Of a stretch of DNA of 39,807 nucleotides, positions 1-39,807 are shown piece after piece; position 1 is the first letter of the stretch, and every line of letters starts with the position of its first letter. The notes beneath the pieces were generated by a model. The model ran no database searches and was not told the DNA's origin. It saw only the letters and a program-made list of their open reading frames with translations. The translations under genes and the position numbers were made by a program. The stretch is from positions 1 to 39,807 of the forward strand of contig CAMYOI010000003.1 in the NCBI GenBank assembly GCA_947259955.1, written 5' to 3'. Origin of the DNA: an uncultured Gammaproteobacteria bacterium. Lineage in GTDB: Bacteria; Pseudomonadota; Gammaproteobacteria; Arenicellales; JAANXG01.

Positions 1-299
1 GGCACCTCGGTAACGGGTCCGGTCCGGATCAATCCGGCGTCGATGGGCCGAAACCGACCCTGTACTACCGAGGGACGAATGCGGTACATCCAGGTGCGGC
101 GGTTGGCGTGACGCGGTGCGGTAAATGCAGTGCCCGATAGCTTTTCAGCATACAATCCGTAGGCAACTTGCTGGGGAGAAAAACGTCCGACGGGGAGTGC
201 GCCGGCAAGAGCTTCCGATGCATGTTCATTGCCGAAGCCTGAGAGGTAACGCAGTTTCGTCGCGGGCTCGGCCCGGGATGAATGAGCTGTCTGTGTCAT
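1..299 (-). CDS. hmgA: Homogentisate 1,2-dioxygenase, N-terminal part (cut by window edge)
   Basis: This gene is missing from the ORF track because it runs off the left edge. Reading the minus strand from an ATG at 299 gives about 99 residues beginning [26 protein letters not shown], then [29 protein letters not shown] and [11 protein letters not shown]. These blocks are the strongly conserved N-terminal part of homogentisate 1,2-dioxygenase. The family enzyme is a cytosolic non-haem iron dioxygenase that opens the ring of homogentisate to maleylacetoacetate in tyrosine and phenylalanine degradation. The iron ligands lie in the C-terminal half, outside the window. It is divergent from a fumarylacetoacetate hydrolase gene, the last enzyme of the same pathway. 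The identity is secure; completeness of the gene cannot be judged. Confidence 0.93.
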
Positions 300-323
300 C
301 GTCGTTGAATTTTCGTCCAGTAC

Positions 324-368
324 TTGACCGACCGGGAGAGTATAGTTACATTTGAAACTAAAAACAAC
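324..368. promoter_or_regulatory. Divergent hmgA/fahA promoter region with palindromic operator candidate
   Basis: The 110-base gap between the divergent hmgA and FAH genes contains an imperfect palindrome at 343-360, TAGTTACA-TT-TGAAACTA (7 of 8 pairs match). Rightward, TTGACC (324-329) and TACATT (347-352) are 17 bases apart. Leftward, TTGTTT (363-368) and TATACT (complement of 339-344) are 18 bases apart. Both putative promoters overlap the palindrome, so one bound regulator could control both directions. Tyrosine-catabolism genes in Proteobacteria are known to be controlled by several regulators, including MarR-type and IclR-type proteins; which one acts here cannot be told from the sequence. 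Confidence 0.5.
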
Positions 369-409
369 ACGACCTCGGGCGCAGGAAATCGCCACCACGG
401 AGCACCACT

Positions 410-1399
410 ATGAAGCTTGCGAGTCTCAAACAAGGCGGCCGCGACGGCACGCTGATCGTTGTCGACAGGAACATGGAAAAAGCGGTCGCGGTACCGGATA
501 TTGCGGCGACGATGCAGGCTGCCCTGGACAACTGGTCGGAGTCCAGCGGTGCTCTCAAGGCGGTCTATACCGAACTCCAGTCCGGACGCGGGGAGGATGC
601 CTTCCGGTTCGATCCGGCAAACGCGGCGGCACCGCTTCCCCGCGCCTACCATTGGGCAGACGGCAGCGCCTACGTCACCCACGTCGAACTGGTGCGCAGG
701 GCGCGGGGCGCGGAATTGCCTGAATCATTCTGGCAGGAACCGCTGATGTACATGGGTGCATCCGACGCGTTCATTGGCGCACGAGACGACATCGAGGTCG
801 AGGACGAGTCGTGGGGCATCGATTTCGAGGCGGAGGTCGCGGTGATCACCGACGACGTGCCGGCGGGGACCGGTGTCGAACGGGCAGGCGAACACATCAA
901 GCTGATTGCGCTGGTCAACGATGTGTCGCTGCGTAACCTGATCCCGGCGGAGCTGGCAAAGCAGTTTGGCTTTTATCAGTCAAAGCCGCAAACGGCGTTC
1001 TCACCGGTCGCGGTGACCCCCGATGAACTGGGCGACGCCTGGGACGGTGACCGGGTCCACCTGCCGCTGATCGCCACCTGGAACGGCCGCCGCGTGGGGG
1101 CTCCCAATGCCGGGCGCGACATGACCTTCGACTTTCCACAGTTGATTGCCCACGCGGCGAAATCCCGAGGCCTCATGGCCGGAACGGTAATCGGTTCGGG
1201 TACGGTCTCGAATGTCGGCAGTGAGGACGGTTCCTGCTGCATTGCCGAGGTGCGGTGCCTGGAGACCATCGCCAATGGCAAACCCAAAACCCCATTCATG
1301 TCGTTTGGGGATCGAGTCGAGATCGACATGCTCGACGCCGGCGGCAGCAGTATCTTCGGCAGGATTGATCAGCGCGTAACGCAGTACAATAGGCCATGA
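410..1399 (+). CDS. fahA: Fumarylacetoacetate hydrolase family protein
   Basis: The product has 329 residues. The family hydrolyses fumarylacetoacetate to fumarate and acetoacetate, the last step of homogentisate degradation. The metal-binding core is visible: DFEAEVAVI (E140, E142) followed by the NDVSLR block (D171), then QTAFSPVAVTPDELG and the VIGSGTVSN segment. The length fits the monodomain proteobacterial type (about 330 residues) rather than the longer eukaryotic-type enzyme. The ATG at 410 follows a GGAG eight bases upstream. The divergent hmgA gene supports the pathway role. The next gene starts 25 bases downstream on the same strand but seems to belong to another function, so they may be separate units. 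Maleylacetoacetate isomerase and 4-hydroxyphenylpyruvate dioxygenase are not in the window. Confidence 0.88.
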   Translation: MKLASLKQGGRDGTLIVVDRNMEKAVAVPDIAATMQAALDNWSESSGALKAVYTELQSGRGEDAFRFDPANAAAPLPRAYHWADGSAYVTHVELVRRARGAELPESFWQEPLMYMGASDAFIGARDDIEVEDESWGIDFEAEVAVITDDVPAGTGVERAGEHIKLIALVNDVSLRNLIPAELAKQFGFYQSKPQTAFSPVAVTPDELGDAWDGDRVHLPLIATWNGRRVGAPNAGRDMTFDFPQLIAHAAKSRGLMAGTVIGSGTVSNVGSEDGSCCIAEVRCLETIANGKPKTPFMSFGDRVEIDMLDAGGSSIFGRIDQRVTQYNRP

Positions 1400-1424
1400 C
1401 AGCACAACAACCCGGGGAGGGTTA

Positions 1425-2522
1425 GTGGACTACGATATTGCCGTGATCGGTGGTGGTCTGGTCGGGTCGAGTATTGCCTATGGTTTGTCGAAAAAGGGGC
1501 ACGGGGTTGCGCTTCTGGACGAAGGCGACCGGGCCTTCAGGGCCTCCCGCGGAAACTTCGGTCTGATCTGGGTACAGGGCAAGGGATGGGATTTCCCCGC
1601 GTACGCCAAATGGACCGATGAAGCGGCCGGCCTCTGGCCAGCTTTCGATGCCGAATTACAGGAATCGACCGGCGTGGATCTGGGCTACACACGGCCCGGC
1701 GGCATGGAATTTTGTTTCGACGAACGGGGCTGGAACGATCTGAACGACTGTATGGCCAGGGTGAGGACCAATAGCGATGGTGCCTTCGAATACGAAATGC
1801 TTGAACATGCCGAACTCAAGAAACGCATACCCGAGGTTTCGGCAGCGGTGATCGGCGCCAGCTATTCGCCCCGGGACGGCCACGTCAATCCACTTTACTT
1901 GTTGCGTGCTCTGCACCAGCGCCTGGATGCAGGCCGGGTCGATTACCTGCCCAACCGGCATGTCGACTCAATCGAATGCTTGCACGGTGGATTCGAGCTG
2001 CGAACAAACGATGAACGGCTTGCAGCCGGCAGGGTTGTGCTGTGCGCTGGGATTGACAACGTGCGCCTCGGTAAACTGCTCGGGCTGAACATCCCGGTGC
2101 GTCCAAACCGGGGACAGTTGCTCATCACAGAAAGGGTGCGGCATTTCTTGAACTATCCGACGTTGCAGGTCAGGCAAACGCGGGAAGGCAGCCTTCAGAT
2201 CGGGGATTCCCAGGAGGATGCGGGACGGGACGACGGCACGACCACCGAAGTAATGAACCGTCTGGCATCCAGGGCTGTATCGATTTTTCCCATGCTGAAA
2301 ACCGTACGCGTCGTCCGCGCGTGGGCGGCGCTGCGCGTAATGACTCCGGATGGCAAGCCGGTGTATCAGCAATCCTCCGACTGCCAAGGTGCATTTGGCA
2401 TCGCGTGCCACAGCGGGGTGACGTTGGCTGCCATTCATGCCGGACCGGTGGCGGACTGGGTGGCCGGCGGCAATCCTCATCCGCTGATTGCTCGATTCCA
2501 TCCGGACCGATTCGATGTTTAA
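1425..2522 (+). CDS. FAD-dependent DAO-family oxidase, HcnC/OoxB-type subunit
   Basis: The product has 365 residues and starts at a GTG preceded by a strong GGGAGGG site. It opens with a Rossmann FAD-binding motif (DIAVIGGGLVGSSIAYGLSKKGHGVALLDE) followed by ASRGNFGLIWVQGKG, a block typical of the DAO-fold subunit of HcnC, opine oxidase B and D-hydroxyproline dehydrogenase beta. The C-terminal HSGVTLA-H-GP segment is the usual flavin/substrate-site end of this family. Such subunits oxidise the C-N bond of an amino acid or imino compound. The next two genes encode the iron-sulfur and second flavin subunits, overlapping or abutting it, so a heterotrimeric dehydrogenase is likely. The substrate cannot be read from sequence; hydroxyproline, an opine or glycine-like amino acids are the family options. 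Confidence 0.85.
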   Translation: MDYDIAVIGGGLVGSSIAYGLSKKGHGVALLDEGDRAFRASRGNFGLIWVQGKGWDFPAYAKWTDEAAGLWPAFDAELQESTGVDLGYTRPGGMEFCFDERGWNDLNDCMARVRTNSDGAFEYEMLEHAELKKRIPEVSAAVIGASYSPRDGHVNPLYLLRALHQRLDAGRVDYLPNRHVDSIECLHGGFELRTNDERLAAGRVVLCAGIDNVRLGKLLGLNIPVRPNRGQLLITERVRHFLNYPTLQVRQTREGSLQIGDSQEDAGRDDGTTTEVMNRLASRAVSIFPMLKTVRVVRAWAALRVMTPDGKPVYQQSSDCQGAFGIACHSGVTLAAIHAGPVADWVAGGNPHPLIARFHPDRFDV

Positions 2523-2829
2523 AACTCTGACAACGGTCCGCCGGAATTTGATCCGTTTCACGCTCGATGGGCAATTCCACCAGGCGCCGGCGGGAATCAG
2601 CGTTGCCGCGGCGCTGTTGACCGTTATCCGGGTTAGCCGACGCAGCGTCGTCTCCGGCCGCGCGCGCGGCCCGTATTGCATGATGGGCACGTGCTTTGAT
2701 TGTCTGGTATGCATCGACGGCGAACCCAATCAGCAGGCATGCATGGTGACGCTGCGGGAGGGCATGAAGATCGCAACACAGCCCGGCATCAGGGATCTCG
2801 ATACAGGAACCACAGCGGAAATGGATTAA
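2515..2829 (+). CDS. Small 2Fe-2S ferredoxin-like subunit, HcnA/OoxC-type
   Basis: The ORF track begins at 2488, but the ATG at 2515 (MFKTLTTVRRNLIRFTLDGQ) overlaps the preceding stop by eight bases and gives the usual length of about 105 residues for this family. The cysteine pattern PYCMMGTCFDCLV followed downstream by QACM is the four-cysteine plant-type [2Fe-2S] signature. In the HcnABC and opine oxidase families this subunit passes electrons between the two flavoproteins. It is flanked on both sides by those flavoproteins with overlap or direct abutment (stop at 2829, next ATG at 2830), which implies translational coupling and fixed stoichiometry. The subunit type is clear; the substrate of the complex is not. 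Confidence 0.85.
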   Translation: MFKTLTTVRRNLIRFTLDGQFHQAPAGISVAAALLTVIRVSRRSVVSGRARGPYCMMGTCFDCLVCIDGEPNQQACMVTLREGMKIATQPGIRDLDTGTTAEMD

Positions 2830-4200
2830 ATGAAAGCTCGATATTCACTCGTCGTCGTGGGAGCTGGACCGGCGGGAATGGCCGCGGCCCGGTGCGCGGC
2901 GGCGCACGGGGTCGATGTTGCGCTGCTGGATGAGCAGGAGCGGCCGGGAGGGCAGATATATCGAAGCGTCGATGATTCGCCGCTGCCTGATCCCACTCTG
3001 CTGGGAAGCGACTACCTTGACGGTCGGCAGCAAGTATCAGACTTCCGCAATGCGGATATCGACTACTATTCAGGGGCAACGGTGTGGAATCTTAGCCGGA
3101 ATCGTGAAGTCAGCGTGTTGGTTGACGGCAAGAGCCGGTGCCTTGGCGCCGACCGTATCGTTATTGCCACCGGTGCCCAGGAGCGGCCCATGCCGTTGCC
3201 TGGCTGGCAGTTGCCCGGCGTCATGACGGCCGGCGCCGGGCAGATCCTGCTCAAGTCCGCCGCCATCATCCCTCCCGACGATGTCGTGCTGGCGGGCAGC
3301 GGACCTCTTCTTTTGTTATTGGCATCGCAGTACCTCAAAGCCGGCGTCGGTATCCAGGCAATCCTTGACACCACGCCGCGAAGCAACCGGCCCAGGGCAG
3401 TCCGCCACCTGATCGGGGCATTGGAATCTGCGTCGTACCTGGCCAAGGGTATGGGCCTGATCGCGTCGATACGGCGGAGCAGGGTCCCCGTCTACAAAGA
3501 GGTCTCCGCGCTAAACGCCCACGGTGATGAAGTGCTGGAGGCGGTGAGATTCAATAGCCGTGGTCAAGACCATGAATTGCCCACTGGAACCCTGATGTTA
3601 CATATCGGCGTCATTCCCCAACTGCAGCTGGCGATGGCCGCTGATTGTGAAATCCGCTGGGACGAAGCGCAGTTGTGTTGGCGGCCCGGCCTGGATCAAT
3701 GGCTCTGCAGTACGGTCCCAGGAATTGGCATCGCCGGTGATTGTGCGGGGATCGTGGGCGCACAGGCATCGCAGCTGCAGGGCCAGCTTTCCGGGCTCCA
3801 ATGCGTATACGAACACGGTGCCTTGAACCGTGATCAACGCGACCTGAAGGCCGTTGCCATCAGAAAGTCCCTCGACAAACATCTCGCCATTCGTCCGTTT
3901 CTGGATTCGATGTACCGGCCGTCGCCGGAATTCCTGACCCCGGTTGACGATACCATGGTGTGTCGATGTGAGGAGGTCAGCGCCGGCGAGATTCGGGAGA
4001 TTGCCAGGCTGGGTTGCCAGGGCCCGAATCAGGCCAAGGCATTCAGCCGCTGCGGCATGGGGCCGTGTCAGGGCCGCCAATGCGGCAGCACCGTCGCCGC
4101 GCTCATCGCCGAGGTGCAGGGGCGCAAAATATCAGACGTGGGGTATTATCGTGTGCGGCCGCCGGTCAAGCCGATTACTCTGGGTCAAATGGAGGAATAG
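2830..4200 (+). CDS. NAD(P)/FAD oxidoreductase with BFD-like 2Fe-2S domain, HcnB/OoxA-type subunit
   Basis: The product has 456 residues. It begins with a dinucleotide-binding motif (SLVVVGAGPAGMAAARCAAAHGVDVALLDEQERPGGQIY). It has IVIATGAQERPMPLPGWQLPGVMTAGAGQ in the middle, a block shared with sarcosine oxidase alpha and HcnB/OoxA proteins, and a later GIAGDCAGI FAD motif. The C-terminal region carries CRCEEVSAGEI and CGMGPCQGRQCG, the four cysteines of a BFD-like [2Fe-2S] domain. This is the large electron-accepting subunit of the HcnABC / opine oxidase / hydroxyproline dehydrogenase type. The ATG directly follows the stop of the 2Fe-2S subunit. Its own TAG lies inside the left arm of a long hairpin repeat, which is unusual and may affect mRNA end formation. 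Confidence 0.87.
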   Translation: MKARYSLVVVGAGPAGMAAARCAAAHGVDVALLDEQERPGGQIYRSVDDSPLPDPTLLGSDYLDGRQQVSDFRNADIDYYSGATVWNLSRNREVSVLVDGKSRCLGADRIVIATGAQERPMPLPGWQLPGVMTAGAGQILLKSAAIIPPDDVVLAGSGPLLLLLASQYLKAGVGIQAILDTTPRSNRPRAVRHLIGALESASYLAKGMGLIASIRRSRVPVYKEVSALNAHGDEVLEAVRFNSRGQDHELPTGTLMLHIGVIPQLQLAMAADCEIRWDEAQLCWRPGLDQWLCSTVPGIGIAGDCAGIVGAQASQLQGQLSGLQCVYEHGALNRDQRDLKAVAIRKSLDKHLAIRPFLDSMYRPSPEFLTPVDDTMVCRCEEVSAGEIREIARLGCQGPNQAKAFSRCGMGPCQGRQCGSTVAALIAEVQGRKISDVGYYRVRPPVKPITLGQMEE

Positions 4201-4251
4201 GGGACAGACCCCGTTTTTTCTTCAAAGAAAAAACGGGGTCTGTCCCCTATT
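4196..4251. repeat. Perfect 27-bp-arm inverted repeat overlapping a stop codon
   Basis: The sequence AATAGGGGACAGACCCCG followed by a T-run is mirrored exactly by A-run, CGGGGTCTGTCCCCTATT. Arms of 27 bases (4196-4222 and 4225-4251) are separated by only two bases. The TAG stop of the upstream oxidoreductase (4198-4200) is inside the left arm. Short GGGGACAG-type palindromes of this look are often dispersed in gammaproteobacterial genomes and linked to RAYT transposases, and a RAYT relic is present at 32.7 kb. As RNA it would form a very stable stem and could act as a bidirectional terminator or mRNA stabiliser. Structure is seen; mobility and function are inferred. Confidence 0.85.
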
Positions 4252-4280
4252 TCAATTTCTAAAAACTGAGGAGCCAACCT

Positions 4281-5102
4281 ATGGCTGAGGGACTCGTAAC
4301 TGAAAAGGATATCGAAGACTTCGAAAGACAAGGCGTTGTTTGCCTGCGCGGCGTGTTCGAGGCCGCATGGCTGGAAAAACTGGCGGCGGGGCTTGACAAG
4401 AACTTTGCCGATCCGGGTCCGGACGGCACGATGTATACAGAAAAGGGCGGGCCGGGGGGCTTCTATGACGACTACTGCAACTGGCGGCGTATACCGGAGT
4501 ACCGCGCGTTCGTGTTGAACTCTCCCGCGGGCGAGGTCGCCGGGCGCCTGACCCGTTCCCGAACCGCGCGAATCTATCACGAGCACGTGCTGGTCAAGGA
4601 GCCCGGGACCCAGGAGGTCACCCCCTGGCACCATGATTTGACCTACTACGGCGTCGACGGCGAGCAACTCTGTTCCATCTGGCTGCCGCTGGACCCGGTA
4701 CCGCAGTCGGCGTGCCCTGAGTTCGTCGCCGGGTCCCATCTCGGCGGAAAGCTGTATTACCCGCGCCTGTTCATCGATCACCGCAATTACGCCGACGGCG
4801 CCGATGGTTACGAGACCGTGCCCGACATCGAAAGCAATCGTAACGATCATACCATCCTGTCGTGGCAACTCGAGCCGGGCGATTGCATCGTGTTCCACAT
4901 GCGCACCTTGCACGGCGCGCCGGGGACGAGCGGTCTGAAGACGCGCCGACGGGGATTTTCCACCCGCTGGCTGGGGGATGACGCCCGCTTCGCCGTCCGT
5001 CCCTGGAAAACATCGCCGCCCTACCCGGAGGTCAGCCTCACCGCGGGCGAGCGCATGGAACACGCCTCATTTCCGGTGGTGTGGACGGCTCAGGACGGGT
5101 AA
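4281..5102 (+). CDS. Phytanoyl-CoA dioxygenase (PhyH) family 2-oxoglutarate oxygenase
   Basis: The product has 273 residues, a normal size for PhyH proteins. The Fe(II) site is visible as WHHDLTYYG (H117 and D119 as the HxD pair) with the distal histidine in HMRTLHGAPG (H211), followed by an arginine-rich TRRRGFSTRW segment that would hold the 2-oxoglutarate-binding arginine. Family members hydroxylate small molecules at unactivated carbons while decarboxylating 2-oxoglutarate. The gene lies 30 bases after a palindromic repeat that separates it from the three-subunit dehydrogenase, so co-transcription is uncertain, though a hydroxylase followed by an oxidase would make a sensible pathway. Its last 36 bases overlap convergently with the rhodanese gene. 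The substrate is unknown. Confidence 0.85.
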   Translation: MAEGLVTEKDIEDFERQGVVCLRGVFEAAWLEKLAAGLDKNFADPGPDGTMYTEKGGPGGFYDDYCNWRRIPEYRAFVLNSPAGEVAGRLTRSRTARIYHEHVLVKEPGTQEVTPWHHDLTYYGVDGEQLCSIWLPLDPVPQSACPEFVAGSHLGGKLYYPRLFIDHRNYADGADGYETVPDIESNRNDHTILSWQLEPGDCIVFHMRTLHGAPGTSGLKTRRRGFSTRWLGDDARFAVRPWKTSPPYPEVSLTAGERMEHASFPVVWTAQDG

Positions 5103-6695
5103 CTCGGGGAAAGAGAATGTCCGGTCGCGCTGCAGTATTTGCAGGAGTTCTCCCTGCCAATCGAGCATTCTCCGCTGGGCCGCCCTCACCGTAATGGGAT
5201 CGTCACCCTCGCGCACCACGAATTCGGCCGCGGCGTCGTCCACGTCACCAAGTGTTCTGGTCAACCCCGTGGCCAGGCTGCGACCGGAAACGCGCCACGC
5301 TTCGGTGCCGCCGGTGAGCACGGCCACGGGCCGATGCGCCAAATCGGCAAGATCCCGTGCGGCCAGCGACGCCAATCGGCTGTCCGGGCAGGTGGCAACC
5401 AGCATGTCCGAGGCGGGCATATTGTCCACGAGCTCAGGCAGGCGTGAACGCAGTGTCCACCACGCGCCCGGAATGTGTCCCCGCATATACGTCGAGCTGT
5501 CGGCGAAATCCAGCACGAGTATGTTTTCCGACTGGATCCGCCGCGACAGGTCTTCAGGGTTCATGGCCGCGGCATCGACACGGCTCAATTCGGCAATGTG
5601 CTCGATCCGCGGCCCGGCGGTCAGCTCATGTCCGTGGATGCCGCCGTCCAGCACCGCGACATCCGGCCAGCCCATCCGGCCAAGCCAGCTTGCAACGAGC
5701 GTCGCCCGGGCACCGTTGTCATCGACCAGGCAGATTCGGGCATTCATGGTTCCGATATGATCTTCGTACAGGCCGATCAACTCGCCGCCGGGGATCCATA
5801 TGGCGTCGGGCAGATGGCCTGCTTCGTATTCTTCGCGTGTCCTGACGTCCACGATGTAGAGGGTCCTGTCCTGATCGGCCCGCCATCGATCTAGCACGGC
5901 GGGTGTGATGCTGTGAACGCCGGTATCCACGGCCAGGCTCCGGGCAGCCTCCGCCGCCAGGGTGGCTGCCTCAGCTGACGGCGTCTGCCCAACTAATTTC
6001 GAACCGGCTTCGCTCGGATGGCCCGCCAGTTCCCAGCCGCGGACGCCGTTGGTCAGAACCAACACCGGGTTGTCCAAACCGGCTTCGATCAGGGACTCGC
6101 CGCCGAGCACGCCCCGCGTCACCGCACCACAGCCGACCACCACCGGTGTTGCGGGATCGGAAACCAGATCATGTATCCGGTACGGGAGTTCACCCAGCGG
6201 CACGTTGATCGCACCCGGAATGCTGCCGCCGCGGAATTCATCCTCCGTGCGGCTGTCGATAACGACCAGCTTTTCGCCCGAGTCCATTCTGGTGCTGAGT
6301 TCATCCGGTGATATGCGCGGAGGATGGTAGTGCTGATCCACATAGAGCCCAAAGGCGTAGGTGGTCACGTAGTGCCCCCTGAACAACTCGAACCCGGATC
6401 CGGTGCAGTTGTAGACGCCCCCTTCAATAGTGGAGACATCGGTGTAGCCGGCCGCTTCCATGGTTCCCGCGGCCCTTGCCGCGAGCCCGCTGTCGTCATC
6501 ACACAGCAACACCCGGGTGGTGTACCTTGGTACGTACCGCCTCATTCGCAGTTCGAGATGGCTCAACGGCAGGTTGATTGCCAGGAACAGGTGCGCGCGG
6601 GCGAATCGGCCGCGTTCGCGCACATCGAGCAGCGCGTACTCCCGGCCGTCATCGAGGATCTTTCTGAGTCTGTCGGGGTGTATCGATGTTGCCAT
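5067..6695 (-). CDS. Four-domain rhodanese-like sulfurtransferase
   Basis: The product has 542 residues made of four consecutive rhodanese-like domains, recognised by repeats of LLDVRERGRFARAH, VVIDSRTEDEFRGGSIPGAINVP, YIVDVRTREEYEAGHLPDAIWIPGGEL and VLDFADSSTYMRGHIPGAWW. The expected catalytic cysteine is present in domain 1 (C65, CDDDSG), domain 2 (C189, CGAVTRG) and domain 4 (C436, CPDSR). Domain 3 has VDDNGARA, with aspartate (D325) in place of cysteine, so it is probably structural. Rhodaneses move sulfane sulfur from thiosulfate or persulfides to acceptors. No signal peptide is seen, so it should be cytosolic. It follows a rhomboid gene on the same strand (82-base gap) and overlaps the convergent PhyH gene by 36 bases. 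Confidence 0.88.
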   Translation of the reverse strand: MATSIHPDRLRKILDDGREYALLDVRERGRFARAHLFLAINLPLSHLELRMRRYVPRYTTRVLLCDDDSGLAARAAGTMEAAGYTDVSTIEGGVYNCTGSGFELFRGHYVTTYAFGLYVDQHYHPPRISPDELSTRMDSGEKLVVIDSRTEDEFRGGSIPGAINVPLGELPYRIHDLVSDPATPVVVGCGAVTRGVLGGESLIEAGLDNPVLVLTNGVRGWELAGHPSEAGSKLVGQTPSAEAATLAAEAARSLAVDTGVHSITPAVLDRWRADQDRTLYIVDVRTREEYEAGHLPDAIWIPGGELIGLYEDHIGTMNARICLVDDNGARATLVASWLGRMGWPDVAVLDGGIHGHELTAGPRIEHIAELSRVDAAAMNPEDLSRRIQSENILVLDFADSSTYMRGHIPGAWWTLRSRLPELVDNMPASDMLVATCPDSRLASLAARDLADLAHRPVAVLTGGTEAWRVSGRSLATGLTRTLGDVDDAAAEFVVREGDDPITVRAAQRRMLDWQGELLQILQRDRTFSFPELPVLSRPHHRK

Positions 6696-6777
6696 CAGAG
6701 CGGCATGTTAAAATGACTCGGCCCGACCATCTGCGGGCAGCTTACGGCAGCCCGCTTGTGCCCGTGCAATGCGCGGA

Positions 6778-7554
6778 TCATCGTATCCTTCGCCAGTTAC
6801 TTGTCGGCGATTGCTTCTGGTGCCATCCGTAGTACGGGTGTTGGCTGACCATGGCGGGTACCTTGAATAACCAGATCAGTATGGCGCCCGCGGCGAACCC
6901 GCCGATGTGGGCCCAGAATGCGGTGCCGCCGCCGCTCGCACCAATGGATGCAAATCCACCGATGACCTGCAGCAGCAGCCAGTACCCCAGCATGAATATA
7001 GCGGGCACCGCGACCGTGTTCACTATGAAGCCGAGAATAATCAACATATGCACGTGCACGCGCGGATACAGAACGATGTAGGCGCCCATGACCCCTCCGA
7101 TGGCACCCGAGGCGCCGACCATGGGAATAGCGGACTGCGGATCGGAGAGGATCTGGCCGGCCGCGGCGGCCAGTCCGCAGAGAAGGTAGAACACGGCGAA
7201 TCGTACGTGCCCCATGGAATCCTCGACATTATTGCCGAAGATCCACAGGAACCACATATTACCCAGGATATGCATCCATCCGCCGTGCATGAACATGGAG
7301 GTCAACAAGGTGTAGGCGCTGGTGGAGTCGGACAATACGCAGTATGTCCCCGGCCCCACCTGGAAGGCGGTCCCTGGGGGCAGGGTATTGAGGAGTTCAC
7401 CGGGAGTCAGACCCAGAGTGCAGACCGATCTGGACAATGATGGCTCACTGCCCAACCCCTGGGCCAAAACCCAGGCGGCGGCATTCAGGGCGATGATGCC
7501 GTAGGTGACGTAGGGCGTTATGAAGTGGGGATTGTCATCTCGGATTGGAAACAT
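6778..7554 (-). CDS. Rhomboid family intramembrane serine protease
   Basis: The product has 258 residues with about six hydrophobic segments. The rhomboid dyad is visible: the catalytic serine in GASGAIGGVMGAY (S149) and the histidine in WAHIGGFAAG (H216). HGGWMHILGNMWFLWIFGNNVED in the loop and second membrane segment is the conserved rhomboid HxxxxHxxxN region. The enzyme cleaves membrane proteins within the inner membrane; the substrate is unknown. The N-terminus MFPIRDDNPHF is typical of the bacterial GlpG-distant subgroup. The gene starts 39 bases after the end of a truncated PhyH gene and precedes the rhodanese gene, all on the minus strand. Confidence 0.92.
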   Translation of the reverse strand: MFPIRDDNPHFITPYVTYGIIALNAAAWVLAQGLGSEPSLSRSVCTLGLTPGELLNTLPPGTAFQVGPGTYCVLSDSTSAYTLLTSMFMHGGWMHILGNMWFLWIFGNNVEDSMGHVRFAVFYLLCGLAAAAGQILSDPQSAIPMVGASGAIGGVMGAYIVLYPRVHVHMLIILGFIVNTVAVPAIFMLGYWLLLQVIGGFASIGASGGGTAFWAHIGGFAAGAILIWLFKVPAMVSQHPYYGWHQKQSPTSNWRRIR

Positions 7555-7593
7555 GGGCGGATACCGGACAGAACGGGCTAGCTCGGATTTGCG

Positions 7594-7869
7594 TCAGCGT
7601 ACACGGCCTGGTTCTGGGCCGAAAGTATTCTCGAATGCCAGGCCGATCCTGCGTTCCCCGGAATGGTTGCAACCCGAGGCATGCAGCAGCTTACCGTGGT
7701 GTAGTGACATCTGCCCCGGTGCGAGCTGTGCAAGAACGGCTTTGTTTTCGTCGATTTCCATGTCGGCCTCATCGGCACTCAAAACATCGACGGGTAAATA
7801 ATAGCCGTCGCTGTCGAATCTTTCGGAGATGTCTGGGTAATCGTGGGCTGCCTTGAAGGATTCGCTCAT
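7594..7869 (-). pseudogene. Phytanoyl-CoA dioxygenase remnant with internal deletion
   Basis: The ORF track gives 142 residues from 8022, but an ATG at 7869 (MSESFKAAHDYPDISERFDSDGYYLPVDVLSADEAD) with a GAGG upstream is the likely start. This leaves 91 residues. The first 40 match the N-terminus of PhyH proteins (a DxDGYxxPVxVLS block). Residues after ENKAVLAQLAPGQMSLHHGKLLHASGCNHSGERRIGLAF match the C-terminal end, including the distal histidine region. The middle, about 150 residues with the HxD iron site, is absent. The reading frame is kept across the junction. I read this as a gene gutted by an in-frame deletion, hence inactive as an oxygenase. It is not a copy of the intact PhyH gene at 4.3 kb. 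Confidence 0.75.
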
Positions 7870-7935
7870 TCCAATATCCTCACTTGAAGCGATTTCGCTC
7901 TGTCGGGGTAGGGTGACTTTATCCACACCCGCACC

Positions 7936-7954
7936 CCAGGCGCAAGGCGCCTGG
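7936..7954. other. GC-rich perfect hairpin between DUF4198 gene and PhyH remnant
   Basis: CCAGGCGC-AAG-GCGCCTGG is a perfect 8-bp stem with a three-base loop in the 170-base gap after the stop of the minus-strand DUF4198-like gene. No T-run follows on the minus strand, so it is not a classical intrinsic terminator, but it could still affect RNA processing between the two genes. Confidence 0.4.
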
Positions 7955-8039
7955 ACCGGCTTTATGACGACTGGGCAAAGACCTGTGATGCCGACCTTTG
8001 GGCACCGGTGGAGAAGTCGCAAATCTTTATACGGGCTGC

Positions 8040-8924
8040 TTATTTGTCCTGGCCGTCAGTTGCGGCCGGGCATTCGCCGGTATCGCTCTCCCCGGCGGCC
8101 GTAGCCGGCAGTTCGAAAGTTGTGGAGGCCCAGAGGCTTTCCCAAACCGCGTTGATGTCTTCCAGTGTTCGAGGGGTTGGTTCGATCACGTGAACGGCAT
8201 TGAGCAGAAATCGGCCGCCGTCGCTGCGGGGCACCAGGGCCCGACCGTTATCGTCCGTGGCTACCGTCGATCGCGTGGCGTCACAACCGCCGTACTTTCT
8301 GAATACGGATATCTGCGCGGAAGCAAGCCCCTTGCCCTGCCACAACAGCGTCACCGCAACATCTTCGCCGGTTGAATCGGCATACGGATTGGTTTCCAGC
8401 ACAAGTTCCAACGGCATTCCCATGATCCTGTCTGCTCCAGCGGCGTCTCCGACCTGAACGAGCGCTTTTGCGTACCGTGTGTAGGCCTCGGTGACATTTC
8501 TGCGGGAGAGTCCCCGGCGCTTGTGTTCGTCGAGAACCCAGGCATTTCCCTCCTTGGTTGCGAAGCGTTCGAACTTGGCAAAATCTTCGTATACCGCGGA
8601 CTGCGGCCTGGATTGGTAGGTGAGAATATGAAGACCTGCCCGCTGAACCGGGACGTTGACGGCAGGTAACTCTCCGAGCCTTCCGCTGACGGCTCTATTC
8701 CCCCTAGAATCGGTTATGCTGAGTTCCACGAACTTATCCGGAATAAACGACTGCGGGTTACCTTTGAAGTGTTGACCCACATTCAAATTCGCAACGAGCT
8801 TTTCCGTGGTCGAAATTTCAAAATGTGTCGGTTCGATCCAGAATTCATGTGCACTGGTGTAAGCGGGGAACAGGAATGATAAACACAACAAGTGGGTGTG
8901 GCGGTATGCGCGGCGTACCTTCAT
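8040..8924 (-). CDS. Secreted DUF4198-like protein, probable metal-uptake accessory
   Basis: The product has 294 residues with a signal peptide (hydrophobic LLCLSFLFPAYTSA then AHEFWIEP). The mature start with HEFW and a following beta-rich region (LVANLNVGQHFKGNPQSF, GLHILTYQSRP) resembles DUF4198 proteins, which in several genomes accompany nickel or cobalt transporters. ETNPYADSTGEDVAVTLLWQGKGLASAQISVFRKYGG would be the carboxypeptidase-regulatory-like beta domain. The start lies only 29 bases from the divergent start of a HupE/UreJ-like permease, which fits a paired role in metal handling. An N-terminal histidine after signal cleavage could be a metal ligand. The family call is moderately sure; the metal is unknown. 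Confidence 0.65.
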   Translation of the reverse strand: MKVRRAYRHTHLLCLSFLFPAYTSAHEFWIEPTHFEISTTEKLVANLNVGQHFKGNPQSFIPDKFVELSITDSRGNRAVSGRLGELPAVNVPVQRAGLHILTYQSRPQSAVYEDFAKFERFATKEGNAWVLDEHKRRGLSRRNVTEAYTRYAKALVQVGDAAGADRIMGMPLELVLETNPYADSTGEDVAVTLLWQGKGLASAQISVFRKYGGCDATRSTVATDDNGRALVPRSDGGRFLLNAVHVIEPTPRTLEDINAVWESLWASTTFELPATAAGESDTGECPAATDGQDK

Positions 8925-8953
8925 TTCTTGAATAATTCCCCAAGGTTGACCTC

Positions 8954-10120
8954 ATGATGTTCCGTTGTCGGCGCTTTCGTCAAGCCGGGGTGAATCGCAA
9001 GTCGTTCGCGTTTTGTTTCCTGGTTCTGCTCATGAGCGCCGTCCCTTGCGTTGCCCACGAAATCAATCCGGCCCTCGTTGATCTGTCTTTCCGGGAAGAC
9101 GGACGATATGACCTCACCGTGAAACTCAATCTAGAAGCGCTGATGGCGGAAATCGGGCCGGAGCATTCCGACACCGCGGAGTCCGCCAACAGCGCGAAGT
9201 ACGAGGCGTTGAGGGCGCGGCCGCCGGAGGAATTGCGCGATGAATTCGAGCGCTTCCGGAGTAGGTTCCTCAACGGCATCAGAGTGCGAGGGCAGAACGG
9301 TCAGATGCTGCAGCACGAAGTCAGTTCGGTCCTCTCCCCGGAGGTGGGCGACACCGACCTGGCGCGTATTTCGACAATCGTTCTTGAATCCACGGCACGG
9401 GTTAACGGTGACCGTATCGTCTGGTCGTGGGACGGACTATTCGGCGCGAACATCATTCGCGTCGTCGGGCCGGAAGGGCAAGACAGCTATTCGGCGTACC
9501 TGACGGACGGTGCGCCGAGTGATCCGATCCCCGTCACCGGCGGGCCGCAACAGGGCATGGCGGCGGTAATCGCCAATTATCTCAAAATCGGGTTTACTCA
9601 TATCCTGCCCCTGGGTCTGGATCACATCCTGTTCGTCGTCGGTCTGTTTTTGTTGAGCACCGCCCTGCGTCCCCTGATCCTGCAGGTTACGAGCTTCACC
9701 GTAGCCCACACCATCACGCTCGCTTTGGGTTTCCTGGATATTGTTCAAATCCCGGCATCGATCGTCGAACCGCTGATTGCCGCGTCGATCGTATACGTGT
9801 GCATTGAAAACATCATGACCGACGAACTCCACAAATGGCGCACGGTGGTGGTGTTCTGCTTCGGCCTGTTGCACGGGCTGGGCTTTGCCGGCGTGCTTTC
9901 GGATGTCGGGGTGTCGTCCACATACTTCATAACGGCGCTGCTGGCGTTCAATATCGGGGTGGAGTTGGGACAGCTCGCGGTGATTGCCGGCTGTTTCGTT
10001 GTTTTCGGCTGGTTTCGCCACCAGCCCTGGTACCGGGCCGTGGTTACAATCCCGGCTTCGGCGGTGATTGGCCTGATTGGCGCGTACTGGTTCGTTCAGA
10101 GAATCTCACTGGCGCTGTAA
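8954..10120 (+). CDS. HupE/UreJ family membrane protein with periplasmic N-domain
   Basis: The product has 388 residues. A signal-like segment (FAFCFLVLLMSAVPCVA) is followed by HEINPALVDLSFREDGRYDLTVKLNLEALMAEIGPEH, a periplasmic domain of about 190 residues. The C-terminal half is a polytopic HupE/UreJ-like domain: GFTHILPLGLDHILFVVGLFLL with conserved histidines, TSFTVAHTITLALG and FGLLHGLGFAGVLSD. HupE proteins take up nickel or related metals. The ORF starts at 8954, but a GTG at 8990 (VNRKSFAFCF) preceded by GCCGGG gives a more ordinary signal peptide and a wider divergent spacer, so the start is uncertain. It is divergent from the DUF4198-like gene, and the two probably share control. 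Confidence 0.8.
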   Translation: MMFRCRRFRQAGVNRKSFAFCFLVLLMSAVPCVAHEINPALVDLSFREDGRYDLTVKLNLEALMAEIGPEHSDTAESANSAKYEALRARPPEELRDEFERFRSRFLNGIRVRGQNGQMLQHEVSSVLSPEVGDTDLARISTIVLESTARVNGDRIVWSWDGLFGANIIRVVGPEGQDSYSAYLTDGAPSDPIPVTGGPQQGMAAVIANYLKIGFTHILPLGLDHILFVVGLFLLSTALRPLILQVTSFTVAHTITLALGFLDIVQIPASIVEPLIAASIVYVCIENIMTDELHKWRTVVVFCFGLLHGLGFAGVLSDVGVSSTYFITALLAFNIGVELGQLAVIAGCFVVFGWFRHQPWYRAVVTIPASAVIGLIGAYWFVQRISLAL

Positions 10121-10405
10121 GGTGATCAACCCGCATTTCTCAACACCAAAACAACCGTGCAATGGCACCAGGGTATGATCATCCGGGGCCGTGAAGCGCA
10201 TCTGATCCGGAGTTCGTTCTGCCAAGTTGAAGTGCCGGAGATCCCCCGCGGCGCCTCGTTCTTCGTGCAACAAGCCGGCCCGGAGCGCTTGGTTGGCGCC
10301 CAAAGCTTGCATGAAAATATGCAGGGGAGGGGTTACGCCCGGCGTGACCGGCAGTGTAAGCTCAGCACCGCTTAACAATCATATCTAAAAGAGAGAGAAC
10401 CAGTC

Positions 10406-11038
10406 ATGATGCTGATCGATTTTCTGTTCCGCTGGGGACACGTGCTGTTTGGGATTACCTGGATCGGATTGCTCTACTATTTCAATTTCGTCCAGGGAGA
10501 ATACTTCAAAGAGGCGACCGCGGATGCGAAGGCGGACGCCACCAAAAAACTCGCACCGCGAGCGCTGTGGTGGTTTCGATGGGGCGCCATGTTCACATTC
10601 CTGACGGGCCTTTATCTGTACGGAATGTTGGGCGGCGGGTTCAACCAGTACATCACCCTGGGCGCGCTCATGGGAACTTTTATGTTTCTTAACGTCTGGT
10701 TGATCATCTGGCCAAACCAGAAAATCGTGTGCGGACTGGTGGAGGGCGACGCGGCGGCCGCGGGTCCCAAGGCGCTACTGGCCTCTCGAACCAACACGCT
10801 GTTTTCCGCCCCCATGTTGTTTGGTATGCTGGGCTCCAAACACGGCACCTATTCGATGTCCGGTCTTGAGGGTGTCAGTCTCGGCGATGCTGGATTCATG
10901 ATCGCGTTACTTGCTATCCTGGCCCTGGAGGCAAATGCCATATTTGGCAAGCTGGGTCCGATCGCGACCGTAAAGGGGGTCATCCATTCCAGTCTGGTGC
11001 TGACCATCGTGTTGTTCGGGATCGTTCACTTTCTCTAG
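10406..11038 (+). CDS. PuuD-like (urate hydroxylase N-domain) membrane protein
   Basis: The product has 210 residues with about five membrane segments: WGHVLFGITWIGLLYYFNFVQG, WFRWGAMFTFLTGLYLYG, LGALMGTFMFLNVWLIIWPNQK, AGFMIALLAILALEANAIFG and VIHSSLVLTIVLFGIVHFL. The pattern of conserved histidine and tryptophan (RWGHVLFGITWIGLLYYFNF, WLIIWPNQ) resembles the N-terminal membrane domain of PuuD-type urate oxidases (formerly DUF989). Those enzymes usually carry a C-terminal cytochrome c domain, which this protein lacks, so a true urate oxidase activity is doubtful. A purine-rich GAGAGAG site precedes the ATG. No purine-degradation gene is visible in the window. It ends 80 bases before the convergent AraC gene. 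Confidence 0.65.
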   Translation: MMLIDFLFRWGHVLFGITWIGLLYYFNFVQGEYFKEATADAKADATKKLAPRALWWFRWGAMFTFLTGLYLYGMLGGGFNQYITLGALMGTFMFLNVWLIIWPNQKIVCGLVEGDAAAAGPKALLASRTNTLFSAPMLFGMLGSKHGTYSMSGLEGVSLGDAGFMIALLAILALEANAIFGKLGPIATVKGVIHSSLVLTIVLFGIVHFL

Positions 11039-11118
11039 CAGGCTAGCCTGCATATAACGGGCTGGACGTGTTCAAAGCCGACCGCGTGGCATTCGGGAAA
11101 GAACCCGATCTAATACTG

Positions 11119-12165
11119 TTACTCGGTGGTACGCGTCTGAGGCGTGGATCTCTGCGCCCGCCGATAGCGCTGGGGACTCATCCCGGTCCAGTTGCGGAAT
11201 GCGCGAGAAAACGCCGACAACTCGGAGTATCCGAGAAGCAGCGCAACCTCGGTCAGCGGCATGTCCGAGTCCTTGATGTAGTGCAGCGACAGCTCCTGTC
11301 TGGCGGCGCGGACCAGGTCTTGAAACGACAGCCCGTGTGCGTTCAGTTCGTTTTGAAACCGGCATTCGGAAATGCCAAACAGACGGGCGATCTGTGACAG
11401 GCTGGGCGGGGTAGTGCTGAGGTTCAATTTGATCTGATTGCGAACGATGGAAGCGAAGGTCTCAGGGTTGTCGTGAAGCTCGCAGCGAGACCTCAGAAAC
11501 GGTTCGATGATGGAAAAAAGGTATGGGTCCTGGTCGGGCATTCGAGCGTCCAGATCGCTGCGCCTGAAAGCCATGGCATTGGTGCGCCGGCCGAACAGCA
11601 CGGGTGCGCCGAAAACGTTCTCGTGTTCCGAATCGAATTGCGGCGCAGGGTGCTCGAAACGGATCTCGAGTGGTGACCAGTCCTTGCCAAGAGCGCTGCG
11701 GAACACATTCAAAAACATCCCCATCGACAGCTCGGCATCCTGTCTGCGGTCGCTGATGCGCGGATCATAGATCCTGTAGCTGAGCCAGAGAATGTCGCCG
11801 TCCTGGATGAGACTGAAGCTAGACTGTTCCTGGTGCGCCGGAAAATAAGTCTCCATGTTGCGCAGCGCGGCGGACAGCGTCGGGGAGCTGATTGCGGCGT
11901 AGCCGATGGCACCCAGCTTTTTGGGTTCGAACTGTGCGCCGAAGTGAAGACCGAAATTGTCATTGCCGGTTTGCCGGGCAGCCTCGGTGAACAGCTGGCA
12001 GAACTGTTGCAGGCTGATCTCCCGTATTGGACTGCCGAGATCCTCGACACTGAGCGCGGTAGAGCCGAAGATCGAATCGACATCACCATGATTTAGCTCG
12101 ATCATATCGGCCACACCCGTTGCGGCTGACGCAAGTACTTTCGACGGCTCTGCAATAGTGTTCAT
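11119..12165 (-). CDS. AraC family transcriptional regulator (probable regulator of the BMC locus)
   Basis: About 348 residues from the ATG at 12165; an in-frame TTG at 12198 with GGAG nearby is an alternative start (359 residues). The C-terminus has the two helix-turn-helix units of AraC/XylS regulators: PPSLSQIARLFGISECRFQNELNAHGLSF and MPLTEVALLLGYSELSAFSRAFRNWTGMSPQRYR. The long N-terminal domain (FGLHFGAQFEPKKLGAIGYAAISSPTLSAALRNMETYFPAHQEQSSFSL) is of the arabinose-binding-like type found in OruR/ArgR-like members. It is divergent from the ABC importer and microcompartment genes. Paired TGTCAA half-sites 20-21 bases apart lie upstream of the importer and again upstream of the aminotransferase, as expected of an AraC activator. 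The inducer is probably the imported amino compound (inference). Confidence 0.88.
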   Translation of the reverse strand: MNTIAEPSKVLASAATGVADMIELNHGDVDSIFGSTALSVEDLGSPIREISLQQFCQLFTEAARQTGNDNFGLHFGAQFEPKKLGAIGYAAISSPTLSAALRNMETYFPAHQEQSSFSLIQDGDILWLSYRIYDPRISDRRQDAELSMGMFLNVFRSALGKDWSPLEIRFEHPAPQFDSEHENVFGAPVLFGRRTNAMAFRRSDLDARMPDQDPYLFSIIEPFLRSRCELHDNPETFASIVRNQIKLNLSTTPPSLSQIARLFGISECRFQNELNAHGLSFQDLVRAARQELSLHYIKDSDMPLTEVALLLGYSELSAFSRAFRNWTGMSPQRYRRAQRSTPQTRTTE

Positions 12166-12318
12166 ATCGCCGCTGCTTGGCAGTTGCTTTCGATTCAACC
12201 TGCTCCGAGCGGCATAGCGCCGCCCACGTCACAGGCTTGAAGCGGTCAGAATGTCTTAATATTCACCCGAAATCAACCGGCGCGGCGGCGATAACCCGGG
12301 ACTTGGACGGGCAAATGC

Positions 12319-12379
12319 TGTCAAATTCGACAGAAAAGCTGTCAAGCGGGGTTGCAATAAAGCGGGCAAACTCAATAAT
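12319..12379 (+). promoter_or_regulatory. AraC-type operator pair and promoter for the ABC/BMC operon
   Basis: Two direct GCTGTCAA repeats (12317-12324 and 12338-12345) are 21 bases apart, two helical turns, with an inverted GACAG between them. Six bases after the second copy is TTGCAA (12352-12357), and after a 16-base spacer AATAAT (12374-12379). This is the layout of an AraC-activated promoter with the activator touching the -35 region. The region lies between the divergent AraC gene and the binding-protein gene. A similar TGTCAA pair occurs at 18275-18300. Repeats and spacing are seen; binding is inferred. Confidence 0.6.
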
Positions 12380-12432
12380 GGGCCGGTAAAAGAAGATAAA
12401 TCTTAACAGCCATACCAAACAGGAGGATACAG

Positions 12433-13566
12433 ATGAAGCTTACCCGGAGACAATTCAATAAGACCGCAGCCGCCACCGTTGGCGTGGCCGCAATGAGCCC
12501 GCTTCACCGGGCCCTGGCAGATCGCAATGATCAGATGAACATACTGTGTTGGGAAGGGTACAACTCGGACGAAGTGCTGGGTCCTTTCCGCGATGCGAAC
12601 TCCGGTGCCACGGTGCGGGCGGAGAGTGGAACGTCTGATCCGGACATGATCAACAAGCTCCGTGCAGGTGAAGTCAACGTATGGGACCTGATCAATGTGA
12701 ACCAGCCCTGGGCAAGTGCACAGCTGTATCCCGAAAAATTGATTAAGCCGCTCAACAAGGACCGGTTCATGCCTTATTTCGAAAGGATGCTGCCGGAATT
12801 TTCGGGTCCATATCCCCTGGCCTTCGCCGACGATGGTGAACTCATCGGCATGCCGCAGCGGTATGGTCCGTTCAGCTTCGTGGTCAATACGGACAAGATA
12901 AGCCGGGGCATGGCGGAAGATCAGGGTTGGAAACTGTTTCTGGATCCCGGCCTGAACCAGCGTTACGGTATCCTCACTTATGACAACTGGAACATCATGC
13001 ACATGTGCCTGACCGGCGACCAGAATCCTTTCGACCCGATGGACGACGCCGGACTGGAGACATTCAAGGGCACGGCGGAAGCCGTTTTTGCGGGCGCCAA
13101 GCTGCTGACGGACGACCTGGTGGCCATGAACACCGCGCTGATCAACGGGGAAATCGACGCTTATTTCACTGGGGGCACCTATACCGCTTCTCCCGCCCGC
13201 CTGGATGGCGCGACCAATATCCGGGGAATTACGCCGAATTCCGGTCCGGTCGACGGCAAGGGCGGCGTAGTCTGGATCGAACTCACATCGGCCGTAAACA
13301 ATCCCGACCCGTCGATACTGGCGGAGGATTTCCTCGAATTCGTGCAGGACCCCGAAATCTGCAAGGCGGTGAGCTTTGCGGAGGGTACTTACAACCCCGT
13401 GAGCCAGATGGGCGATTCGAAGGTGTTTGCCCAGTACGACGAAGATGAACTCGATGCAATACAGTGGGACAGCCTCGGCGAAGAGATGGCGCGATCGCTG
13501 GATTATCAGGTCGTTGCCTCCTACGACAAGCTGAACGAGATCTACAACGCTGCCAAGCGGGGTTGA
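12433..13566 (+). CDS. ABC transporter substrate-binding protein, polyamine/PotD class, Tat signal
   Basis: The product has 377 residues. It begins with a twin-arginine signal, MKLTRRQFNKTAAATVGVAAM, with likely cleavage after HRALA, so it should be exported folded to the periplasm. NILCWEGYNSDEVLGPF near the mature start, ESGTSDPDMINKLRAGEVNVWDLI, and PQRYGPFSFVVNTDKIS are typical of spermidine/putrescine-type binding proteins (PotD/PotF fold). The strong AGGAGG precedes the ATG. It is the first gene of a run with an ATPase, two permeases, an SDR and a kinase, leading into a microcompartment, so it probably captures the amino alcohol, polyamine or related amine used by that pathway. The ligand cannot be read from sequence. 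Confidence 0.88.
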   Translation: MKLTRRQFNKTAAATVGVAAMSPLHRALADRNDQMNILCWEGYNSDEVLGPFRDANSGATVRAESGTSDPDMINKLRAGEVNVWDLINVNQPWASAQLYPEKLIKPLNKDRFMPYFERMLPEFSGPYPLAFADDGELIGMPQRYGPFSFVVNTDKISRGMAEDQGWKLFLDPGLNQRYGILTYDNWNIMHMCLTGDQNPFDPMDDAGLETFKGTAEAVFAGAKLLTDDLVAMNTALINGEIDAYFTGGTYTASPARLDGATNIRGITPNSGPVDGKGGVVWIELTSAVNNPDPSILAEDFLEFVQDPEICKAVSFAEGTYNPVSQMGDSKVFAQYDEDELDAIQWDSLGEEMARSLDYQVVASYDKLNEIYNAAKRG

Positions 13567-13582
13567 TACGCTCCCAGGCTCT

Positions 13583-13612
13583 CCCGGCCGGGCAGCACGA
13601 TGCCCGGTCGGG
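13583..13612 (+). other. Strong intercistronic hairpin after the binding-protein gene
   Basis: CCCGGCCGGGCA and TGCCCGGTCGGG form a 12-bp stem with one G-T pair and a six-base loop. It sits in the 79-base gap between the binding-protein and ATPase genes with no T-run after it. Such stems often protect the upstream mRNA and let binding proteins be made in excess over the membrane parts. Confidence 0.55.
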
Positions 13613-13645
13613 GACGCCTAAAGCCTGCTCAATAATCTTTCTCCC

Positions 13646-14731
13646 ATGCCGCCGGAACCGATCCTTCGCCTTGAAAATATCGTCAAGCGCTTCGGCGCCT
13701 TTACGGCGCTACACCATATTGATCTGGAAATCGATGAAGGCGAGTTTCTGACCATAGTCGGGCCGTCCGGTTGCGGTAAAACCACCCTGATCCGGCTGCT
13801 GGTTGGAATCGATGAACCGACAGAAGGCCGCATCTGGTTGCGCGACAAGCGCATAGAAAAAGTGCCTGCAAATCTGCGACCGACCTGCATGGTGTTTCAG
13901 TCGTTGGCGCTGTTTCCGCACCGTTCCGTGGGAGAAAACATAGAATTTCCATTGAAGATTCGCGGTGAGACTGCGTCTCGGCGCAAGGAACGGGCGCTAG
14001 AGCTGCTCGACCTGCTTCATTTGCCCCACGATTTCTATGACAAAAGGATCAACCAGTGCTCGGGCGGAGAGCGCCAGCGGATTGCGCTGGCACGGGCGTT
14101 GGCGTTCGATCCGGAAATCCTGTTCTTCGACGAACCGCTTTCAGCACTGGATTTCCGCTTGCGCAAAAAACTGGAAAAGGAACTCAAGGATCTTCACGAG
14201 CGCACGGGCAAAACCTTCGTGTACATTACCCACAGCCTGGAAGAGGCGATGGTCATGTCAGACCGAATCGCCATCATGAGACAGGGGCGCTTCGAGCAGA
14301 TCGCCGTGACGGACGAGATTTATGCGCGTCCGATCACCCGGTTCGTGGCCGAGTTCATGGGAGAGGTGAATCTGTTCGACGTGGAGGGAACGGCTTCGGG
14401 CGGCCTGCGCGGGCATGGTGTGGAAATACACATCGACGCCGCGGGTGAAACTGTGGATCTTACTTTAGCGCAGGGGACGCAGGGCGCCCTGATGGTGCGT
14501 CCGGAGTCGGTGCGATTTCTCGACCCGGGCCAAACCGCGGATTTTGTCGTGCGAGGGATCCTGCGCGCGTACTACGCGCTTGGTTCCCGCACGCAGTACA
14601 AGGTCGAATCCTCCGAGGGAATCGAACTCGCGGTGGAAAAGCTCAGGCAGGACCGGTTTATGGGAAACGTGGGGGACGAGGTCGTGCTGGGTTTCGATAT
14701 GCAGAACACGCATATGATCAGGGAGCGCTAG
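13646..14731 (+). CDS. ABC transporter ATP-binding protein, PotA class
   Basis: The product has 361 residues. The ATPase domain shows Walker A GPSGCGKTT (residues 39-47), Q-loop VFQSLALF, signature CSGGERQRIALARAL, Walker B ILFFDEPLSALD and the switch histidine in YITHSLEEAMVMSD. The C-terminal third (VARFMGEVNLFDVEG onward, RPESVRFLDPGQ) is the TOBE-type regulatory domain of the polyamine/PotA class. The signature begins CSGGE rather than LSGGQ, a tolerated variant. It follows the binding-protein gene by 79 bases and is followed after four bases by the first permease. It supplies energy to import the substrate of the microcompartment pathway. Confidence 0.92.
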   Translation: MPPEPILRLENIVKRFGAFTALHHIDLEIDEGEFLTIVGPSGCGKTTLIRLLVGIDEPTEGRIWLRDKRIEKVPANLRPTCMVFQSLALFPHRSVGENIEFPLKIRGETASRRKERALELLDLLHLPHDFYDKRINQCSGGERQRIALARALAFDPEILFFDEPLSALDFRLRKKLEKELKDLHERTGKTFVYITHSLEEAMVMSDRIAIMRQGRFEQIAVTDEIYARPITRFVAEFMGEVNLFDVEGTASGGLRGHGVEIHIDAAGETVDLTLAQGTQGALMVRPESVRFLDPGQTADFVVRGILRAYYALGSRTQYKVESSEGIELAVEKLRQDRFMGNVGDEVVLGFDMQNTHMIRER

Positions 14732-14735
14732 CGGT

Positions 14736-15590
14736 TTGGAACGATCAGACCGCAAAATCGGCTTTCTGAGCGCCGTTCCGATCACCGTGATCCTGATGCT
14801 CAGCTTCACGGCGCCCCTGCTGGTGGTGCTGCTGTTTTCCGTGATGCCTCAGAAGGTGTTTACCCTTGCTCATGTGCCGGACTTTTCGTCCTACGGCGTG
14901 CTCTTCAGCCAGGGCTACTACCGGTCCCTGCTCTGGTCCCTTGGCACGGCGCTGGCGGCAACGGTCCTGTTGTTTCTGATTTGCTGGCCGCTGGCTTTTG
15001 CCATGGCCAAGGTGTTCAAGGGATTCACTCTGTTCATTACCGTCGCCGTGGTAATCACCCTTTTCGTGTCCGAGAATATCAGGTTGTTCGGTTGGGTTCT
15101 TACCCTGATGAAGGGGGGGCTGATCGAAGGGTATCTCCGGGCGTGGGTGGGTTGGAGTTTCGAAGGCGCGCTCTACAACGTTCCCGTGATCATCTTCGGA
15201 CTGGTTTACGTCTATTTTCCCTTCATGCTGTTTCCTCTGGTCCAGGGGATTTCAATGGTCCCGGATGACGCGCGCCAGGCGGCGGCGGACCTGGGCGCAA
15301 CGAGGCGGCAGATATTCTGGGAAGTCGATCTGCCGCTGTCGGCGCCGGGTATCGTCATCGGATCGCTGCTGACATTCGTGTTGGGTGCGGGGGCACTGGC
15401 CGAATCCAAGCTGCTCGGCGGTCAGGCGGTTATCGTCATCGCCGATGAGATCGAAACGGCTTTCACCTACGGTCAGAACTGGCCTTTGGGATCGGCGTTA
15501 TCGATCATACTTATCTTTATTATCGGGTCTTTGGCGGTGTTCGGGGTCAGCCGGGTGGATCTGGACAAGATTATGGGCAGGCGGCGCTGA
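14736..15590 (+). CDS. ABC transporter permease, PotB class
   Basis: The product has 284 residues from a TTG start four bases after the ATPase stop. It has about six membrane segments, including VPITVILMLSFTAPLLVVLLFSVM and ALAATVLLFLICWPLAFAMA. The EAA loop is visible as DDARQAAADLGATRRQIFWEVDLPLSAPGIVIG. This is one half of the inner-membrane channel of a polyamine-class importer. The TTG start without a clear ribosome site suggests translational coupling to the ATPase gene. The stop overlaps the ATG of the next permease in TGATG. Confidence 0.9.
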   Translation: MERSDRKIGFLSAVPITVILMLSFTAPLLVVLLFSVMPQKVFTLAHVPDFSSYGVLFSQGYYRSLLWSLGTALAATVLLFLICWPLAFAMAKVFKGFTLFITVAVVITLFVSENIRLFGWVLTLMKGGLIEGYLRAWVGWSFEGALYNVPVIIFGLVYVYFPFMLFPLVQGISMVPDDARQAAADLGATRRQIFWEVDLPLSAPGIVIGSLLTFVLGAGALAESKLLGGQAVIVIADEIETAFTYGQNWPLGSALSIILIFIIGSLAVFGVSRVDLDKIMGRRR

Positions 15591-16402
15591 TGCGGATCGG
15601 CCGAGCGACACGGATTGCACTCTATCTCTATGGCATTCTTGTCATAGCGTTTCTGTATCTTCCTCTCCTGTCAGTGGGGTTTGCTTCGGTGTCCAAGGCG
15701 CGGTACCTGACATTTCCCATAAAACGCTACGCTTTTCAGTGGTACGGCAAGGCGCTGGAGAGCCACACCGTCCAGGATCTGCTGTGGACGTCGTTGAGCA
15801 TTGCCGGCATCGTGACCGTGATCAGCATGATCGTCGGTTTTTTCGGTGCTTTGGCGTTTGCCAGGTATCAGTGGCGTTTTCGCGGCGTGTTCCAGAAGCT
15901 CATCCTGTTGCCCATTTTTTTTCCCCAGGCCGTCCTTGGGCTGGCCTTGTTGATGTGGTTCAACTCGATTGGCATCATTCCGGACTGGAAGACGGCGGTG
16001 GTGGCTCATCTCGTCTGGATATCGCCGATTGCGACGCTGGTCATCGCAATTCGTGCGTACAGTTTTGATCCCGCGCTTGAAGAGGCCGCCCGCGACATGG
16101 GAGCCTCGACCTGGGTGGTATTGAAGGAGGTAACCGGACCGTTGCTGATGCCGGGTGTGGTTTCGGCGGGATTGTTTTCATTCCTGTTGAGCTGGGGAAA
16201 CTTCCCTTTGTCATTGTTCACAACCGGGGCCGATTCAACATTGCCGGAATGGCTTTATGCCAAGATGGTGTCGGGTTATTCCCCGCTGGTGCCCACCGTG
16301 GGCATACTTTCCATCGCGACGTCGATGATACTTCTGATCGTCGCGTTTACTATTTACTGGTTCGTCCGCTCGGCGCGCGAAAGGCGTGCGCGGACCATTT
16401 GA
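15590..16402 (+). CDS. ABC transporter permease, PotC class
   Basis: The product has 270 residues with about six membrane segments. The EAA loop reads EEAARDMGASTWVVLKEVTGPLLMPGVVSAG. The N-terminal SKARYLTFPIKRYAFQWYGKAL is typical of PotC-like permeases. Its ATG shares a base with the stop of the preceding permease (TGATG), so the two are translated together and form the heterodimeric channel. The next gene, an SDR, starts 23 bases after its stop, which ties the importer to the catabolic genes. Confidence 0.9.
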   Translation: MRIGRATRIALYLYGILVIAFLYLPLLSVGFASVSKARYLTFPIKRYAFQWYGKALESHTVQDLLWTSLSIAGIVTVISMIVGFFGALAFARYQWRFRGVFQKLILLPIFFPQAVLGLALLMWFNSIGIIPDWKTAVVAHLVWISPIATLVIAIRAYSFDPALEEAARDMGASTWVVLKEVTGPLLMPGVVSAGLFSFLLSWGNFPLSLFTTGADSTLPEWLYAKMVSGYSPLVPTVGILSIATSMILLIVAFTIYWFVRSARERRARTI

Positions 16403-16424
16403 CTACAATTCCGGAGGTGCTGAT

Positions 16425-17204
16425 ATGTTGACATCCATCAAGGATCGTTCGGTCATCGTTACCGGCGGTTCCAAAGGTATAGGTAAGGGCATCGCCCAGG
16501 TGTTTGCCGCGCAGGGGGCGAAGGTCATGATCGCCGCGCGGGGCGAAGTGGCCGGCGCCGCCGCCGCCGCCGAATTACGGGCGGCCGGTGGAACGGCGGA
16601 TTTCTGCCGGTGCGACGTCTCCGACTGGGACTCGGTGCAGCACCTTGTGGACAGGACGGTTGACGCTTTCGGCGGACTCAACGTCATGTGTGCGAACGCC
16701 GGGGCCTTTCCCCAGACCAAAATGATCGATATGGATCCCGAGGAGTGGGACGAGGTCATGGCCACTAATCTCAAGAGCGCTTTTCTGTGCGTCAAGGCCT
16801 GTATCCCGCAGTTCGAGAAAGCGGGCGGAGGCCGAGTAGTCTTGACGTCTTCCATTACCGGTCCGGTTACGGGTTATCCCGGTTGGTCGCACTACGGTGC
16901 ATCGAAATCCGGACAGCTGGGTTTTTTGAAAACCGCGTGCATGGAACTGTCCAAATACAACGTAACCATCAACGCGGTGATGCCGGGCAACATCTACACC
17001 GAGGGGCTGAAGGATCTGGGCCAGGATTATCTGGACAGCATGGCGGCCTCAATTCCGCTCAAGCGGCTCGGCGACGTCAAGGATATTGGCAACGCCGCAC
17101 TGTTCTTCGCCTCTGACGAAGCGGGGTACATCACCGGCCAGACCATTGTTGTCGATGGCGGCCAGATCATACCCGAGTCACTGGAAGCCATCGAGGAAAT
17201 CTGA
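16425..17204 (+). CDS. SDR family oxidoreductase (probable amino-alcohol dehydrogenase)
   Basis: The ORF track starts at 16386, but the ATG at 16425 has GGAGGT upstream and gives 259 residues, a classical SDR length. It shows TGGSKGIG (13-20), NAG (91-93), S143 in SSITG, and Y157/K161 in YGASK. The C-terminal ITGQTIVVDGGQIIPES is the usual SDR end. In characterised RMM microcompartment loci an SDR interconverts aminoacetone and 1-amino-2-propanol with NAD(P). The position here between the importer and the APH-type kinase fits the same job. The exact substrate and cofactor choice are inferred. No encapsulation-like tail is evident. Confidence 0.85.
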   Translation: MLTSIKDRSVIVTGGSKGIGKGIAQVFAAQGAKVMIAARGEVAGAAAAAELRAAGGTADFCRCDVSDWDSVQHLVDRTVDAFGGLNVMCANAGAFPQTKMIDMDPEEWDEVMATNLKSAFLCVKACIPQFEKAGGGRVVLTSSITGPVTGYPGWSHYGASKSGQLGFLKTACMELSKYNVTINAVMPGNIYTEGLKDLGQDYLDSMAASIPLKRLGDVKDIGNAALFFASDEAGYITGQTIVVDGGQIIPESLEAIEEI

Positions 17205-17236
17205 CTTGATCCCGAATCGTTAGCCAGGATACGACA

Positions 17237-18244
17237 ATGCCAGACAGTGCCACGCCCTACGATGTCTTGATAGAGCGCCTGGGCGTTCTCGCCAATCAGT
17301 CCCTCGGGCTATGGGACTTGCCGGAGGGCGCAACGGCGCGCCTGATCAACGTATCGGAAAATGCCACCTACCTCGTCGAGGCTCCGAACGGGTTCAAATC
17401 GATTCTTCGAGTGCACCGTGAGGACTATCACACACGCAACGCAATCAGTTGCGAGCACGCCTGGTCCAAAGCGCTCGACGAAGAGGGCGGGGTCCACACT
17501 CCGGATATTCTTCCGGGCCGTGACGGCAGCGGCATCCAGACCGCTTCAGTGGATGGTTTAGCCGGCGAACGCCATATGGCCATGTTCGAGTTCCTCGAAG
17601 GCGAACATCCCGAAGAGGACGCGGACCACCTGGTGGAGTCGTTCGAGGAATTGGGCGAGATAGCGGCACGGACGCACAATCATTCCGTGGCATGGATGCG
17701 CCCGGCCAATTTCGAACGGCTCGTTTGGGACCTTGACACCGTATTCGGTCCGCGGGCGTACTGGGGTGACTGGCGAGATGCGCCCGGGGTAACGGAGCAG
17801 ACAAAAACGCTGCTCGAGCGGCTTCAATCCATCGTCGTACGGCGCTTGACCGAATTTGGCAAAGGGGCTGAGCGATTCGGCCTGATCCACGCCGACATGC
17901 GGCTGGCCAACCTGATCATCAGTGACGGAACAACCAGGCTCATCGACTTCGATGATTGCGGGCTGGGTTGGTTCATGTATGACTTCGCTGCCGGGATCAG
18001 CTTCATGGAAGACCATCCACAGATACCCAATCTCAAGGGCGCGTGGGTCCGCGGTTACAGAAAAGTTCGCGGGCTGAGCGCCGCAGACGAAGATGAGATC
18101 GATACCTTCGTCATGCTGCGCCGCCTGGCCCTGCTGGCCTGGATAGGCTCCCATATCGAGGTCGATACGGCAAAGGAGCTTGCGCCCGCATTCGCACCCG
18201 TAACGGCGGCGTTGGCGGAAATCTATCTTTCACATCAGGAATGA
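17237..18244 (+). CDS. APH-fold phosphotransferase (probable amino-alcohol kinase)
   Basis: The product has 335 residues. It has the aminoglycoside/choline-kinase fold: a catalytic loop GLIHADMRLANLII (HxDxxxxN), the metal-binding aspartate in LIDFDDCGLGWFMYD, and LGEIAARTHNHSV upstream. This family includes choline, ethanolamine and homoserine kinases. In RMM loci an APH protein phosphorylates 1-amino-2-propanol so that the neighbouring class III enzyme can eliminate phosphate and ammonia. It starts 32 bases after the SDR gene, so they should be co-transcribed. Antibiotic resistance is a poor alternative given the setting. The substrate (1-amino-2-propanol or ethanolamine) is an inference. 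Confidence 0.85.
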   Translation: MPDSATPYDVLIERLGVLANQSLGLWDLPEGATARLINVSENATYLVEAPNGFKSILRVHREDYHTRNAISCEHAWSKALDEEGGVHTPDILPGRDGSGIQTASVDGLAGERHMAMFEFLEGEHPEEDADHLVESFEELGEIAARTHNHSVAWMRPANFERLVWDLDTVFGPRAYWGDWRDAPGVTEQTKTLLERLQSIVVRRLTEFGKGAERFGLIHADMRLANLIISDGTTRLIDFDDCGLGWFMYDFAAGISFMEDHPQIPNLKGAWVRGYRKVRGLSAADEDEIDTFVMLRRLALLAWIGSHIEVDTAKELAPAFAPVTAALAEIYLSHQE

Positions 18245-18274
18245 GCGAGCGCTGGCGAGCGCTTCGACTACCGA

Positions 18275-18301
18275 TGTCAATTCGCCGCAGTTAGTGTCAA
18301 G
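18275..18301 (+). promoter_or_regulatory. Second AraC-type operator pair upstream of the aminotransferase/BMC genes
   Basis: The 242-base gap before the class III aminotransferase gene holds TGTCAATTCG (18275-18284) and TGTCAAG (18295-18301), 20 bases apart. The pair resembles the one upstream of the importer (TGTCAAATTCG and TGTCAAG, 21 bases apart). The following -35/-10 region is weak (about GAGCCG and TAGATC), which fits an activator-dependent promoter. The same gap begins with a small AGCGCT-GGCG-AGCGCT inverted repeat. A further single TGTCAAG is at 18382. Repeats are seen; regulation is inferred. Confidence 0.5.
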
Positions 18302-18486
18302 TTTTAGAGCCGCGCCTGTGCCACGCTAGATCTCGGAATGCATCGAGGCGGCGCCGTTCGCGGTCACGTCACTTCATCCTTTGTCAAGCCGTGACCATGC
18401 AGCGGCACCTGCCGCAAAGTGCCTTTGACGTTGTCAGGCCGCATCGATGCCGCCGCGTACTGGGTAATGAACCGGGAGGCAACACC

Positions 18487-19758
18487 ATGAGCGAAGCAAA
18501 ACTCGAATTCCTCGATCGATCGAGGGCATTCTGGAATCCCGGAAAGACACAGGATTGGCAGGACATGGGCGTCGATCTCGTGATTGACCGGCGGGAGGGA
18601 TACTACCTGTTCGATATGGATGGACGGCGCCTTATCGACCTGCATTTGAACGGAGGCACGTACAATCTGGGCCACCGGAATCCTGAACTGGTGGAGGCGC
18701 TGAAGGCCGGCAGTGCCCGCTTCGATATGGGTAATCACCATTTCCCCGCACTTGCCCGCACCGCGCTGGCCGAAGCGCTCGCGGCCTGCGCACCGGCACC
18801 GAATATGGTGTATACCGCGTACGGCTCGGGTGGTGGTGAAGCCATCGATATTGCCATCAAGACCGCTCGCCACGCCAAGCAAAGACGCAAGATCGTGTCC
18901 ATCGTCAAGGCCTACCACGGGCACACGGGTCTGGCGCTAAAAACCGGCGACGACCGGTTTTCCAAACTGTTTCTCTCAGAGGATACGCTGGGTGAGTTCG
19001 TGCAGGTCCCGTTCAACGACCTCAATGCCATGGAAGATGCCCTGCGCGGGCGGGATGTCGCAGCCGTAATCATGGAAACCATCCCCGCAACCTACGGTTT
19101 TCCGATGCCGCAGGAGGGTTATCTGCCCAATGTGAAGATGCTCTGCGAAAAGTACGATGCCCTGTACATTGCCGACGAGGTTCAGACCGGCCTGATGCGA
19201 TGCGGTGAGCTCTGGGCATGCACGAAATACGGCATCGAGCCGGACATCATGGTGACGGGCAAGGGCATCGGCGGCGGCATGTATCCGATCGCCTGCACCT
19301 GTATCGGTGAGCATTGCGGCGGCTGGCTGACGGAAGATGGATTCGGCCACATCTCCACCGGCGGCGGCGCCGAACTCGGTTGCATCGTGGCGATGAAAGT
19401 CCTCGAGATCGTGCAGCGCCCGGAAGTTAGGACCATGGTTCGATACGTTTCCGACTACATGCGCGCGGGGCTGGACCGGATCATGACCGAGTACCCCGAC
19501 TTCTTCATCGGGATCCGTCAGCACGGCGTAGTGATGGGCCTCGAGTTCAATCACGAGCAGGGAGCAAAACCGGTGATGAAACACCTTTACGACAACGGCG
19601 TCTGGGCTATTTTTTCGACCCTCGATCCACGCGTGCTGCAGTTCAAGCCCGGTCTGCTCATGACCCAGGCCGATTGTGAGGAAGTATTGCGGCGGGTCGA
19701 AATCGGCATCGGTCTCGCCCGGGATGAAGTCATGGGCTCCCACAGGAGGAGCGCCTGA
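18487..19758 (+). CDS. Class III aminotransferase-fold PLP enzyme (probable amino-alcohol phosphate phospho-lyase)
   Basis: The ORF track starts at 18391, but the ATG at 18487 has GGGAGG upstream and gives 423 residues, the usual size. PLP-site features are YTAYGSGGGEAIDIAIKTAR, YIADEVQTGLMRCGE and the Schiff-base lysine K259 in TGKGIGGGMYPIACT. This family includes true aminotransferases and also phospho-lyases for ethanolamine phosphate. In RMM microcompartments the homologous enzyme is thought to turn phosphorylated 1-amino-2-propanol into propionaldehyde, ammonia and phosphate. The adjacent kinase and aldehyde dehydrogenase support the lyase reading. Its stop overlaps the aldehyde dehydrogenase start (TGATG). 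It could be encapsulated, but no clear targeting helix is visible. Confidence 0.85.
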   Translation: MSEAKLEFLDRSRAFWNPGKTQDWQDMGVDLVIDRREGYYLFDMDGRRLIDLHLNGGTYNLGHRNPELVEALKAGSARFDMGNHHFPALARTALAEALAACAPAPNMVYTAYGSGGGEAIDIAIKTARHAKQRRKIVSIVKAYHGHTGLALKTGDDRFSKLFLSEDTLGEFVQVPFNDLNAMEDALRGRDVAAVIMETIPATYGFPMPQEGYLPNVKMLCEKYDALYIADEVQTGLMRCGELWACTKYGIEPDIMVTGKGIGGGMYPIACTCIGEHCGGWLTEDGFGHISTGGGAELGCIVAMKVLEIVQRPEVRTMVRYVSDYMRAGLDRIMTEYPDFFIGIRQHGVVMGLEFNHEQGAKPVMKHLYDNGVWAIFSTLDPRVLQFKPGLLMTQADCEEVLRRVEIGIGLARDEVMGSHRRSA

Positions 19759-21329
19759 TGGAACCCCAAGCGAGGACCCTGGTCGACATATCGGGCAGCC
19801 ACGCCGCGCTGGCGGGACACGCCGACATGGTGCTGGAAAGGGCGCGCTGGGCGGCGGAAGTTTTCCAGCGTTATGATCGTGAGTTGACCATGGCGATAGC
19901 CGATGCCGTTGCCGCGGCGGCACACGAGAACGCCGAAAGATTCGCCGACTGGGCGGTGCGGGAAACGGGATTCGGCGTTGCCGCACACAAGAAACTGAAG
20001 AACGAGTTGACGTCCCGGCCGCTGGTGGATTTTTATCGAAACGACGATTACGTCAATCCGCGCATCGACGAGGCGCGAAAGATCGTCGAGATCCCCCGGC
20101 CCGCCGGCGTGATCCTGGCGCTTACTCCTTCGACCAACCCCATAGCCACGCTCAACTACAAGGTCTTGATCTCGCTGATGACGCGCAACGCGATCGTTAT
20201 CAGCCCGCATCCGGCGGCGCGCGAATGCAGCGTCGATGCGGCCCACGCACTCGGCGAGGCCGCGACGGATGCGGGCGCCCCCGACGGCGCCGTCCAGATC
20301 ATAGAGAATCCCGGCATTCCTCTAGTCGAAGAACTCATGGTGTCGCCCAAGACCTCGGTGATCCTCGCCACCGGCGGCACGGCGATGGTGCGTTCCGCCT
20401 ACTCCTCGTCGAATCCGGCAATTGGCGTCGGACCCGGCAACGCACCGGTGTTCGTTGATTCGACCGCGGACGTCGACAAGGCGGCAAAGCGTATCGTGGA
20501 GTCGAAATCTTTCGACAACTCGGCGTTGTGTACGAACGAGAGCGTCCTGATTACCCTGGAAGATGTCGATGCGCGCTTGCGCCGTTCGTTCAAGCAGGCA
20601 AAGGCTTACATTTGCGACGCCGACGACGTCGACCGCTTGCGACGGTATCTGTTTCACGATCGTGGATTCAATATCGAATGCATTGGTCGGGATGCCGCGT
20701 GGATTGCACAGGAATGCGGTATCCGTGTACCCGACGGCACGCTGGTTCTGCTGGCGCCGATTTCGCAGATTGGCGTTGAGGAGCCGCTTTCGAGGGAGAA
20801 ACTGTGTCCGGTGCTTGCCTATCATGTGGTCAAGCGCCGCAACCAGGCGATCACGCAGGCTCGCGCGGTGCTGCGCCTTGCCGGCGCCGGCCACTCTGCC
20901 GCCGTGCACGCCATGGACGAGCAGGTGGCGATGGCATTTGCGTCCGCGGTGGAGGCTTATCGGGTCGTCGTGAATGCCCCCTGTACCCAGGGCGCCGCCG
21001 GTTTTCAGACCGCGCTGGCGCCTACTTTCACCGTGGGCACCGGATTTTACGGCCGCAGTTCAATTGGCGAGAATATCGGGCCAGGACACCTCGTGCACTG
21101 GACTCGCCTGGCCTATAACTCGGATGCGTCTGAATCTTTCGGCAACTACCGCGGCTTGAGCCCGGGTTTCAGCGGCCCGCTGCCCGAAGCGCCCTCCGAC
21201 GGTGTGCCGGGATCCAACGGATACCGGGCGAGACGCGCCGAAGCCGATGCCAGTGTTTTTTCCGGCGTAACGCGTGAGGAGTTGCGGCGCATGATTGCCG
21301 AAGAACTTCGCGCGGTGCTGAGGAAGTAG
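19758..21329 (+). CDS. BMC CoA-acylating aldehyde dehydrogenase with C-terminal encapsulation-like helix
   Basis: The product has 523 residues. The catalytic cysteine is C258 in DNSALCTNESVLI, the pattern of acylating dehydrogenases such as PduP and EutE. VILALTPSTNPIATLNYK and GVGPGNAPVFVD are the cofactor-binding blocks. It would oxidise propionaldehyde or acetaldehyde to the acyl-CoA. The catalytic part ends near SFGNYRGLSPGF. A linker rich in proline, serine and glycine follows, then the terminal amphipathic helix TREELRRMIAEELRAVLRK, which looks like a BMC encapsulation peptide. A similar helix opens the 149-residue protein two genes downstream. It starts inside the stop of the lyase gene and is followed by shell genes, so it is the signature enzyme of the compartment. 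Confidence 0.92.
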   Translation: MEPQARTLVDISGSHAALAGHADMVLERARWAAEVFQRYDRELTMAIADAVAAAAHENAERFADWAVRETGFGVAAHKKLKNELTSRPLVDFYRNDDYVNPRIDEARKIVEIPRPAGVILALTPSTNPIATLNYKVLISLMTRNAIVISPHPAARECSVDAAHALGEAATDAGAPDGAVQIIENPGIPLVEELMVSPKTSVILATGGTAMVRSAYSSSNPAIGVGPGNAPVFVDSTADVDKAAKRIVESKSFDNSALCTNESVLITLEDVDARLRRSFKQAKAYICDADDVDRLRRYLFHDRGFNIECIGRDAAWIAQECGIRVPDGTLVLLAPISQIGVEEPLSREKLCPVLAYHVVKRRNQAITQARAVLRLAGAGHSAAVHAMDEQVAMAFASAVEAYRVVVNAPCTQGAAGFQTALAPTFTVGTGFYGRSSIGENIGPGHLVHWTRLAYNSDASESFGNYRGLSPGFSGPLPEAPSDGVPGSNGYRARRAEADASVFSGVTREELRRMIAEELRAVLRK

Positions 21330-21338
21330 GCGGACAGC

Positions 21339-21950
21339 ATGGCGGAACTCCGTTCGTTCATTTTTATAGATCAGTTGCAGCCGCAGACGCTGGCTTATAT
21401 CGCGACCTGGATGCGGGGTTCATTGCCGCGTCGAAACATGGCCGCACAAATTATCGAGGTATCGCCCGGACTGGATATCGAGGCGCTGACCGATGTTGCA
21501 CTCAAGGGCGCCAACATCAAAGTCGGACTGCTCGTAGTCGAGCGCCAGTATGGGTACCTGGAGTTCCACTCCCGATCTACCGCCGAGGTCAAGGCCGGCG
21601 CGCAGGCCCTGCTGGATGCGCTGGGCGCGAGCGTCGAGGATGCCACGCCACCACAGATCCTCGGGTCCAAGGTCGTCACTCGCGTCGACCACCAGCATGC
21701 CTTTCTGATCAATCGCAACAAGCTTGGTTCCATGGTGCTTGGCAACGAGTCACTGTACCTGCTGGAGTGTCGTCCCGCGTCGTACGCCATCTTGGCCTGC
21801 AACGAGGCGGAGAAAGAAGCCAACATCAAAGTCATCGACTACCGAATGATCGGCGCCAACGGGCGGCTCTATCTCTCCGGTGACGAGGCTGAGATCCGAA
21901 ATGCGCGAGGCGTGGCCGAGGCTGTACTTCACAAAGGCGGGGTGGCCTAG
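21339..21950 (+). CDS. Tandem BMC-domain shell protein (BMC-T), first copy
   Basis: The product has 203 residues in two similar halves (about 1-95 and 100-203), each of BMC-domain size. Half one has AAQIIEVSPGLDIEALTDVALKGANIKVGLLVVERQYGYLEFHS; half two has SLYLLECRPASYAILACNEAEKEANIKVIDYRMIGANGRLYLSGDEAEI. Such proteins form trimers that look like hexamers and tile the microcompartment facets, often with a gated pore. It is a clear paralogue of the BMC-T encoded at 23.0 kb. The well-studied mycobacterial RMM shell also has two BMC-T proteins. It starts nine bases after the aldehyde dehydrogenase stop. Confidence 0.85.
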   Translation: MAELRSFIFIDQLQPQTLAYIATWMRGSLPRRNMAAQIIEVSPGLDIEALTDVALKGANIKVGLLVVERQYGYLEFHSRSTAEVKAGAQALLDALGASVEDATPPQILGSKVVTRVDHQHAFLINRNKLGSMVLGNESLYLLECRPASYAILACNEAEKEANIKVIDYRMIGANGRLYLSGDEAEIRNARGVAEAVLHKGGVA

Positions 21951-21953
21951 CAA

Positions 21954-22403
21954 ATGGTCGACGAACTGCGCCAGGCGATCCGAAGCATTCTGCTCGAGGA
22001 GCTTGCGGTACATGGAGTCGGGCTGCCCCCGAAGTCGGCGCCGGGGATTCACGTCGAGGAAGTCGAGATCAATTCCGATGGAGACCTTGCACAATTCGTC
22101 CGACGCTTGCTGCAGCTCGCCCGCGACGGCGGCGCACTCTCGGCGATTGAATCGGGGCGCCACGTATTCAGGTTGCGCACAGTCAGTGCTCCGCAGCGGT
22201 CGATGCAACCGCCGGCGGAATCCAGTCGAACGCCGGCTGGCGGCACGATGACATTCGACGCGGGCCTCATCACTGAAAAACAGGTTCGCAATCTTCCTGA
22301 AAATATCTCAGTGGTAAAGGTGGGCGGCAGCGTGCGGCTCACGCCGCTGGCCAGCGATGCCATGCGGCGCGCGGGGATTAAAATAGAAAAGGTGACATCA
22401 TGA
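21954..22403 (+). CDS. BMC-locus protein of unknown function with encapsulation-like N-terminal helix
   Basis: The product has 149 residues. It starts MVDELRQAIRSILLEELAVHG, an amphipathic helix like the C-terminal tail of the aldehyde dehydrogenase (REELRRMIAEELRAVL), so it may be a cargo or shell-core adaptor. The middle (residues 70-95) is a low-complexity proline/serine linker. The end reads DAGLITEKQVRNLPENISVVKVGGSVRLTPLASDAMRRAGIKIEKV; a short block with TPLA-D---R--GI is, from memory, also seen in other microcompartment-associated proteins. It lies between BMC-T and BMC-P with a three-base gap and an ATGA overlap. I do not recognise a catalytic domain. It could organise the cargo like CcmM or PduM, but that is inference. 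Confidence 0.7.
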   Translation: MVDELRQAIRSILLEELAVHGVGLPPKSAPGIHVEEVEINSDGDLAQFVRRLLQLARDGGALSAIESGRHVFRLRTVSAPQRSMQPPAESSRTPAGGTMTFDAGLITEKQVRNLPENISVVKVGGSVRLTPLASDAMRRAGIKIEKVTS

Positions 22404-22642
22404 TTCGTGGACGCATAACGGGCCGAATCTGGTCCAGCAAACACATCGAAACCCTGCCCAACGGGGCGCTTCTTGAAGTGACTCTCGATACCGGCGGCAG
22501 TCTGATCGCGCTGGATCCGCTCGGATGCGCCGAAGGTGAAGCCGTTCTCGTGACTCAGGGCTCGGTTGCCGCGGGCTACTTTACCAAGTCCAAAGCACCG
22601 ATAGATGCGCTGATTATCGGGTCTATCGATGAACAGGGCTGA
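22400..22642 (+). CDS. EutN/CcmL family pentameric vertex protein (BMC-P)
   Basis: The product has 80 residues. MIRGRITGRIWSSKHIETLPNGALLEVTLD, a central AEGEAVLVTQGSVA and the C-terminal APIDALIIGSIDEQG form the EutN/CcmL OB-fold pattern. These proteins form pentamers that close the vertices of the shell. The ATG overlaps the previous stop as ATGA, so translation is coupled. It is the only BMC-P in the window, as in a minimal shell. Length is slightly short of the common 85-95 residues, but the core is complete. Confidence 0.9.
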   Translation: MIRGRITGRIWSSKHIETLPNGALLEVTLDTGGSLIALDPLGCAEGEAVLVTQGSVAAGYFTKSKAPIDALIIGSIDEQG

Positions 22643-22699
22643 GCCAGGCGCAGCTACATTGTCAACGGCCAACAGGCCACAACTTTAGGAGAACACAAC

Positions 22700-22984
22700 A
22701 TGTCGAATCAGGCTATCGGAATGATCGAGACCCGCGGCTACGTTCCGGCGCTGGCCAGCGCCGACGCGATGGTCAAAGCAGCCAATGTCGAAATCGTATC
22801 ACGCAATGAAGTCGGAGGCGGACTGGTATCCGTAGTGATCAAGGGCGACGTCGGAGCCGTCAAGGCGGCGACGGAAGCCGGCTCCGAGGCAGCCAATCAG
22901 GTTGGCGAAGTGGTCGCAGTACACGTTATTCCCAGGCCCCACCAGGACCTGAACCAGCATTTCAGTCTGGCGGCCGGCAAGTGA
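22700..22984 (+). CDS. Hexameric shell protein (BMC-H)
   Basis: The product has 94 residues and one BMC domain: MSNQAIGMIETRGYVPALASADAMVKAANVEIVSRNEVGGGLVSVVIKGDVGAVKAATEAGSEAANQVGEVVAVHVIPRPH. This matches the PduA/EutM/CsoS1 family closely. Six copies form the main facet tile with a central pore; the KGDVGAV turn precedes the usual helix. A clear TTAGGAGA site precedes the ATG. It is the only BMC-H in the window, so it should be the most abundant shell part. The strong ribosome site fits this. Confidence 0.95.
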   Translation: MSNQAIGMIETRGYVPALASADAMVKAANVEIVSRNEVGGGLVSVVIKGDVGAVKAATEAGSEAANQVGEVVAVHVIPRPHQDLNQHFSLAAGK

Positions 22985-23017
22985 CGCCGGGTTGGGTCGG
23001 GAGAGGCGGGTGCTGAC

Positions 23018-23647
23018 ATGACCGAGTTGAGGGTCTATCTGCCAATCCACGATCTGCAACCCCAGTTCTCCGCTTATCTGAGCACGCCGATGCGGGCCCG
23101 GGGATATCCGCCTTTCGAAGGACAGCACAGTCTGATCATCGAGGTGTCTCCAGCACTCGCCATACACCGAATATCAGACCTCGCCCTGAAGGCGGCGCCC
23201 GATATGGAACCGGGCATTCTGTTCACTGAAAGACAGTACGGATTGCTGGAACTGCATTCTTCGGATCGGGATGAGCTGGATGCGGCGGGCAAGGCGATCC
23301 TCAAGGGTATAGGCGCAAGTCCGGGAGACCAGCTCGCTCCCGCCATCCTGTTCGAAGACATCATCGAGAATTTGTCGGACCAGCACGCAATCATTTTGAA
23401 CCGCTCCCGCTCTGCCTCCATGCTGGTCCCGGGCTCGTCGCTGCTTCTTTACGAAATGAGCCCCGCGCTGTTCGCCTGTGTCGCTGCCAACGAGGCGGAA
23501 CGCGCTGCGCCCGCGGCGATCCTCAATGACGTTCAGATGATGGGGGTGTCAGGCCGCATCTTCATGTCCGGCGACACCGGTGACCTGACCAGGGCGCGGG
23601 ATGCCATAATGCGGACGCTGAAAGCGGTTAAGGGACGCAAACAATGA
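23018..23647 (+). CDS. Tandem BMC-domain shell protein (BMC-T), second copy
   Basis: The product has 209 residues and is a paralogue of the BMC-T at 21.3 kb: DLQPQFSAYLSTPMRARGYPP, HSLIIEVSPALAIHRISDLALKAAPDMEPGILFTERQYGLLELHS, and LLYEMSPALFACVAANEAERAAPAAILNDVQMMGVSGRIFMSGDTGDL correspond block by block. Two BMC-T together with one BMC-H and one BMC-P give the same shell inventory known for the mycobacterial RMM compartment. Whether the two BMC-T form separate trimers, stacks or mixed ones cannot be told. Its stop overlaps the start of the cysteine hydrolase (ATGA). Confidence 0.85.
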   Translation: MTELRVYLPIHDLQPQFSAYLSTPMRARGYPPFEGQHSLIIEVSPALAIHRISDLALKAAPDMEPGILFTERQYGLLELHSSDRDELDAAGKAILKGIGASPGDQLAPAILFEDIIENLSDQHAIILNRSRSASMLVPGSSLLLYEMSPALFACVAANEAERAAPAAILNDVQMMGVSGRIFMSGDTGDLTRARDAIMRTLKAVKGRKQ

Positions 23648-24318
23648 GCAACTGGAAAAACGCTTACAGGTCATTTTATTACGCGAACGCCGACGAGCCG
23701 GAAGACCCGGTACTGGCGCCGCGCGCGACCGCGCTGCTGGTGATCGATATTCAGAATACCTACATGGAGGTGCCCGATGATGCCGCCGAGGCGGCACGAT
23801 GGGCCCCGTTTTTTTCCAGGATGAATGACACGGTCATTCCCAATACGGCTGCGTTGATCGAATTATGCAGAGCAAGGAAAATCGAGGTCATCTTCGCGCG
23901 CATCGCTTGCCTTACGGAAGACGGCCGGGATCGGTCCCTGAGCCAGAAGAAACCCGGCTTCAATTACCTGTTGCTGCCCAAGGACCGGGAGGACAGCCAG
24001 CTTGTGCCCCAATTACAGCCCAGAGGCGACGAGATAGTCATTCTGAAGACCACGGACAGCGCTTTGACTGGTTCGAACCTGCGGTTGATCCTGAACAACA
24101 TGGGCATTCGAAACATCGTCTTGGCTGGTATTTTTACGGATCAATGCGTCAGCAGCACAGTGCGTAGTCTCGCTGACGAAAGCTTCAACGTGCTGGTGGT
24201 CGACGACTGCTGCGCCGCGGCCACGATGGAACTGCACGACCACGAACTGGAAATCATAAATATGATCTACTGTCACGTGGTTCAGTCCGAGGATATCCGG
24301 TCTTTCATCCGTAATTGA
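23644..24318 (+). CDS. Isochorismatase-like cysteine hydrolase in the BMC operon
   Basis: The product has 224 residues. The catalytic triad of the cysteine hydrolase family is visible: D35 in LLVIDIQNTY, K135 in VILKTTDSALTGSNL, and C168 in GIFTDQCVSSTVRSLADESF. Relatives include nicotinamidase, N-carbamoylsarcosine amidohydrolase and ureidoacrylate hydrolase, so an amide or carbamoyl C-N bond is the likely target. The start overlaps the BMC-T stop (ATGA), so it is made with the shell. That placement suggests a role in feeding or clearing an intermediate of the pathway. There is no clear targeting helix, although the N-terminus MSNWKNAYRSFYYANADEPEDP is longer than needed. The substrate is unknown. 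Confidence 0.88.
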   Translation: MSNWKNAYRSFYYANADEPEDPVLAPRATALLVIDIQNTYMEVPDDAAEAARWAPFFSRMNDTVIPNTAALIELCRARKIEVIFARIACLTEDGRDRSLSQKKPGFNYLLLPKDREDSQLVPQLQPRGDEIVILKTTDSALTGSNLRLILNNMGIRNIVLAGIFTDQCVSSTVRSLADESFNVLVVDDCCAAATMELHDHELEIINMIYCHVVQSEDIRSFIRN

Positions 24319-24356
24319 TGGCAAAAGGGGAAAAGATCCGTTAAAACCATGCCGGC

Positions 24357-25556
24357 ATGCCACGCGCGGAAGCAAAAATCATCGGCCTTGTCAGCACAGG
24401 ACATTTTTTCAGCCATTTCTACCTGCTGCTGCTGCCGCCGCTGTTCCCTATTTTGCGCGACTATTATGGCGTCGGTTTTACCGAACTCGGTTTCGCACTG
24501 ACCGCCTACAGTATCGCGACGGCCTGTACCCAGGTCCCTGCAGGATATATCGTAGACCGCCATGGTGCACGAAGGCTGTTGATCGCCGGACTGCTGCTCG
24601 AATCTTTCGCCATCGCCGGCATCGGTTTGTTCAATACGTTCAACGCATTCATCGTGATGCTGGTGGTCGCCGGGGTAGCCAATTCCGTGTACCACCCCGC
24701 CGACTATTCGATACTGAACCGGGCGGTGGATAAATCGCGCATGGGCCGCGCATTTTCAATACATACGTTCGCCGGGTATCTTGGTGAAGCCGTCGCTCCA
24801 GTTACGATCCTTGCCCTCATGGTTTGGGTGGACTGGCACACGGCTCTGATCGTGTGCGGCATCGGAGGTGGTATCGCCACCGTATTCCTGGCGTTCAATT
24901 CCCCTTTGCTGGACGCCGCGCCGAATGCCGATGAATGTCCTCAGGCCGGCGCGAGCGGCGGCGGTCTGCGCTTGCTGATATCCCTGCCCATCGTCATGGG
25001 GCTGCTTTTTTTTATAGGCATATCCATCACCGGGCGCGGCATCACCGGTTTTGGCGTCAGCGCATTGACCGAACTCCACTCGATCTCCCTGGCCAGTGCG
25101 GGTGCCCTGTTGTCCTGCTATCTGTTCGCCATGCCCGTGGGTGTGTTGGTGGGAGGCTGGGTCGCGGACAGTACATCGCAGCACGGCCGCATGGCGGCCG
25201 TGTGCTTCATCGTGGTTTGTTTTGTCATGTTTGCCGTTGCCGCATTGCCGCTGCCGCCGGTAGTCATAGGGGTGCTGTTCGGAATCGCCGGTTTGTTTTC
25301 CGGAATGGTGGCGCCGTCGCGTGACATGCTGATACGTTCCATTACGCCGCCCAAAGAAACCGGTAAGGTGTTTGCATTTGTCTCCACCGGGTATAACATC
25401 GGCGGCATTCTGGGGCCTCCGTTGTTCGGGTATTTGCTCGATCACTACTCGCCCCGGTCACTGTTCTGGGTGGTCGGTGTGGCGGCCCTGATGACGATGC
25501 TGACCGTGATGTTTGCCGCCGGGCGGCACATACGTCCCGCGGCGGCGAATGGATGA
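24357..25556 (+). CDS. MFS transporter
   Basis: The product has 399 residues and about twelve membrane segments. The first inter-helix loop carries GYIVDRHGARRLLIAG, the MFS motif A. SVYHPADYSILNRAVDKSRMGRAFSIHTFAGYLGEAVAP and PPKETGKVFAFVSTGYNIGGILGPPLFGYLLD resemble the fosmidomycin-resistance-like and related subgroup. The gene starts 38 bases after the cysteine hydrolase and may still belong to the BMC transcript, in which case it could export or import a pathway compound. The substrate is not predictable. The last codons overlap the region of the next gene start, with only a few bases between them. Confidence 0.85.
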   Translation: MPRAEAKIIGLVSTGHFFSHFYLLLLPPLFPILRDYYGVGFTELGFALTAYSIATACTQVPAGYIVDRHGARRLLIAGLLLESFAIAGIGLFNTFNAFIVMLVVAGVANSVYHPADYSILNRAVDKSRMGRAFSIHTFAGYLGEAVAPVTILALMVWVDWHTALIVCGIGGGIATVFLAFNSPLLDAAPNADECPQAGASGGGLRLLISLPIVMGLLFFIGISITGRGITGFGVSALTELHSISLASAGALLSCYLFAMPVGVLVGGWVADSTSQHGRMAAVCFIVVCFVMFAVAALPLPPVVIGVLFGIAGLFSGMVAPSRDMLIRSITPPKETGKVFAFVSTGYNIGGILGPPLFGYLLDHYSPRSLFWVVGVAALMTMLTVMFAAGRHIRPAAANG

Positions 25557-25563
25557 AAAACGA

Positions 25564-27003
25564 ATGAGATTGGGAAGAACAGGCCGAATCGTACTGCTGA
25601 GTGTATTCATTGCCCTGGTGCTTGGGGGCTGTGCAACGAATCCGGTGACCGGAAAGCAGAATTTCGTCCTCATGAGTGAGGATCAGGAGATCGATCTGGG
25701 TAAGCAGTATCACGGGCAGGTCATGAAGCAGTACAAGGAGTACCGCGACCCGGAGCTGACCGCGCTGGTGAACAAGTTGGGGGGGGAGCTTGCCGCTAAC
25801 GGCCATCGCGGTGATCTGAATTTTCATTTCACTGTGCTGGACAGCCCCGAGGTCAACGCGTTTGCGCTCCCCGGCGGATATATCTATATCACGCGTGGCA
25901 TCGTTGCCTACATGAACAGCGAGGAAGAGCTGGCCGGAGTGCTCGGCCATGAGATCGGGCATGTAACGGCCCGGCACAGCGTTCGGCAGCACGCCGCTTC
26001 CACAACCGCCGGGCTGCTCGGTGCGGTTGCCACTATCGCCACCGGCAGCCAGGGAGTCGGGCAGTTGTCCGGCCAGCTGGGCGGCGCGCTGGTGAGCGGG
26101 TACGGTCGCGGCCACGAGCTGGAGGCGGACCGTCTCGGCGCCGAGTATCTGGCCCGCACCGGATATGATCCCGATATGATGCTGGAGGTCGTGGGCATAC
26201 TAAAAGACCAGGAAGAATTCGAGATCCAGCGGGCAAAGGAGGAGGGGCGCCAGCCCCGTATCTATCACGGCGTGTTTGCCAGCCACCCCCGGAATGACCA
26301 GCGGCTCCAGGAAGTGGTCAAGGCGGCTGAAAAATACAGTAACCCGCAGGCCAAACGAACGGATCCCGATACGTTCATCACCATGCTCGAAGGCGTTACC
26401 TTCGGTGACAGCGAAGAGCAGGGCATCGTTCGAGGGAATCGCTTCTATCACCTTCCCCTGGATTTCCGTATCGAGTTTCCGTCCGGTTGGCGAATAGAGA
26501 ACACTCAGGATCAACTCCTTGCGGTCAAACCGGATGAGAGCGCCGTATTCCTGGTAAAACTCGACAGCCGGGCCGGTCGCGAATCAGCCGGGGCGTATCT
26601 GCGGCGAAATTTCGACAACCTGAGACAGGGAAAGGTGCTCGATGCGGACAGTTATGCGGGCCTGATACAGGGCAAGAATCCTTTCGGTTCCGGTACCATC
26701 AGTGTGGCTGCCCGTCTGCACGATGCCAACGTGTTCGTGGTATACGGTGCAGCGAGGGGGAGTATCCCGGAAGATGCGTTCTTCGATACGGTGAGGAGCA
26801 TCCGCCGCCTCGATTCGTCGGAACGCGCGCTCGCAGTGGAAAAGCGTATCAAGGTGATTCGGGCCCGGGCCGGAGACACATTTGCATCGCTGGCAAGGCG
26901 AAGCGACCTTGGGGCATACGCTGAAGCGCAGCTTCGCCTGATGAACGGCATGTATCCTGACGGTCAACCGCGGGCGGGGCAACTTATCAAGATTGTGCAG
27001 TAG
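25564..27003 (+). CDS. M48 family metalloprotease lipoprotein with LysM-like C-terminus
   Basis: The ATG at 25564 gives MRLGRTGRIVLLSVFIALVLGGCATNP, a lipoprotein signal with lipobox LGGC; the ATG at 25549 is an alternative. About 479 residues. The zinc site is HEIGH (129-133) in GVLGHEIGHVTARHS, with the third ligand region in GHELEADRLGAEYLAR. This is the BepA/LoiP-like periplasmic class that helps outer-membrane assembly and degrades misfolded proteins. BepA has TPR repeats; here the C-terminal half is different and ends in IKVIRARAGDTFASLARRSDLGAYAEAQLRLMNG, a LysM-like segment that might bind peptidoglycan. It seems unrelated in function to the BMC operon. Confidence 0.88.
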   Translation: MRLGRTGRIVLLSVFIALVLGGCATNPVTGKQNFVLMSEDQEIDLGKQYHGQVMKQYKEYRDPELTALVNKLGGELAANGHRGDLNFHFTVLDSPEVNAFALPGGYIYITRGIVAYMNSEEELAGVLGHEIGHVTARHSVRQHAASTTAGLLGAVATIATGSQGVGQLSGQLGGALVSGYGRGHELEADRLGAEYLARTGYDPDMMLEVVGILKDQEEFEIQRAKEEGRQPRIYHGVFASHPRNDQRLQEVVKAAEKYSNPQAKRTDPDTFITMLEGVTFGDSEEQGIVRGNRFYHLPLDFRIEFPSGWRIENTQDQLLAVKPDESAVFLVKLDSRAGRESAGAYLRRNFDNLRQGKVLDADSYAGLIQGKNPFGSGTISVAARLHDANVFVVYGAARGSIPEDAFFDTVRSIRRLDSSERALAVEKRIKVIRARAGDTFASLARRSDLGAYAEAQLRLMNGMYPDGQPRAGQLIKIVQ

Positions 27004-27063
27004 GAATCGCGCCTAACCCCTTCAAACAAAAGGCAGATTATACATCCAAGTGTGCTATTATTC

Positions 27064-27092
27064 TTGTATATACCGGCAACTTGGGGTATACC
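27064..27092 (+). promoter_or_regulatory. Probable sigma-70 promoter of fimV
   Basis: In the 175-base AT-rich gap before fimV, TTGTAT (27064-27069) and TATACC (27087-27092) are 17 bases apart. The gap is clearly richer in A and T than its neighbours. A GGGGTGA site then precedes the ATG at 27179. Confidence 0.45.
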
Positions 27093-27178
27093 TGAGATAG
27101 TGAGAATCTGGAAAGACAACTCAAAAATTAAAAAATTCTATTCCAGGTACCTGTTGAACCTTGTGGGGTGAATACGAT

Positions 27179-30099
27179 ATGACAACCCGGGCGTGGGGTT
27201 GTTTTGGCTTGATCAAGTGCGGCTCGCGCCTCGTGGGCCTTTTGGCCTTGGTGTCTACGGTCCCTGCGTTCGGCCTGGGTCTGGGCGAAATGCGCGTGCA
27301 ATCGGGCCTCGGTGAGCCCCTTGTTGCGGAAATCGAGTTATCGTCGACTTCAGCCATTGAGCTTTCGACACTCGAAGTGACTCTGGGAGCGGAGGATGTG
27401 TTCAATAACGCCGGTGTGATCCGTCACCAGTTCCTGACACAACTCGAATTCGAAGTGATCGAATCTACGCCACCCGTGATCAGGATCACGTCGGTTCAGC
27501 CCATAAGCGAACCGTTCCTTCATATCATCATTCGAACCCGTTGGGAATTCGGCATGCTGCTGAGTGAGTACACTGCGCTGCTGGACCCGCCGTTGTATGC
27601 GCAGCAGCAGCCGGGCTCGGTAAGCACGCCCGTTGTTCTCGAAGAAGCGGACCAACCCGTCGTTACTTCGATTCCCGAAGAACCGGATACCGGTCAGGCC
27701 GGCGAGCCGGCTTCGATCCCGCAAGCGGAGGTGTCGGGGATGCCGGCTGGCAGTTTTCAGTACGGCCCAGTGGCTCCCGGCGACAATCTATGGGGTATCG
27801 CATCGCTGGTCGACACCGCTGGCCTCGATGCCAACATATTCCAGGTAATGATCGCACTGTTGAGACAAAACCCGGATGCTTTCATAGGCAATAACATCAA
27901 CCAGCTCAAAACCGGCGAAACGCTGACGCTGGAAGACTACCAATCGATCCTGTTGATCTCTAAGGCGGAGGCTGGCAGGTCTTACAAAGCCCAGATCGAA
28001 AATTGGCAAGCGGGCCGGCCGAGCACCGTGATCGCTGAGCGGCCTGACGCGGCGCCACCGCGGTCTGGACTGGTTAAGGCGCAAGCAGAAGCCCCGGCCG
28101 AGACCGCGACACCGGAGGTGGTGGAAGTCGAGCCGTCGATGGAACAAGGCGCGGCAGAGGCCGCGGACCAGGACGCCGCGGATATGCAAGCCAAAGCGCA
28201 ACCGACTGACGACCCGGATAAATACGTATTCAAGATCGCACCTCCGGCATCCGACGCGGCGGGCGATGCATCCGAGGTACCGGCCGAAGTGGATATGGAG
28301 GTCGCAGCCATGAGGGCGGCAATTGACAGGGAGATCGCCGCTTTGCGGCAGCAGGTCGTGAAGCTCGAAAACGAGCAGAGGGTATCGAAAGCCCTTTCCA
28401 CTAAAGAAGGTGACATAGAATCGATAAAAGCGGAGGCTGAAAAGGAAATAACCACGCTCAGGGAACAGATTGGCTTCCTCAAACAGGCTGGGGCTGACCA
28501 GGAAATACTGGCGTTGCGCGGACAGCTCGCCGCCCTCAGGCGGCAGGAAACGATGACGAAAGAGGCTTCCAGCGCTACCGCTGCGTTGGCGGAAGCTGAG
28601 CAGGAAATCCGCAGATTGCGGGCGCAGGTTGCGGCTCTGGCAAAAAGCGACTCTACTGAGGCAGCGCCGGCCCGACCGGACTTCAGCGACCTGAGCGATC
28701 AGGTGGATGTTTCGCAATCACCCGCGGTTGCGGCAACTGCGGCGTCTAATGTCAAAGTTGAAGGCGACTCGATCAGAGCGGGAGCGAACCAGCAGATTAC
28801 CGCCATGCGTGAACAGATGGAGGCCATGCGCGCGGAAATGGGACAGCTTCTGGCCGCCCAGAAGCTTCGCGACGCGCAAAACACGGAACTCCGCCCAGAC
28901 GAAATCGCGCGTAGCGGCAGGTTCAGACAGTGACGGTAAATCCGTTTGGCAAAAGTGGTTCGACAAACTGCCTGAAGACGACGAGTCCCGTATCGCGATC
29001 GCCGCCGGGATTCTGCTGATCTTGCTGTTGCTCTGGCTGCTCATTCGTCGGCATAGGGCCTTGATGAGAATGGAACAGAGCATTTTGATGGCTAGCGGAA
29101 ACATGGATGAGGCAGCCAGCCAGTTATCGGAGTTCAAATCGAAAAAGCCCCGTTATCTGAGCGATCTGAGCATCGCCGGAATGGGAAGGATGGAAGCGGC
29201 CGAGGTCGACCCGCTGGCCGAAGCCGAGGTGTATCTGGCGTATGGCCGGGCCAGGCAAGCGTTACAGGTGCTAAAGGAAGCGTCCAGCCGGAATCCGGAT
29301 CGCAAGGAGCTGAAGCTGAAGCTTCTGGAGGTCTACCAACAGGAGGACGACGTCAACTCCTTCGACGATCTCGTAGCGGAGATGGATCTAAGCGAGGAAG
29401 ACATGGACCAGGCGGCATGGAGCAAGGTTGTCGAGTTGAAGCTCAAAATGCAGGAGAAAAGCCCCTTGCAAACGCCTGAACTGGATGAGCAAAACGACTC
29501 GCAGGAAAGCGAATCCTCACCAGGCGGATCCGCGGACGGGGAACTGCCGCTCGACGAAAGTATTGAAAAGCAGAATTCGCGAGAAAAAATACCGGCATCC
29601 GAATTACCTCGAGACGTACTCGCGAAAGCGTCCGTTCCCGTCGATCCAGCGCTGCGACCGTTTCCCGAGCCGGATGAGAATGCGCGTGTCGGTGAGGAAG
29701 TTTTGGGTACGCTCGGGCGGGCCGATGAGTCCGGCAGCGGTTCGCGGTCCGAAACCATACCTCCGGGCGCAAGCTCGGACGATTCGGACATGATGAACTT
29801 CGCTACCTCGAAATCCTCGGAGTTGGATTTCGATCTGGAGGCGGATCTGGAAAAGCCACTCGACCCCGAGTCCGATTCCACGGCTCCGGCCGAAGCCGAT
29901 GAATCGGTGAAAACATTCACTCTGGAATCCAGCGACACGGAGGAAGAGGGCGGCAATTTGAACGACCGAACTCGCCGAGGCCTATATGAACATGGGCGAC
30001 AGGGATGAGGCGCTTCGAATACTTAGAGAGATTGTCGAAGTCGCAAGCCCGGATGAGAAAATGCAGATTAACGAGTTGATGAAGCGCGCTAATCAATAA
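27179..30099 (+). pseudogene. fimV: FimV/HubP-like polar LysM protein, interrupted by two frameshifts
   Basis: Three pieces in three frames make one FimV-like protein. Piece 1 (to 28933) has a signal-like start, the FimV N-domain (FGLGLGEMRVQSGLGEPLVAEIELSS), a LysM segment (YGPVAPGDNLWGIASLV...NQLKTGETL) and coiled-coil repeats. Piece 2 (about 28920-29960) has the membrane helix IAIAAGILLILLLLWLLIRRHRAL and a long acidic region. Piece 3 (about 29968-30099) encodes ELAEAYMNMGDRDEALRILREIVEVASPDEKMQINELMKRANQ, the conserved C-terminal TPR-like domain; it is not in the ORF track. Both shifts move the frame by +1. FimV/HubP proteins organise cell poles, type IV pili and twitching. Start ATG 27179 has GGGGTGA upstream. 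Either a decayed gene or sequencing errors are possible. Confidence 0.82.
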
Positions 30100-30129
30100 G
30101 ACTTACCCGTTCGCGGCAACCTGGGTTTA

Positions 30130-30849
30130 TTATTGCCGGTGCACCCGAAAAAATTCTGCAGCCCAGTCCGCAATCAGTTTGCTGTCGGCCGGCTGCGCCA
30201 GGGATCTGCGTGCGGCCTCGGTGCGATCCACGGGAAATATGACGCCGCCACGCAGATCGAGCAAATCGATCATGTACTCCTCGCTGAACTCGGGGTGAAA
30301 CTGAACGGTCAGCACGGTGTCGTCGTAACGCACGGCACCAATCGGGCAAAACTCGTTGCCACCGATGATTTCCGCGGTGTCCGGCACGGCAATCACCTGG
30401 TCCTGGTGCATGACCATGACGGGGACCTGTCTGCTGGTGTCGTTGGTGCCGAGTCGCATGTGGTAGGTGTGCACCCCTATCCCCCATCCCTGATCTGATT
30501 TCAACGCTTTTCCTCCCAAAGCCTCGGCGGCGATCTGGTGGCCGAAACAGATGCCGAACTGGGGCTTGCCGGCAGCGGTGGCGCGACGAATGAAATCCTC
30601 GAGAGGCTCGATCCAGTGCAGCTCATCGTATACACCATGCCGCGATCCCGAGTAGATGTAGCCGTCGAATGCTTGGACGGGGGGCAACACCTCGCCCGTG
30701 ACGGGCGATACGCCGGTGAATACGGCCTCCGGCATGGAAGGCGACAGCCACTGCGCAATCATTTTGGGGTAGTAGGGATATTTTTCATTGAGCTCCTCGG
30801 GTATTTCACCAAGTTCGAAGACCGCGATGTTCATTGGCTGGTTGTTCAT
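30130..30849 (-). CDS. Class I glutamine amidotransferase-like protein
   Basis: The product has 239 residues. The triad is visible: C101 in FGICFGHQIAAEALGG, H185 and E187 in VQFHPEFSEEYM. Stand-alone proteins of this type hydrolyse glutamine or gamma-glutamyl compounds; some act in gamma-glutamyl-polyamine breakdown or as GMP-synthase-like domains. It follows on the minus strand after a TrpB2-like gene and an adenylation-domain relic, and may share their transcript. FDGYIYSGSRHGVYDELHWIEPLEDFIRRA is the typical oxyanion-strand region of GMP-synthase-like amidotransferases. The partner or substrate is unknown. A second in-frame ATG at 30834 is an alternative start. Confidence 0.85.
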   Translation of the reverse strand: MNNQPMNIAVFELGEIPEELNEKYPYYPKMIAQWLSPSMPEAVFTGVSPVTGEVLPPVQAFDGYIYSGSRHGVYDELHWIEPLEDFIRRATAAGKPQFGICFGHQIAAEALGGKALKSDQGWGIGVHTYHMRLGTNDTSRQVPVMVMHQDQVIAVPDTAEIIGGNEFCPIGAVRYDDTVLTVQFHPEFSEEYMIDLLDLRGGVIFPVDRTEAARRSLAQPADSKLIADWAAEFFRVHRQ

Positions 30850-30895
30850 TCTTGCCTGACTAGAATTTCGCTGCTTGATCTTATTATGGGGTGAG

Positions 30896-31079
30896 TCAAG
30901 GTGCTTTGACGATCAGATCATTCAGCTCCCGGAATGTGAACGATGCCGCCGCGTTCACGAGCGCGAGCTTGTCGGGCATCGATCGGACGGAATCGTCGAT
31001 CAATGCGCTGAGAGTGGTGCCTTGGGGCCAGGTCTCTGGGGACGACGACACGAATCGGTTGTTTCTATCCGTAAGGTTC
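30896..31079 (-). pseudogene. N-terminal relic of an AMP-binding (adenylation) enzyme
   Basis: This is not in the ORF track because it lacks an ATG start. Reading the minus strand just after the TrpB2 stop gives NLTDRNNRFVSSSPETWPQGTTLSALIDDSVRSMPDKLALVNAAASFTFRELNDLIVKAP followed by TGA at 30896-30898. The block LIDDSV--MPDKLALV----SFTFRELN is the conserved N-terminus of adenylation domains and acyl-CoA ligases. Only about 60 of the expected 500 residues remain. The beginning reads CTGAAG over the TrpB2 stop, where an ATGA overlap could once have been. I take it as a deletion remnant of a gene formerly coupled to TrpB2. Confidence 0.6.
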
Positions 31080-31080
31080 T

Positions 31081-32445
31081 TCAGGACGCCACCGCGGGCA
31101 GCCCGGCCAGCGCCATGGCCAACTCTGATTCGTCGTAGAGCTGATCATCGAGCTGTCCGGCCGCATAATCCATGTAAGCCTGCATGTCGAAATGACCGTG
31201 CCCACACAGGTTGAACAGAATGGTTCTGCTTCTGCCTTCCTCCCGGCAACGAATGGCCTCGTCCAGGGTCGCCTTTATCGCGTGATTGGCTTCCGGGGCG
31301 GGAATGATGCCTTCGGCTCTGGCGAACTGCAGGCCGGCTTCGAAGCATTCCATCTGCTGGTAGGCACGGGGTTCAATCTCCCCAAGCTGGGTCAGGTGGC
31401 TCACCATCGGGGCCATGCCGTGATAGCGCAGACCGCCCGCATGGAACCCCGGCGGGACGAACGACGCGCCAAGGGTATGCATTTTGACCAGTGGGGTAAG
31501 TTGCGCGGTATCGCCGAAGTCATAGGCGTACTTGCCGCGGGTAAGGGTGGGGCAGTTTGCCGGCTCGACCGCGATGATCTCCACCTCGCGGCCGTTGCGC
31601 AGTTTCTCACCGATGAACGGGAACGCGATACCCGCGAAATTGCTGCCGCCACCGGTACAGCCGATGACGATGTCCGGGTAGGTATCCGCTTTTTCGAGCT
31701 GCAGCCAGGCCTCCTGTCCGATAACGGTCTGATGCATGAGGACGTGATTGAGCACGCTGCCCAGCGCGTATTTGGTGTCGTCGGCCTGGGCGGCGCACTC
31801 CACCGCCTCGCTTATCGCGATGCCGAGGCTGCCCGTGCTGTCCGGGTGCTCCGCCAGTATTGCCCGTCCCGCAGCGGTCAACTCGCTCGGGCTGGCTATG
31901 CACTTTGCACCGAACGTCTCCATGAACGCACGTCGGTAGGGTTTCTGGTCGAAGCTGACGCGCACCATGAAGACCTCGATGTCGAGACCGAACATGCATC
32001 CCGCCAGTGCCATTGACGAGCCCCATTGCCCCGCGCCGGTTTCGGTGACGATGCGTTTGACACCTTCTTCCTTGCAGTAGAACGCTTGCGCAACGGCGGT
32101 GTTGGGTTTGTGGCTACCGGCCGGGCTGACACCCTCGTACTTGTAGAATATCTTAGCCGGGGTATTCAGCTCCCTTTCGAGCCTGCGCGCACGGTACAGT
32201 GGCGTGGGCCGCCACTGTTTGAGTACGTCGCGAACCGGTTGGGGAATTTCTATGTTTCGCTCGGTGCTGACCTCCTGCTCGATCACCGACATCGGAAACA
32301 GCGGCGCCAGGTCGTCAGGCCCGATCGGTTCCCCGGTCCCCGGGTGCAGTACCGGCGGTGGCGGAACCGGCAAATCCGCGGCTATGTTGTACCAGAAGCG
32401 GGGGATCTCATTTTCTTCCAGTGTATATTTTATTTGTTCCTGCAT
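31081..32445 (-). CDS. TrpB2-like PLP-dependent tryptophan synthase beta homologue
   Basis: The ORF track extends to 32655, but the ATG at 32445 ([26 protein letters not shown]) gives 454 residues, the usual TrpB2 length; the extra 70 residues come from translating repeat DNA. The PLP lysine is K113 in [30 protein letters not shown] and the phosphate-binding [17 protein letters not shown] follow. TrpB2 proteins join indole and serine to tryptophan but often act without TrpA. No trp gene is nearby, so salvage of indole or a different beta-replacement reaction is possible. A truncated adenylation-domain gene and an amidotransferase follow on the same strand, hinting at a former small-molecule cluster. 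Confidence 0.88.
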
Positions 32446-32575
32446 GGCGGAATAATTGACGCGTATTTTTTTGGTTTCTTCGGTACCGGCTCTCAAGTAA
32501 GAACCCGACCCATTGTAACCCCGCTTGGGGAATAGGCGTAGTCTATACGATACTATATTACGGGTATTACGGGAT

Positions 32576-33067
32576 ATTACGGGGACACGATACTTAACTT
32601 GTAATTCGATACAAAATCGTATGGAATCAGCAAACTTTAAAGCTGCTAAATTCAACTTAAATTTCTAGGATCGGTATGGCAAGAATGGCCAGAGTGGTGG
32701 TACCCGGAATTCCATTACATATTACGCAGCGAGGTAACCGTCGTCAGAAGACGTTTTTTCGTGACGAGGACTACCTTTTATATGTTGATCTCATGCGTCA
32801 TTGGTGCAGCCGGTCCGGGGTAGCAATATAGGCCTACTGTCTGATGCCCAATCATATTCACCTGATTGCGTGTCCCAGCGATGCGAAAGGTTTGAGCAAA
32901 GCAATCGGTGAAGCACACCGTCGCTACACGTGTGCAATCAATGTACGAGAAAATTGGCGTGGCTATTTGTGGCAAGGGCGATTCGCTTCCTTTCCCATGG
33001 ACGCAATCTAAAAAAACAGAAACCAGGACCGAAAGTTAACGCGAGTTAAGTATTGTGTCCCCATAAT
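32576..33067. mobile_element. RAYT-type element bounded by 24-bp terminal inverted repeats
   Basis: The left end ATTACGGGGACACGATACTTAACT (32576-32599; first part quoted as family-type GGGGACACGATACTTAAC) is matched by the right end AGTTAAGTATTGTGTCCCC-ATAAT (33044-33067) in inverse orientation, 22 of 24 bases. The left side has three ATTACGGG copies (32557, 32566, 32576). The interior holds a REP-associated tyrosine transposase relic. The element sits 130 bases upstream of the TrpB2-like start and in the gap before the DEAD-box helicase. It is no longer able to move by itself because its transposase is broken. Confidence 0.75.
32676..33011 (+). pseudogene. RAYT (Y1, IS200-like) transposase relic with amber codon
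   Basis: The frame from the ATG at 32676 reads MARMARVVVPGIPLHITQRGNRRQKTFFRDEDYLLYVDLMRHWC, then a TAG at 32829-32831, then AYCLMPNHIHLIACPSDAKGLSKAIGEAHRRYTCAINVRENWRGYLWQGRFASFPMDAI and a TAA at 33009. These are the N-terminal H-IT-RGN block and the MPNHIHL histidine motif of Y1 transposases. The TAG falls where a tryptophan is usual (VWAYCLMPNH), so a single TGG-to-TAG change explains it. The C-terminal part is missing, with the expected continuation PYL--A-RYVE-NPVRA absent and replaced by element-end DNA. The gene is not in the ORF track. Confidence 0.85.
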
Positions 33068-33286
33068 TGCGGTAGCTTTGTCGATGTGGACCCTGTATAG
33101 TCGCGCCACCTCCCGAGTGGGGGCTATACGTTCTGACCTTTCACGTGTTTTTTCATCACCCGTCATCTGGTTAGCAGCGTCACGTGGATACCGGGGAAAA
33201 AGCTGGTTCTACGATCCGAGTGAGCCAGATCCGGTGATGCCGCAGCGCATCCCGCTGAAGTTCGTTTTAATTACCTTTCAATGAAT

Positions 33287-33301
33287 CCGCCGATCCGGCG
33301 G
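33287..33301 (+). other. Small hairpin just upstream of the helicase ribosome site
   Basis: CCGCCG-ATC-CGGCGG forms a six-base stem ending 14 bases before the GTG start of the DEAD-box gene and directly before its AGGGG site. It could modulate translation with temperature, as is common for RNA-helicase leaders, but this is only inference. The rest of the 33068-33315 gap shows nothing I recognise. Confidence 0.35.
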
Positions 33302-33315
33302 CCAGGGGTGCTACT

Positions 33316-34659
33316 GTGTTATTCGAAGATTTTAATCTAGACGCGAGTCTGCTGAAGGCCGTCCGGTCGATCGGGTTTTCCGAGCCTACCGATATACAAA
33401 TAAAGGCTATTCCAGCGGTGATGTCCGAGCGCGACCTGATGGCGTCTGCCCAGACGGGCACGGGAAAAACCGCGGCGTTCGTTCTTCCTTCGCTGCACCG
33501 GCTGCTCAATGTGGGTAGAGGTGCCGGCAGGGGACCTCGTGTCCTCGTGCTGACGCCGACTCGTGAGTTGGCGCTGCAGGTCAACGGTGACATTGGCCAG
33601 CTCGGCAGGTTCGCCAGGCTCTCCGCCGGTACGGTTGTCGGGGGTATGCCCTATCCGCCACAGATCAGAATGCTGTCTCGTACCCTGGATCTGCTGGTGG
33701 CGACCCCGGGTCGTCTGATGGACCATATGGATCAGGGGCGGGTTGACCTTTCCCGCGTAGAGATACTTGTGCTCGACGAGGCCGACCGCATGCTGGACAT
33801 GGGTTTTGTCGATGCCGTCAGAACAATCGCTGCCGCCACACCGGCGAACCGCCAAACACTGTTGTTCTCCGCCACGCTCGAGGGGGCCGTGCTGAAAATC
33901 GCAAAGCAACTACTGAATGAACCCGTGCGCGTCGCGTTGAGTACCAACAGTGATCGCCACACGTCCATTCAACAGCACATCCATCATGCAGACAGTGTGT
34001 CGCATAAGCATCAACTGCTGAATCACCACCTGGACAACGTGGACGTAACCCGGGCACTCATCTTTACGGCCACCAAACGCGCCGCCGAAAAGCTGGCAAA
34101 GAACCTGAGAGCGCAGAAGCACAAAAGTGCCGCACTACATGGAGATATGAACCAGAGCAAGCGTAAACGGACGGTAGAAAACATGCGCCAGGGAAAGTTT
34201 CGATTGCTGGTGGCAACCGACGTTGCTGCCCGCGGCCTCGATATCAAAGGCATCAGTCATGTGATCAACTTCGATATGCCCATGGTGGCCGAAGACTATA
34301 TTCATCGCATCGGGCGAACCGGCCGCGCAGGCGCCAAGGGCAATGCGATCTCTCTGGTGGGACCGGGAGACTGGGACAAACTCGCCAGGGTCGAGCGCCT
34401 TACCGGGCAAAAGCTCAAACGAAGTGTTGTGGAGGGCCTGGAACCCGACACCTCGGAGCCGCGACCCAAACGTAGCGGGAGCGCGGGTCCTAAATCCGGA
34501 AACCGGGGGAAAAGCGTGCCGCGGTCCCGTGGAAAGCGGAGTAGCAAGGGTAGGGGGTTCGCGTCCGGGCATGAAGCGCGGCCTGCTCAACGCGTCAGTC
34601 GAAGATCTCAGTCTGCGAGGAAAAATTCGAGCCGAACCGGGGGCGCGCTTCACAGATAG
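33316..34659 (+). CDS. DEAD-box ATP-dependent RNA helicase, RhlE-like
   Basis: The product has 447 residues from a GTG with AGGGG upstream. It has the Q-motif (GFSEPTDIQIKAIP), motif I AQTGTGKT (45-52), motif Ib TPGR, motif II LDEADRML, motif III SAT, motif V ATDVAARGLDIKG and motif VI HRIGRTGRAG. The last 70 residues are rich in R, K, S and G (RSGSAGPKSGNRGKSVPRSRGKRSSKGRG), a disordered RNA-binding tail common in RhlE-type proteins. It unwinds structured RNA in ribosome assembly or mRNA decay, mainly in the cold. No gene around it is clearly related. Confidence 0.92.
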   Translation: MLFEDFNLDASLLKAVRSIGFSEPTDIQIKAIPAVMSERDLMASAQTGTGKTAAFVLPSLHRLLNVGRGAGRGPRVLVLTPTRELALQVNGDIGQLGRFARLSAGTVVGGMPYPPQIRMLSRTLDLLVATPGRLMDHMDQGRVDLSRVEILVLDEADRMLDMGFVDAVRTIAAATPANRQTLLFSATLEGAVLKIAKQLLNEPVRVALSTNSDRHTSIQQHIHHADSVSHKHQLLNHHLDNVDVTRALIFTATKRAAEKLAKNLRAQKHKSAALHGDMNQSKRKRTVENMRQGKFRLLVATDVAARGLDIKGISHVINFDMPMVAEDYIHRIGRTGRAGAKGNAISLVGPGDWDKLARVERLTGQKLKRSVVEGLEPDTSEPRPKRSGSAGPKSGNRGKSVPRSRGKRSSKGRGFASGHEARPAQRVSRRSQSARKNSSRTGGALHR

Positions 34660-34840
34660 TCGATGTTCGAAACGGTGGGCGCCCAGGGCGCCTGTCGATC
34701 GATACAAGACCGTTGCCATGAGTGCCGGACGGCGCCGGGCCGTGGGTGACCGGGCGATCGATTTCACGGATAATCCTGGCTAATCTCGGACTAACGCAGC
34801 TGCATATTGCCGTTGCGGAGAGCGAATTGAGACCGTTCGA

Positions 34841-36720
34841 TTGATCGATAAGATTTTCAATTGGCTGGAAAACCTAAGCGATCCATTTCCGGTTGAACCG
34901 CCGGAAAAGCCGCCGGATACGCTCCTGGGCTTCCTGGTTCACTACTCGTGGCCGTTCTGGCCCCTGCTGCTCATGGTGTCAGTGTTTGCAACGATCGTTG
35001 CTATCGTTGAGGTCGGCCTGTTTGCATTCGTCGGCAACCTGGTGGACTGGCTGGTAGCGTCTGATCGGGAGTCCTTCTGGTCGGAGCACAAATATTATCT
35101 CATCGGCATGAGTGTGCTGGTACTGATCGTACTTCCGATATTGAAATTCGGCTACGAGTCCGTCGTTCACCAGGGACTGCTGGGCAACTTTGCCATGCGC
35201 ACGCGGTGGCAGGCGCACCGTTACCTGCTGAGGCAAAGCGTGGAGTTCTTTCAGGACGATTTTGCCGGCCGGGTGGCCACCAAGATGATGCAGACCGCGC
35301 TGGCGGTGCGGGAAGTCGTCATGAAACTGACCGAGGTGCTGGTTTATATCGGCGTGTACTTCACGGCCGCGCTGGTGTTGTTTGCATCGAGCGACCTCAG
35401 GCTTTCCGCGCCGATGATCCTCTGGCTGGCAGGCTATTTGATTGCCCTGCGGTACTTCATACCTCGCCTGCGCGCCGTCTCGATGGAGCAGGCGGAGGCG
35501 CGCTCGGCCGTAACCGGCCGTGTGGTCGACAGCTACACCAATATCGGTACGGTAAAGATGTTTGCCCACGCCGCTCACGAGGACGACTACGCCCGCGCGA
35601 GCATGGGTGCTTTTCTCGACAACGTCTATCTGCAGATGCGTTTGTCCACGCTGTTGACCGCGACATTGAACTGGCTCAACGCCGCGCTGCTCTTTTCGGT
35701 TGCCGCGATGTCTATCTGGCTGTGGCACCTCGGCACGATCACGACCGGGGCCATCGCGTTTGCCGTGGGACTGGTGTTGAGGCTGCAGGGGATGTCACAG
35801 TGGATACTGTGGGAGATCTATGCGCTTTTCGAGAATATCGGAGTGGTGCAGGACGGCATCCAAACCCTATCCCGTGACAGAAAGATCGTGGACGTTCCGA
35901 ATGCCCCGCTGCTGCATGTGCGCGAGGGAACTATCCGCTACGATGCAATCCATTTCAACTACGGCAAGGTCAGGACGGATATCGCCTCCGGCGTGATCGA
36001 CGATTTCTCGCTCACGATTCAAGCCGGGGAGAAGATCGGGTTGGTGGGGCGATCCGGTTCGGGCAAGTCCACGCTGGTCAGCCTGCTGCTTCGCTTCTAC
36101 GACCTGGAGGCAGGCAGAATTCTCATCGACGATCAGGATATCTCAAAGGTGCAGCAGGACAGCCTCCGTTCCGAGATCGGCATGGTTACCCAGGACACCT
36201 CCCTGATGCATCGCTCGGTCATCGACAACATTCGCTATGGCCGGTGGTCGCCGCCGCGAAAAAGGCCCATGCCCACGAATTCATCTTCGGCCTGGAGGAT
36301 GCCATGGGGAGAACCGGCTATGCGGCCCACGTCGGCGAGCGCGGTGTGAAGCTGTCGGGCGGGCAGCGGCAGCGCATCGCCATAGCGCGCGTACTTTTGA
36401 AAAACGCACCCATCCTGGTTCTGGACGAGGCGACCAGCGCCCTTGATTCGGAGGTCGAGGCTGCCATTCAGGAGAATCTCTATAGCCTGATGCAGAACAA
36501 GACCGTCATCGCCATCGCCCACAGGTTGTCGACCATCGCGGCCATGGACCGCCTGGTGGTCATGGACTCCGGAAAGATCGTGGAGCAAGGGTCGCACGAG
36601 GAACTGCTCAGGCACCGCGGCCACTACGCCAATCTGTGGGCGCATCAGTCCGGCGGTTTTCTCACGGAGGAGGCGCTTGATGGACCAATTGCGAACCATA
36701 TCGATGTACCCGCGACCTGA
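34841..36720 (+). pseudogene. MsbA-like ABC exporter, frame broken by a short deletion in the ATPase domain
   Basis: Two frames together form one exporter half-transporter of about 620 residues. The first (34841-36349, TTG start) has six membrane segments, then Walker [10 protein letters not shown] and the Q-loop [19 protein letters not shown]. The second (from about 36244) continues [22 protein letters not shown], then signature [16 protein letters not shown], Walker [13 protein letters not shown] and the switch AHRLSTI. Between RYGR and VVAAAKKAH homologues have about eight residues (a PDATDEE-like stretch) that are missing here; a loss of about 22 bases explains both the gap and the shift. 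It would be a lipid or drug exporter. As read it cannot make an intact ATPase, unless the deletion is an assembly error. Confidence 0.82.
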
Positions 36721-36869
36721 AGGCGATGTACTCCAACCAAAGTATGGGTCTTCGTGTTGTTACCGGCTGATTTATGTTGAATAATCCGTCACTAAACAAG
36801 GACCCGTGGACTGCCGGTCCAATTAGATTAACAATCGTTCGGGGAAGATCCTGATCAACGCGAGGCCGA

Positions 36870-36955
36870 GTCATTGCGAACGAAGTGAAGCAATCCAGTG
36901 TCGCTGGATTTCCATCGCCCATGGAGTGGGACGTCGCTCCGCTCCTCGCAATGAC
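36870..36955. repeat. Short palindromic dispersed repeat (GTCATTGCGA type)
   Basis: The 86-base element starts GTCATTGCGA and ends TCGCAATGAC, a perfect 10-bp terminal inverted repeat. The arms continue with related sequence (CGAAGTGAAGCAATCC against GTCGCTCCGCTCC). Elements of this look, with TCATTGCGA ends and GAAGCAATCC inside, are widespread non-coding MITE-like repeats in many bacteria. It lies 150 bases after the broken exporter and 43 bases before soxB. It occupies most of the otherwise gene-free 277-base gap 36721-36997. Confidence 0.7.
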
Positions 36956-36997
36956 CATCCATATCAGAACAAACCAGAGTTTTCGTAGACAAGTTAA

Positions 36998-38248
36998 GTG
37001 CAGTACTCCGCTTTTTCCATTTTTTGGCAGGGCCTCAAGGGCCACACGGGCTGGAAACCCATGTGGCGCGATCCCGAACCCCGACAGGAATACGACATCA
37101 TTATTATCGGAGGGGGCGGCCACGGCCTTTCCACGGCGTACTATCTCGCCCGCGAGCACGGACTGACCAACATCGCCGTGCTGGAGAAGGGCTGGATAGG
37201 CAGCGGCAATGTCGGACGCAACACCACCATCATCCGTTCGAACTACATGCTGCCGCCGAATACCCACTTCTACGAGAAGTCGATGCAGCTGTGGGAGGGT
37301 CTTGAGCAGGACTTCAACTTCAACGCCATGGTCAGCCAGCGCGGCGTGATCAATCTGTTTCATTCTGATCCCCAGCGCGATGCGTTCGCACGCCGGGGCA
37401 ATGCAATGCGGCTGGCCGGGATCGACGCCGAACTGCTGGATCCGGATCAGCTGCGCGAGCTGGTGCCCATACTGGATTTCGAAAACGCACGCTTTCCGAT
37501 TCAGGGCGGACTGATGCAGCGGCGCGGCGGCACCGTTCGCCATGACGCGGTGGCGTGGGGTTACGCCAGAGGTGCGGACAGCCGGGGCGTCGATATCATC
37601 CAGAACTGCGAGGTCTTGGACATCCGCGTGGAGGGCGGCAGGGCGGTGGGAGTTCAAACATCCCGCGGATACTTCAAGGCGAGGAAGATCGGCATCGCGG
37701 TCGCCGGCCACACTTCCCGCCTCGCTCAAATGGCCGGTATCGAGCTTCCCGTGGAAAGTCATGTATTGCAGGCCTTCGTCAGCGAGGGGATCAAGCCCCT
37801 CATCGACACCGTGGTCACCTTCGGCGCCGGGCATTTCTATATTTCGCAATCCGATAAGGGCGGGCTCGTTTTCGGCGGTGATCTCGACGGCTACAATTCC
37901 TACGCCCAGCGCGGCAACCTGCCCATGATGGAACACGTGATGGCGGGCGGCATGGCCGTCATGCCCGCTATCGGACGGTTGCGGATGCTGCGCCACTGGG
38001 GCGGCATCATGGACATGAGTTTCGACGGCAGCCCGTTCATCTGCAAGACCGGCATAGAAGGGCTTTATCTCAACGGCGGGTGGTGCTACGGCGGATTCAA
38101 GGCGACGCCGGCATCCGGCTGGTGCTTCGCCCACACCATCGCCCGGGACGAACCCCACCCTCTCAACGCCGCCTTCACCATCGACCGCTTCGAAAAGGGT
38201 CGCATGCTCGACGAGAAGGGCGTCGGGCCGAATCCCTGGATCCAGTAG
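36998..38248 (+). CDS. soxB: Sarcosine oxidase subunit beta
   Basis: The product has 416 residues from a GTG start without an obvious ribosome site. The N-terminus QYSAFSIFWQGLKGHTGWKPMWRDPEPRQEYDIIIIGGGGHGLSTAYYLAREHGLTNIAVLEKGWIGSGNVGRNTTIIRSNY is the hallmark start of heterotetrameric sarcosine oxidase beta, including the FAD motif and the conserved RNTTIIRSNY. GGWCYGGFKATPASGWCFAHTIA closes the flavin site. Beta carries covalent FMN and the FAD site where sarcosine is demethylated to glycine, passing the methyl group to tetrahydrofolate via alpha. It is followed by soxD (9-base gap) and soxA. The large minus-strand ORF on top of it is a shadow. Confidence 0.96.
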   Translation: MQYSAFSIFWQGLKGHTGWKPMWRDPEPRQEYDIIIIGGGGHGLSTAYYLAREHGLTNIAVLEKGWIGSGNVGRNTTIIRSNYMLPPNTHFYEKSMQLWEGLEQDFNFNAMVSQRGVINLFHSDPQRDAFARRGNAMRLAGIDAELLDPDQLRELVPILDFENARFPIQGGLMQRRGGTVRHDAVAWGYARGADSRGVDIIQNCEVLDIRVEGGRAVGVQTSRGYFKARKIGIAVAGHTSRLAQMAGIELPVESHVLQAFVSEGIKPLIDTVVTFGAGHFYISQSDKGGLVFGGDLDGYNSYAQRGNLPMMEHVMAGGMAVMPAIGRLRMLRHWGGIMDMSFDGSPFICKTGIEGLYLNGGWCYGGFKATPASGWCFAHTIARDEPHPLNAAFTIDRFEKGRMLDEKGVGPNPWIQ

Positions 38249-38257
38249 GAGTCGATC

Positions 38258-38542
38258 GTGCACAGGATCAACTGCCCCTGGTGCGGCACGCGGGACGAAG
38301 CCGAGTTTCAATACCAGGGCGATGCCACGGTGATGCGACCCGATGCGGACGCGCCGGAGCAGGACTTTTTTCGCTACGTGTATATCCGTGACAATCCCAA
38401 AGGCTGGCACACGGAGTGGTGGCATCACATTGGCGGCTGCCGGCAATGGGTCAAAGTCGTGCGCAACACGCTGACCCACGAGATCGCCGCCTGCGGCGGA
38501 CCTCAAGACGATCTCGAGGTCCCGGGCGGGGAGAGCGGATGA
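38258..38542 (+). CDS. soxD: Sarcosine oxidase subunit delta
   Basis: The product has 94 residues from a GTG start. INCPWCGTRDEAEFQYQGDA at the N-terminus gives the paired cysteines of the zinc-binding site, and WWHHIGGCRQWVKVVRNTLTHEI supplies the remaining histidine and cysteine ligands. The length is usual for SoxD. The delta subunit is a structural zinc protein of the heterotetramer. The stop overlaps the soxA ATG as ATGA, so translation of the two is coupled. The order B-D-A is the conserved order of sarcosine oxidase operons. Confidence 0.95.
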   Translation: MHRINCPWCGTRDEAEFQYQGDATVMRPDADAPEQDFFRYVYIRDNPKGWHTEWWHHIGGCRQWVKVVRNTLTHEIAACGGPQDDLEVPGGESG

Positions 38543-39807
38543 GCACGCAGATCAATCGACTCGCTGCGGGCGGCCTCATCGAAAGAGGCAAGCCTGTCGG
38601 GTTCAGTTTCGACGGCAAAACCTATTCCGGATATGCCGGCGACACGCTCGCCTCGGCGCTACTCGCCAACGGCATCGCGCTCCTGGGGCGGAGCTTCAAA
38701 TATCACCGTCCCCGCGGCGTGCTTTGCGCCGGCTCCGAAGAACCGAACGCGCTGGTCGAGCTGAGGACGGGCCCGCGCCGGGAGCCGAACACCCGCGCCA
38801 CCATGGTGGAGATCTTCGAAGGGCTGGAGGCGCGGAGCCAGAACCGATATCCATCACTCAAAGTCGATCTGGCGTCCGCCAATCAGCTGTTCGGAAGATT
38901 TTTCACCGCGGGGTTCTACTACAAGACCTTTATGTGGCCCGCGTCGTTCTGGGAGTCGGTGTACGAGAAGCTGATCCGCCGCTCCGCCGGATTGGGCAGG
39001 GCGGCCGTCGATCCGGACCCCGACCACTACGAGCACGGGCACGCGCATTGCGACGTGCTCGTCGTCGGCGGCGGCCCCGCCGGTCTGGCGGCGGCCCTGG
39101 CGGCGGCGGAGACGGGCGCGCGCGTGCTGGTTGCCGAGGAAATGCCGCACTTGGGCGGCAACCTGTTACTGCACAGCGAGGTGATAAACGGTGTTCTGGC
39201 TTCGGACTGGGTGCGGCAGGCCGTGGGGACCTTGTCGGCCATGGCGGACGTCACGCTCATGCGGCGCACTACCGTGACGGGTTACTACGACCACAATGTG
39301 CTGGTCGCCCTGGAACGTGCGAACGATCACGTGGCCGTGCCGCCGGCGCACCAGCCGCGCCAGCGGCTATGGACGATCCGCGCCGGTGAAGTGGTGCTGG
39401 CAACGGGCGCGCACGAACGTCCGATGGTGTTCGACGACAACGACAAACCGGGCATCATGCTGTCTTCCGCGGTACGACGCTACGTCGATCGATATGCCGT
39501 CGCACCGGGCCGGCGCTTTGCGGTCTGCACCAACAACGACGACGCCTACAAAACCGCCATGCTGCTGAAGAAGCACGGTTTGCGCGTCCCGGTCATCGCG
39601 GACGTTCGACTCGATCCGGGCCCGGTAGCGGAGGCGGCCCGCGCGGAGGGTATCCGGGTCGAGACCGGCATGCTGCCGATGAAGGCGCATGGACATCATC
39701 GTGTCGCCGCACTGTCTCTCCAGCGGCCGAGCGGATTGTTCGCTGAAAAAGTCGAATGCGACTGCGTGGCGGTGTCCGGCGGTTACTCGCCTAACGTACA
39801 CCTGGCC
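38539..39807 (+). CDS. soxA: Sarcosine oxidase subunit alpha, N-terminal part (cut by window end)
   Basis: This gene is absent from the ORF track because it runs off the right edge. From the ATG at 38539, 423 codons are open: MSTQINRLAAGGLIERGKPVGFSFDGKTYSGYAGDTLASALLANGIALLGRSFKYHRPRGVLCAGSEEPNALV is the ferredoxin-like N-domain. HCDVLVVGGGPAGLAAALAAAETGARVLVAEE is the dinucleotide-binding motif. ATGAHERPMVFDDNDKPGIML follows. These are characteristic of SoxA, which binds NAD and, in its C-terminal GcvT-like part (outside the window), tetrahydrofolate. A full subunit is about 1000 residues. The soxG gene is expected just beyond the window. Confidence 0.95.
   Translation, partial: MSTQINRLAAGGLIERGKPVGFSFDGKTYSGYAGDTLASALLANGIALLGRSFKYHRPRGVLCAGSEEPNALVELRTGPRREPNTRATMVEIFEGLEARSQNRYPSLKVDLASANQLFGRFFTAGFYYKTFMWPASFWESVYEKLIRRSAGLGRAAVDPDPDHYEHGHAHCDVLVVGGGPAGLAAALAAAETGARVLVAEEMPHLGGNLLLHSEVINGVLASDWVRQAVGTLSAMADVTLMRRTTVTGYYDHNVLVALERANDHVAVPPAHQPRQRLWTIRAGEVVLATGAHERPMVFDDNDKPGIMLSSAVRRYVDRYAVAPGRRFAVCTNNDDAYKTAMLLKKHGLRVPVIADVRLDPGPVAEAARAEGIRVETGMLPMKAHGHHRVAALSLQRPSGLFAEKVECDCVAVSGGYSPNVHLA

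Follow-up and report, generated by a model that had tools for sequence, protein, structure and literature searches.

The cysteine hydrolase encoded at the end of a microcompartment operon in the window (the whole stretch of 39,807 nucleotides analysed here, from an uncultured Gammaproteobacteria bacterium) appears, on a modest balance of probability, to be an accessory amidohydrolase of an amine uptake and catabolism module that lies outside the compartment core. The enzyme resembles biuret, ureido and maleamate hydrolases, and it is probably cytosolic and accessory, acting in the branch that supplies the amine. It would be an accessory step feeding or servicing the pathway, and is no proof of new compartment chemistry. 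The operon and its divergent regulator are arranged as follows.

11119-12198, minus strand: AraC-type regulator, divergent from the operon (AraC-type C-terminal HTH; the family also occurs in six related loci)
12433-13566, plus strand: periplasmic substrate-binding protein, PotD-like (SBP_bac_8; Pfam 1.3e-12)
13646-14731, plus strand: ABC transporter ATPase (open reading frame, synteny)
14736-15590, plus strand: ABC transporter permease 1 (open reading frame, synteny)
15590-16402, plus strand: ABC transporter permease 2 (open reading frame, synteny)
16425-17204, plus strand (reading frame opens at 16386): SDR, probable 1-amino-2-propanol / aminoacetone oxidoreductase (6ci8/6ci9, E 9e-90)
17237-18244, plus strand: APH-fold kinase, probable amino-alcohol kinase (best solved match 6ef6, E 2e-83; next 1.5e-12)
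18487-19758, plus strand (reading frame opens at 18391; start from homologs): class-III PLP enzyme (Pfam Aminotran_3)
19758-21329, plus strand: CoA-acylating-type aldehyde dehydrogenase with a C-terminal targeting-like helix, REELRRMIAEELRAVLRK
21339-21950, plus strand: BMC-T shell protein 1, CcmP-like (Pfam BMC; NCBIfam CcmP model 1e-60)
21954-22403, plus strand: uncharacterised 149-aa protein with an N-terminal amphipathic helix (position conserved in RMM-type loci)
22400-22642, plus strand: BMC-P vertex protein (Pfam EutN_CcmL 9e-18)
22700-22984, plus strand: BMC-H shell protein (Pfam BMC 4e-27)
23018-23647, plus strand: BMC-T shell protein 2 (best solved match Mycobacterium MSM0271, 1.9e-81)
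23644-24318, plus strand: isochorismatase-family cysteine hydrolase (PF00857 1e-34; D35-K135-C168; ATGA overlap with BMC-T)

All three kinds of RMM/AAUM shell gene, BMC-H, BMC-T and BMC-P, were found in the locus. We assign it to a proteobacterial RMM/AAUM-type compartment, since the SDR, the kinase and the BMC-T protein find their best matches among solved Mycobacterium RMM proteins; 6ci8/6ci9 are taken here to be the M. smegmatis RMM 1-amino-2-propanol dehydrogenase, and 6ef6 is presumably the 1-amino-2-propanol kinase of Mallette and Kimber. These matches, together with that to MSM0271, bear out the RMM-type amino-alcohol operon proposed in the initial annotation. The operon probably serves the breakdown of small amino alcohols, and for RMM/AAUM compartments themselves the physiological substrate is still inferred. 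In common with RMM/AAUM, the locus encodes an SDR, a kinase, an acylating-type aldehyde dehydrogenase (NCBIfam AdhE/EutE-type models at 3e-125 and 2e-114; 46% identity to the R. jostii RMM enzyme), two BMC-T proteins, BMC-H, BMC-P and a small p149-like protein, and from the aldehyde dehydrogenase through the second BMC-T the gene order is that of R. jostii RMM. By contrast, RMM/AAUM has a permease and a GntR regulator where the window locus has a PotD-type ABC transporter and an AraC regulator. The window locus also differs in being proteobacterial, in having a class-III PLP enzyme of another clade, and in the isochorismatase-family hydrolase, which is optional. The 149-aa protein has no match in Pfam or NCBIfam; it occupies the place between BMC-T and BMC-P in the majority of RMM-type loci, R. 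jostii has a counterpart there too, and its N-terminal amphipathic helix resembles a targeting peptide. On R. jostii RHA1 pRHL2 (L055, 15448-20937), the block of BMC-T, hypothetical, BMC-P and BMC-H genes is doubled, flanking an aminotransferase gene, with identical protein accessions.

The class-III PLP enzyme, judged by its closest homologs, is the one real core deviation from RMM, and it went unmentioned in the initial annotation. Its nearest solved proteins are putrescine aminotransferases, not phospho-lyases, and it shares only 24-25% identity with its R. jostii and Agrobacterium counterparts. These two enzymes, 46% identical to each other, belong to the phospho-lyase clade of 5g4i, ethanolamine-phosphate phospho-lyase, which the Agrobacterium enzyme matches at 1e-105; the window enzyme does not fall into this ETNPPL/5g4i clade found in R. 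jostii RMM. The swap of this PLP signature enzyme may say more about the chemistry of the compartment than the hydrolase does. Most proteobacterial RMM-type loci pair the kinase with a PLP enzyme of the putrescine-aminotransferase clade (L046, L059, L146, L151, L154 and others). The PLP enzymes of compartment loci are 65-98% identical to that of the window, with a second, alphaproteobacterial type at about 46-49% as a partial match, and a phospho-lyase-clade enzyme is found instead in the R. jostii RMM locus and in shell-less operons.

The hydrolase reading frame starts with ATG at 23644 and encodes 224 aa. Its initial description as a cysteine hydrolase with an intact D35-K135-C168 triad proved correct: the Pfam isochorismatase domain PF00857 is found with E=1e-34 and 120 bits against a cut-off of 27, the fold matches amidohydrolases, and the three residues, unchanged in 94/94 orthologs, align to the proven catalytic triad of BiuH, Asp36-Lys142-Cys175 (PMC5806882). 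The overlap of its start with the stop of the BMC-T gene is also as annotated, the TGA of the BMC-T reading frame (23018-23647) occupying 23645-23647 within the ATGA. In 27 of the 34 compartment-locus orthologs, the start forms an NTGA overlap with the preceding gene (at least 100 codons long and mostly BMC-T), and the overlap is not a product of chance. Since the like is seen in LIV-transporter clusters, where 14 of 18 orthologs overlap with a permease gene, the overlap marks operon membership and no special link to the shell.

By sequence, the nearest solved relatives of the hydrolase are triuret hydrolase, biuret hydrolase, maleamate amidohydrolase and RutB. The best structural matches of its AlphaFold2 model (pLDDT 83.5, pTM 0.85) are the same biuret, triuret, RutB and maleamate amidohydrolases, with Foldseek values of E about 1e-13 and TM about 0.7 against BiuH/TrtA. 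The hydrolase has its fold and Asp-Lys-Cys triad in common with BiuH and TrtA, the nearest solved structures, but is only 22-27% identical to them; it shares fold and family with the RutB ureidoacrylate amidohydrolase. Against the curated models it scored 71.9 bits for BiuH (NCBIfam NF050097, cut-off 370) and 71.2 bits for RutB (TIGR03614, cut-off 378). Isochorismate lyase, nicotinamidase, BiuH and RutB were all rejected as identities, the scores being far under the curated cut-offs and the key residues different. Lys145 of BiuH is an essential residue that forms a hydrogen bond to the substrate (PMC5806882). Biuret and triuret hydrolases both carry Lys at this position, whereas our hydrolase has Asp138, and Gln215 of BiuH is not conserved. 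Asp138 is present in 94/94 orthologs, while paralogs of 38% identity have Ser. With Asp138 where biuret hydrolase has its substrate-binding Lys, the substrate of the window hydrolase is perhaps cationic; lid residues 95-109 of the model are of low confidence, so that arguments from the pocket are weak. An acid at 138 suggests a fit to an ammonium-bearing substrate, which would match the PotD-type transporter and the amine enzymes, and N-carbamoyl or N-acyl amino alcohols and omega-amino amides are candidate substrates.

In the proposed amine module, the hydrolase would be a cytosolic accessory to the PotD-type ABC transporter, the SDR, the kinase and the class-III PLP enzyme. Cysteine chemistry at Cys168 with Asp35 as the base follows from the isochorismatase-like family. 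We infer that Cys168, with support from Lys135, would attack a linear amide or ureido (N-carbamoyl) bond, and that the thioester or thiocarbamate formed on Cys168 would then be resolved by water. This would release the amino compound, or ammonia and an acid, which would enter the pathway or supply nitrogen. The reaction may also be generic nitrogen salvage off this pathway, since copies of the hydrolase sit in SDR/kinase-free, TRAP and DMSP-demethylase-like clusters. It is conceivable, though unlikely, that the natural substrate of one branch of proteobacterial RMM-type compartments is a novel cationic amide or N-carbamoyl amino alcohol, imported by the PotD-type system and opened by the hydrolase, and not free aminoacetone or 1-amino-2-propanol.

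The occurrence of the hydrolase in compartment loci was surveyed starting from the RMM-type aldehyde dehydrogenase (at least 48% identity and E <1e-110, with 1e-100 as the limit for the first search of the class) in the class, order and phylum of the window and in one alphaproteobacterial family and class. Among the 35 genomes with this enzyme, the hydrolase lay within or next to the locus (on the same contig, no more than about 11 kb away) in 19, elsewhere in 8 and nowhere in 8. The eight "elsewhere" include G858, whose compartment contig is too short to tell and whose hydrolase comes first in a run of transporter, SDR and kinase genes that closes a different contig. In a species of the window's own genus (G001), the compartment locus has no hydrolase, and a 73% copy lies elsewhere. 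Hence the hydrolase accompanies RMM-type shells across many proteobacteria, but not always. In the order of the window, hydrolase and compartment coincide strongly (15/16 versus 1/84, Fisher 1e-15, uncorrected for kinship and with the truncated compartment locus of G094 scored as present). In the alphaproteobacterial family there is no association, the hydrolase occurring in 7/12 genomes with the RMM aldehyde dehydrogenase and in 2/5 without it (p=0.62). Loci free of the hydrolase (for example L151) show that the aldehyde dehydrogenase, the SDR and the kinase can do without it, and because the gene is optional, a strong claim of a link to the shell also fails. A BMC operon can thus gain or lose a supply enzyme while shell and core stay constant.

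The copies found in compartment loci are not a distinct kind of enzyme. The hydrolase is no unrelated housekeeping gene. In a tree of the 94 orthologs, compartment and other copies interleave, with mixed classes and 11 changes of compartment label (a count that is only indicative in a quick tree with many weak forks). The combination that would have told against the initial annotation, absence from similar loci and clustering with unrelated housekeeping hydrolases, was not what the survey returned. The active-site residues are invariant across the 94 orthologs, compartment or not, and at no position of their alignment does the majority residue of the compartment copies differ from that of the LIV or other copies. 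The compartment copies have no specific N- or C-terminal extension, and a targeting peptide on the hydrolase was rejected for want of such an extra terminal segment. In related loci, the aldehyde dehydrogenases have at their C-terminus a conserved helix of the type seen in targeting peptides, R(D/E)EIRRxIxEEL. A hydrolase with no recognisable targeting tail may nevertheless be encapsulated.

These data bear on the proposal of the initial annotation that the hydrolase is an integral compartment step, and that this type of shell degrades an amide or carbamoyl precursor unlike the known RMM substrate. Its place as last gene of the shell operon, the conserved overlap with BMC-T, the 19/35 loci and the co-occurrence in the window's order speak for such a step. 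We nevertheless regard it as distinctly unlikely: shell-less orthologs have identical pocket residues, 16/35 RMM-type loci lack the gene, the association is absent in the alphaproteobacterial family, and the SDR and kinase of the core are clearly homologous to the dehydrogenase and the kinase characterised for 1-amino-2-propanol. An extra step tied to the shell is therefore not supported, and the hydrolase alone is no evidence that the compartment degrades a different compound. The simplest conclusion would be that one enzyme carries out one reaction in several amine and nitrogen operons, with co-expression of a shell in some.

The shell-less settings were obtained from an ortholog-alignment scan of genome contigs, in which the best 80 of 444 relatives were compared; these 80 loci were picked by closeness to the window, which biases their proportions towards compartment loci. 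Close orthologs (60-96% identity) are found both inside and outside compartment loci. Among these best 80, the hydrolase is the last gene, after BMC-T, in a first class of compartment loci, and follows the kinase or lies between kinase and PLP enzyme in a second, alphaproteobacterial class. In a shell-less class it accompanies the transporter, SDR, kinase and/or a phospho-lyase-type enzyme. In a rhizobial class it lies with a LIV-type transporter, a GS-like ligase, FGase, a 38%-identical second hydrolase and a class-III aminotransferase, without SDR or kinase. Further settings have TRAP, DMSP-demethylase-like or dimethylformamidase-like genes nearby. The shell-less operon ATU_RS25115-RS25080 on pAt of Agrobacterium fabrum C58 (L054) has the kinase (47% identical to that of the window), the SDR (56%), the PotD-type transporter (substrate-binding protein annotated PotD/PotF, 54%) and the orthologous hydrolase (60%) in common with the window, but no shell or aldehyde dehydrogenase gene, and the class-III enzyme encoded there belongs to the phospho-lyase clade. 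Salipiger (L105) and Actibacterium (L125) likewise combine transporter, SDR, kinase and hydrolase in an operon without shell genes, and in Amphritea (L104/L126) the hydrolase is found together with an SDR, a kinase and a phospho-lyase-type enzyme. The L167 locus encodes transporter, SDR and hydrolase; neither an aldehyde dehydrogenase nor a shell gene lies within 20 kb, and the genome has no RMM-type aldehyde dehydrogenase at 1e-110. The position of the hydrolase shifts (after BMC-T, kinase or SDR, or before the substrate-binding protein) with its partners unchanged. No substrate could be named from the common neighbours of the orthologs, their contexts being too diverse.

Such an accessory distribution, in several unrelated amine clusters and with extreme conservation of the pocket, would also be expected if the hydrolase had a clearing role, disposing of an amide or ureido compound to which the aldehyde, aminoacetone or carbamoyl phosphate gives rise as a by-product while the amine is broken down. 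This reading, which we consider rather improbable, predicts that the hydrolase tracks aldehyde-forming enzymes, whereas the copies in L105, L125 and L167 have no aldehyde dehydrogenase nearby and follow or precede the transporter and SDR; to our knowledge, no specific amide or ureido side product of amine breakdown has been described, which also counts against it. Cleavage of gamma-glutamyl or N-acyl amine conjugates, as a counterpart of gamma-glutamylation routes, is very unlikely: orthologs and 38%-identical paralogs often lie beside GS-like ligases, N-formylglutamate amidohydrolase-like genes or a class-I glutamine amidotransferase, but the window operon has no ligase, the closest enzymes of solved structure have small ureido or primary amides as their substrates, and we know of no isochorismatase-family enzyme that cleaves such conjugates.

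In one alphaproteobacterial family (L172, L174, L175 and L167), the hydrolase and the substrate-binding protein are separated by a class-I glutamine amidotransferase-like gene, which would represent a second amidase type in the supply module; the GATase of the window at 30130-30849 gave no BLAST match to it. A Klebsiella pneumoniae plasmid (L056, 3175-10663) carries a GS-like ligase, an RpiR regulator, FGase, a 35%-identical hydrolase, an APC permease, a class-III aminotransferase and an SDR, and this cluster looks like an uncharacterised amine pathway.

RMM1 loci are known to contain multiple hydrolases (Axen et al. 2014, PMC4207490), and the earlier statement that the classic RMM pathway needs no amidase was thus too strong. 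The isochorismatase near the R. jostii RMM locus was rejected as an ortholog of the window hydrolase, with only 21% identity over 91 residues. With hydrolases in RMM loci already noted (Axen et al. 2014), what we describe is a known compartment type with an accessory enzyme of a known family. Literature searches for the Agrobacterium operon (gene numbers guessed from map position) or for microcompartment cysteine hydrolases returned no match, and this ortholog group was not found in the RMM-locus papers compared. A conserved operon amidase with shell-less twins in culturable, genetically tractable species, A. fabrum C58 among them, offers a direct route to the amine or amide that is imported. 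Finally, several RMM-type loci are adjoined by oxidative genes, in L141 (6640-7803), L154 (13446-16303), L147 (1856-4255) and L163 (8087-10570), of the Rieske oxygenase, GMC oxidoreductase and FAD-GcvT dimethylglycine-dehydrogenase-like types, and these neighbours hint at N-methylated amino alcohols as upstream substrates.
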